Assembly: GCA_028717385.1 (NCBI GenBank)
Contig: JAQUNW010000009.1
Coordinates: forward strand, 1 to 43,625
Direction: 5' to 3'
DNA from: Dehalococcoidales bacterium
Lineage (GTDB): Bacteria; Chloroflexota; Dehalococcoidia; Dehalococcoidales; CSSed11-197
DNA: 43,625 nt
The stretch's first letter is position 1. Each line of letters opens with the position of its first letter. Of the stretch, positions 1-43,625 are shown piece after piece. The notes beneath the pieces are model-generated. The model had not been told where the DNA came from, searched no databases, and saw nothing but the letters and a program-made list of their open reading frames with translations. The translations under genes were made by a program, and so were the position numbers.

Positions 1-2
1 TT

Positions 3-92
3 GCAGCTGGCATGTTAGCTTATACCAGCTTGAATGGCTACATCAGCCATCTGGATAGTTTTAGCGAGTTCAAACCGATTTATGCCCGCTAG
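3..92 (+). CDS. C-terminal end of an unidentified protein (5' truncated)
   Basis: An open frame enters from the left edge, runs 29 codons and stops with TAG. It ends in the residues FSEFKPIYAR. A good intrinsic terminator follows about 75 bases later, which supports a real gene end. The fragment is too short to assign to a family, and a second frame is also open for about 60 bases, so the reading is tentative. Confidence 0.4.
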   Translation, partial: AAGMLAYTSLNGYISHLDSFSEFKPIYAR

Positions 93-165
93 GTAATGGT
101 ATTTTAAGAGCGTGTTTTGCTTTGCGGTAATAAAGCAACAGCTCTAAGTAGTTTAGTAATATAAT

Positions 166-200
166 AGAGGCCGGGATAAAACCGGCCTCTATTTTTATCT
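166..200 (+). terminator. Rho-independent terminator
   Basis: A perfect 9-bp stem (AGAGGCCGG / CCGGCCTCT) with a 7-base loop is followed by ATTTTTATCT. It closes the gene entering from the left edge and separates it from the gene starting at 218. Confidence 0.8.
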
Positions 201-217
201 GGTTGGAGGATTGAAGT

Positions 218-703
218 ATGGAAGAACTTTCTGATAGACAGATATCACAGTATTTGCAACGCAGTTATGAGGCTGTAGATGGGCTCTGGTTTATGAAGGT
301 GGAAGAAAAATTAGGTTTTGACACCGCTCTGGAAATCGACGGAGAAGTATGGAAAGTTCTTCCTAAAATACAGGCACGGATGTTAAAAAACATGCTTAGG
401 CTGGAAAACGGAATTGACGGACTGGCTAAAAGTCTCGCAGCCAGGTTTAATATCGATGGATTTAGATACAGGCTTGAAAAGCAGGCTGATAGAGATCTTA
501 ATATCAGCATCAGTGTTTGTCCATGGCATCAGCTGATGAAAAAATCGGGAAGGGTTACCCTTTCCGGCAGGGTAGGTGATATGGTTTGTGCAGCAGATCA
601 CACTGCCTGGGCAAAGGAATTTGGTGAAGACATCAAATTCCATCTTTCAAAGCAGATATGCAAGGGAGATCCAGTTTGCATAATGCATTTCACTTGTCTC
701 TAA
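218..703 (+). CDS. DUF6125 / ATC-hydrolase-like protein
   Basis: 161 residues, ATG start with GGAGG ten bases upstream. The layout resembles the DUF6125 / L-2-amino-thiazoline-4-carboxylate hydrolase-like group: an N-terminal helical part with a W-x-x-KVEEKLGF segment, a CPWH motif in the middle (near residue 102) and a C-terminal C-K-G-D-P-x-C-I-M-H-F motif. Such Cys-rich ends are typical of the group. Members are common in anaerobes with corrinoid or Fe-S metabolism, but the true substrate is not known. No signal peptide or membrane segment is visible. It stands alone between two terminators, convergent with groL. Family assignment is from remembered motif pattern only. Confidence 0.6.
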   Translation: MEELSDRQISQYLQRSYEAVDGLWFMKVEEKLGFDTALEIDGEVWKVLPKIQARMLKNMLRLENGIDGLAKSLAARFNIDGFRYRLEKQADRDLNISISVCPWHQLMKKSGRVTLSGRVGDMVCAADHTAWAKEFGEDIKFHLSKQICKGDPVCIMHFTCL

Positions 704-735
704 TTGAAGTAATGACGCATATGAAGTAATCGAAA

Positions 736-775
736 TGAAAACCGCGGTTGGATTTATACCCAACCGCGGTTTTCA
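736..775. terminator. Bidirectional terminator between the 218 gene and groL
   Basis: Near-perfect 15-bp inverted repeat (core AACCGCGGTTG / CAACCGCGGTT) flanked by AAAA on the left and TTTT on the right, so it can act on both convergent transcripts. Confidence 0.85.
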
Positions 776-798
776 TTTACTGGTTAAGGTTTAAAGGT

Positions 799-2430
<1,632 letters not shown>

Positions 2431-2449
2431 TTATTTCCTTTATTATAAA

Positions 2450-2743
2450 TTAGACTCTTTTTGCTAAAATGTTAGATTCGGTAAGGATGATGAGTTCCTC
2501 ACCATCAATTTTAATTTCAGTACCGCCGTATTTGGAATATAGAATCACATCTCCTGTCTTTACGTCCATTGCCACTGGTTCGCCTTTATCGTTGCGTTTA
2601 CCAGGACCCGTGGCAAGAACCTTACCCTCCAGCGGTTTTTCCTGGGCAGATGCCGGTAACACAATCCCTCCTTTGGTAACCTCCTCAGCCTCAATTGGTT
2701 TGACCAGAACTCGGTCTCCCAGGGGTTGGATTTTAACTGCCAT
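2450..2743 (-). CDS. groS: Co-chaperonin GroES
   Basis: 97 residues from the internal ATG at 2743 (MAVKIQPLGDRVLVKP), the usual GroES length. An upstream in-frame extension to 2782 exists, but AGGAGG lies 7 bases before the 2743 ATG, which decides the start. The mobile-loop region (EEVTKGGIVLPASAQEKP) and the C-terminal hydrophobic end are visible. It forms the heptameric lid of GroEL and is the first gene of the groS-groL operon. Confidence 0.97.
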   Translation of the reverse strand: MAVKIQPLGDRVLVKPIEAEEVTKGGIVLPASAQEKPLEGKVLATGPGKRNDKGEPVAMDVKTGDVILYSKYGGTEIKIDGEELIILTESNILAKRV

Positions 2744-2786
2744 TCTTAATCCTCCTTTTCCTTGTATTTTTATGAAAGGCAATTAT

Positions 2787-2813
2787 TTAGCAGTCTCAGT
2801 CGGAGACTGCTAA
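2787..2813. promoter_or_regulatory. CIRCE-like operator (probable HrcA site) of groS-groL
   Basis: TTAGCAGTC, 9 bases, GACTGCTAA: exactly the 9-9-9 architecture of the CIRCE element (consensus TTAGCACTC-N9-GAGTGCTAA) with one symmetric change per arm (C to G at position 7, with its partner). The palindrome extends to 16 bp per arm (2782-2818). It lies about 44 bases before the groS ATG and overlaps the predicted transcription start. No T-run follows on the minus strand, so it is not a good terminator for tsaD. Binding by HrcA is inferred; hrcA is not in the window. Confidence 0.8.
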
Positions 2814-2818
2814 ATAAT

Positions 2819-2847
2819 ATAATAAACTAATTTTTCAAGTCTTGCAA
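2819..2847 (-). promoter_or_regulatory. groS-groL promoter
   Basis: Minus-strand TTGCAA (2842-2847), 17-base spacer, TATTAT (2819-2824). The predicted start falls inside the right arm of the CIRCE-like repeat, which is the usual HrcA-controlled layout. Confidence 0.65.
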
Positions 2848-2972
2848 CAACAGATGAGGCTGATTGGTATATTAACAAAGAATCTGGTAAAAAATTGTGT
2901 TGGCGAGCAACAATAAAAGAAATTTTGTAGGTTAGAACCAATATCATTCCGAGCCAGAATAAAAAAAACTGG

Positions 2973-3950
2973 TTACAGTAGTGCCATTGAAGGTATGACA
3001 TCCAATTCAATACCGCTGATACACCCTCTTTGTAGGCGGTAGTAGCCACAGGCAGCTACCATGGCCGCGTTGTCGGTGCATAATGAAGGCGATGGAATTA
3101 ACACTGGTATCGGTGAAGCGAGAGTCATTTGTTCCCTCAGAAGGCTGTTGGCTGCAACTCCACCTGAAAGAAGAATTTGCATTACTCGATGCCTTACGGC
3201 CGCATTAATTGTCTTTTTGACCAGTACGTCCACGACCGCTTCCTGGAAACTGGCTGCTGCGTTTTCGATGCTGGTGATTGTACCAGCTTCAACAAGCCGC
3301 AAGAGGGCTGTTTTTAGACCGCTGAAACTGAAATCATCTGTTCCTCTGAGCCAGGCTCGAGGCAGCTTTATATCAGCTATTGCGTTTCTTGCTGCGTTAT
3401 CGATCGCTGGTCCGCCCGGGTAACTCAGCCCCAAAATGCGGGCGGCTTTGTCAAATGCTTCCCCGGCAGCGTCATCCCTGGTTTTTCCCAGCAGGGTATA
3501 GTCTCCGTGGTTTTTCATCAGAATAAGATCGGTATGACCGCCGGATACAATAAGGCATAACAGTGGAAATTCGGGTTCGCAGCCACTCAGCCAATTGGCG
3601 TAGATGTGGGCTTCGAGGTGATTGACTCCGACTAGTGGCAACTTCCTTGCGAAACTGATTGCCTTGGCGGTATTTGCTCCTACCAGTAAAGAGCCGGCTA
3701 GTCCCGGTCCATGAGTAGTGGCGATAGCATCTAACTCATTCCAATCAGTATGGGCTTGACTTAGGGCTTCATCAATAACTGGGATAATGGCAGAAATGTG
3801 TTGCCGGGAAGCTATTTCCGGGACGACTCCGCCAAAGCGGGAGTGGATATCGATTTGAGAACTGACAACACTGGAAAGAATGTGCCGGCCATTCTCCACT
3901 ACTGCAGCAGCAGTTTCGTCGCATGAAGTTTCTATTCCCAGTAAAATCAC
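2973..3950 (-). CDS. tsaD: tRNA N6-adenosine threonylcarbamoyltransferase TsaD
   Basis: 325 residues from the GTG at 3950; a longer open frame upstream has no family similarity. TsaD transfers threonylcarbamoyl to A37 of ANN-decoding tRNAs with TsaB and TsaE. Visible motifs: [18 protein letters not shown] at the N-terminus, the metal-binding H-x3-H in [10 protein letters not shown] and the VNHLEAH motif, the VSGGHTDL nucleotide segment, and [12 protein letters not shown] near the C-terminus. Length matches the family (about 325-345). The neighbouring partner genes tsaB/tsaE are not here. The start has no ribosome site and lies about 7 bases after an extended -10 box, suggesting a leaderless mRNA. 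Confidence 0.95.
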
Positions 3951-3956
3951 CAAAAT

Positions 3957-3965
3957 ATTATACCA
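3957..3965 (-). promoter_or_regulatory. Extended -10 promoter of tsaD
   Basis: Minus-strand TGGTATAAT, a perfect extended -10 element, followed by six bases (ATTTTG counting past the box) and then the GTG start at 3950. No good -35 is seen. The expected start point falls on or next to the start codon. Confidence 0.6.
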
Positions 3966-4028
3966 TAAGCTTGGATGGACGCCCTTTTTTGTTAAAAGGT
4001 TTTCATAGCAGGCTACGTTGTGTTTAAA

Positions 4029-4057
4029 TTGACTGGGTAAAAAGCCCGTGTTATCAT
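4029..4057 (+). promoter_or_regulatory. Promoter of the udg-rnj-ftsK operon
   Basis: TTGACT (4029-4034), 17-base spacer, TATCAT (4052-4057). It faces away from the tsaD promoter. The predicted start near 4064 leaves a leader of about 25 bases before the 4089 ATG. A GGAGGG lies 21 bases before that ATG, too far to be a normal ribosome site. Confidence 0.6.
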
Positions 4058-4088
4058 AGCCGGAGGGCAAGTTCTCCGAAACAATTAT

Positions 4089-4691
4089 ATGATAGAACTC
4101 AATCAACTCAGTCATGAGATAGCTGTCTGCCGGGCATGCAAGCTTGCGGACGGCCGCACTAACACAGTGCCCGGTGAGGGTTGTTCCCAAGCTGAAATTA
4201 TGTTCATTGGAGAAGCACCAGGGGAAAGAGAAGACCAGCTGGGGCGGCCGTTTGTAGGTGCAGCTGGTAAATTCCTCGATGAGCTTTTATTCTCAATTGG
4301 ATTAAAGCGGAGCGATGTTTATATTGCTAATATTATCAAATGCCGCCCGCCAGGAAACCGCGACCCGTTACCAGATGAGCTTTTGGCTTGTAAGCCCTGG
4401 CTAGATCGCCAGATCAAGTTGATAAATCCTCGCATGATTGTTACCCTTGGACGTTTTTCGATGTCTCTTTTTTTCCCAGGTAAGGCTATTGGTAAAATTC
4501 ACGGAAATTCAATAATTAACAACGGTGTAATCTATTTTCCAATGTATCATCCTGCCGCCGCTTTGCATCAGGGTGGTCTGAAAGAAGTGATCAAGGCAGA
4601 TATAAGAAAGATCCCCGATTTGCTTGAAGGGAGCAAATTGACAGAGAAGGCGTCTGTTGAGGAGTCTCCACAACAATTGACATTACTTTAA
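4089..4691 (+). CDS. udg: Family 4 uracil-DNA glycosylase (Fe-S type)
   Basis: 200 residues. Removes uracil from DNA arising by cytosine deamination. The family-4 signature is clear: Cys14 and Cys17 ([19 protein letters not shown]), the catalytic motif [33 protein letters not shown], a fourth Cys in LLACKPWL and the C-terminal MYHPAAAL motif with the conserved His. The four cysteines bind a [4Fe-4S] cluster in this family. First gene of an operon with the RNase J gene (15-base gap) and ftsK. The ATG chosen gives the normal N-terminus of the family. Confidence 0.95.
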
Positions 4692-4706
4692 AATATAAGG
4701 AATACA

Positions 4707-6386
4707 ATGCAAAAAAGAAGAACAAGAAATCCTAAACCCAAGCTCAAGCTTATCCCGTTGGGAGGGCTGGGAGAAATTGGTAAAAACATGATGGTTGTCG
4801 AGTACGGCAAAGACATCCTTATTGTAGATTGTGGTGTAATGTTCCCGGAAGAAGATATGATGGGTATCGATCTGGTTATCCCGGATATTAGTTATCTGTC
4901 GGATAAAAAAGATAAAATCCGGGGAATCGTGATAACCCATGCACATGAAGACCACATCGGAGCTTTACCTTATATATTGCCACAACTAAACGTGCCAATC
5001 TACTGCACTCGTCTGGCTAAAGGGCTGATTTCCGTTAAGCTCAAGGAAGGGAAAGCTCTGAGTAATGCCCAGATCAACGTAATTGAGCCCGGGGGTAGCT
5101 TTACTCTGGGTTGCTTTAAAGTAGAATTTTTCCCGGTTTGCCACAGTATACCCGATGCAGTTGGTCTGATTATCGAAACACCCCTGGGCCTGGTTGTCCA
5201 TACCGGTGATTTCAAACTGGATTATACCCCGGTATATGGTGAGCCCACCAATCTTTCCCGGCTTGCCCAAGCTGGCTCCCAGGGAGTACTGGCATTACTC
5301 TCTGATTCCACTCATGCTGAAAGACCTGGTTATACTCCTTCAGAAAAGGTTATTGGAGAAGCGCTGGATACCATTATTTCCAGAGCAGAGGGAAGGGTGA
5401 TTGTAGCTACTTTTGCTTCGTTGATTTCCCGCATTCAGCAGGTCATCGATGCTGCTGCCAACCATGGCAGAAAAGTATTTGTATTCGGGCGGAGTATGAG
5501 CGACAACGTAAAAATGGCTCTCGAACTTGGATACCTCAAGGCTTCGGAAGAAGTGCTTGGCAAGGGGGAGGAGCTAAAGGGGCTGCCTCCGGAAAAGATA
5601 GTCATGATTACTACCGGCTCACAGGGCGAACCGACCTCAGCGCTGGTGCGTATTGCCAATCATGGGCACCGCCAGGTCTCCATTACTAAGGGAGATACGG
5701 TGGTGGTATCGGCCTCACCGATTCCCGGCAACGAGTCTCTTATTAACCGTACCATTGATACCCTGTTCAAGCAAGGGGCAGAAGTATTTTACGACCAGCT
5801 TTCTCAGGTGCATGTCCATGGGCATGCATCGCAGGAGGAACTTAAGCTGGTGTTAAACCTGGTTAAACCTCGCTTCTTTGTACCCATCCATGGCGAGTTT
5901 CGTCACCTTACCATTCACTCTCGGCTGGCGTTAGATGCTGGAGTTGAAGAGAACAATATCTTTCGGCTGGAAGACGGAGACGTGCTTGAGATAAGCCCCA
6001 ACGCGGGCCGGATAGCTGGAAGAGTTACTTCCGGGCATGTATATGTGGATGGCTTGAGTGTGGGTGATGTTGGAGGAGTGGTGCTCAGAAATAGGCGCAT
6101 GCTATCCAAGGATGGCATAGTAGTGGTAATTATTGCGGTTAATCAACAAACCGGTAAGCTGGTCAGCCGCCCCGATATAGTATCCCGTGGTTTTGTTGAC
6201 ACCATAGAAGCAAAGGATATGATAGAAGAAGGCAAAGACTTGGTTGCAACGATTGTTGATCATCGGGGTAAACGAGAGGCTGATTTATCTTCTGCAGATT
6301 CCAGGGTGCGAGATGAGCTGAATCGCTTTTTCTTTGAAAAGACCAAACGCCGACCGATGATTTTACCAGTGATGGTAAAAGTCTAG
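4707..6386 (+). CDS. rnj: Ribonuclease J
   Basis: 559 residues, normal for RNase J (about 550-560). Metallo-beta-lactamase/beta-CASP nuclease with 5'-3' exo- and endonuclease activity in RNA decay and rRNA maturation. The basic N-terminus leads into LIPLGGLGEIGKNM, the zinc motif H78-x-H80-x-D82-H83 (THAHEDHIG), CHSIPDAVG and HTGDFKLD, beta-CASP motifs in LLSDSTHAERPG and FVPIHGEFRHL, then a C-terminal domain ending MILPVMVKV. It lies between udg and ftsK, with short gaps on both sides, so the three genes are probably co-transcribed. Confidence 0.97.
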   Translation: MQKRRTRNPKPKLKLIPLGGLGEIGKNMMVVEYGKDILIVDCGVMFPEEDMMGIDLVIPDISYLSDKKDKIRGIVITHAHEDHIGALPYILPQLNVPIYCTRLAKGLISVKLKEGKALSNAQINVIEPGGSFTLGCFKVEFFPVCHSIPDAVGLIIETPLGLVVHTGDFKLDYTPVYGEPTNLSRLAQAGSQGVLALLSDSTHAERPGYTPSEKVIGEALDTIISRAEGRVIVATFASLISRIQQVIDAAANHGRKVFVFGRSMSDNVKMALELGYLKASEEVLGKGEELKGLPPEKIVMITTGSQGEPTSALVRIANHGHRQVSITKGDTVVVSASPIPGNESLINRTIDTLFKQGAEVFYDQLSQVHVHGHASQEELKLVLNLVKPRFFVPIHGEFRHLTIHSRLALDAGVEENNIFRLEDGDVLEISPNAGRIAGRVTSGHVYVDGLSVGDVGGVVLRNRRMLSKDGIVVVIIAVNQQTGKLVSRPDIVSRGFVDTIEAKDMIEEGKDLVATIVDHRGKREADLSSADSRVRDELNRFFFEKTKRRPMILPVMVKV

Positions 6387-6395
6387 GAGGAGGGA

Positions 6396-8837
6396 GTGTC
6401 CAGGGATAAAGATAAAAAACGCAAAGAACAGACTGCTGTAGCCAGGAAAGTGGATAAAAAGAAGGCTTCCGCAGAGAAGTATTCAGAAACCAAGGCGCCA
6501 CGCAAGCGTTTTAATCCGCTGAAACTGCTCACAAAAGTCTGGTTTTGGCTGATACTACTGGTTTTGATTGCAGGCGGGCTGTTGTATTGGCAGTGGGACA
6601 ACGTTGTCGATTTTGTATGGGATGTGGCTGCAAGCACTATGGGGCTGTTTGGGTGGGGGGTCGTCCTGATTGGATTGGCAGTTCTGATTATACTAGTTGT
6701 TGTTTTCAGGCATGAAATTGCTGCTTTCGCTCAGCGCTGGAAGCTGTATCAATGGAATAAATGGCTTGGAGCAGCAGCTTGGTTTGCTGCCATATGGGGA
6801 TTCCTGGGGATCCTGGAATTGGGTGGAGCTATCGGCGATGCGATTATAAATGGAGATAAAGGTTATATTGGTTGGTTGATAGTTGTCGGTCTTGTACTTG
6901 GCGGATTTATACTGTTATTCCCGGGGCTTGTGTGGAGAGGTTTGAAGGCTACTGTAAAAGGTATTGTTGGGATAATTAAACTGCCAGCCCCGCGGCCAAA
7001 AACCTCCCGGCCGGTTCAGGAAGAGTTTAAATTCAATTACCCACCCACCGTTACCGAGAACCGTGCAGTTGCTGGTGATCAGACAGAAAAATCAGCTATA
7101 CCGGAGAAAGCTCCCCTTGGAATAAAGCCTCCGTCAGTATTAATTCCGCCTGAAATAATGCCAGGCAAGAAGTATCCTGATATTGCACCCGAAACAATCG
7201 AAAAACCAAAACAACCTTCCCCGGAGAAGCAATCCGCAGCACCGCGAGCAGCTTTAAAAACCGGTGAAGGCGCGCGTGACGTCAAAGATGTAGCTCGTGA
7301 TGTATGGAGAAAGTACGGGGAATCCTCCGACTTAGTTCTGATCGATGGTTGGAAGCTGCCGCCAATCGATATATTGGACTTGTCTCCAGAGGTCGATTTC
7401 GGCCAGGCGGATAACAGCAAGCGGGCGCGCTTGATTGAAGAAGCCTTGGAAAGCTACGGAGTTGAAGCAAAAGTCGTACAAGTTAACGCCGGGCCTACAG
7501 TTACACAGTTTGGAATTGAGCCTGGTTGGGATCGTAAGTTTCGCGAAATAAAAGACCGGGATGAAGAAGGCAATGTTGTAATCCGGCAAGAAGAAGTCTC
7601 TCGCACCAGGGTAAAGGTAGAACGTATCACAGCGCTCTCGAACAACCTTGCTTTGGCGTTAGCGGTTCCTGGCGTGCGCATAGAAGCGCCGATTCCTGGT
7701 AAAGCCTTGGTGGGAATCGAGGTCCCCAATGCTAATTTTGGAATAGTAAGCCTTAGAAGTGTTATAGAAAGCGCCAATTTCCAGAAAATTCTGGGCAAAT
7801 CGAATTTAGCGCTGGCACTTGGCAAAGGAGCAGGAGGCGAATCCATTGCCGGAGATCTTGCCAAGATGCCGCACTTGCTGGTAGCTGGTTCCACCGGTAG
7901 CGGTAAAACTGTGTGTTTGAATGCCATTGTTTGCTGTTTACTCATGTGTAACTCACCTGCGGATTTGAAATTCATACTCATAGACCCTAAGCGGGTAGAG
8001 CTTGTTCAATATAACAGTTTGCCGCATTTGGCTACTAAAGTTGTAGTAGATACCGATAAAGCCTTAAACACCCTTCGCTGGCTCAGCCAGGAAATGGATA
8101 ACCGGTACAAGACTTTATCTGCAGTGGGCGCGCGCAACATCGAGGCATATAACAAAAAAGTGCCCAGAGAAAAGAAAATGCCGAACCTGGTGCTTGTTAT
8201 CGATGAACTTGCCGACCTGATGATGACTGGATTTGCAGAGGTAGAACATATTCTTTGCCGATTAGCACAGTTGGCACGAGCAGTTGGCATCCATCTGGTG
8301 GTTGCTACCCAGCGACCATCGGTTGATGTGATCACCGGTCTTATTAAAGCAAACTTCCCCACACGTATCAGCTTTGCGGTGACTTCCCAGGTAGATTCGC
8401 GTACAATTCTGGATTCCACCGGGGCAGAAAAACTTCTGGGTCGCGGCGATATGCTTTATCTGCCAACTGAAGAAGCCAAACCCAGGCGTCTGCAGGGCTG
8501 TTTTGTTTCTGATCCAGAAGTGGAACGTTTGGTTTATTTCTGGGGTACCCAAAAACAGGAGCAGGCTGCCACCCTTAATCTTGATGAACTAGCTTCATTG
8601 GAGCCGTCAATTAAAATCCAGGAGACTGCAGCCCCGGCTGACCCCTTGATCACCGCTGCCAGAAAACTGGCAGAAGAGCATAGTAATATATCTACTTCTT
8701 TTCTACAGCGAAAGTTACATATTGGCTATCCTAGAGCGGCGCGTATAATGGAGCAACTCCAGGAAGAAATGGGCGATGACAAAACGGATGAAAATGGGGC
8801 AGAGATAGAGGAAGAGAGATCTGGCGATAGCTATTAG
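6396..8837 (+). CDS. ftsK: DNA translocase FtsK/SpoIIIE
   Basis: 813 residues, GTG start with GGAGGAGGG just upstream. ATP-driven DNA pump that clears chromosome termini from the division septum. A very basic N-terminus (1-40) is followed by about four membrane segments (roughly 47-65, 83-108, 124-148, 160-185), a Pro/Lys-rich linker (200-290), the alpha-beta motor with Walker A GSTGSGKT at 498-505, Walker B LVLVIDELADLM, VATQRPSVDVITG, and a C-terminal gamma winged helix (STSFLQRKLHIGYPRAARIMEQL) that reads KOPS-like sites. Last gene of the udg-rnj-ftsK operon. It ends convergent with the degV gene, overlapping by 4 bases. Confidence 0.97.
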   Translation: MSRDKDKKRKEQTAVARKVDKKKASAEKYSETKAPRKRFNPLKLLTKVWFWLILLVLIAGGLLYWQWDNVVDFVWDVAASTMGLFGWGVVLIGLAVLIILVVVFRHEIAAFAQRWKLYQWNKWLGAAAWFAAIWGFLGILELGGAIGDAIINGDKGYIGWLIVVGLVLGGFILLFPGLVWRGLKATVKGIVGIIKLPAPRPKTSRPVQEEFKFNYPPTVTENRAVAGDQTEKSAIPEKAPLGIKPPSVLIPPEIMPGKKYPDIAPETIEKPKQPSPEKQSAAPRAALKTGEGARDVKDVARDVWRKYGESSDLVLIDGWKLPPIDILDLSPEVDFGQADNSKRARLIEEALESYGVEAKVVQVNAGPTVTQFGIEPGWDRKFREIKDRDEEGNVVIRQEEVSRTRVKVERITALSNNLALALAVPGVRIEAPIPGKALVGIEVPNANFGIVSLRSVIESANFQKILGKSNLALALGKGAGGESIAGDLAKMPHLLVAGSTGSGKTVCLNAIVCCLLMCNSPADLKFILIDPKRVELVQYNSLPHLATKVVVDTDKALNTLRWLSQEMDNRYKTLSAVGARNIEAYNKKVPREKKMPNLVLVIDELADLMMTGFAEVEHILCRLAQLARAVGIHLVVATQRPSVDVITGLIKANFPTRISFAVTSQVDSRTILDSTGAEKLLGRGDMLYLPTEEAKPRRLQGCFVSDPEVERLVYFWGTQKQEQAATLNLDELASLEPSIKIQETAAPADPLITAARKLAEEHSNISTSFLQRKLHIGYPRAARIMEQLQEEMGDDKTDENGAEIEEERSGDSY

Positions 8838-9682
8838 TCAGTTATCTCTTCCTTAATCAGGGTTACGATAGCAAGTACACCAGGCCCTCCATGAGGTGCC
8901 AGCCCAGCCCCCAGCCTCGCCACCAGTGTTTTCTCTTGAGGAAAGATTGGATCAAGCTGCTCGGCCAACGCATTGGCTTCATCCGATGTGGTGGAGTACA
9001 GGATGCAGATTTCTTCAATGCCCTCTGGAGTAGCCACAAGATCAACCAATTTATCGATACCTTTTTTACGATTGCGTACTTGTCCCACTGGTACAAATTC
9101 CCCATCCCGCATGGATAGAAGAGGTTTGACGCTTAGTACCGATCCTACCAATGACTTGGCCTTACCGATGCGCCCTCCCCTTTCCAGATATTTCAAGGTA
9201 TCGAAAAGAACCAGCAAGCGGACTCGTTTCATCATACTTTCAACGGCATGGGTTATCTCTTCCAGGCTTTTACCTTTCTTTGCCATGCGAGCAGCTTTAA
9301 TGGCAAGAATGCCGTGAGAAATTGATAATAGGCGAGTATCTATTACATTAATAGGGCAAGGCCACGGTTTTGTATTTGCGGCTTGCACAGCCGAGCTGTA
9401 CGTGCCGCTTAAGCTGCTTGAAATGTGTATTGAGCATATCCCGTCTGCGCCGGAGGCTATTCTTTCATAAGCATGAATAAAATCCTGTGGAGTTGGTTGT
9501 GAAGTAGTGGGTTGCTCCCCGCCCAGAAGTCTTTCATAGAAGGTATCATGATCGATGTCGATACCATCGCGGTATGATTGAATTCCAAACAGTATATAAA
9601 TTGGTACAATGGTTATATCCAGTTCTTGTGCCAAATCTGCCGGGATATCAGCAGTGCTGTCTGTAAGTATTTTTACGCTCAT
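8834..9682 (-). CDS. DegV family protein (fatty-acid binding)
   Basis: 282 residues, normal DegV length. Visible: VKILTDSTADIPADL at the N-terminus, the TSQPTPQDF motif that lines the fatty-acid head-group pocket, CSIHISSSLSGTYSSA, and a C-terminal AHGGPGVLAI-like segment (APHGGPGVLAIV). DegV proteins bind a fatty acid and, in Firmicutes, act as FakB partners of the FakA kinase; FakA is not in the window, so that role is only possible. No clear neighbours in function: it converges on ftsK and is divergent from the unknown gene at 9899. Confidence 0.93.
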   Translation of the reverse strand: MSVKILTDSTADIPADLAQELDITIVPIYILFGIQSYRDGIDIDHDTFYERLLGGEQPTTSQPTPQDFIHAYERIASGADGICSIHISSSLSGTYSSAVQAANTKPWPCPINVIDTRLLSISHGILAIKAARMAKKGKSLEEITHAVESMMKRVRLLVLFDTLKYLERGGRIGKAKSLVGSVLSVKPLLSMRDGEFVPVGQVRNRKKGIDKLVDLVATPEGIEEICILYSTTSDEANALAEQLDPIFPQEKTLVARLGAGLAPHGGPGVLAIVTLIKEEITD

Positions 9683-9898
9683 GCGACTTATCTGTTTGTA
9701 GCTTGGTTGGGAGTAAAATGCAGTATATCGTCTTTGTTAATATTTGGCAAGTAAGATGCGCTGCCAGGAATTGTTGAGGCTTTAGACTCAGGTACTTAAT
9801 ATTGTAGAATAGAGGTTGGCTTGATTGATTAAAAAGATAACCTCTTTGATTTCGGGTCGTTATGAACTAATAGAAGTGATTATAAGGTAACGGGTTAA

Positions 9899-10501
9899 AT
9901 GACAGTAAAAGTAAAAATCACAATTGTGGCAATCATTGTATTGGTAACAGCAGGCCTTTTCGGCGTGGCTTTAACGGACAAGGCATTTTTTACCACCTTA
10001 TATCTGGACCAGGGAGAAATAACCGAAAATACAGACGGCTCTTCCGTGTTTCCCTTTTATCTGTATAAAGACGCATGGCAAAAATATCAGGCTAATGTTC
10101 TTAATCTCACTTTCAATTCAGTGCTTGCAAAGGATGATCTGGTATTGGTAACGCTTGAATTAACTCCCGGCCATCGTTACTGCATGGATTCCCTTCGTCT
10201 GGAGTTTTACGTAAACAATGTATATTCAGCCATTCTGATGGCAGATCCAGAAAGCGGTGAGGATTTACCCTATCATTATAAGCTGAGCGGTAACGATTCT
10301 AAAGCTGTTTTAGATATTCCATCTTTCGATACTGAAGCTGGGGAAAATATTTTCATCAGGTTCTGGCTGGATTTATCGGCCGTGTCATCGATCGAGCAAG
10401 GTCCTATCCTGATGGATTTATCCATGCATGAGAATAGTGTTTTGAAAATTGTCCGGCACACTGTTGAGCAACATGTACTGCAGCTCATTATCCCTGATTA
10501 A
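9899..10501 (+). CDS. Membrane-anchored hypothetical protein
   Basis: 200 residues of no family I recognise. A single N-terminal hydrophobic helix (about residues 6-26, after two basic residues) looks like a signal anchor or uncleaved signal peptide; the rest is hydrophilic, acidic and rich in alternating hydrophobic residues, as in an extracellular beta-sandwich. One Cys (RYCMD) and no lipobox. The ATG follows AAGGTAA with about 7 bases. The 216-base gap upstream is shared with the divergent degV gene; the gene is convergent with uvrB. Downstream (10523-10537) a small hairpin ACGAGC/GCTCGT may serve as a weak end signal. Confidence 0.7.
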   Translation: MTVKVKITIVAIIVLVTAGLFGVALTDKAFFTTLYLDQGEITENTDGSSVFPFYLYKDAWQKYQANVLNLTFNSVLAKDDLVLVTLELTPGHRYCMDSLRLEFYVNNVYSAILMADPESGEDLPYHYKLSGNDSKAVLDIPSFDTEAGENIFIRFWLDLSAVSSIEQGPILMDLSMHENSVLKIVRHTVEQHVLQLIIPD

Positions 10502-10597
10502 AACGGCAGTGTTTACGAAAAGACGAGCACAGCTCGTGTGAGACCCTTCGCTTCACTCGCGAGAGAAAGAGGGGATTCGAGTGTGGCACCCGCCTTT

Positions 10598-12604
10598 TTA
10601 TGGCGCCTTGCGGCTTCTAGAGAGTGTTTCCTTGCTTTCCATAGCGACTCTGAGTTCAATAACCCGGTCGCGCAATAAAGCAGCTTTTTCGAATTCCAAG
10701 TTTTTTGCGGCAGCTTTCATTTGTTTTTCAAGATCACGGATAAGGCGGCTGATCTCTTCGCGAGTGGCCGGTTTGTTATCTTCCCCTTTTTCCTGGCTTA
10801 GCGCTGCGGTTTTAACTCTTTCGGTTATATCCTTGATTGCCTTGCGGATACTCTGTGGGTTTATTCCGTGCTCCTCGTTGTAAGCCTCCTGGATTTTTCT
10901 GCGCCGTAAGGTTTCTGCCATAGCGCGTTCCATGGAACCGGTTATGGTATCTGCGTACATGATTACGTGGCCATCAATATGACGCGCAGCCCGCCCCATT
11001 GTTTGCACCAGAGATTCTTCAGATCGAAGAAATCCCTCCTTGTCAGCATCAAGTATGGCAACCAGGCTAACCTCCGGCAGATCAAGACCTTCCCGCAGAA
11101 GGTTAATTCCGACAACCACATCGTATACTCCCAGCCTTAGATCGCGCAGGATTTCTATCCGATCCAGAGTTTCCACTTCGGAGTGCAGATAATTAGTTTT
11201 AATCCCCAGTTCGATGAGATATTCAGTAAGCTGCTCAGCTAATTTCTTGGTCAGAGTGGTTATCAGGCATCTTTCGCTTCGTTCTACCCTCTTGCGTACT
11301 TCTCCAACCAGATCATCAATCTGGCCTTGGGTTGGTTTAACTTCTATAGTAGGCTCGAGCAAGCCAGTGGGGCGCACCAGTTGTTCAACGACTTGTTGGC
11401 TTATCTCCAATTCATAGGGCTTTGGCGTTGCGGAAACATAAATTACCTGGTTTACATGCTGGTTAAACTCTTGAAAATCCAGGGGGCGATTATCCAGAGC
11501 TGAAGGAAGGCGGAAACCATACTCGACAAGTACCTCTTTGCGTGCGCGGTCACCATTATACATGCCGCGTATTTGCGGAATAGTCATGTGTGACTCATCA
11601 ATTATTAACAGGAAATCCTTGGGGAAGTAATCAATCAGAGTATAGGGAGCACTGCCTGCCGGGCGCTGAGTAAGATGGCGCGAGTAGTTTTCAATGCCGC
11701 TGCAGTAACCCACCTCGGCAAGCATTTCAAGGTCATAATTGGTGCGTGCTTTAAGTCTGGCGGCTTCCAGCAGCTTACCCTGGCTTTCCAGTTGTTTCAG
11801 TCTTTGTTCAAGTTCTTCCCGGATACGGTCCATGGCTTGTATCATCCTTTCCGGAGAAGTGACAAAATGTTTGGCTGGGTATATATCGATCTCTTCAAGT
11901 TCGATCAGGAATTCACCCGTGAGGGGATCAAGCCGGATAATGCGTTCTAATACGTCACCAAAAAACTCCAGCCGGATTGCCGTATCCTCATATGCTGGGA
12001 GGATTTCCAGTGTATCGCCCCTTACTCTGAAATGTCCGCGGGAGAAATCAAAATCGTTGCGCTCATATTGCTGGTCGACAAACTGCCTGAGTAGCTTATC
12101 CATGGGGTATTTCCCGCCCTTTTCCAAGCTAATGATAAAACTTTTATATTCTTCAGGTTCCCCCAAGCCATAGATACAGGAAACTGATGCTACAATAACC
12201 ACATCACGTCGACTGAGCAGGGCTTTGGTTGCGGCATGGCGTAATTTATCAATTTCATCATTGATATCGGTTTCCTTATCGATGTAAGTATCAGTTTGGG
12301 GTATATAGGCTTCTGGTTGGTAGTAATCATAATAGCTTACGAAGTATTCAACTGCATTGTTGGGCAAAAACTCTTTAAATTCGCTATAAAGCTGAGCAGC
12401 AAGAGTTTTGTTATGGCTGATAACGAGGGCAGGTCTGCCGACTCTGGCAATGGTGTTTGCCAGAGTGAAGGTCTTGCCGCTGCCGGTTACTCCAAGAAGG
12501 GTTTGTTGAGCATACCCTTGTTCAATGCCAGCTACCAGCCGTTCAATAGCCTGGGGCTGGTCTCCGGTCGGTTTAAAATCAGCATGGATTAAAAACCTGG
12601 ACAT
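10598..12604 (-). CDS. uvrB: Excinuclease ABC subunit B
   Basis: 668 residues, normal for UvrB. Damage verification helicase-like subunit of nucleotide excision repair; hands damaged DNA from UvrA to UvrC. Seen: [10 protein letters not shown], Walker A GVTGSGKT at 38-45, the beta-hairpin region [12 protein letters not shown], the DEAD-like IDESH motif, helicase motifs V/VI ([24 protein letters not shown]), and the C-terminal UVR helical hairpin ([22 protein letters not shown]) that contacts UvrC. Last gene of a yebC-ruvC-ruvA-uvrB operon, 6 bases after ruvA. uvrA and uvrC are not present. Confidence 0.98.
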
Positions 12605-12610
12605 GTATAC

Positions 12611-13195
12611 CTAATCTTTGCGAAGCTGGCTTAGCGCCGTCTTTATTTTTTCTTCGAGGCTGAGGCTTTTATCAGTCGGGAGGTTACCTACTGCTCGGGT
12701 AGCCTCTGAGGTTGAATAACCAAGGGAAATAAGAGCCGCCACAACGTCGTTATTCTCTTGGGATGTCTCCGAAAGGGGTAATAGAATATCACTAGTGGCG
12801 AGCTTGTCCTTAAGCTCTAGCACAATACGGCTAGCTGTTTTTTTACCGATTCCGCGGATAGCAGTCAAAAGATCAATATTGCCGGACATTATTGCTGCTG
12901 CCAGTGTTTCGATATCCATTTCAGAAATCATCGTTAATGCCAGCTTGGGTCCTAAACCGCTTACGCTGAGCAGGTTTTTAAACAGAGTAAGTTCGGAGAG
13001 GCTGGTAAAACCATAAAGGTTGAGACCATCTTCCCTTACCTGGAAATGGGTATAAAGCTTGATTTCGGTACCGGTATTCCCCAATTTTGATAAGGATACA
13101 GGCGGGATAAAAACCTGGAAGCCAATGCCGCCAACGTTAACAATTGCGCTGTCAAAGCTAACCATCTCCAATTTTCCAGTAATGCTCGAAATCAT
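12611..13195 (-). CDS. ruvA: Holliday junction DNA helicase subunit RuvA
   Basis: 194 residues, normal length. Tetramer that binds four-way junctions and loads RuvB. N-terminal OB fold (MISSITGKL...VGGIGFQVF), two helix-hairpin-helix motifs (LLSVSGLGPKLAL and LTAIRGIGKKTASRIVLELKDKL), then a C-terminal three-helix domain (ISLGYSTSEATRAV) that contacts RuvB. GGAGGG in the end of ruvC serves as ribosome site, 2-base gap. ruvB is not in the cluster, unlike many bacteria. Confidence 0.97.
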   Translation of the reverse strand: MISSITGKLEMVSFDSAIVNVGGIGFQVFIPPVSLSKLGNTGTEIKLYTHFQVREDGLNLYGFTSLSELTLFKNLLSVSGLGPKLALTMISEMDIETLAAAIMSGNIDLLTAIRGIGKKTASRIVLELKDKLATSDILLPLSETSQENNDVVAALISLGYSTSEATRAVGNLPTDKSLSLEEKIKTALSQLRKD

Positions 13196-13197
13196 TA

Positions 13198-13692
13198 TTA
13201 TTTCCCTCCGGTAAGATTGTTAAGACGGGACTGGCGAACATGGCAGATTGCCGCTGCCAATGCGTCTGCGCAGTCGTTGGGTGTAGGGGCATCTTTAAGG
13301 TTGAGCTGAAGCCGAACCATTTCCTGGACCTGTTGCTTGGAACTGGCGCCGTAGCTTGCAGTATTGTATTTAATTGCAGTTGGCGAGTATTCAAACGCTG
13401 GTATAGAGTTTGAAGCTGCAGCGAGCAGGGCAATCGCCTGAGCTTTCCCGATCGCCAGGGCGGTACGGGCATTCTCGGCTACAAAGGGTGTCTCTATGGC
13501 AATTTCATCCGGCTGGTACTCGCTGATTACTTCACAGAGGGAGCGATACAGAAAGAAAAGCCGTTCTCCCATTGAACAACGGCTGCGACATTTCAAGGCA
13601 TCATACGCTACCAATGCAACTGCATCGCCATCGCTGTCGATTACCCCGTATCCAAGAATCATAGTACCGGGGTCAATTCCCAGAATTCTCAT
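13198..13692 (-). CDS. ruvC: Holliday junction resolvase RuvC
   Basis: 164 residues, normal length. Metal-dependent endonuclease that cuts the junction held by RuvAB. The four acidic catalytic residues are all visible: Asp7 (RILGIDPGT), Glu67 (IAIETPF), and Asp140 with Asp143 (NDCADAL). The KQQV segment (about 119-122) is the usual DNA-contact loop. Second gene of the repair operon, 5 bases after yebC. Confidence 0.97.
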   Translation of the reverse strand: MRILGIDPGTMILGYGVIDSDGDAVALVAYDALKCRSRCSMGERLFFLYRSLCEVISEYQPDEIAIETPFVAENARTALAIGKAQAIALLAAASNSIPAFEYSPTAIKYNTASYGASSKQQVQEMVRLQLNLKDAPTPNDCADALAAAICHVRQSRLNNLTGGK

Positions 13693-13697
13693 GCTAA

Positions 13698-14450
13698 TTA
13701 AGTTGAGCGATACTGCTCTATGACGGCATCGTCAAAGTCAACGTTACTGACGACTGACTGAACGTCGTCCAGATCCTCCAGCCTATCCAGCAGCCGCAGC
13801 ACCTGTAGCTGGGTGGGTTCATCCAGAGACAGTGTTGTTTTGGCCACCTGGCTTACGTCGGCCGAGCTTATGGTAATATCCGCAGCTTCAAAAGACTGTC
13901 GCAATTCTTCCATGTCTTCCGGTCGCGTGTATATTTCAATATATCCTTCTCCGACAATGACATCTTCTGCCCCGATATCGATCGCTTTAAGTGTGATTTC
14001 GTCCGGATCTACGTCTTCTGTATCTATTGATATTATTCCTTTGGGATCAAAAAGCCAGGCGACGCTCCCGTTTTCTCCAAGATTCCCGCCACTTTTAGAA
14101 AAAGCAGAGCGGATCTCCTGTACAGTTCGGTTACGGTTATCTGTCTGTACGCTGATCATAATTGCAGCACCACCAGGCCCGTATCCTTCGAAGGTGGTTT
14201 CTATGTAGTTTGCACCTTCCAGAGATCCTTCTCCGCGCTTGATCGCGCGTTGTATGTTTTCTGAAGGCATGTTGGCATCTTTGGCCTTTTGTATGGCAAG
14301 GCGCAAACGGGCGTTCAGGTCCGGGTCGCTCCCCTTCTCTCTGGACGCCATAATGATTTCCCGGGTTAGTTTAGTGAAGAGTTTACCTCTTCGTACATCA
14401 GCGACACCCTTCTGGTGTTTTATGGAATGCCACTTAGAATGACCAGACAT
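13698..14450 (-). CDS. yebC: YebC/PmpR family protein
   Basis: 250 residues, normal for the family. Starts with the diagnostic MSGHSKWHSIKHQK; also shows LAIQKAKDANMPSENIQRAIKRG and YEGYGPGGAAI-type (FEGYGPGGAAIMI) motifs. Known roles: DNA-binding regulator (PmpR) or, in newer work, a translation factor easing stalls on proline-rich stretches. Which applies here is not shown. It opens the operon with ruvC, ruvA and uvrB, a common arrangement. AGGAGG lies about 9 bases before the ATG. Confidence 0.96.
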   Translation of the reverse strand: MSGHSKWHSIKHQKGVADVRRGKLFTKLTREIIMASREKGSDPDLNARLRLAIQKAKDANMPSENIQRAIKRGEGSLEGANYIETTFEGYGPGGAAIMISVQTDNRNRTVQEIRSAFSKSGGNLGENGSVAWLFDPKGIISIDTEDVDPDEITLKAIDIGAEDVIVGEGYIEIYTRPEDMEELRQSFEAADITISSADVSQVAKTTLSLDEPTQLQVLRLLDRLEDLDDVQSVVSNVDFDDAVIEQYRST

Positions 14451-14750
14451 CCACGCAGCCTCCTGGTTTAGAATAAATAGTCATTATACATTCTCTGCTA
14501 ATAATTGTATCACTACTGGGAATCAAGTTGAACAATAGAAATATAATCTTTATGAGCAGATGGTAAAAAAATTGGGCTGTTGTAATAAAATACAGTAAAA
14601 AGACACATTAATCAAGCTGGCTGCCGTTTTTTCTCCGAATTTACGTCAAGATTATAATGATTTAATCTCAAAGCGGTGTATAGCCTGCATGGCTTATAAT
14701 AAATGAAAGCCGATGGAAAATACAGCACAATAGAATGAAGGAGAGATAGT
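14451..14750. promoter_or_regulatory. Divergent intergenic region of yebC and fmt
   Basis: A/T-rich 300-base gap. On the minus strand TATAAT (14483-14488) lies about 33 bases before the yebC ATG. On the plus strand TATAAT occurs at 14653-14658 and 14695-14700; the latter is about 50 bases before the fmt start. None has a convincing -35. No small gene or RNA was recognised here. Confidence 0.4.
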
Positions 14751-15689
14751 TTGCGCTTGGTATTTATGGGAACACCCGAAATAGCTTTACCGGTATTAAA
14801 GGCAGTTTCCTCGAGGCATGAGGTTGTGGCTGTTTATACTCGCCCAGATGCTTATTCCGGCCGGGGGAGAGAACTGGCGCAATCTGCGATAAAAAAAGAG
14901 GCTTCAAAGCTTGGAATTCCGGTTATCCAGCCACTAAATTTTAAGGATGGCAAGAATATTTCTGTGTTGCAGGACCTGCAGCCTGAGGTGATTGTTGTTG
15001 TGGCATATGGAATTATCTTGCCGAAAGCAGTATTGGAAATTCCTCGGCTAGGTTGTATCAATGTTCATTTTTCAGTCCTGCCGCGCCATAGGGGAGCTTC
15101 TCCGGTTGCAGGGGCGATTCTTGCCGGAGATAGATTTACCGGGGTGAGCATCATGTTGATGGAGACCGGGGTAGATACAGGGCCGATACTGTCCATTTCC
15201 CAGCTTCCGGTTTTTGACTGGGACACCACTCTGAGTTTGGGCCAACGTCTTTCAGGAATATCGGGAGGGCTGATCATAGATGTCCTGGAAGCGTGGAACA
15301 GGCGAGAAATCATTCTCCGTCCCCAGAATGAAGCAGCTGCGACCTATTCCGGGATAATCCACAAGGAAGATGGCTTAATCTCATGGAATGAAGAAGCTGC
15401 CTTGATTTGGAGGAAAGCACGAGCCTATCATCCTTGGCCTGGGATTTATACAACCTGGCGCGGTAAAATGCTCAAGTTATTATCGGTTGAACCTGTTTCG
15501 CACCACAGTCAAGAAAAACCGGGTAGTGTTATCAGCTTTGGTGGCACTTCGGATATGAATGTCGGAGTGGTTACCGGTAAAGGGATTTTGGGAATTAAAA
15601 AAATCCAGTTGGAAGGGAAAAAAGAAGTATTAACTGCCGATTTTATTAGGGGACAACGGGATTTTATCGGCTCGGTGCTACCAGATTAA
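14751..15689 (+). CDS. fmt: Methionyl-tRNA formyltransferase
   Basis: 312 residues from a TTG start; AAGGAGAG ends 5 bases upstream, which fixes it. Formylates initiator Met-tRNA using 10-formyl-THF. Seen: MRLVFMGTPEIALPVL, the SGRGRE-like loop (YSGRGRELAQS), the catalytic region NVHFSVLPRHRGASPVAGAILAGD, and METGVDTGPIL. One note: the usual SLLP of the family reads SVLP here. The C-terminal OB-like domain (AYHPWPGIYTTW) is complete. The peptide deformylase gene that often precedes fmt is absent. Its 3' end overlaps a small antisense gene by 4 bases. Confidence 0.96.
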   Translation: MRLVFMGTPEIALPVLKAVSSRHEVVAVYTRPDAYSGRGRELAQSAIKKEASKLGIPVIQPLNFKDGKNISVLQDLQPEVIVVVAYGIILPKAVLEIPRLGCINVHFSVLPRHRGASPVAGAILAGDRFTGVSIMLMETGVDTGPILSISQLPVFDWDTTLSLGQRLSGISGGLIIDVLEAWNRREIILRPQNEAAATYSGIIHKEDGLISWNEEAALIWRKARAYHPWPGIYTTWRGKMLKLLSVEPVSHHSQEKPGSVISFGGTSDMNVGVVTGKGILGIKKIQLEGKKEVLTADFIRGQRDFIGSVLPD

Positions 15690-15856
15690 CCTGCCTGTGG
15701 GGGTTCTTCAAAAATTGCCTCATTGATAATAGTATGCAGAAAAGTCTGCCTAAACAGAAGCTTACGTTTGAGTTCTTTTTCCTGATCCGTAATATAATAA
15801 TCTGGATCAGGTGCAGCCCAGAAGAATATCCAAGGTTGATTATAATCCCTTTTCAT
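15686..15856 (-). CDS. Small conserved-looking hypothetical protein, 56 residues
   Basis: A 56-codon frame starting with ATG at 15856, preceded by AAAGGGGG 8 bases upstream. The protein begins MKRDYNQPWIFFWAAPDPDY and continues with a charged helix (YITDQEKELKRKLLFRQTF) and an acidic Pro end. No Cys, no membrane helix. I do not recognise a family. It is convergent with fmt, the two stops overlapping by 4 bases. The good ribosome site, the sensible amphipathic composition and a possible promoter upstream argue that it is real; no homolog was checked. Confidence 0.6.
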   Translation of the reverse strand: MKRDYNQPWIFFWAAPDPDYYITDQEKELKRKLLFRQTFLHTIINEAIFEEPPQAG

Positions 15857-15976
15857 TAAAGAGACCCCCTTTAACTAATATGAAGCCCCAGGAGGCATAT
15901 TTCTGATATAGAATTGAGCATATGCTGACAGACTGCAGCAAAATAGGAATCGGACATAAGTAAAACCACCCTATTT

Positions 15977-16006
15977 ATGTTAGGCTTTATATCGTATTTT
16001 TGTCAA
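15977..16006 (-). promoter_or_regulatory. Possible promoter of the 56-residue gene; rest of the 15857-16123 gap
   Basis: Minus-strand TTGACA (16001-16006), 18-base spacer, TAACAT (15977-15982). The start would lie about 115 bases before the 15856 ATG. On the plus strand of the same gap, TATAAT (16080-16085) stands 39 bases before the gene at 16124 but lacks a -35. Nothing else is seen in the gap. Confidence 0.4.
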
Positions 16007-16123
16007 TACCTGACACCTGTGCAGTAAAAAGGGAGTGTTAGTAAGAATACTTTGCGGGCAGAGAGATCGCCTGATAGGTTATAATTTTTTAAACCTTCTT
16101 TTTGGGTAAAATAAAGGAGCAAA

Positions 16124-17968
16124 ATGTCTTATCCGGATAATATCCTTGCTAGTGTGCAAAAACCCGCTCGCTATACAGGGGGAGAATGGCACTCAGCTAG
16201 CAAAGAATGGAATAAAACAGACATACGAGTTGCGTTGAGTTACCCCGATATTTATGAAGTCGGAATGTCGGGTATTACTCTTCCAATTCTGTATCAGGAG
16301 GCTAATAGTCTTTCTTTTGCTCTTGCAGATCGGATTTTTGCTCCCTGGCCGGATATGGAACAAGCGCTGAGAAATGCAGGGTTGAACCTTCAGGCTATTG
16401 AAAGCGGGCGAGCTTTAAGAGATTTTGATATTATCGGATTTCTCCTCGGTTATGAGTTAACCTATACTAACCTTCTTAACATACTGGATCTAGGCGGTAT
16501 TCCTCTGGATGCTGGAAAAAGAGACGAGGCCTGTCCTCTGGTTATGGCCGGAGGCATTGGCACCATGAATCCAGAACCCCTGGCTGATTTCATAGATTTC
16601 TTTGTAATTGGTGATGGAGAAGGGGCAATATCACGAATTCTTGAGCGTGTCCGGGATCTGAAGAGAGCAGGGTCGAGACGGAAGGATATATTGCTGGCAT
16701 TGGCGGAGTTAGATGGCATTTACGTGCCTTCTTTATATAATGTTGAATATAGAACCGACGGCAGTTTCAAGAAAATTAGTAAAAATTCCGAAGCTGCTGC
16801 AATACCGGTTGAGAGGATCATTTGCCAAGAGTTACCAGTTTTTTCAGATAAACCTATTGTACCTCTGATAGAAACAATTCAGGATAAAGGTTCAGTTGAA
16901 ATCAGCCGCGGGTGTACCCGTGGATGTCGTTTTTGCAATGCGGGGATCTATTATCGACCAGTACGCCATCGCACCCAGCAAGACATTTATTCAGCTATCG
17001 ATAAGCTCTGCAGTTCTTGTGGTTACGATGAAATTACGCTGCTTTCATTAAGTTCTGGCGACTACCCCGGTATCACTGACCTTATCAGTGGATTGAACCA
17101 GATGGAACAGACACAGGGTACTACCTTTTCCCTGCCTAGCCTGAGGATAGATGAGAAATCTCTCGATCTGATTGAAGCGCTTTCTAGCAAGCGACGAAGC
17201 GGGATTACCCTGGCTCCGGAGGCTGCTACGAGTCGGCTGCAAAGGGTGATTAACAAAATCATTCCAGAAGAGGATATCCTGCAAACAGCCGCGGCAGCTT
17301 TCCAAAGAGGCTGGACCTCATTGAAGCTCTATTTTATGTTGGGCCTGCCTACAGAGACTGAAGATGATGTTATCGCTATTGGGCAGCTTGCTTCGAGGAT
17401 ATATGATCTCGGTCGACTTTCTCCCGGGAGACGCCCCAAATTAAGGGTGAGTCTTTCAACCTTTGTACCTAAGCCGCATACCCCTTTCCAATGGTGCGGG
17501 CAGATTGAGCGTGGAGAAATATTAAAGCGGGTGAATTTGGTTCGGGATAACATTGGCCGGAGAAAAATCAGCATAAGCTGGAATAATCCTCAAATCAGTA
17601 TGTTGGAGGCGGTTATGTCCAGGGGTGATCGCAATTTAGGTCGAGTTATTTACCGGGCATGGGAATTAGGCGCCCGGTTCGATGGCTGGGATGAATTATT
17701 CGATTATGGTCGATGGGAAAAAGCTTTTAAGGAAGCCGGAATAAATCCGGTTAATTATGCTAATCAGCCAAAGGATCTTGAAGAACCCTTACCCTGGGAG
17801 CATATTTCCAGTGGTGTCAGCCGTAAATTTTTAGTAGAAGAGTTTTACCGGGCTATGTGCGGAAATCCTACTCCAGATTGCCGTACGGACGCATGCAATA
17901 TGTGCGGGATTGAAAGGCGTGTAAAAAATTGCCACAAGATGTATAAAGGAGTGTACCATGGCGAATAG
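16124..17968 (+). CDS. B12-binding-like radical SAM protein (TIGR03960 type)
   Basis: 614 residues, normal for the TIGR03960 group. The N-terminal part (about 30-200) is the B12-binding-like domain (ALSYPDIYEVGMSGITLPILY, GGIGTMNPEPLADFIDFFVIGDGE). The radical SAM domain has the CxxxCxxC motif in SRGCTRGCRFCNAG (near residues 264-274), then LSLSSGDYPG, a GITLAPEAAT motif and STFVPKPHTPFQW. The C-terminus carries a Cys-rich tail (CGNPTPDCRTDACNMCGIERR). The function is not established; in many bacteria it sits beside TIGR03936/RNase G-type genes and is suspected to act in RNA or ribosome modification. AAGGAG precedes the ATG. It overlaps the following ferredoxin gene by 11 bases. Confidence 0.92.
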   Translation: MSYPDNILASVQKPARYTGGEWHSASKEWNKTDIRVALSYPDIYEVGMSGITLPILYQEANSLSFALADRIFAPWPDMEQALRNAGLNLQAIESGRALRDFDIIGFLLGYELTYTNLLNILDLGGIPLDAGKRDEACPLVMAGGIGTMNPEPLADFIDFFVIGDGEGAISRILERVRDLKRAGSRRKDILLALAELDGIYVPSLYNVEYRTDGSFKKISKNSEAAAIPVERIICQELPVFSDKPIVPLIETIQDKGSVEISRGCTRGCRFCNAGIYYRPVRHRTQQDIYSAIDKLCSSCGYDEITLLSLSSGDYPGITDLISGLNQMEQTQGTTFSLPSLRIDEKSLDLIEALSSKRRSGITLAPEAATSRLQRVINKIIPEEDILQTAAAAFQRGWTSLKLYFMLGLPTETEDDVIAIGQLASRIYDLGRLSPGRRPKLRVSLSTFVPKPHTPFQWCGQIERGEILKRVNLVRDNIGRRKISISWNNPQISMLEAVMSRGDRNLGRVIYRAWELGARFDGWDELFDYGRWEKAFKEAGINPVNYANQPKDLEEPLPWEHISSGVSRKFLVEEFYRAMCGNPTPDCRTDACNMCGIERRVKNCHKMYKGVYHGE

Positions 17969-18146
17969 TATAGTCAACATCAATCCAGATTTGTGCACAG
18001 GTTGCGGAGCATGCGTAGAGAAGTGCCCGTTAAAAATATTATACCTTGATGAATCCGGGATATGCCGGGTCACCGATGGAAGCAGGTGCGATCGTCTCCG
18101 CGGATGCGAACGTGTCTGCCCCACCGGTGCTATTACTATTGTTTAG
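17958..18146 (+). CDS. Small 4Fe-4S ferredoxin-like protein
   Basis: 62 residues; ATG preceded by AAAGGAG. The first half has a canonical Cys13-x2-Cys16-x2-Cys19-x3-Cys23-Pro motif. The second half is atypical: Cys36, Cys44, Cys50 and Cys54-Pro with spacings x7, x5 and x3, so the second cluster, if present, is irregular. The gene overlaps the end of the radical SAM gene, so the two are translationally coupled; a role as its electron donor is a reasonable inference. It is convergent with gyrA, 8 bases apart. Confidence 0.88.
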   Translation: MANSIVNINPDLCTGCGACVEKCPLKILYLDESGICRVTDGSRCDRLRGCERVCPTGAITIV

Positions 18147-18154
18147 ATAACCAC

Positions 18155-20596
18155 CTAGTCAAATACGGTAATGGCGACCAAGCCGTCGTCGGGTTTGATA
18201 TCCATCAGTTTTACACCCTGGGTCGAGCGTCCCTGGACAGTAATTCCCTTGCGAGGGTCTTCTTCCCTTACTGGTGTACGGGTTACGACTCCGTTAGCAG
18301 AAATCAACATTACCTGCCGCGTTTCAGTAACCTGTGCAGCAGCTGCAACTTGTCCGGTTTTGCTGGTAAGATGGAAGGTTTTAACACCGCTGCCAGCCCG
18401 TTTCTGTATTGGATATCTGGCAAGCGGAGTAATCTTGCCAAAGCCACGTTCTGTAACCACCAGCAAGTAAGCTTCGGGGTTTACGACATCCATGTCAACA
18501 ACCTGATCTTCACCTATCAGCTTTATCGCCCTCACTCCACCACTGGCTCTTAGGCTGGTTCGGATGTCTTTAACCGGGAAACGAATGGACTGCCCTTTTC
18601 TGGTTACCAATACAACGTCATTTTCATCCGTTCCCATTCTTGCACTGATTAGGCAATCATTTTTATCCAGATCCATGGCTAGCAGCCCACTTGATCGAAC
18701 CGAAGTGAAGCTGTTGATATCAACTTTCTTGATTTCTCCCTTTTGTGTTGCCATGAGCATAAACCAGTCTGGTTGGAATTCCTGTACGTCCACCAATGCA
18801 GTGACTCGCTCTCCATCCTGGAGGGGAATCAGGTTAATAACAGACAATCCTTTGCTTACCCGGGATACATCCAAGGGTACTTCATGACATTTAATACTAA
18901 AAACTCGACCGCGGTCAGTAAAGAGCAGCAGATTGTCGTGCGTATCGGCATTCAACAGGAAGCGTACAGTATCAGCCTCTCGCGTTACCATGCCAATAAT
19001 TCCTTTTCCTCCACGATGCTGGGGAGTAAAGCTCTCTGCCGGCACCCGTTTGATGAAACCTCGGTCGCTAAGTGTTACCACCATTGCCAGGTGAGGAATC
19101 AGATCTTCTTCGCTGAATGCAAGAGCTTCCTGCTCGTTAATCTCACTCCTGCGCGGATTTGCTTCCTTTGATTTAAGTTCGCTGACTTCTTTTTTAACCA
19201 CACCCAGGATTTTAACCGGACTGGAAAGCAGATCTTCGAGTTGGCTAATGATTTTAAGTACTTCGGCATATTCATCAAGGATTTTCTGCCTTTCAAGATT
19301 AGCGAGCCTTCTGAGCTGCATATCAAGAATAGCTTGTGCCTGTAGTTGGCTCAGTTCAAATCTAGTCATCAGATCGCCGCGTGCTTCCTCGGCAGATTTC
19401 GCCGCGCGGATGGTAGCGATTACTTCATCGATGAAATCAAGAGCTATTTTCAAACCTTCCAGAATGTGGGCGCGATCTTTAGCTCCCTTGAGTTCGTATT
19501 CAGTTCTTCTGGTGATTACCTCCTGTCGGAAGCTGATAAAATGCTGCAGGGCTTCCTTCAGGCTGAGTACTCGGGGTTGACCATCGACCAAGGCTAACAT
19601 GTTGACGAAGAAGGAGGATTGCATGGGTGTGTGCTTGTACAAGTTATTAAGAACGTGCTGAGGTTGACCTTCGCGTTTTAGCTCAATAACAATGCGCATA
19701 CCCTGTCGGTCTGATTCATCCCTCAAATCGCTGATCCCGGTGATTTTTTTCTCTTTGATCAAATTAGCAATGCGTTCAATTAAAGCTGCTTTGTTAACCT
19801 GGTAGGGCAGCTCATTTACAATAATTTGGTAACGGCCATTTGGCGTTTCATCAATATATGCACGAGCCTTGACTACTACTCTGCCGTGTCCGGTGGCATA
19901 GGCGCTTCTGATTCCTTCAATGCCCTGGATTATTGCTCCAGTGGGAAAATCGGGGCCTTTTACGATTTTCATTAAATCGCTGACCGAGGCTTCAGGGTTA
20001 TCAATAAGGTAGTTAATTGCGCTGCAAATCTCACCCAGGTTATGAGGCGGGATGTTTGTTGCCATGCCCACTGCAATACCAGCGGAGCCATTAACCAGAA
20101 GGTTGGGCAGTCTGCTCGGCAGAACTACTGGTTCCTTAAGGCTGGCATCGAAATTGGGCATGAAATCAACAGTTTCCTTTTCAATATCCAGAAGCATATG
20201 TTCTGCTATCGCGGATAACCTTACCTCGGTATATCGCATGGCTGCCGGCGGGTCGTTATCTACACTGCCGAAGTTGCCTTGCCCATCGACAAGTGTATGG
20301 CGCATAGAAAAATCCTGAGCCATGCGTACCATTGCATCATAAACCGAGGAATCGCCATGTGGATGATATTTACCCAGTACTTCACCAACCACCCTCGCAC
20401 TTTTTTTGTGCGAGCCGCTATGGGTTATCCCAAGCTCCCGCATAGCAAAAAGAATGCGTCTTTGCACCGGTTTAAGCCCGTCTCTAACGTCGGGTAAAGC
20501 CCGGGCGATGATCACGCTCATGGCGTAGTCAAGGTAACTTGAGCGCATTTCATCTTCAATTTTAATGTTGGTGATGTTGCCTGTGGTTAAATCCAT
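18155..20596 (-). CDS. gyrA: DNA gyrase subunit A
   Basis: 813 residues, normal for GyrA. Breakage-reunion subunit of gyrase. Seen: [30 protein letters not shown] at the N-terminus, the QRDR stretch [12 protein letters not shown] with the wild-type-like Ser and Asp positions, catalytic Tyr122 in AAMRYTE, and in the C-terminal beta-pinwheel a GyrA box of the form QHRGGKG (one residue from the usual QRRGGKG), which supports gyrase rather than topoisomerase IV. It lies 11 bases after the TPR gene, hence co-transcribed. gyrB is elsewhere. Confidence 0.96.
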
Positions 20597-20607
20597 ATCA
20601 TGGTCTC

Positions 20608-21414
20608 CTAGTTAGTTTCTTCCTGGTCTTCGTAGTTTTCATCACTGCCGTCTATCCAGTCGTCTCCCTCGTCGGGTTCGGTGTAGTAGCTATCTTCGGC
20701 CGGTTCGTTGCCCAAGCTAACCTTGGTTCCCAGTAGCTGGTCTCCGGTATATCGTTCAACGCGGTCAAGGCTGCGAGAGGGAAATGAGATTATTCCATGT
20801 TGTGATGGGTGCTGGTATACCTCTCTTATTATAATAGCTTTTGAGCTTGTTGTGCTTACAACCTTGGAACTATACCGGTTACCGCCTTTAATCAGTTTTA
20901 TAAGCCGTTGGCTTTGGCGTGAATCCACCAACCCCAAGTAGTCTCCCCGGTCGTTTTCAGCGCGAAGGTGTGCGCCATCTATAACCAGGTTTACTTTTTC
21001 TCCGGCAACAATACTAGCCCAGATTTCCCTTGGCGCCTCATGCTGCAAGCTGATTACTCCAGCTTTACCGGGTTCTTCTATAAAGTGCTCTGGATCCAGG
21101 CGGGTCAGAGATGGTGCTTTGTGGCTAACCCCTTCGCCCAGCTGTGAAAGCCGGCGAAGGTTTTTTTCAGCAATAGTATTATACGGGTCAAGCTCATAGG
21201 CTCGGCTATATGCGGCTCTTGCCGCTGCATATTCACCAAGTTCCAAATAGGCTCGACCAAGGCGATTATAAGCGTCCACATCGCACGGTGAACCCTCAAT
21301 AATTGATAAATTGACAGCTACCGCATCATGCCAGCGACCTTCGATGGCCAGGCTTATAGCCTTCCGGCTGGTTGACGGAAGAACAAAAACTGGCTTTTCC
21401 GTGTCTTGTACCAT
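20608..21414 (-). CDS. TPR-repeat protein with acidic tail
   Basis: 268 residues, soluble, no signal peptide. Two to three TPR-like helical hairpins lie at about 15-95 ([54 protein letters not shown]). The middle (115-235) is a beta-rich region of unknown fold, with [16 protein letters not shown]-type segments. The last 30 residues are strongly acidic ([20 protein letters not shown]). Function unknown. It precedes gyrA by 11 bases and shares its promoter, a linkage of unclear meaning. The start ATG at 21414 has AGAAGGGG-like sequence upstream. Confidence 0.8.
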
Positions 21415-21429
21415 TTATCCCCTTCTCTG

Positions 21430-21458
21430 TATATAAGTCTTTTCTTGGTGTGTGACAA
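21430..21458 (-). promoter_or_regulatory. Probable promoter of the TPR-gyrA operon
   Basis: Minus-strand TTGTCA (21453-21458), 17-base spacer, TATATA (21430-21435). The position would give a very short leader before the 21414 ATG. Confidence 0.5.
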
Positions 21459-21539
21459 TTGGTCAAACACAAGCTTCAAATAGTAAACGAAAAACACACC
21501 TTTTTGCAAGGGGTTTTATCCTGAAAATTTTTTCTGACG

Positions 21540-21567
21540 TTGACGTTTCCATTAGCTATATGATAAT
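21540..21567 (+). promoter_or_regulatory. Probable promoter of the Cys-rich protein and nfu genes
   Basis: TTGACG (21540-21545), 16-base spacer, GATAAT (21562-21567, preceded by T). It stands about 50 bases before the ATG at 21618, divergent from the TPR-gyrA promoter. Confidence 0.55.
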
Positions 21568-21617
21568 CTCACATCATTCGATTATCAAACTATTATTTTA
21601 ACATAAGGAGAGTAATA

Positions 21618-21743
21618 ATGTGTCAGGGGTGTGAGTGTGAGCATCCGGAGAGGCTTGAAAGCAAGCCGGGAGAATGTTCTCCTGAGCAAATTTTTGAGTG
21701 TCACGGTATAAAGCAGACAGAAAAAAACGAATCGAAAAAATAA
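21618..21743 (+). CDS. Tiny Cys-rich protein, 41 residues
   Basis: 41 codons, ATG with TAAGGAGAG just upstream. Starts MCQGCECEHPERL, has a second pair of cysteines in PGECSPEQIFECHG, and ends in a Lys/Glu-rich tail. The five cysteines are Cys2, Cys5, Cys7, Cys20 and Cys28. It has the look of a metal- or Fe-S-binding miniprotein. I do not recognise a named family. It is followed 30 bases later by the NifU-like gene, each with its own good ribosome site, so the two are probably co-transcribed; a link to Fe-S assembly is inferred only from this. Confidence 0.72.
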   Translation: MCQGCECEHPERLESKPGECSPEQIFECHGIKQTEKNESKK

Positions 21744-21773
21744 ACGTAGCCAAATTTTAATAAGGAGATGTTA

Positions 21774-21995
21774 ATGCGAGAAAAAGTGGCAGCGGTTCTG
21801 GATAAAATCCGTCCCAGCTTGCAGGCAGACGGAGGCAATGTTGAGTTGGTCGATGTTACCGATGACGGGGTTGTCAAGGTTAGCCTCAAAGGCGCTTGTG
21901 CTGGTTGCCCAATGTCTTCGATGACTCTCAAGAATGGGATTGAGCGCTTGCTCAAGCAGGAAATCCCTGGAGTCAAAGAAGTAGTAAACGTATAA
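21774..21995 (+). CDS. NifU-like C-terminal domain protein (Nfu scaffold)
   Basis: 73 residues from the ATG at 21774. An in-frame ATG at 21768 touches the AAGGAG ribosome site, so the second ATG, 6 bases after it, is preferred. The whole protein is a single Nfu domain: IRPSLQADGGNVELVDV and GACAGCPMSSMTLKNGIE with the cluster-binding Cys42-x2-Cys45. Nfu proteins carry [4Fe-4S] clusters to target enzymes, which suits a window full of Fe-S proteins and a lipoyl synthase. The gene ends at a strong terminator, convergent with lysC. Confidence 0.95.
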   Translation: MREKVAAVLDKIRPSLQADGGNVELVDVTDDGVVKVSLKGACAGCPMSSMTLKNGIERLLKQEIPGVKEVVNV

Positions 21996-22017
21996 GCAAT
22001 AAATAGCTTTAGATAAC

Positions 22018-22046
22018 AATATGGCGGCTAATTTGGCCGCCATATT
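22018..22046. terminator. Bidirectional terminator between nfu and lysC
   Basis: Perfect 11-bp stem (AATATGGCGGC / GCCGCCATATT) with a 7-base loop and A/T-rich flanks on both sides (TTTATTTG to the right). It lies just after the nfu stop and just beyond the lysC stop. Confidence 0.8.
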
Positions 22047-22052
22047 TATTTG

Positions 22053-23270
22053 TCAAGCCTGCTCCATCTCAAATGCCCGGTGCAAAGCCCTGACTGCATC
22101 CTTCACTCGATCTTCTTTAATGATGCACGTGATACGGATTTCCGAGGTTGATATTAACATGATATTAATATCTTCACGGCTGAGGGTGGTAAACATTCGG
22201 GCAGCATAACCCGGGCTAGTCTGGATTCCAGTCCCAATGATACTTACTTTTCCAACGGCAGAGTCGAATATGCAATCTGTCGCGTTAATTTCAGCGGCAA
22301 GCGGTTTTACAATTTCCATAGCGGGAGCAAGATCGCTTTTAGCGATGGTAAAGGTCAGGTCTGTGATGTTTTCGATGCTCGCGTTTTGGACTATCGTATC
22401 TACACTGATCCCGGCGCTAGCCAGCCTTTCGAATATAGTGGCGGCTATTCCCGGTCTGTCCGGTACCCCAACAATGGTAATCTTGGCTACGTTTAAATCC
22501 TGAGCTATTCCGGTTACTCTATTTTTTCCTTCCATTGGTAAGCCTCCATGGATTAATGTTCCTGGGCTTTCCAAAAAACTGGAAGCAACCAGGATCGGTA
22601 TATTGTAAATCTGGCCGAGCTCTACTGCCCTGGGGTGCATGACATTAGCTCCATAAGTGCTCATTTCCAGCATTTCTTCATATCCAATTTCGTCAAGTTT
22701 GCGAGCTTGGCTGACAATGCGAGGGTCTGCGGTATATACTCCAGCAACATCTGTGTATATTTCGCATCTATCGGCCTTAAGGCTTACTGCCAGAGCGACT
22801 GCAGTTGTGTCAGAGCCGCCGCGGCCAAGGGTGGTGGTATCCATATCATCGTTGATTCCCTGAAAGCCGGCTACAATGACGATGTTGTCCTTATCGAGCT
22901 CTTTGATAACACGGCGGGGATCAATGTTGGTTATCCGTGCTTTAGAGTAGGAATTATCTGTACGAATACCGGCTTGAGCTCCAGTAAGGCTTATAGATTT
23001 TGCGCCGAGTGATTTCAAAGCCATTGCCAATAGGGTTGAAGAGACAATTTCCCCTGTAGACAGAAGTACATCCAGCTCCCGAGAGCTGGGATTATCACAT
23101 ACGTTGTAGGCAAGTTTAATCAAATCGTCGGTAGTATCACCCATCGCGGATACCACCGCTACGACCTGGTTGCCGCTTTCTGCAGTTCTTGCAATCCTGC
23201 GGGCAACATTCATGATTTTATCTCCGTCAGCTACAGAGGAACCACCATATTTTTGAATTATTAAAGACAT
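22053..23270 (-). CDS. lysC: Aspartate kinase
   Basis: 405 residues from ATG 23270 (a TTG directly before it is also possible). Phosphorylates aspartate in the first step of Lys/Thr/Met and diaminopimelate synthesis. Seen: IIQKYGGSSVADGDKI at the start, VSAMGDTTDDLI, LSTGEIVSS, GFQGIN, TTLGRGGSDTTAVALA and the VYTADPRIV motif; the C-terminal 150 residues form tandem ACT domains (ITIVGVPDRPGIAATIF, VSIIGTGIQTSPG) that mediate feedback control. Monofunctional, with no dehydrogenase fused. No other pathway gene is adjacent. Confidence 0.96.
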   Translation of the reverse strand: MSLIIQKYGGSSVADGDKIMNVARRIARTAESGNQVVAVVSAMGDTTDDLIKLAYNVCDNPSSRELDVLLSTGEIVSSTLLAMALKSLGAKSISLTGAQAGIRTDNSYSKARITNIDPRRVIKELDKDNIVIVAGFQGINDDMDTTTLGRGGSDTTAVALAVSLKADRCEIYTDVAGVYTADPRIVSQARKLDEIGYEEMLEMSTYGANVMHPRAVELGQIYNIPILVASSFLESPGTLIHGGLPMEGKNRVTGIAQDLNVAKITIVGVPDRPGIAATIFERLASAGISVDTIVQNASIENITDLTFTIAKSDLAPAMEIVKPLAAEINATDCIFDSAVGKVSIIGTGIQTSPGYAARMFTTLSREDINIMLISTSEIRITCIIKEDRVKDAVRALHRAFEMEQA

Positions 23271-23339
23271 CAATATAAGCCCTTGTATTAATACTAATCT
23301 CTATTGAAGAGGAAATTACGTAATATTCTATACCTTAAT

Positions 23340-23372
23340 GCTCACTTCTTGCCAATATGGCAAGAAGTGAGC
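23340..23372. repeat. Perfect 15-bp inverted repeat with 3-base loop
   Basis: GCTCACTTCTTGCCA and its exact complement are separated by ATA. It lies 70 bases upstream of lysC and 62 bases past the end of the radical SAM gene. On the minus strand no T-run follows, so as a terminator of the radical SAM transcript it is imperfect; on the plus strand AATTATTTTTC follows at some distance. It could also be an operator for lysC. Confidence 0.7.
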
Positions 23373-23433
23373 AGCTTTCAATTATTTTTCTGTCTTTAAA
23401 TAAATGCAACATTCTGCTTCTTATAAGTGCATT

Positions 23434-24756
23434 TCAATCAGTTATTGTGTCAATTCTATCATTGCACAGGTTGTGCATACTGACTGTTGAAAGCAGCTGG
23501 TGCGGCACATTTGGAATTTGCAGTATAGTGTCAGGTTCAAGTGAGGTTATATTTATCAATTCAAGGGCTTGTTTTCTTAAATTGGGATTCCGGGTAATAT
23601 CAACCACACGAGCGGCCAATCGAAATGCTATCTCGCTCTTGCCAAGTCGGAGAGCGGCGGCTGCGGCGATAAATGCAGGCAGATCCTGTTTGGCACGTTC
23701 CCCAGCTTTTTGGTAAAGTTCTAAAACCTTTTCTATCTGACCGATTTCAATTGCCTGGTTCATTGCATTGGCTAACTGATACGGATTGGTGTCAGGATTT
23801 AGATCAGGGGCGTACTTATGCCATCCCAGACATCCGCCATTACAGCTGCCACTTTTAAAATGAATACATTTTTTACAATAGGTAAAGCAGCCTTCGGATA
23901 CCAGGCATGAATCTACATTTTGGCGAAACCATTCCAGTATTGTCCACTCATTAGGAAAATCAGTTACTTTAACCCGTTCAAGTTTGGACAATGCGAAACA
24001 CCGAATAGCTTCCAGCTCAGGGGTTACATCCAAAACAGGGTCGCATACTCCCATGCGCAAAGAAGTCTTGGGGTGGTATTGCCTTAGCCAGGCAAGTTGA
24101 TTTTCAGAAAAAAAACATAGAGGCAGGGGGCAGTCCAGCTCTGCCTCCAAGTTCAAAGCGGCTGCTTTTTCAAGCATTTCAAAACACCTCGGAGACAGAG
24201 AAGCAAACTGGGAAGTATGAACTACATTTGAGTGCAGGTTCAGTTGGGGATTAGCTACTGCCCATCGAAATCCGGAGCGCCCCAGGTTGTATGACAGAGT
24301 CGGTATAAAACCAGTATCAAAATCTATTCTCCAGACATTAAAACCCACTACAACTTTAAAACCAAGCTTGATTGCTTCTTCTATGTTGCCGATAACCTTG
24401 GCGAAGTGTTTGGGGTTTCGATAATCACAAGGTTCGTTTATGTTGAAAATAATCCCAACCTGTTGCGAAGAAATGGTCTGCAAAAGCCGTTTTTTAAATA
24501 CACCGCCGGTTAATATTTGAAGACTGGTTGCTGGGCTTGCTTTCTGAAGATGATTGATAATTTCGGGCAGCTGGGGATGCAGGAACGGTTCTCCGCCCAG
24601 GAGGGAAAGAAATTGTAATCCCGAAGCTCTTCCCCACGCAGCCAGTTCGTCCACTTTTTCGATTGTAATCAGGTTTTGGCGCTGCTCCCCTCGTTCAGAA
24701 GACTCGAAGCAATAAGGGCAGGAGTTGGAGCAGTTACGGGCTACAACAAGGTTAAT
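23434..24756 (-). CDS. Radical SAM / SPASM-like protein, apparent ATT start
   Basis: 440 residues if read from ATT 24756. The radical SAM motif lies right at the N-terminus (Cys9-x3-Cys13-x2-Cys16 in RNCSNSCPYC), so the first standard start (GTG 24654) would remove it and must be wrong. No ATG, GTG or TTG occurs between the preceding in-frame TAG (24769-24771) and the Cys motif. AGAGGAG ends 7 bases before ATT, an ideal distance. Further on: LLGGEPFLHPQLPEI (GGEP motif), a SPASM-like Cys cluster (CLVSEGCFTYCKKC, GSCNGGCLGW) near residue 300, and a C-terminal helical TPR-like part (about 330-410). Such enzymes often modify peptides or proteins; no precursor peptide was seen. Coupled to the upstream gene. 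Confidence 0.85.
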   Translation of the reverse strand: MNLVVARNCSNSCPYCFESSERGEQRQNLITIEKVDELAAWGRASGLQFLSLLGGEPFLHPQLPEIINHLQKASPATSLQILTGGVFKKRLLQTISSQQVGIIFNINEPCDYRNPKHFAKVIGNIEEAIKLGFKVVVGFNVWRIDFDTGFIPTLSYNLGRSGFRWAVANPQLNLHSNVVHTSQFASLSPRCFEMLEKAAALNLEAELDCPLPLCFFSENQLAWLRQYHPKTSLRMGVCDPVLDVTPELEAIRCFALSKLERVKVTDFPNEWTILEWFRQNVDSCLVSEGCFTYCKKCIHFKSGSCNGGCLGWHKYAPDLNPDTNPYQLANAMNQAIEIGQIEKVLELYQKAGERAKQDLPAFIAAAAALRLGKSEIAFRLAARVVDITRNPNLRKQALELINITSLEPDTILQIPNVPHQLLSTVSMHNLCNDRIDTITD

Positions 24757-24768
24757 ATGGATACTCCT

Positions 24769-26046
24769 CTACTGGGGATTTTCCTGGCTGCCTTTTATCA
24801 GGGCTTCAACCACAGGAGCCAGCAGGTTGACCTCGTAACCTACAGAAACAAGATGTATATTGTTTTCATCAGCTTCAAAGAGGCCTGGCGCGTCAGCCTG
24901 ATTGGTTATCGTAATATTTTCATCTTTTGATGAAGTGGGAAGTGAATTTGAAGGATCTGTCTCGGTAAGATTCTGCTCATCGTTCGGGATTTCACCGGCA
25001 GTGACCTGAGCGACGGGTTCGGGCATAAAAGCCTGGTAAGCTTCATCTGGTATAGGGCCTCGACAGATGACAAAAACCCCGCATTTAGGTCGGAAAAAAA
25101 CCTGGTTTCGTTTAATACGTTCAACTTCTTGTTGACTGAACCAGCCATCTTGTTCTACGCACTCAATAATAATTTCCGGTCGGCAAAAACGGGAATAATC
25201 AGCTACGAGTGATAATTGTCGGAAGGTTGGACCTGCGTACATTACCATATCAGGCCAATCAAGCGCATAGTTATGCCATGATTTAATTCCTACCTCCCGG
25301 TATTGTAGCCATTCTCTATTAAGGCTGATATCCTTGACCATTCGCTGGGGCATATAAAGGTCGCGCCGGATAGAAGCATAACCTCCCAGCTTCTTCGATG
25401 ATATTATAATATCGGGAACCATATAAGCTGCCTCTTTGGCATGTTCAAGAGAGATCACTGATGTTTCCTGGGGGCTGGATATATTTTCTTGAATAGTTCC
25501 GGGCATTGGTTCGCCACCGCCTACCAAAGTCGCGTCTTCTTCGCTACCATATAGTGGTACCGTCATAGCCTTATCCCCGTCGAGAAGGCTCAGCAGCCCC
25601 ACAAATACCCAGTGCTCATAAGCATCGCGGAACATATCGGGAAAGGACTGTTCCAACTTTTCTTTTGCCATCTCCTCAAAGTCTTCAGTATCCAGTTTAC
25701 CTTTCAGCAGGTCAAAAAGCAGGTTAAATAACAATCGGCTTAAACCTTCCAGTGGATCATTAAGAAACCACTGTAAAGTGCTTTTGGGTTTTATTTCATC
25801 TACACCCAAGTGTTTTATTATGGTCTCCACAGTGGCGTTATAACTTTGGCTCAGGGATCTTGAGTAATCAACATATCCCTGTAAGTATTCTTTAATAAAA
25901 GCCAAACGGGTATTGTCAAATAAGTGATAAAAATCAGTTCGTACGTTTGCGGGGATACACTGGGAACTGGAGGTGATTTCAATACCGGGAGTCGCTCCGA
26001 TAAAACTCTTAAGATCGTTGTAAGCTTCCAGCCATTTCGATGACAT
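24769..26046 (-). CDS. Unknown 425-residue protein paired with the radical SAM gene
   Basis: No family recognised. AGGAGGAATTC precedes the ATG. The N-terminal half (1-180) is helical with Leu/Phe-rich stretches (LSRLLFNLLFDLLKGKL) but no clear signal peptide or membrane span. A middle part (210-345) has mixed alpha-beta character with Trp/Tyr-rich segments (KSWHNYALDWPDMVMYAGPTF) and ends in KCGVFVICRGPIPDEAYQAF. A Ser/Thr/Asn-rich acidic linker (about 345-395) leads to a short C-terminal segment. Its TAG stop is 12 bases from the radical SAM start, so the two are translated together; it may be a partner or substrate. Confidence 0.75.
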   Translation of the reverse strand: MSSKWLEAYNDLKSFIGATPGIEITSSSQCIPANVRTDFYHLFDNTRLAFIKEYLQGYVDYSRSLSQSYNATVETIIKHLGVDEIKPKSTLQWFLNDPLEGLSRLLFNLLFDLLKGKLDTEDFEEMAKEKLEQSFPDMFRDAYEHWVFVGLLSLLDGDKAMTVPLYGSEEDATLVGGGEPMPGTIQENISSPQETSVISLEHAKEAAYMVPDIIISSKKLGGYASIRRDLYMPQRMVKDISLNREWLQYREVGIKSWHNYALDWPDMVMYAGPTFRQLSLVADYSRFCRPEIIIECVEQDGWFSQQEVERIKRNQVFFRPKCGVFVICRGPIPDEAYQAFMPEPVAQVTAGEIPNDEQNLTETDPSNSLPTSSKDENITITNQADAPGLFEADENNIHLVSVGYEVNLLAPVVEALIKGSQENPQ

Positions 26047-26148
26047 GAATTCCTCCTATAATATAACAGTTGGCTATTCGGAGTATTTGGAAAGCAACGC
26101 GTATCCCGCTAATGTTACAATCTGGATTTGGAACTGTCAATCAGTCTG

Positions 26149-27021
26149 TTACTTTTCTGTTATAGTCTGGTAATATAATTTATCGGCTTTGAAAGAGCTC
26201 CGCCATAGTGGAGCCGATACTATCCCCCTGAATCCCATTTGTTTGCCAATTGGTTCATATTGGCTAAATTCCTCTGGAGTAACAAAACGATAAACAGGAT
26301 ATTGGCTGCGTGAAGGAGCCAGGTATTGTCCCATTGTAAACAGATCGCAGTCTACCCGCCTCAAATCCCCCATGATTTCAAGAATCTCTTGATGGGTTTC
26401 TCCCATACCCAGCATTATGCCGGATTTGGTAATAATACCAGGATTAAATTCCTTCGCCCTTCTTAATACCTCAAGTGAAGTCTGATAATCGGCCATTGGC
26501 CGTACATTTGGATATAAGCGAGGTACGGTCTCCAAATTATGAGCAAATACATCAGGCTTTGCGTTGATTACTGTTTTTATAGCTCCATTATTACCCTGAA
26601 AATCGGGAACAAGGATCTCAACCACCACGCCCGGATTATCTTCTTTTAGTATATTAATCGTCATGGCAAACTGATTTGCGCCACCGTCAGGCAGGTCGTC
26701 CCGAGTCACTGATGTTAGAAAGACGTAGCGTAACTTGAGTCGTTTTACAGCTTCTGCAATACGGTATGGTTCACTCGGATCAGAAGGAGAAGGCGTTCCC
26801 CTGGATACAGCACAAAAAGTACAGTCTCGGGAACAATTGTTCCCGAGGATTAAAAAAGCCATTCCCCGGGGTAAGCATTGGGCGATATTGGGGCAACGGC
26901 CGCTTTCGCATATGGTATGTAGATTTAATCGTCGCAGCAAGTAATTTACTGGTTCAATTTCACCGGCACGAGGAGCTCTTTGTGTTAACCATGGAGCAGA
27001 GCGAGAAGAGCATTTTTCCAT
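26149..27021 (-). CDS. lipA: Lipoyl synthase
   Basis: 290 residues from ATG 27021. Inserts two sulfurs into protein-bound octanoyl to give lipoyl. The auxiliary cluster cysteines are Cys38, Cys43 and Cys49 (ICESGRCPNIAQC), the radical SAM cysteines Cys63, Cys67 and Cys70 (CSRDCTFC); also VTRDDLPDGGA, HNLETVPRLYPNVRP, KSGIMLGMGET and the C-terminal RSS whose Ser ligates the auxiliary cluster. The ATG lies one base after the TAA of the exported H-like gene, so translation is coupled and the H-like protein is the likely client. No lipB or lplA is in the window, so the octanoyl source is unknown. Confidence 0.96.
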   Translation of the reverse strand: MEKCSSRSAPWLTQRAPRAGEIEPVNYLLRRLNLHTICESGRCPNIAQCLPRGMAFLILGNNCSRDCTFCAVSRGTPSPSDPSEPYRIAEAVKRLKLRYVFLTSVTRDDLPDGGANQFAMTINILKEDNPGVVVEILVPDFQGNNGAIKTVINAKPDVFAHNLETVPRLYPNVRPMADYQTSLEVLRRAKEFNPGIITKSGIMLGMGETHQEILEIMGDLRRVDCDLFTMGQYLAPSRSQYPVYRFVTPEEFSQYEPIGKQMGFRGIVSAPLWRSSFKADKLYYQTITEK

Positions 27022-27022
27022 A

Positions 27023-27763
27023 TTATTCAATCAGGCCTCTGTCTCGTGCTTCTTCATCTGTAATTCTCTGGGAATAGGCATACTCCTCCGGTGTCAGTAA
27101 TAAATCAAGCTCCTCCGGTTTGTTTAATTCTATCGCGAGAAGCCAACCTTTCACATAAGGGCTTTGGTTAATCACTTCGGCATAACCGTACGGGGGGACA
27201 TTAAGCTCGTTATTTTTCCTGATTACCGTACCGCTGATTGGGCTGACCAGCTCAATATTCATTTTATAACCTTCAGCATAACCAAAGCTCTGATCGACCT
27301 GGATGCTATTCCCTACATCTTTGAGTGATATCGAGGATACTATATCCATCAACGCCTGCATTTTATCGGTAACGCCAATTACGACTATGTTGTTACCTGC
27401 TGGTTTTACCCAGATATGATCAATTGAATATAAACGGTCATCGGCTACCCGTGTATAACAACCCTGTATGTTTAATAAGTTGTAGTCCATTGTTGGGTTA
27501 TAAACAAACTCGTCGCTGGGATTGGTTGGCAAAACCGATGGGTCTGGAACATTGGTAGGGCTGATCGGGATGCCTGGTGTTGTATTTGGAACAGACGTAC
27601 TTGGGTTGGTTGTGGTTTCTGCGGAAGCACAAGAAATTGCCAACGTAGAAATTGTCAGACTCCCGGTAACCAGCCCGGCACTCTTGATAAAGTCACGCCT
27701 GGATATCGATTTCACTTCTTTGTCATTAGATGCGTGTTCGGAGTTATTTTTTCGGGAGCCCAC
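27023..27763 (-). CDS. Tat-exported GcvH-like lipoyl-domain protein
   Basis: 246 residues from GTG 27763, chosen because AAGGAGGG ends 4 bases upstream; an ATG at 27808 has no ribosome site. Residues 19-48 form a Tat signal: SISRRDFIK with Arg22-Arg23, a hydrophobic stretch, then LAISC with a possible lipobox Cys45. A Pro/Ser/Thr-rich linker (50-90) follows. The rest aligns with glycine-cleavage H protein: YSIDHIWV, VIGVTDKMQALMDIV, FGYAEGYKMNIELVSPISG, and the YVKGWLLAIELNKPEELDLLLTPEEY end. Lys167 occupies the place of the lipoylated Lys. No gcvT, gcvP or dihydrolipoyl dehydrogenase gene is adjacent. H proteins are normally cytosolic, so export is unusual. Coupled to lipA. The 300 bases upstream show no other gene. 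Confidence 0.88.
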   Translation of the reverse strand: MGSRKNNSEHASNDKEVKSISRRDFIKSAGLVTGSLTISTLAISCASAETTTNPSTSVPNTTPGIPISPTNVPDPSVLPTNPSDEFVYNPTMDYNLLNIQGCYTRVADDRLYSIDHIWVKPAGNNIVVIGVTDKMQALMDIVSSISLKDVGNSIQVDQSFGYAEGYKMNIELVSPISGTVIRKNNELNVPPYGYAEVINQSPYVKGWLLAIELNKPEELDLLLTPEEYAYSQRITDEEARDRGLIE

Positions 27764-28062
27764 AGTGCCCTCCTTGCGCAAAGTTGCCGTAAAATCTAAT
27801 ATGCGCATATAAGCTTATTATTACTCTTATACTTTATCACCGCCGCAAACCGTAATCAAGGGTTTTGGCATTTTAATCACATAAAAATAGCGCGATCAGC
27901 ATTTTTCGGGCTGTTTTGGTATAAAAGAAATTCCAAAAAACCTCCAAAATAAATCCGAATTAAACACACTTGAGAGAATTTCAATTTCGTAAGTTAAAGA
28001 CTCATTTTAAATTAATAATGTGCGTCAACTAGTTCTAATCCAAATATATGCTGCGTTATACC

Positions 28063-28710
28063 TTATAAGTGGATTACACCGCCAATTCCCTGTAAAAGGA
28101 AAAAAGCCCCCAAAATAACTAATACCAGACCGGACAAACGTCGCATCCTTTCAAGTCCAATACGACTGACAAGCAGGTTGATAAAACCCCTTCCTGCTAC
28201 TCCAAACGCGATAACCAGAAGCGATGAAGCGATACCGAAACAAAGCATAAAAACCATTACTTCGAAAATAGACGATAAATTTACTGTGTACATTAAAGCA
28301 GCAAGCAGGGGTACGCATGGCCGCAAACCTACCAGCAAACCCATGATAAAATGTGGTTTACCGGATGAGATTCCTCTACAAGCTTTAGCTATCGGTCGTT
28401 GGCTGAAATTGAAAGCGCCAAGTGTGTTTAAACCATGCAGAACCAGAACCAGACTCAGAATAATAGTTACTATAGGAGTCATCAAAGGGCTGATATTCAT
28501 AGAGCCCATTATCCAGGCAACGATGATCCCCAAGGCCATATAAGAAATTAGCCTACCGGCTGAAAAAAGCAGAACTGTCTTGAGCCCACCCAGAATCCGG
28601 GTACTGCTCTGTGAGGCCAGATAGGGAATCAGTATAGGAAAACATACCGCTGTGCAGGAAGTGCTAGCGCTGAACCCGATTGACATACCCGTTGCAATCA
28701 AAGTTAACAT
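28063..28710 (-). CDS. CcdA/DsbD-like membrane thiol transporter (TauE/SafE-like annotation possible)
   Basis: 215 residues, six predicted membrane helices. Two cysteines lie in Pro-containing helix contexts: Cys23 in AVCFPILIPYL and Cys132 in RPCVPLLAALM, which match the SPCVLPLIPGYL and TPCIGPVL positions of CcdA/DsbD. Extra cysteines are at 19, 111 and 157. CcdA proteins move reducing equivalents from cytosolic thioredoxin to exported thiol proteins. It begins 9 bases after the NapH-like gene. The next gene downstream, across a gap of about 300 bases, is the exported H-like protein. A general 'sulfite exporter TauE/SafE' label is also possible. Confidence 0.75.
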   Translation of the reverse strand: MLTLIATGMSIGFSASTSCTAVCFPILIPYLASQSSTRILGGLKTVLLFSAGRLISYMALGIIVAWIMGSMNISPLMTPIVTIILSLVLVLHGLNTLGAFNFSQRPIAKACRGISSGKPHFIMGLLVGLRPCVPLLAALMYTVNLSSIFEVMVFMLCFGIASSLLVIAFGVAGRGFINLLVSRIGLERMRRLSGLVLVILGAFFLLQGIGGVIHL

Positions 28711-28719
28711 AAATTGTTT

Positions 28720-29874
28720 TTAACCTATCACCCTGGGGAATATATCCACCATTATAATAACAAACCAGATATAGAGAGAAAGGGCTGCAATGATTGTCAG
28801 TCCAATAAAAATCCCCCTGACTTTTTTTCGGGTATTCACAAAGCAGATTTCGATGGCATCCTCCGGGCATGCTTCCATGCAACGGCCGCACCTGGTGCAG
28901 TCGTCGCCGGGATTTTTGTCTTTTTCAATAGTTTCAGGCGTAATAGTATACATTCGGCATTCATCAACGCAATCATAGCACTTTATGCATTTATTCTTGT
29001 CAACCTTAATCCTGAATAGGCTGATGCGATTAACCAGGCCGAAACTGGCACCGATAGGGCAAATCAGGCACCACCAACGTCGTTTTGTCATGAATGGAAG
29101 GATAATAGCAAAAACAATAATAATTGCCACCATTACCCATAATACGAACAATGGCTCCAACCAGAATACCGGGCAGAATACGCATACCAGTGGAAATGAC
29201 AAAAAAATGGATAAAAGAACTACAACAATCAACAAGCCATATTTGGTATCCTTCACCCACTCTTTTAAACCGGCATAACTGAATCCGCTTCTGGTGCTGA
29301 CCTTACGTTTCAACGCATCAAGTTTCCAACGAACTCTTTTGCCGGTTACGAATATCTCGGTAAGACCGCCAAATGGGCAAAGCCAGCCGCAAACTCCACG
29401 ACCAAAGAGAAGCCCGATGGTAACGTATGGAATTAAAGTGAGCAAAAATGCGTTCAGGGTGGTGGGGAATTTGATGTTCCAGGTTGAAGCATAATCAAGA
29501 TACTGGGCTTTTCCCAGCCAGACTTGCGGAACGTCACGCGTACAAGGAAAACTCTGCGTACCGCTTGAAGTTTGACCTTGCAGGTAGTATTCTTTTTCGT
29601 GTATATCTGCCCAGCTCAAGAAAGCTCCCATTCCCATCTGGGCAATTACCACAACGATTGATGCTATTACCAACAGATTGAGTCCTATAAAGAACAGCCG
29701 TCGTCCTGTTTCCATTCTTGAAGAAGTCAGCAGATAGTATGTAAATAATCCACCAAGGATGCCTATGGCAAACCCTAACCAGGGGAATGGGTCAAAATAC
29801 CACCATAAGCCGAAGCCCCCCACAATGATAGCACCTATCAAGGCTTTCTTTTTTGACTTTATGGCTGGTTTCAT
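28720..29874 (-). CDS. NapH-like membrane polyferredoxin
   Basis: 384 residues with about eight membrane helices. Four-Cys/Pro loops typical of the NapH/NosR/CcoG group: Cys162-x3-Cys166-Pro (GRGVCGWLCPFG), Cys231-x2-Cys234-Pro and Cys269-x2-Cys272-Pro. Two regular [4Fe-4S] motifs follow on the C-terminal loop: Cys296, 299, 302, 306 and Cys326, 329, 332, 336-Pro. A large loop at 85-140 lies between helices. Such proteins pass electrons between the quinone pool and Fe-S partners. GGAGG precedes the ATG. It follows the HgdB-type genes and precedes the CcdA-like gene in one transcript; a role in exchange with the membrane is inferred. Confidence 0.88.
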   Translation of the reverse strand: MKPAIKSKKKALIGAIIVGGFGLWWYFDPFPWLGFAIGILGGLFTYYLLTSSRMETGRRLFFIGLNLLVIASIVVVIAQMGMGAFLSWADIHEKEYYLQGQTSSGTQSFPCTRDVPQVWLGKAQYLDYASTWNIKFPTTLNAFLLTLIPYVTIGLLFGRGVCGWLCPFGGLTEIFVTGKRVRWKLDALKRKVSTRSGFSYAGLKEWVKDTKYGLLIVVVLLSIFLSFPLVCVFCPVFWLEPLFVLWVMVAIIIVFAIILPFMTKRRWWCLICPIGASFGLVNRISLFRIKVDKNKCIKCYDCVDECRMYTITPETIEKDKNPGDDCTRCGRCMEACPEDAIEICFVNTRKKVRGIFIGLTIIAALSLYIWFVIIMVDIFPRVIG

Positions 29875-29909
29875 TATTGCCTCCAGTAAAGTTCTGTTTG
29901 AGTTGGATT

Positions 29910-31124
29910 TTAATACCTGTTCATTTCAATAAATGCCCGAATCAGGTATTCGGTTTTTTCGTTATCTTGCAGCGGCAAAGAGGTCTCAATGGAAAGAACC
30001 GGGATTTCCATCTCTTGTTTGATAATATCACGCACAATTCTTTCACTACCGGGCAGGTTTCTTGACCCAATTGTGCTGTTGATGATGACTGCATCTGCTT
30101 TTTGGCGCTGAATGAACGGTATAGTTGCTCTAATTCGTTCCATAGTAGGCATATTTGTTGGCATGTTCCATATCCAGTGGGCCAGGTTATCGAGTATGGA
30201 TCCATCCTGAGGAATCAGCTTGTAATAGAGTGCCAGCCTGAAATCAGCGCCGACAACCTGTCCGCCGCAATCTTCAATCATTTTAAAAAGTTGAAACTGT
30301 TGAGTTTCATCCCCCATCATAAATATGCGGAGGGGTTCATCAGGAGTATTTGAGGTAGCCTTTTCCACTCTCTGTCTTAGCTCACAGATAATTTGATCAT
30401 AGATGCGATGTGTTTCTCTGGGGTTTGGAAAATAATCCGTAGATGCCAGATGCAGCATATAGTATTCAAGTGCGCTTAATGGTCTCCCTGGGGAGCAAGC
30501 CAACTCGTCAATCTCTTGCAACTGCTGGCGTATTCTATTTCCATTAATAACAGCATCAGAAAGAGATTGACTTGTGACTTTAACACCGGTGGTATATTGT
30601 AACCACTGAAATAATTGTTCAAGCTCAGCTTTGAGAAATTTTATCGCCCATTTTTCCGAATCTGAATCCCAGCGGGGAATTTCCCAGAAATACACCGGGG
30701 TGCCAAGCTTTTCAGATAATGCCTGCCAGGTTTTTTTAGTCTGGTCGTCCCAGTTGCCGCAAGAGATTGCAGCGCCCGATAATGTGGTTTTGGTTGCGCC
30801 AGAAGCCATGCTCCCTGCCATGATAAGGTTCCATGGGTTGTATTCTGGGCTCAGCCCGGTATCAACACCATTGTTGACCAAATCGAAGTTTTCATTCATT
30901 ACCGAATGGATGATTGTCTCCCGGGTATAGGGATCATAAGCCAACCCTCCAGCAGCGTAAATCAATTCGGGTGGTGACAAAGGCGTTTTGGCAATTATTT
31001 TATTTTCCGAATCCGGGAATTTTAATGATCCACCATTGAAAAGGTGCAAAAATTCAGAAAAACTGTCAAAATTCTTGTCGAATATAAGACGGCTGTACCC
31101 TGGGGAGCTATGTATTTCAGACAT
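29910..31124 (-). CDS. 2-hydroxyacyl-CoA dehydratase/BcrB-type subunit, cluster-poor
   Basis: 404 residues, same overall fold as its upstream neighbour, starting by a TAATG overlap with it. Motifs that align: PPELIYAAGGLAYDP with the family EELILAAGMIPVRL, and ISCGNWDDQTKKTWQALSEKLGTPVYFWEIPR with the second Cys region. Only Cys122 of the usual three cluster ligands is kept; the first is replaced (GLSPEYNPW where the partner has DSCPYARSC) and the third by NSTIGSR. It is therefore unlikely to hold a standard [4Fe-4S] cluster. It probably forms a heterodimer with the cluster-bearing neighbour. Product name is inferred from alignment by eye. Confidence 0.8.
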   Translation of the reverse strand: MSEIHSSPGYSRLIFDKNFDSFSEFLHLFNGGSLKFPDSENKIIAKTPLSPPELIYAAGGLAYDPYTRETIIHSVMNENFDLVNNGVDTGLSPEYNPWNLIMAGSMASGATKTTLSGAAISCGNWDDQTKKTWQALSEKLGTPVYFWEIPRWDSDSEKWAIKFLKAELEQLFQWLQYTTGVKVTSQSLSDAVINGNRIRQQLQEIDELACSPGRPLSALEYYMLHLASTDYFPNPRETHRIYDQIICELRQRVEKATSNTPDEPLRIFMMGDETQQFQLFKMIEDCGGQVVGADFRLALYYKLIPQDGSILDNLAHWIWNMPTNMPTMERIRATIPFIQRQKADAVIINSTIGSRNLPGSERIVRDIIKQEMEIPVLSIETSLPLQDNEKTEYLIRAFIEMNRY

Positions 31125-32305
31125 TACCTGCCCTCCATCATTTCAATAAAAGCTTCTACCTTGGTCTTTATTGTTCCAATGTCAGCCGGAGAGTATTCAG
31201 CTTCGATCAATAAAGTTGGAGTTGCCAGTTTTTGCTGGGCAACATCTCGGATAGCTTTGAATTCTGCCCGCCAGGTGTCGCAGTATTTCAAGCTGTAATA
31301 GATAATTCCAGCTACGTTGTAATCTCGTATTATCTTTACAATCCGGCCAAGCCGTTTTGGCAGGTCTGTCATGAAAGGGCAGGGTATATTATACAAATAC
31401 CTTTCAGCCAGAGCGTCCATAGGATTACCTGCCAAACCAAACATGGTCACCCGTTTCCGGGCAAACATCGAGCCGGTACATATGGAGTCAGCTACTATGT
31501 TGCCGCCAGCCTGTTCGATAATATCCAGTACTTTATTATCTCCCTGGGCTATAATACTTCCGCATATCATCAGGCGCGGCCGGGTGTCTTTTATCGATTT
31601 ATTTGGGCGGATTTTAGCAAGTTGTTTGTTAAATTTTATCAGTTCATTAAGATATAATAGCCTGTCCATGGTAAATCCAGCCTGGGCTATTCGGAAAACG
31701 TTTCTCCACTCGATCGGAGTGCGTTTATCAACCGGGTATTCGAATAAACGCCATAGCTGTTCTCTTATTTGGTTATTTATCCTGATAGCCTGTTTAATTT
31801 TGCTGGAAGTGATATTCTGGCCGGACAAAGCCTCCAGCCGGCTGGCAAGCAGGTTGAGCTCGTTTTTGAAATAATCCAGAGCGTGCGTTTTGGAGCGCAG
31901 CCGGTCATGAGATTGGGTTATTCCCAATGGGAATGAGGGAACGCCAAGGTACTCCGCCCAATACTCCTGGTTTTTTCGCATGCTGTCACAGGTATAAGCA
32001 ACACAAATTGCATCAACATTAGAGTATATCGGATTTCCCTGTTTTTGAAAGCCAAGGCAAGATCGAGCATAAGGGCAGCTGTCGGCTTTTAAATAATCTT
32101 CACCGGCTGTCACTGCTTCAATATCACCCCCCTGAGCGAGGCGTACGGGGATCATGCCCGCAGCCAGAATCAGCTCTTCTGGTACATGAGGACAAAAATA
32201 GCCGACGACTTTTTTCCCCTCTGCTTTGGCTTGAATGATCCTGACGGAATCCGTTTCTATCCTTTCTTCTAGCGGAGCCAGCAGAATACTATCGTATGTG
32301 TTCAC
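31124..32305 (-). CDS. 2-hydroxyacyl-CoA dehydratase/benzoyl-CoA reductase-type subunit (HgdB/BcrC family)
   Basis: 393 residues from a GTG with AGGAG upstream. Full set of family motifs: GYFCPHVPEELILAAGMIPVRL, DSCPYARSCLG (Cys77, Cys83), AYTCDSMRK (Cys106) and LKYCD near residue 345. These cysteines ligate the active-site cluster in HgdB, BcrB/BcrC and relatives. The family performs radical dehydration of 2-hydroxyacyl-CoA or ATP-dependent ring reduction, each needing an activator ATPase, encoded just upstream. The specific substrate cannot be read from sequence. It overlaps the next gene by one base. Confidence 0.9.
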   Translation of the reverse strand: MNTYDSILLAPLEERIETDSVRIIQAKAEGKKVVGYFCPHVPEELILAAGMIPVRLAQGGDIEAVTAGEDYLKADSCPYARSCLGFQKQGNPIYSNVDAICVAYTCDSMRKNQEYWAEYLGVPSFPLGITQSHDRLRSKTHALDYFKNELNLLASRLEALSGQNITSSKIKQAIRINNQIREQLWRLFEYPVDKRTPIEWRNVFRIAQAGFTMDRLLYLNELIKFNKQLAKIRPNKSIKDTRPRLMICGSIIAQGDNKVLDIIEQAGGNIVADSICTGSMFARKRVTMFGLAGNPMDALAERYLYNIPCPFMTDLPKRLGRIVKIIRDYNVAGIIYYSLKYCDTWRAEFKAIRDVAQQKLATPTLLIEAEYSPADIGTIKTKVEAFIEMMEGR

Positions 32306-32322
32306 AGTGTTGTCTCCTAGCT

Positions 32323-33129
32323 TTATTTTGTTGTACCAGCCTTAAGCAAATCCTCGGCAATCAAAGCCGCCCCCAAGGCGCCAATGAGTTGGGGATCAAT
32401 ATCTGTTGGTACTATGATTTCAGTACCCAACTCTTGCTCCAGTGCATATTTGACTCCGCTGTTTTTAGCGACACCGCCAGTCATCATTACAACGGGTTTT
32501 ACTCCTAATCGATTAGCCATCGTGCCGACTCGTCCGGCTATAGAGCTATGCAAGCCGGCAATGATGTTCTCCTTGCTTTCTCCGGCAGCTAAAAGAGAGA
32601 TAATCTCCGTTTGGGCAAATACGGTACACATGCTTGAAATTTTGCATATTTCAGTTGAAGCCGCAGATAAATTTCCAAGATCTTCAAGAGGTACGTGCAA
32701 TACTAACTGGGCAGCTGATTCTAAAAACCGACCAGTGCCGGAAGCGCACTTGTCATTTATTACGAAATCGACCACTTTACCACTCGAATCTACCGATATC
32801 ACCTTGGAATCCTGACCGCCGATATCAATGACAGTCTTGATATCCGGTGACACAAAGTGGGCGCCGCGTCCGTGACAGGTTATTTCAGTCACTGTCTTAT
32901 CCGCAAAAGATGCACTTACTCTTCCATACCCTGTTACCACAGTGAACCCAAGCAAGGATTTATCATAACCGGAATCGATTATGGCGGACTCCATGATCTC
33001 CCGGCCTGCATGTGCCGGATTTGAACCGGTTGGTTCGATTCTGCCCAGCAGAAATTCGCCATTTTTCAGGATTACTGCTTTCGCTGTTGTGCTACCAATA
33101 TCGACCCCGGCTACGATGTATTCTGTCAT
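32323..33129 (-). CDS. BadF/HgdC-type ATPase activator
   Basis: 268 residues from ATG 33129, fixed by AGGAGG upstream; an in-frame extension lacks family sequence. ASKHA ATPase with VDIGSTTAKAVIL at the N-terminus, VTGYGR, IDIGGQDSKVI and a C-terminal GGVAKNSGV. Cys128 (NDKCASGTGRF) and Cys168 (SSMCTVFAQTE) each come from one subunit of the dimer and together bind a bridging [4Fe-4S] cluster. On ATP hydrolysis it injects a low-potential electron into the dehydratase/reductase. It lies 17 bases before the HgdB-type gene and 31 after AOR, so probably works with its neighbours. Electrons could come from the ferredoxin upstream. Confidence 0.94.
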   Translation of the reverse strand: MTEYIVAGVDIGSTTAKAVILKNGEFLLGRIEPTGSNPAHAGREIMESAIIDSGYDKSLLGFTVVTGYGRVSASFADKTVTEITCHGRGAHFVSPDIKTVIDIGGQDSKVISVDSSGKVVDFVINDKCASGTGRFLESAAQLVLHVPLEDLGNLSAASTEICKISSMCTVFAQTEIISLLAAGESKENIIAGLHSSIAGRVGTMANRLGVKPVVMMTGGVAKNSGVKYALEQELGTEIIVPTDIDPQLIGALGAALIAEDLLKAGTTK

Positions 33130-33160
33130 TGACAACCTCCTTATTTTGTTATCAGTTATC

Positions 33161-35077
33161 CTAATTCGGTAATAATCCCAATCTTGCCATTTCATCAGCA
33201 ACATGCCCAAGGCCCAGCTGTTCGTACTTGGTTCTGGTTGGCCAACCGGTGATGGTATCCCAGCCGCGTTGCTTGTAATAATTATCTACCATTAAAGAAA
33301 AACCGCCTTCATCTATTATTGATCCCGTTGTTCCATCAGGGCGTTTGAAAAAAGGCAAAATCTCGTTAACTTCTTGCTCTCTGCTTCGGTCGTGATTTCG
33401 GATAAGCACTGCCCTTTGCAGATTTTTTAACCTCTCTCCGATGAAGTCCAGCTCTTCTTCAGAAGTATCCCGACCGGTAACTGCAGATAAAAACTTTGAT
33501 TCAGCGCTGGAGAAATGAACAATAGGAAACGCCCAATCGCACAACGTAAGGGAGCATTTTATTTCTGAGCGATGCTCGTCCCAAATAGCCATCTTAGGCC
33601 CGATATCGCTTTTATAGGGATCTTTTTTAAATTTCTCCAGGTCATCAGCCTTTGAACGATGGTGTGTATCATTGTTGGAATCCCTGGTTTGAGTCATCCA
33701 GGTTAAGGCTCTGAGTAGCCAGTCGGGATAAGGTAGAGATGCATTTATGCCTCTACCGCTATAATGCGCGGCATACCCCCAAGCTTGCTGAAGGCTCACT
33801 GGTGTAGGCCGGTCAACTCCTTTATAGCGTCGAATACCTGTATATATGGTTTCGCCAAATTTTTCTTTTCCCAGGGTGCTTATTGCCCGGCTTGTTCCTT
33901 CAGCCAGTAAGTCACCGAAATCTTGCCTATATGCAATCTGGTTGAGTAGTTTTACCCACCATTCGGGCTTTTCTGGTTCTATGATTAAACCGGTTTCGCT
34001 TGCTGAAAAGAGACCTTCGTGTGCACACATTACCAGCCACGGAACCATTCCACCCAAGATTTCATACTGGTTCAAGCCCAAGTCATTGGTTAGCTCGATA
34101 ACTTCAAGCCCTCTTTCAATGTTGTGTGACCACAATGGCCACTCGACTCCAGGTTCCTCTCCGTGATCATCGCTTTGCTGCCAGCCGGCAGCCAGTTTAC
34201 CGATACAAGCAAAATCAGAACAATGGAATCCACCACGGGTTGATCTGGGAACATTTAACAATGCTGGCATGCAGTATCTATCGCAAGATTGAGAGCAAGA
34301 AAGTTTGAACCTCGGCCAGGGTATATTCTTGAGAGTTTGTCCAAAATATTCCAGATCCTCATACTGTGTCAGAGGATTTTTTGCTGGTATGCGGGCAATG
34401 TCACTGCGCCTTTGTAATAATTCAACAGGTCGAGCTATGCGAATTGAGCCCGATCCCTTTACGCTTATTGCTTTAAGATTCTTGGAACCAGCGACTCCTC
34501 CAAATCCGCCCTGGCCAGCTGCATTGCCGCTGTCGGTAAGCATAATTGCAATTCTGGATTTTTTCTCACCTGCTGGCCCGATTACCAGATTGCACGAATC
34601 CTTTCCATGTATTCTTTTTAATTCGTGCTGGGTTGCGTAGATACCCAAACCCCACAAATACCGTGCATCCCTGATTTCAGCGTTACCATCAGTGATACAT
34701 ACGTAACAAGGTGAAGGAGCAGCTCCTCGAATAATAACTGCATCGAATCCACTGTATTTAAGTTTGGGGCCGAACCAGCCACCGATACCAGAATGTGAAT
34801 ACATCTCCGGTATGCTCTGCGGAGATACACCACCGACCTCCATTCTGCCCGAAGTGGGAGCTGGTGTACCCGTGAGCGGGCCAGTTGAAAGCATAAGGCA
34901 ATTATCTGGGCTAAAAGCGCTTGTTCCTTTGGGAATATGCTCCCAAGCCAGACAATGCATTAGCCCTTTTCCGCCGATATATTCAAAAGCGTATTTCTCA
35001 GTAGCGATCTTTGAAATACGCCCGCTTCCCAAATCTATATCCAAAATATTTCCTGCCCAGCCATAAAGCTCGCTCAA
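33161..35077 (-). CDS. Aldehyde:ferredoxin oxidoreductase family (tungsten type)
   Basis: 638 residues from TTG 35077; the TTG is 1 base from the ferredoxin stop and GGAGGG lies 8 bases upstream. AOR proteins carry a W-bis-pterin and one [4Fe-4S] cluster. Seen: N-terminal GWAGNILDIDL, FEYIGGKGL, SGFDAVIIRG, cluster cysteines Cys261-x3-Cys265-x3-Cys269 with the fourth probably Cys513 (LTLCDWAFPI), and a C-terminal IIDEGGFSLMVDNYYKQRGWD. It belongs to the broad AOR/BamB-like family; the exact reaction (aldehyde oxidation, or carboxylate or aryl-CoA chemistry) is not evident. No signal peptide is present, although its ferredoxin partner has one. Confidence 0.93.
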   Translation of the reverse strand: MSELYGWAGNILDIDLGSGRISKIATEKYAFEYIGGKGLMHCLAWEHIPKGTSAFSPDNCLMLSTGPLTGTPAPTSGRMEVGGVSPQSIPEMYSHSGIGGWFGPKLKYSGFDAVIIRGAAPSPCYVCITDGNAEIRDARYLWGLGIYATQHELKRIHGKDSCNLVIGPAGEKKSRIAIMLTDSGNAAGQGGFGGVAGSKNLKAISVKGSGSIRIARPVELLQRRSDIARIPAKNPLTQYEDLEYFGQTLKNIPWPRFKLSCSQSCDRYCMPALLNVPRSTRGGFHCSDFACIGKLAAGWQQSDDHGEEPGVEWPLWSHNIERGLEVIELTNDLGLNQYEILGGMVPWLVMCAHEGLFSASETGLIIEPEKPEWWVKLLNQIAYRQDFGDLLAEGTSRAISTLGKEKFGETIYTGIRRYKGVDRPTPVSLQQAWGYAAHYSGRGINASLPYPDWLLRALTWMTQTRDSNNDTHHRSKADDLEKFKKDPYKSDIGPKMAIWDEHRSEIKCSLTLCDWAFPIVHFSSAESKFLSAVTGRDTSEEELDFIGERLKNLQRAVLIRNHDRSREQEVNEILPFFKRPDGTTGSIIDEGGFSLMVDNYYKQRGWDTITGWPTRTKYEQLGLGHVADEMARLGLLPN

Positions 35078-35078
35078 A

Positions 35079-35645
35079 TTATCTTCCCTCCATTTTCAGA
35101 CATTGGGCAGGGCAAAACTCAATGCAGGCAGGTCCGGCTGGCCTGTTCCTGCACATATCGCACATTCGCACAATCTGTTGTTCAGGATCGAAACTGATTC
35201 TAGGTGGTTCCAGCGTACAGGCTTTAACGCATTCTTTGCAGCCTTGGGTACATTCATTGGAATTGATATAACGTATTCCTGATCCCCCTTCAATACACAA
35301 CGCTTTATCTCTTTGAGGGCAGGCAAAATAACAGGAGGGATAATCGCATTGCAAACAGGTAAGTACTTGATAGGTCAGGCTATCTTCGTTTTTATTCAGC
35401 CATATGCGGCGTAGATTAGGGCCAACTGCACCATCATGAAAAACAGAGCAAACTAACTCGCAGGTCTCACAACCTGTGCAAACCGATTCGTTCGTTGCCG
35501 TTTGAGTCAATCGGTTATTAGGTTTAAGAACATTCGTAGAAACGGGGTTCCTTGAATACAGAGCTGCGGCACCACTTCCAGCTAATAAACCACCTGCAGC
35601 CAGACTGGCGTCTTTAATAAATTCCCTTCGGGTTATTTTACTCAA
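35079..35645 (-). CDS. Tat-signal four-cluster ferredoxin, AOR partner
   Basis: 188 residues from a TTG (MSKITRREFIK). Tat signal: Arg6-Arg7, TRREFIKDA and a hydrophobic stretch to about residue 30; no lipobox. Four [4Fe-4S] motifs: Cys56/59/62/66; Cys97/100/105/109-Pro; Cys132/136/139/143; Cys162/165/174/178-Pro, the pattern of DmsB/HycB-type electron-transfer subunits. The stop lies 1 base before the AOR start, so the two are coupled and probably a complex. The Tat signal implies export, possibly carrying AOR with it. It is the first gene of the seven-gene redox operon, with TATAAT at 35665-35670 upstream. Confidence 0.9.
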   Translation of the reverse strand: MSKITRREFIKDASLAAGGLLAGSGAAALYSRNPVSTNVLKPNNRLTQTATNESVCTGCETCELVCSVFHDGAVGPNLRRIWLNKNEDSLTYQVLTCLQCDYPSCYFACPQRDKALCIEGGSGIRYINSNECTQGCKECVKACTLEPPRISFDPEQQIVRMCDMCRNRPAGPACIEFCPAQCLKMEGR

Positions 35646-35664
35646 AACTATAGTATTCCTGAAT

Positions 35665-35670
35665 ATTATA
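35665..35670 (-). promoter_or_regulatory. Possible -10 box of the redox operon
   Basis: Minus-strand TATAAT about 20 bases before the ferredoxin TTG. A CTGATA with an 18-base spacer is the best -35. The gap 35646-35787 shows nothing else. Confidence 0.4.
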
Positions 35671-35787
35671 AATGTTTTACGACAAACGTATCAGTTTTAC
35701 ATCAATAAAACAATTGCAGACCAATTTCGTCTGTTATTACAAGACCGCACTCCTCTTCGTGTCAAGTGATATTGTGGGAAACAATTG

Positions 35788-36288
35788 CTAGTGTGCTGTA
35801 GTGTTTTTTCTTCGAAGTAGAAGAAAAACAATGGTACCGATAATAGCTACAGATGCCACTACGATTAAAATTACAGGCAAAGAACTTGAAGGTTGACTCG
35901 GATTTGCTCCTTCGAGTACAACAAAACTGCCTTCCAGCCCATTGACATCGACTGAATACTCCCCGGGAGTATCCTTGGAGATTTTGAATTCGATGCTACC
36001 GGTGCCTCTTGGATTTATTCGTGCTGACTTTTCTTCTTCTTCAATGCCGTTTACTTTGAGAACGGCTTCATATGTTCCATCAACACTCGCAGTATTCTTA
36101 ATTTGAACAATAACAGTAGTTGTTTCCCCGGCATAGATTTCTTCGGGTGACACTTCAAGGCTTACCATGAAATCTGCCTGGGCTTCTGTGGTTCCTGCTT
36201 CAATCTGTATAGTAGCTGCCATAAACATCATCACAAGCAACAAGGCGATAAAAAATACCCGTTTTAATACCCTTTCATTAATAGCCAT
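35788..36288 (-). CDS. Exported beta-sandwich protein with C-terminal membrane anchor
   Basis: 166 residues. N-terminal signal peptide (about 8-31: basic RVLKR then FFIALLLVMMFMAA), a single immunoglobulin-like/CARDB-type domain (VSPEEIYAGETTTVIVQIKNTASVDGTY...) at 40-125, a short Ser/Pro linker, and a C-terminal helix (about 138-158) ending in RRK, so it is anchored facing outward. Ribosome site AGGGGGAA precedes the ATG. Co-transcribed with the 36304-36900 gene (15-base gap). It lies ahead of the redox operon, so may be associated with it, but a functional link is not shown. Specific role unknown. Confidence 0.78.
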   Translation of the reverse strand: MAINERVLKRVFFIALLLVMMFMAATIQIEAGTTEAQADFMVSLEVSPEEIYAGETTTVIVQIKNTASVDGTYEAVLKVNGIEEEEKSARINPRGTGSIEFKISKDTPGEYSVDVNGLEGSFVVLEGANPSQPSSSLPVILIVVASVAIIGTIVFLLLRRKNTTAH

Positions 36289-36303
36289 TATTTTCCCCCT
36301 ATT

Positions 36304-36900
36304 CTATCCTTCATCATCCACAGGCCACGGCGGAGGAGCCCAGGGTTTGGGATTGTATTGCAAGGCCTGAAAATCGTCTTTAAGTGCATTGACAATTGGC
36401 CATGTATTCAAAGAAATAGCCCCAGTTCCGTCACAAGTTTCGCAAGGGACTTCTCCTTTTAATAATTTTGGTTGTACTTCTGTTCGGTGTGGTTCATCAT
36501 GTCCAGCCTGGAAGGAAATCCTGTAGGTGATCGTCCAGGATTCATTGCCGGGGATTTCTATGACTGTATATTGCCGGTCTATAAGCTGGCCATCCTTAAA
36601 ATCTATCAGGTGCATTAACAGCCAGCCCGTTGCATCATTTGGCCCGCTGTTTTCTACGGACAAGTCGATCAGAAAATTGTAGATAAGGAACAAACCGCAG
36701 GCATCTCTGGTTACAGGTAGCTCAGTGGTTTCTATTCCTGTAATTCTGACATGCTCCATTTCGGGGTAGGAATATACAAAACTTTCTCCTTCGCATACTG
36801 GACAGCCGGTTTTAATCAGCGCGGTTATTCCTATCAAGGGGACAAGAGTAAAAAAGGCAATATATTTCTTTTGAATTCTGATATTTGTCAGTAATTTCAT
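36304..36900 (-). CDS. Exported protein with DnaJ-like CxxCxG motifs
   Basis: 198 residues from ATG 36900; a GTG at 36915 is an alternative. One N-terminal hydrophobic segment (about 13-32, after RIQKK) suggests a signal anchor or signal peptide. Directly after it comes a CPVCEG motif, and near residue 155 a CETCDGTGAI motif: two CxxCxG half-sites as in DnaJ zinc modules, here about 120 residues apart with a beta-rich region between. The end is Pro/Trp-rich (PKPWAPPPWPVDDEG). No family recognised. A zinc or thiol role outside the cell is possible. It is co-transcribed with the anchored protein downstream. Confidence 0.72.
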   Translation of the reverse strand: MKLLTNIRIQKKYIAFFTLVPLIGITALIKTGCPVCEGESFVYSYPEMEHVRITGIETTELPVTRDACGLFLIYNFLIDLSVENSGPNDATGWLLMHLIDFKDGQLIDRQYTVIEIPGNESWTITYRISFQAGHDEPHRTEVQPKLLKGEVPCETCDGTGAISLNTWPIVNALKDDFQALQYNPKPWAPPPWPVDDEG

Positions 36901-37004
36901 CACAATGTCCCACACGAACGAATACTCTTCAAGTTGCTATCCATCACTTCTATGCTACAACCAAAGAATTACAAAATCAATAACCATCCTTGCATGACTC
37001 CAGC

Positions 37005-37047
37005 TTTATTAAGGTGGGGGAGGGTTAGCCTCCCCCACCTTAATAAA
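37005..37047 (-). terminator. Strong terminator-type hairpin after the Mo-hydroxylase operon
   Basis: Perfect 19-bp stem with a 5-base loop: left arm TTTATTAAGGTGGGGGAGG. It lies 26 bases past the stop of the FAD subunit gene. The A/T-rich stem base substitutes for a weak T-run. Confidence 0.8.
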
Positions 37048-37072
37048 AATTAACGAATTTGTATCAGACTAT

Positions 37073-38023
37073 TTATGCTAAAGAAACTATTGCCCGCTTG
37101 ACCAGAGTTTTGGTCAGTTGGATAAGCCATTTGTTATAAGGGAGAGGCACTGCCCCCTTCACAGCTTCTGTAGCTACTGCTTCAGCATTGGTTTCGTTGA
37201 TTGCTTTACCCTTAAGTGCATTCTCTGCCCCAGTAACACGCCATGGCCGGGTAACACAGCCGCCAAGTACGATTTTACAATCGTTGACATTAGAGCCTGA
37301 CATGGTAGCCACGATAGCAACGCAGGACACTGGGAAGTCGAAAGACTTTCTTAAAGCGTACCTTGAATAAATCTGCTTGGTCCCGGAAGCTGGTGCGGGT
37401 ACCTGGATTTCGGTAACCAATTCATCGGCACCCAAATTATTGCCCAGGGCAGTATAAAAGTCGGCAATCGGGATACTTTTTTTGTTGGTTACAATAGTTG
37501 CCCCAAGAGCAGTCAGCGGAATAGCGGTGTCGGAAGGGAAGGGAGAAAAGCATCCTTGACCGCCAAGAATAGCATGATAAGTATTATTCCCTGGAACCGC
37601 CTGGCAAATCACCCCGCCTTTTCTGAGACAGTGGAAGTAGTTGTTGGCAGCCCGATAATACCAGCACCTGGATTCTTGGCACAGATTACCGGCAATGGTG
37701 CCCATGTTCCTTATCTGAGGAGTGGCAACCCTTCCGGCAGCTTCGGCCAAACAGCTCCATTTGCCCTTGACTACGGAAGACTCATTAATATCGGTTAGCC
37801 TGGTAAGAGCACCAATTTTCAATACGCCGCTTTCTTCCTTGATGTAATCGAGGTTGGGTATGTTTTTCAGGTTGACAACCGTTTCCGGCTGTGTTGGATT
37901 GATGTAGTCTATTAACGTAGTGAGTAAATCGGTTCCTCCAGCCATAAGAGTGGCTTTACCTGCACCTTTGAGGCTGGCTGCTTCAGCAACTGTCGCTGCA
38001 TTTACGTGTTTAAAAATATTCAT
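37073..38023 (-). CDS. Molybdenum hydroxylase FAD subunit with Cys-rich (HcrB-like) loop
   Basis: 316 residues from ATG 38023, fixed by AAGGAGGT 7 bases upstream; the longer frame is not family-like. FAD-binding CutM-type domain: MAGGTDLLT (28-35) and IRNMGTIAGNLCQ (104-116), then a C-terminal CO-dehydrogenase flavoprotein-like domain (ALRKSFDFPVSCVAIV). Between FAD motifs an insertion carries Cys115, 120, 132, 140 and 158 (CWYYRAANNYFHC, LRKGGVIC, GGQGCFSPFPSD). This resembles the [4Fe-4S] loop of 4-hydroxybenzoyl-CoA reductase beta subunit. It is the last gene of the operon, after the Mo subunit. No signal peptide. Confidence 0.87.
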   Translation of the reverse strand: MNIFKHVNAATVAEAASLKGAGKATLMAGGTDLLTTLIDYINPTQPETVVNLKNIPNLDYIKEESGVLKIGALTRLTDINESSVVKGKWSCLAEAAGRVATPQIRNMGTIAGNLCQESRCWYYRAANNYFHCLRKGGVICQAVPGNNTYHAILGGQGCFSPFPSDTAIPLTALGATIVTNKKSIPIADFYTALGNNLGADELVTEIQVPAPASGTKQIYSRYALRKSFDFPVSCVAIVATMSGSNVNDCKIVLGGCVTRPWRVTGAENALKGKAINETNAEAVATEAVKGAVPLPYNKWLIQLTKTLVKRAIVSLA

Positions 38024-38036
38024 CTTATTTACCTCC

Positions 38037-40271
38037 TTAAGCCTTTCCAAGCGCTTTGAGAATTTTCCACGGAGTAAACGGAGGTTCTTTAATCCATACG
38101 CCGATGGCATTGTAGATGGCGCAGGCTATAACGCTATATTGGGAAGCGACAGGTTCTCCAGCGCCGGTTGCCCCGTAAGGGCCAAGACCGCTAACACCTT
38201 CTCGAAGGACTTCCTGCAGAGCGTCATAAGGAATATCCAGGCTGGCTGGCCAGCGGTGATTAAGGAAGTTTGGATTCAAGCTGATGCCAGTTTCCCGATC
38301 GTAAATATGTTCAGCGAAGAAAGCTTGCCAGAACATATGATAGAGACCTGCCCATGCCTGGGCATGAGCACCATCGTAATAAATTACTCGTCCTATATCG
38401 GTAACTGCAGTCCATTTCAGTACTTCAACTTCGCCGCTTTCAGTATCAACGGCCACTTCGGCACCAGCGGCACAAGGGACCCTTTGGTTGGCAGGTGTTC
38501 CCGCTTTCCACGGGCCAACATCGAATTGAAGCACTGGATTCCAACCGGCTGAAGCTCGCCCGATAATTCTCTGATTTCGTGCGCAAACTTCTTTGTGAGT
38601 GATAGATTTGGAAGGATTGGATTTAAGGAATATCTTGCTATCCCGGGCATCCAGGTCTTCGGGGTTTACTTGCGGATCAAACATCTTAGCGGCTGCTTTA
38701 AACAGCTGCTCCCGTGCATCCCGTGCGGCTATGGTAAAAGCTGCACCGGCCTGGTTGGTGTTGGTACTACCAGCCTGCATGCCACCATCGGCAGTGACAG
38801 CTGTTGCGCCCCAATCGCCAGTCTTTACATCGTCATACTTGAGGCCCAACGTTTCAGCTACAAAGTGGCAGTGGGCTGTATTGGTACCACAGGAAGATCG
38901 GGCGATGCCGGCATTTATAAAACAGGTGCCGTCTGGTCTGAGTGTAATGATAGCACCTCGACCGGAGCCATATCCGCCGTGACCATCAAGATGCCCGGTC
39001 ACTGCCATGCCATGCTTACGGCCGTCATCAAGGGTTCTGGCGCCCGGGGCATGTTTATTAGATGCGTAGCCGATGGCTGCCGCTGAATCCAACAGGCATT
39101 CTCTTAATGTGTTGAAGGAAAATGCTACGCCACTGTCCTGATCTGGCTCCTCAATAGTCAGAATATTTTTCAACCTGAAGTCTAACGGATCCATACCCAG
39201 CTTTTCGGCCATGGCGTCCAGAGCGGTGTTCATCAGGAATGCTCCTGGTGGGTGCTGAACGCAGCGGTAATAGCCTGACGGGGGAGCATTGGTGATAACT
39301 CCGGTAACTTTAAAGTTGGCATTTGGGCACCGAAAACCAATTTGCAGACAATCTGGCAGAGCGTTATAAGGAGGGCTGGGATTGGTGCCGCCATCTCCCC
39401 AGAACTGGGCGTCGATAGCAGTTAGCGTACCATCACTTTTAGCTCCCAGTTTTATTTTGGACTTGCAGGCAAAATGAGTTACGCCACGGAAAAAGTTATC
39501 TCGTTTGTCCGTATGCAGGCTGACTATTTTGCCGGTCTTCTTGGCCAATGCGGCTGCAACGGCTTGTACTGCAGCCCGGCCACCGCCGAAACCGCCGCCG
39601 GCAGCATGGGTAAACACACGAACTTTATTGTGCGGCAGAGAGAAAAAGCCTGCAAAACCGCTATGTTCACCGTGAGGATTTTGGGTATCTACCCAAGCAT
39701 GCAGAATATCGTCCTGCCACCAGGCAGTGGTATTGCCGCCACCCATGGGGGCATTTTGCCAACGATTGGTCCACCCTGATTCATCTTCAATAGTGACATC
39801 GGCTTGCGCAAAGCCGGCTTCAACATCACCGCGAACGATATCGGTTCTGAGGGTGGTATTACCGTCCGGGAACAATCCTACCAAGGGAGCACCGGGTTCC
39901 ATTGCCTCATCCGGATCAACAACATGGGCTCTGGTCTCGTATGTGACTTTGATCAATGTCAGTGCGTGAGCAGCAGTGTTTTCGTCCTTGGCTGCAACAG
40001 CAGCTACTGCATCACCAACATGGAATTTGACCTCGGACCAGCCGGGAACATCTTCGTGGGTTACTACAGCTTCGACGCCATCAAGTTCCAATGCTTTGCT
40101 GGCATCAATGCTGACTACTTTAGCATGGGCGTGGGGGCAGCCTAAAATTTTAGCATGCAGTTTCTGCCCCATGAAAAGGTCGTTTGGAAACTCGATAGTA
40201 CCAGTAACGCATTCTACGGCTTGCTGATCGATATTTCCTGGCTTACCTATTACAGTTAATTCATCAGCCAT
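38037..40271 (-). CDS. Molybdenum hydroxylase large (Mo-cofactor) subunit
   Basis: 744 residues from ATG 40271; GGGAGG lies between this ATG and the one at 40289, so the later start is used. Xanthine-oxidase family. Seen: VTGTIEFPNDLFMGQKLHAKILGCPHAHAKV, GGGFGGGRAAVQ (Mo-cofactor contact), PPGAF-type loop near the middle, GSTNTNQAGAA, and the catalytic Glu706 in GATGAGEPV. No signal peptide; the start is one base past the 2Fe-2S subunit stop. In exported family members the Tat signal on the small subunit carries the folded complex out. The substrate is not clear; aldehyde or aryl-type compounds are possible. Confidence 0.94.
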   Translation of the reverse strand: MADELTVIGKPGNIDQQAVECVTGTIEFPNDLFMGQKLHAKILGCPHAHAKVVSIDASKALELDGVEAVVTHEDVPGWSEVKFHVGDAVAAVAAKDENTAAHALTLIKVTYETRAHVVDPDEAMEPGAPLVGLFPDGNTTLRTDIVRGDVEAGFAQADVTIEDESGWTNRWQNAPMGGGNTTAWWQDDILHAWVDTQNPHGEHSGFAGFFSLPHNKVRVFTHAAGGGFGGGRAAVQAVAAALAKKTGKIVSLHTDKRDNFFRGVTHFACKSKIKLGAKSDGTLTAIDAQFWGDGGTNPSPPYNALPDCLQIGFRCPNANFKVTGVITNAPPSGYYRCVQHPPGAFLMNTALDAMAEKLGMDPLDFRLKNILTIEEPDQDSGVAFSFNTLRECLLDSAAAIGYASNKHAPGARTLDDGRKHGMAVTGHLDGHGGYGSGRGAIITLRPDGTCFINAGIARSSCGTNTAHCHFVAETLGLKYDDVKTGDWGATAVTADGGMQAGSTNTNQAGAAFTIAARDAREQLFKAAAKMFDPQVNPEDLDARDSKIFLKSNPSKSITHKEVCARNQRIIGRASAGWNPVLQFDVGPWKAGTPANQRVPCAAGAEVAVDTESGEVEVLKWTAVTDIGRVIYYDGAHAQAWAGLYHMFWQAFFAEHIYDRETGISLNPNFLNHRWPASLDIPYDALQEVLREGVSGLGPYGATGAGEPVASQYSVIACAIYNAIGVWIKEPPFTPWKILKALGKA

Positions 40272-40272
40272 T

Positions 40273-41004
40273 TTAAGAACCTCCCTCATAGATCGACTGG
40301 ATATTGCGGTTCATGTTTCCACATGCGCAAATATGGCCGGATACAGCCTCGGCTACTTCTTCAAGGAGCGGATTCGGATTTTTTTCAAGTAGTGCAACGC
40401 CGGTCATCAGGAAACCAGGGGTGCACATGCCGCACTGGAAACCGCGGTTCTTTATGAATGAACGCTGAAGGGCGCTAAGTTCACCGTTGACTTTCAACCC
40501 TTCAACTGTCCTGATTACGGCACCGTCAGCTTCAATAGCTAACACCAGACATGAATATACCGTTCGGCCATTCATTATTACTGTACAAGCACCGCATTCA
40601 CCTCTCCAGCAGGGCACTTTGGTTCCCGGCAGCAGGCATTTCTCTCTAAGGGTGTAAGCCAATGTCCACTGGGGCTCGACTTTTAGTATGTAGTTGGTGC
40701 CATTCACATTCAGGGTTATTAAACCTTCGAGCCCTCCGCCTCCTTCCCCGTGCTGGGATTCCAGATGGGTTTTTAACGCCGCAAGAGTATCAAACTCCTG
40801 GGAATCGTAGGGGCATGCATACTTGGTTACCGTTCCACCTGCAACGGTGGTGGTTATCGTTTTGGTGACCGTTTCACCATTGCCACAGCCGGAGAGCAAT
40901 ATGGTTGAACCGACTGCAGTGCCGCCGACAACAATACCGGCGTTTTTTATAAATTGCCGGCGTGAGATTTGCCCGTCTTGGATTACCTTTTCTTCTTCAG
41001 GCAT
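40273..41004 (-). CDS. Molybdenum hydroxylase 2Fe-2S subunit, Tat lipoprotein
   Basis: 243 residues, larger than the usual 155-170. AAGGAGGG precedes the ATG. Tat signal with Arg15-Arg16 (ISRRQFIK), hydrophobic stretch, then a classical lipobox LLSGC (Cys40). Residues 60-86 look like a C2H2 finger with the second Cys replaced: YACPYDSQEF then His80 and His85. The core has [2Fe-2S] I Cys132/137/140/152 (CWRGECGACT) and [2Fe-2S] II Cys191/194/226/228 (CGMCTPG, CAC). First gene of the three-gene operon. Its function is electron transfer from Mo to FAD or an outside acceptor. A Tat signal on this subunit is known in PaoA of E. coli. Confidence 0.93.
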   Translation of the reverse strand: MPEEEKVIQDGQISRRQFIKNAGIVVGGTAVGSTILLSGCGNGETVTKTITTTVAGGTVTKYACPYDSQEFDTLAALKTHLESQHGEGGGGLEGLITLNVNGTNYILKVEPQWTLAYTLREKCLLPGTKVPCWRGECGACTVIMNGRTVYSCLVLAIEADGAVIRTVEGLKVNGELSALQRSFIKNRGFQCGMCTPGFLMTGVALLEKNPNPLLEEVAEAVSGHICACGNMNRNIQSIYEGGS

Positions 41005-41103
41005 TTAGTTGGTTCCCTCCTTAATTTAATAGAAACTTCCTTGGTCGATGAACGAAGATTTGTTTTTTGCCAGGCGCTACCTCCTTTACTGGACTGAGTG
41101 CCG

Positions 41104-41280
41104 TTAATGTGAATAGCCCTTACTTTTTTCCCAATATTCCACCATTTGTTGAATAAAACCATCGTAACATTGGCCTGGAGCGCGGCAACGGTCTATCATC
41201 TCCTTGGTAGAAATTCTGAGGCCAATAGTGCTTCGCTTGTATTTGTGCGGTCTTGCTCTTTCAGGAAATTTTGTTTCCAT
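41104..41280 (-). CDS. Small RHH-like protein, 58 residues
   Basis: 58 codons, ATG at 41280 with AAGGAG 6 bases upstream. Basic N-terminus (METKFPERARPHKYKR), then a segment STIGLRISTKEMIDRCR followed by QCYDGFIQQMVEYWEKSKG, the beta-helix-helix order of MetJ/Arc/VapB-type ribbon-helix-helix proteins. That suggests a DNA-binding regulator or antitoxin; no toxin gene is next to it. It is transcribed toward, and ends 100 bases before, the Mo-hydroxylase operon, so regulation of that operon is a fair guess. Not confirmed by any search. Confidence 0.7.
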   Translation of the reverse strand: METKFPERARPHKYKRSTIGLRISTKEMIDRCRAPGQCYDGFIQQMVEYWEKSKGYSH

Positions 41281-41812
41281 TGCTTTCTCCTTGGCTTTAT
41301 TTATTTTTTTAACGCACTTTTTGCGCTGCCAGGTTTTATCTTATTCAATGATTCAACTCAGGTTTCTGTTTATGTTGAGAAGAGGTGAAATGTCATTAAA
41401 CCAGCAGCTTAAAGCCTGAACAGGCCTAATAGCTTGGTTTTCCGCGGTAATAATGGCTAACAATGGTGGCTGCACTACAAATAACCTTTTATGCAAACTT
41501 ATTAGCCTTTTAAGCCAAGCTATAACTTTGCTTCATAGCCGTATGCAAATATATCACGTGGTACATTACTAAATTGTTACAATCTGGTTGTTAGATATTA
41601 CTATTTAGTAATAAACGAGCTATCTTGAGAATTTATTAATCGAGGAAAAGCATCAGGATGAATGTAGGTGGAATTTTATTAACACGATCAAAAGAGGCTG
41701 TATTGCGCTCACTGAATAGTACTAGCAATTACAGATAACTAGTATAAATATCCGGGGGGGTGACATTTTTACTAAACACTTGAAGTGGCATGACCTGGAC
41801 CCTTACAAAGTA
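41281..41812. other. Intergenic region with no clear gene
   Basis: About 530 bases, A/T-rich. Short frames on the plus strand show no recognisable family. A long-range inverted pair ATAGCTTGG / CCAAGCTAT lies near 41430 and 41515, and TATGCAAA occurs twice near 41490 and 41543. No recognisable RNA gene or mobile element. Confidence 0.4.
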
Positions 41813-41840
41813 TTGACTTTTTTCTTCCAGATATTATAAT
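41813..41840 (+). promoter_or_regulatory. Strong promoter of the orphan RNA
   Basis: TTGACT (41813-41818), 16-base spacer, perfect TATAAT (41835-41840). Expected start near 41847. No plus-strand protein gene of normal size follows. Confidence 0.75.
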
Positions 41841-41894
41841 GGATTTTAGGAGGGGTTTGGATCAACCCTCCAATACCGGAAAGGAGGTTGTGCG

Positions 41895-41972
41895 ATGGAG
41901 ATCATTGCTGTGTTGTGCCGCAGAAAATTTCCTTGTAGTTGCTCCTTGCTGGTGAGAGGCGGGGTCGGTTAG
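41895..41972 (+). CDS. Possible 25-residue peptide within the orphan RNA
   Basis: ATG preceded by AAAGGAGGTTGTGCG, a near-perfect ribosome site. The peptide is MEIIAVLCRRKFPCSCSLL plus VRGGVG, with three Cys. The 3' part of this ORF lies inside the 14-bp stem, so ribosome movement could alter the fold as in leader peptides. No downstream plus-strand gene to regulate is present. Confidence 0.3.
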   Translation: MEIIAVLCRRKFPCSCSLLVRGGVG

Positions 41973-42108
41973 CATCACCGGTGAGGAGCGGAAGAAGGCT
42001 CTCGAGCCTCTCGCTTAAATTGCGCTCCAGCTTATAAAGGGGGCCTCTGGCGGTTGCCAGTATGGAGGGGTAGGGAGCGAAGAGGTAAGTTGCATATCAA
42101 TAAGTAGC

Positions 42109-42146
42109 AACGGGCTCCGTGGATATCCACGGAGCCCGTTTATTAA
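42109..42146 (+). terminator. Terminator of the orphan RNA (possibly bidirectional)
   Basis: 14-bp GC-rich stem (left arm AACGGGCTCCGTGG) with ATAT loop, followed on the plus strand by TATTAATTA. Arms are symmetric, so it could also end the gatB-secG transcript from the other side. Confidence 0.75.
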
Positions 42147-42180
42147 TTAGAGCATTTGCTATAACTTGAGGTATCCTGAT

Positions 42181-42399
42181 CTATGTAATGGCAAGGATCA
42201 GAAGGGCAATAGCGATAAAAAGCACGGTAAGCACTATTGTAAGATTAAAAAGGGTTTTTTCGATGCCACGGCGGGTTCGATAAACGGTATCTGCTTGCCC
42301 GAATATCCCTCCCAGACCACCTCCGCGCACTTGCAGGAGAAGAACCGCAATTAGCGCTACCGAGATGATTATCTGGGCTACCAATAAATAAGTTTGCAT
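42181..42399 (-). CDS. secG: Preprotein translocase subunit SecG
   Basis: 72 residues, normal length. Two membrane helices (about 3-22 and 50-71) joined by the Gly-rich loop QVRGGGLGGIFGQADTVYRTRRGIEK, the SecG signature. Assists SecYEG protein export. GGAGG in the 3' end of gatB serves as ribosome site, with a 3-base gap, so it is co-transcribed with gatB. Confidence 0.95.
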   Translation of the reverse strand: MQTYLLVAQIIISVALIAVLLLQVRGGGLGGIFGQADTVYRTRRGIEKTLFNLTIVLTVLFIAIALLILAIT

Positions 42400-42402
42400 A
42401 TG

Positions 42403-43625
42403 TTAACTTTCCTCCAGTTTGCGTTTAATAATATCCGCGGCAATTTCTGGATTAGCTCTTCCTCTTGTAACTCTCATCATTTGGCCGATCAAGAACTTCA
42501 AGGCTTGTTCTTTGCCGGCTTGATAATCTGCTACTGCGGATGCATTAGCTTTTATGATTTGAGCTGCAAATTCATCCAGTTCCTGAGAGCCGCTGATCTG
42601 GGTTAATCCTTTTTCTGCAACCAAAACGCCTGCGCTTTTGCCGGTAGTGTACATTTCTTCAAGCACTGTTTTGGCGGTTGCCATGCTTATTGCGCCGCTG
42701 CCTTCCAACTTCAGCAGCTCAGTTAATTCTTCTGCTGGTAACTTTGTACTAAAGATGTCAAAATCAATAGCTTGAGCATTTACGATACCTGAAACAGGTC
42801 CGGCTATCCAGTTGGCAACTTCTTTTGCAGAGCGTGCGGAACGTTTTAATACTATTTCGAAATAGTCTGCCGTTTCTTTACTTGCAGTAAGTATTCCGGC
42901 ATCGTAATCTGATAATCCAAATTCATTAATAAACCGCTCGCATCGTTGATCGGGGAGTTCTGGCATGCGCTGCCGGATTTCTTCCACCCATTCCCGGTTG
43001 ACTTCCAGTGGAGGCAAATCCGGTTCTGGAAAATACCGGTAATCATGTGCATATTCTTTGCTGCGCTGGCTAACGGTTTGGCCGGTCTCTTCCACCCAGC
43101 CGCGTGTTTCCTGAGATATTCTTTCACCATTTAAAAAAGCCTTTTCTTGGCGTTCACGCTCATATTCGAGTGCACGGTACACGGCTTTAAGGCTGTTCAT
43201 ATTCTTGACTTCGACTTTAGACAGTAACTCTGTTGAACCTTTAGGCCGAATTGAAATATTCGCATCGCAACGGAAACTGCCTTCTTCCATGTTGGCAAGA
43301 GAAACTCCCAAATAGCGTAAAATGCTTCTGAGTTTAATAAGGTAATTGCGGGCTTCAGCAGGGGAGCGCATGTCAGGCTCACTCACTATTTCCATAAGCG
43401 GAACCCCACTTCGATTGGCATCGACCAAGGAGTATCCGTTGCTACCGGTTCCGCGGTGGAGAAGCTTGCAAACGTCTTCTTCAAGATGGACACGGGTAAT
43501 GCCGAGCCGGCGTGTCTTCCCATCGGTTTCAACTTCCATCCAGCCACCAAGGCCAAAAGGTTCATCGTACTGGCTGATCTGGTAACCTTTTACAAGGTCT
43601 GGATAAGAATAATTCTTGCGATCAA
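42403..43625 (-). CDS. gatB: Asp-tRNA(Asn)/Glu-tRNA(Gln) amidotransferase subunit B (5' end outside window)
   Basis: 407 codons visible; the open frame continues past the right edge, where DRKNYSYPDLVKGYQISQYD is seen. An internal ATG at 43539 is not the true start. GatB and GatA/GatC make Gln-tRNA and/or Asn-tRNA from the mischarged form. Family motifs: TRVHLEEDVCKLLH, DANRSGVPLMEIVSEPDM, RCDANISIRPKGS, VEVKNMNSLKAVYRALEYE, EYAHDYRYFPEPDLPPL, and a C-terminal YqeY-like helical domain (LIGQMMRVTRGRANPEIAADIIKRKL). secG follows directly. Confidence 0.97.
   Translation of the reverse strand, partial: DRKNYSYPDLVKGYQISQYDEPFGLGGWMEVETDGKTRRLGITRVHLEEDVCKLLHRGTGSNGYSLVDANRSGVPLMEIVSEPDMRSPAEARNYLIKLRSILRYLGVSLANMEEGSFRCDANISIRPKGSTELLSKVEVKNMNSLKAVYRALEYERERQEKAFLNGERISQETRGWVEETGQTVSQRSKEYAHDYRYFPEPDLPPLEVNREWVEEIRQRMPELPDQRCERFINEFGLSDYDAGILTASKETADYFEIVLKRSARSAKEVANWIAGPVSGIVNAQAIDFDIFSTKLPAEELTELLKLEGSGAISMATAKTVLEEMYTTGKSAGVLVAEKGLTQISGSQELDEFAAQIIKANASAVADYQAGKEQALKFLIGQMMRVTRGRANPEIAADIIKRKLEES

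Follow-up and report, generated by a model that had tools for sequence, protein, structure and literature searches.

Protein-bound lipoate has, to our knowledge, been described so far in the cytosol or in organelles, and we know of no extracytoplasmic lipoyl protein, so that one would be the first; our search of the open-access literature found no earlier report of exported lipoyl proteins. In sulfur oxidation, LbpA serves as a lipoyl carrier (PMC6067878, PMC10332631), and dihydrolipoate is a known sulfur acceptor of rhodaneses (PMC6067878). In an uncultured anaerobic group, lipoate appears to be placed on a small carrier that is then exported and membrane-anchored outside.

The window, meaning the whole stretch of 43,625 nucleotides that was analysed, is contig C9 of a Dehalococcoidales genome (G000; 1.37 Mb, 96% complete). 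A 246-codon gene on its minus strand (27763–27023) and the signals within and before it are laid out as follows:

27023 to 27763, minus strand: putative exported H-protein-like lipoyl carrier, 246 aa, GTG start (sequence, Pfam, alignment, AF2 model)
27769 to 27775, minus strand: AAGGAGG ribosome-binding site of the H gene (sequence)
27695 to 27700, minus strand: twin-arginine codons Arg22-Arg23 of the Tat signal (SISRRDFIK)
27629 to 27631, minus strand: codon of the lipobox-type Cys45
27452 to 27628, minus strand: Pro/Ser/Thr-rich linker, about residues 46–104 (sequence; low pLDDT over most of it)
27077 to 27433, minus strand: GCV_H lipoyl domain, residues 111–229 (Pfam GCV_H 85.5 bits, cut-off 22.2; structure comparison)
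27263 to 27265, minus strand: codon of Lys167, predicted lipoylation site (EGYKM)

The AAGGAGG lies ahead of the GTG, and no similar site accompanies an alternative ATG further upstream at 27808, which makes the 246-residue start likely on sequence grounds. The protein reads SISRRDFIKSAGLVTGSLTISTLAISC, continues into the Pro/Ser/Thr linker and ends in the GCV_H domain. Sequence and hydropathy place a hydrophobic stretch between the twin arginines and Cys45, so that the twin-Arg motif, hydrophobic stretch and lipobox-position cysteine of a Tat lipoprotein are all present; the lipobox is atypical at its −3 position (AIS-C). The Pfam TAT_signal model does not match the window protein and gives its sister on contig C8 21.5 bits against a cut-off of 22.7. 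The N-terminal part of the sequence profile matches, weakly, the N-terminus of a PDB formate dehydrogenase, presumably its Tat signal. A first-pass annotation, made from the sequence, had proposed the Tat signal, the lipobox cysteine and the linker ahead of a full H-protein-like domain, and all of these hold up: the twin arginine is invariant in the 21 relatives with an N-terminus (21/21) and the cysteine in all 22 in which that region is present, so homologues do not begin after the Tat segment.

The domain itself is that of an H protein. An AF2 model built on 23 relatives has a mean pLDDT of 78, mostly 89–98 in the H domain and low in the signal and most of the linker; among solved structures it comes closest to H proteins (Foldseek TM 0.86 to target), and pea H protein 1htp superposes with a Z-score of 21.6 and an rmsd of 1.2 over 129 residues, which bears out the fold expected from the comparison with GcvH that had been called for. 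The lipoyl-lysine segment of solved H proteins aligns with Lys167, and this lysine is kept in 23 of 23 relatives rather than lost in most, which would have spoken against the first-pass reading. The window protein scores 72.6 bits with the gcvH equivalog model TIGR00527, whose cut-off is 115.85.

Among 156 genomes of the order, we found 23 exported H proteins in 14 genomes, largely MAGs, which belong to three families: that of the window, within its own genus (G000, G259, G261, G262, G263), f90 (G287, G288) and f3 (G113, G340, G341, G342, G344, G345, G348). Such an architecture, found 23 times in 14 genomes, is not due to chance, and the same recurrence led us to reject a MAG chimera or a frameshift artefact; the pattern is wider than the first-pass annotation saw. 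A diverged paralog in G113 (L042, 1498–2259), which has a Sec-type lipoprotein signal and has lost the lipoyl lysine, was left out of the set of 23. In a 400-genome sample of the phylum, full-length matches came from G000 and G113 only, all others starting at or near the H domain, and a scan of a contig database, with patterns tuned to this family, returned Dehalococcoidia MAGs together with mostly ordinary GcvH proteins of gcv operons. A tree of H domains (n = 92) groups 22 of the 23 exported proteins with weak support (84/74), the G262 protein standing apart, and places G261b nearest to the window protein, with 57% identity over 148 aa; this topology is as compatible with one origin of the exported group as with several.

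Around the window gene, the following neighbours are found:

26149 to 27021, minus strand: lipA, lipoyl synthase, 290 aa (TIGR00510, 342 bits against a cut-off of 310.25)
28063 to 28710, minus strand: CcdA/DsbD-type transmembrane protein (DsbD_2), candidate electron conduit (PF13386, 76 bits)
28720 to 29874, minus strand: NapH/MauN-like membrane polyferredoxin (profile searches)
24769 to 26046, minus strand: protein of 425 aa downstream of lipA, in the same position in L091 and near an exported H gene in L099
23434 to 24654, minus strand: radical-SAM-like protein after the 425-aa protein, also in L091
36304 to 36915, minus strand: membrane-anchored protein with two CxxCxG motifs

The lipA ATG, at 27021, lies one base beyond the stop codon of the H gene, just as had been read at first, and the encoded LipA keeps all six cluster cysteines in its CX4CX5C and CX3CX2C motifs. 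The gap between the H gene and the CcdA-type gene upstream of it is 300 bp, a distance at which a shared transcript is not a given. No Pfam match was obtained for the 425-aa protein. The two-CxxCxG protein shares 35% identity over 186 aa with its G113 homolog, and homologs lie directly upstream of exported H genes in that genome (L038, L041); it is a possible partner in the same cluster. Further along the window, a molybdenum-hydroxylase-like gene set of XDH type (37073–41004), with paralogous sets on contigs C15 and C29, includes a [2Fe-2S] subunit (40273–41004) that starts with a Tat signal and a lipobox-like cysteine. Beside the NapH-like gene, positions 29910–35645 hold an HgdD/BcrB-like pair, a BadF-type ATPase, an aldehyde ferredoxin oxidoreductase and a Tat-signal Fe-S protein; BcrABC-NapH genes also follow an operon in G287 (L096) of the type designated A below.

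Two more H-like proteins are encoded in the same genome. A paralog on contig C8, with SRRTFLK, TGC, a T/P linker and an H domain, sits on the minus strand in the order ArsP_1 permease, ArsF-like lipoprotein, ArsG/CcdA, exported H, LipB, LipA, where ArsG scores 239 bits (cut-off 200) and ArsF falls under its cut-off. Its LipB is the only LipB/LplA-family member that our search of G000 found; both in G000 and in G113 the sole genes of this family sit at exported-H operons, as does the only LipA of G113. The third protein, on contig C4 (L001, 1142–1923), is cytosolic and lies beside an AhpD-like gene, with which it possibly forms a lipoyl/AhpD peroxidase relay; it could be the main lipoyl client of G000, which counts against the exported role.

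Across the family, the neighbourhoods fall into four types. Type A runs ArsR, ArsP permease, ArsE thioredoxin, ArsF, ArsG/CcdA, exported H, LipB, LipA, some of these genes being identified at some loci only (C8 of G000, G263, G259, G287, G341, G342; partial in G261, G288, G262). Type B contains ArsR, ArsD, ArsA, a small membrane protein, CcdA, exported H and often LipB and LipA, in varying order (G113, G261, G287, G348, G345, G344). Type C is the window, with NapH-like, DsbD_2, exported H, LipA, 425-aa and radical-SAM-like genes, together with its orthologue L091, in which H and LipA are separated by a rhodanese lipoprotein and MauE/DoxX. In type D, the exported H follows the two-CxxCxG membrane protein (G113). 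Neighbours thus comprise LipA/LipB, CcdA and others; hdr-like genes and sLpl, LipS1 and LipS2 are absent among them.

For 15 of the 23 exported H genes, a same-strand LipA gene is found no more than 3 kb away; against an assumed rough chance of 2%, this gives a binomial probability of about 1e-20, with genome relatedness ignored. The proposed co-occurrence of Tat signal and lysine with an adjacent lipA thus stands as a common arrangement and fails as a universal one. G340 (95% complete) has an exported H and no LipA among the matches listed, and some members of the order that lack exported H also have LipA; since it occurs in genomes whose only H-like proteins are cytosolic, LipA was rejected as a strict exported-H marker in the order. 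CcdA-type genes are found within about 2 kb in 17/23 cases, and five of the 23 (G113a, G113b, G113e, G340, G262) have no CcdA- or MauE-type neighbour in the DNA examined. Paired cysteines are conserved in the ArsG- and CcdA-type partners, the presumed catalytic lysine position of LipB is variable in some relatives, and the order CcdA-LipB-LipA is kept in G262 and G346 without an H gene between. The fuller partner set, missed at first pass, is lipB, lipA and a CcdA-type conduit, often with ars genes.

Cytosolic H-like proteins were also seen paired with dihydrolipoamide dehydrogenase (L043, 4934–6702; L097, 2966–4783; L144, 3922–5691; L145, 2878–4751), the L043 and L144 pairs having YeeE-like and TusA-like sulfur genes nearby as well. 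In a Woesearchaeota MAG (L124, 6176–9980), a thioredoxin/CcdA-like membrane protein, a signal-less H-like protein, an exported thioredoxin-like protein and LplA are lined up, which independently hints at an association between lipoyl carriers and CcdA-type conduits.

We consider it probable that the window protein is a lipoylated H-protein-like carrier working outside the cytoplasmic membrane. More specifically, and with about even confidence, we propose a transmembrane dithiol relay in which CcdA/MauE-type conduits feed electrons to the lipoate that a Tat-exported H lipoprotein carries outside the membrane, served by dedicated lipoylation genes, for arsenic/organometal or sulfur chemistry. 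Architecture, conservation, gene linkage and the lack of classical lipoyl clients are observed; lipoylation, export, electron transfer and the acceptor we infer along the following lines. In the cytosol, LipB, encoded at the sister locus on C8, would put octanoate on Lys167, and LipA, the next gene at the window, would insert two sulfurs. The folded holo-protein would exit through Tat, which exports folded, cofactor-loaded proteins, so that lipoylation before export is consistent with this route, and either a lipid on Cys45 or an uncleaved signal helix would keep it at the membrane, with the H domain outside on its flexible linker. The CcdA/DsbD-type protein, or MauE/DoxX in one orthologous locus, would move cytosolic reducing equivalents to the lipoyl disulfide, and the dihydrolipoyl arm would hand its dithiol to an extracytoplasmic acceptor, thereby doing the job that the thioredoxin-fold carriers TlpA, ResA and CcmG do elsewhere. 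Type A and B relatives probably have an acceptor linked to arsenic or organometals; for the window locus, sulfane sulfur and metalloenzyme thiols are candidates. In the simplest reading, lipB and lipA are kept, at least partly, for the extracytoplasmic lipoyl carrier, and CcdA or MauE is the conduit.

Trivalent arsenic binds tightly to vicinal dithiols, and the exported dihydrolipoyl group may instead be a metalloid ligand that traps As(III) or organoarsenicals on the outer side of the membrane and keeps them or passes them to ArsP/ArsG-type transporters, with CcdA only keeping the ligand reduced. In types A and B, the surrounding ars genes speak for arsenic or organometal chemistry: type A includes an ArsR-family regulator with ECCVCE besides its ArsP_1 permease, ArsE thioredoxin, ArsF-like protein and ArsG, and type B has ArsD and ArsA that score over their curated cut-offs where tested, in G113, and at one locus a nearby Acr3. 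ArsEFG is linked to roxarsone and nitarsone in the part of PMC9144182 that cites Chen et al. 2019. As ArsF scores below its cut-off, membership of a named family is no proof that arsenic is the substrate, and neither the window locus nor its orthologue L091 has an adjacent ars gene, we hold this ligand role to be possible but unlikely.

Sulfur offers another acceptor chemistry, in which a rhodanese would move thiosulfate or polysulfide sulfur to the dihydrolipoyl arm of an extracytoplasmic sulfane-sulfur carrier, sulfide would be released, and electrons would arrive via MauE/DoxX or CcdA. The gene of the nearest relative is followed by a rhodanese-domain lipoprotein, MauE/DoxX and lipA, and this rhodanese favours sulfane sulfur because rhodaneses accept dihydrolipoate and LbpA carries lipoyl in sulfur oxidation (PMC6067878). 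The rhodanese is found at that one locus only, however, and the window has none between H and lipA, which leaves a sulfane-sulfur carrier doubtful.

The protein may also be exported but unlipoylated, or cytosolic with its N-terminal segment as an inward-facing anchor. The Lys-less, Sec-signal paralog in G113 shows that the H fold can persist without lipoate, but with the lysine, twin arginine and cysteine invariant as described and lipoylation genes in the same operons, we regard this as rather improbable.

No gcvT, gcvP or gcvL gene lies near the window H gene, as had been noted from the start, and GcvP and GcvT are missing from the whole of G000 and from G113. Searches of 13 of the 14 exported-H genomes gave no GcvP above cut-off, one weak 23-bit match lying below it, and no 2-oxoacid-dehydrogenase E2; the same GcvP and E2 searches were positive in most of 14 well-known control genomes. 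Classical lipoyl clients are therefore missing, and relatives do not have the adjacent gcv genes that would have argued for an ordinary H protein. Despite its H-protein fold and Pfam GCV_H match, a role as H protein of the glycine cleavage system or as lipoyl donor to 2-oxoacid dehydrogenases is hardly credible given the exported architecture and the sub-threshold equivalog score, and was rejected for want of GcvP/GcvT and of E2, respectively.

If a lipoyl arm does stand outside the membrane, the cell surface would hold a mobile, low-potential lipoyl dithiol, thiol relays would reach beyond thioredoxin folds, and the keeping of lipB and lipA in anaerobes without classical lipoyl enzymes would be partly explained. 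Arsenic poisons lipoyl enzymes, and the link to ars genes provides a testable tie between lipoate and arsenic.

Compared with known systems, the window protein shares with GcvH the fold, the lipoyl lysine and lipoylation enzymes of LipB/LipA type, but has a Tat signal and lipobox, lacks GcvP/GcvT in the genome and stays under the gcvH equivalog cut-off. Like LbpA of the sHdr system, it is a putative GcvH-like lipoyl carrier outside glycine cleavage with dedicated lipoylation genes adjacent; LbpA, however, belongs to a cytoplasmic pathway with sLpl(AB)/LipS1/LipS2 (PMC6067878, PMC10332631), whereas the exported proteins go with LipB/LipA, an export signal and CcdA. AhpD/lipoyl-protein peroxidase relays likewise use a lipoyl protein as thiol donor to a non-dehydrogenase partner, but are cytosolic. 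Type A and B relatives lie inside ArsEFG, ArsP or ArsDA clusters with ArsR, unlike the window locus, and we know of no ars system with an exported lipoyl protein plus lipB/lipA. Finally, as in the relays of CcdA/DsbD with ResA, CcmG or TlpA, a transmembrane two-Cys conduit adjoins an exported, membrane-held thiol carrier; the linked paired-Cys CcdA/DsbD-type protein is present, but in place of a CxxC thioredoxin fold the carrier has an H fold with a predicted lipoyl dithiol.
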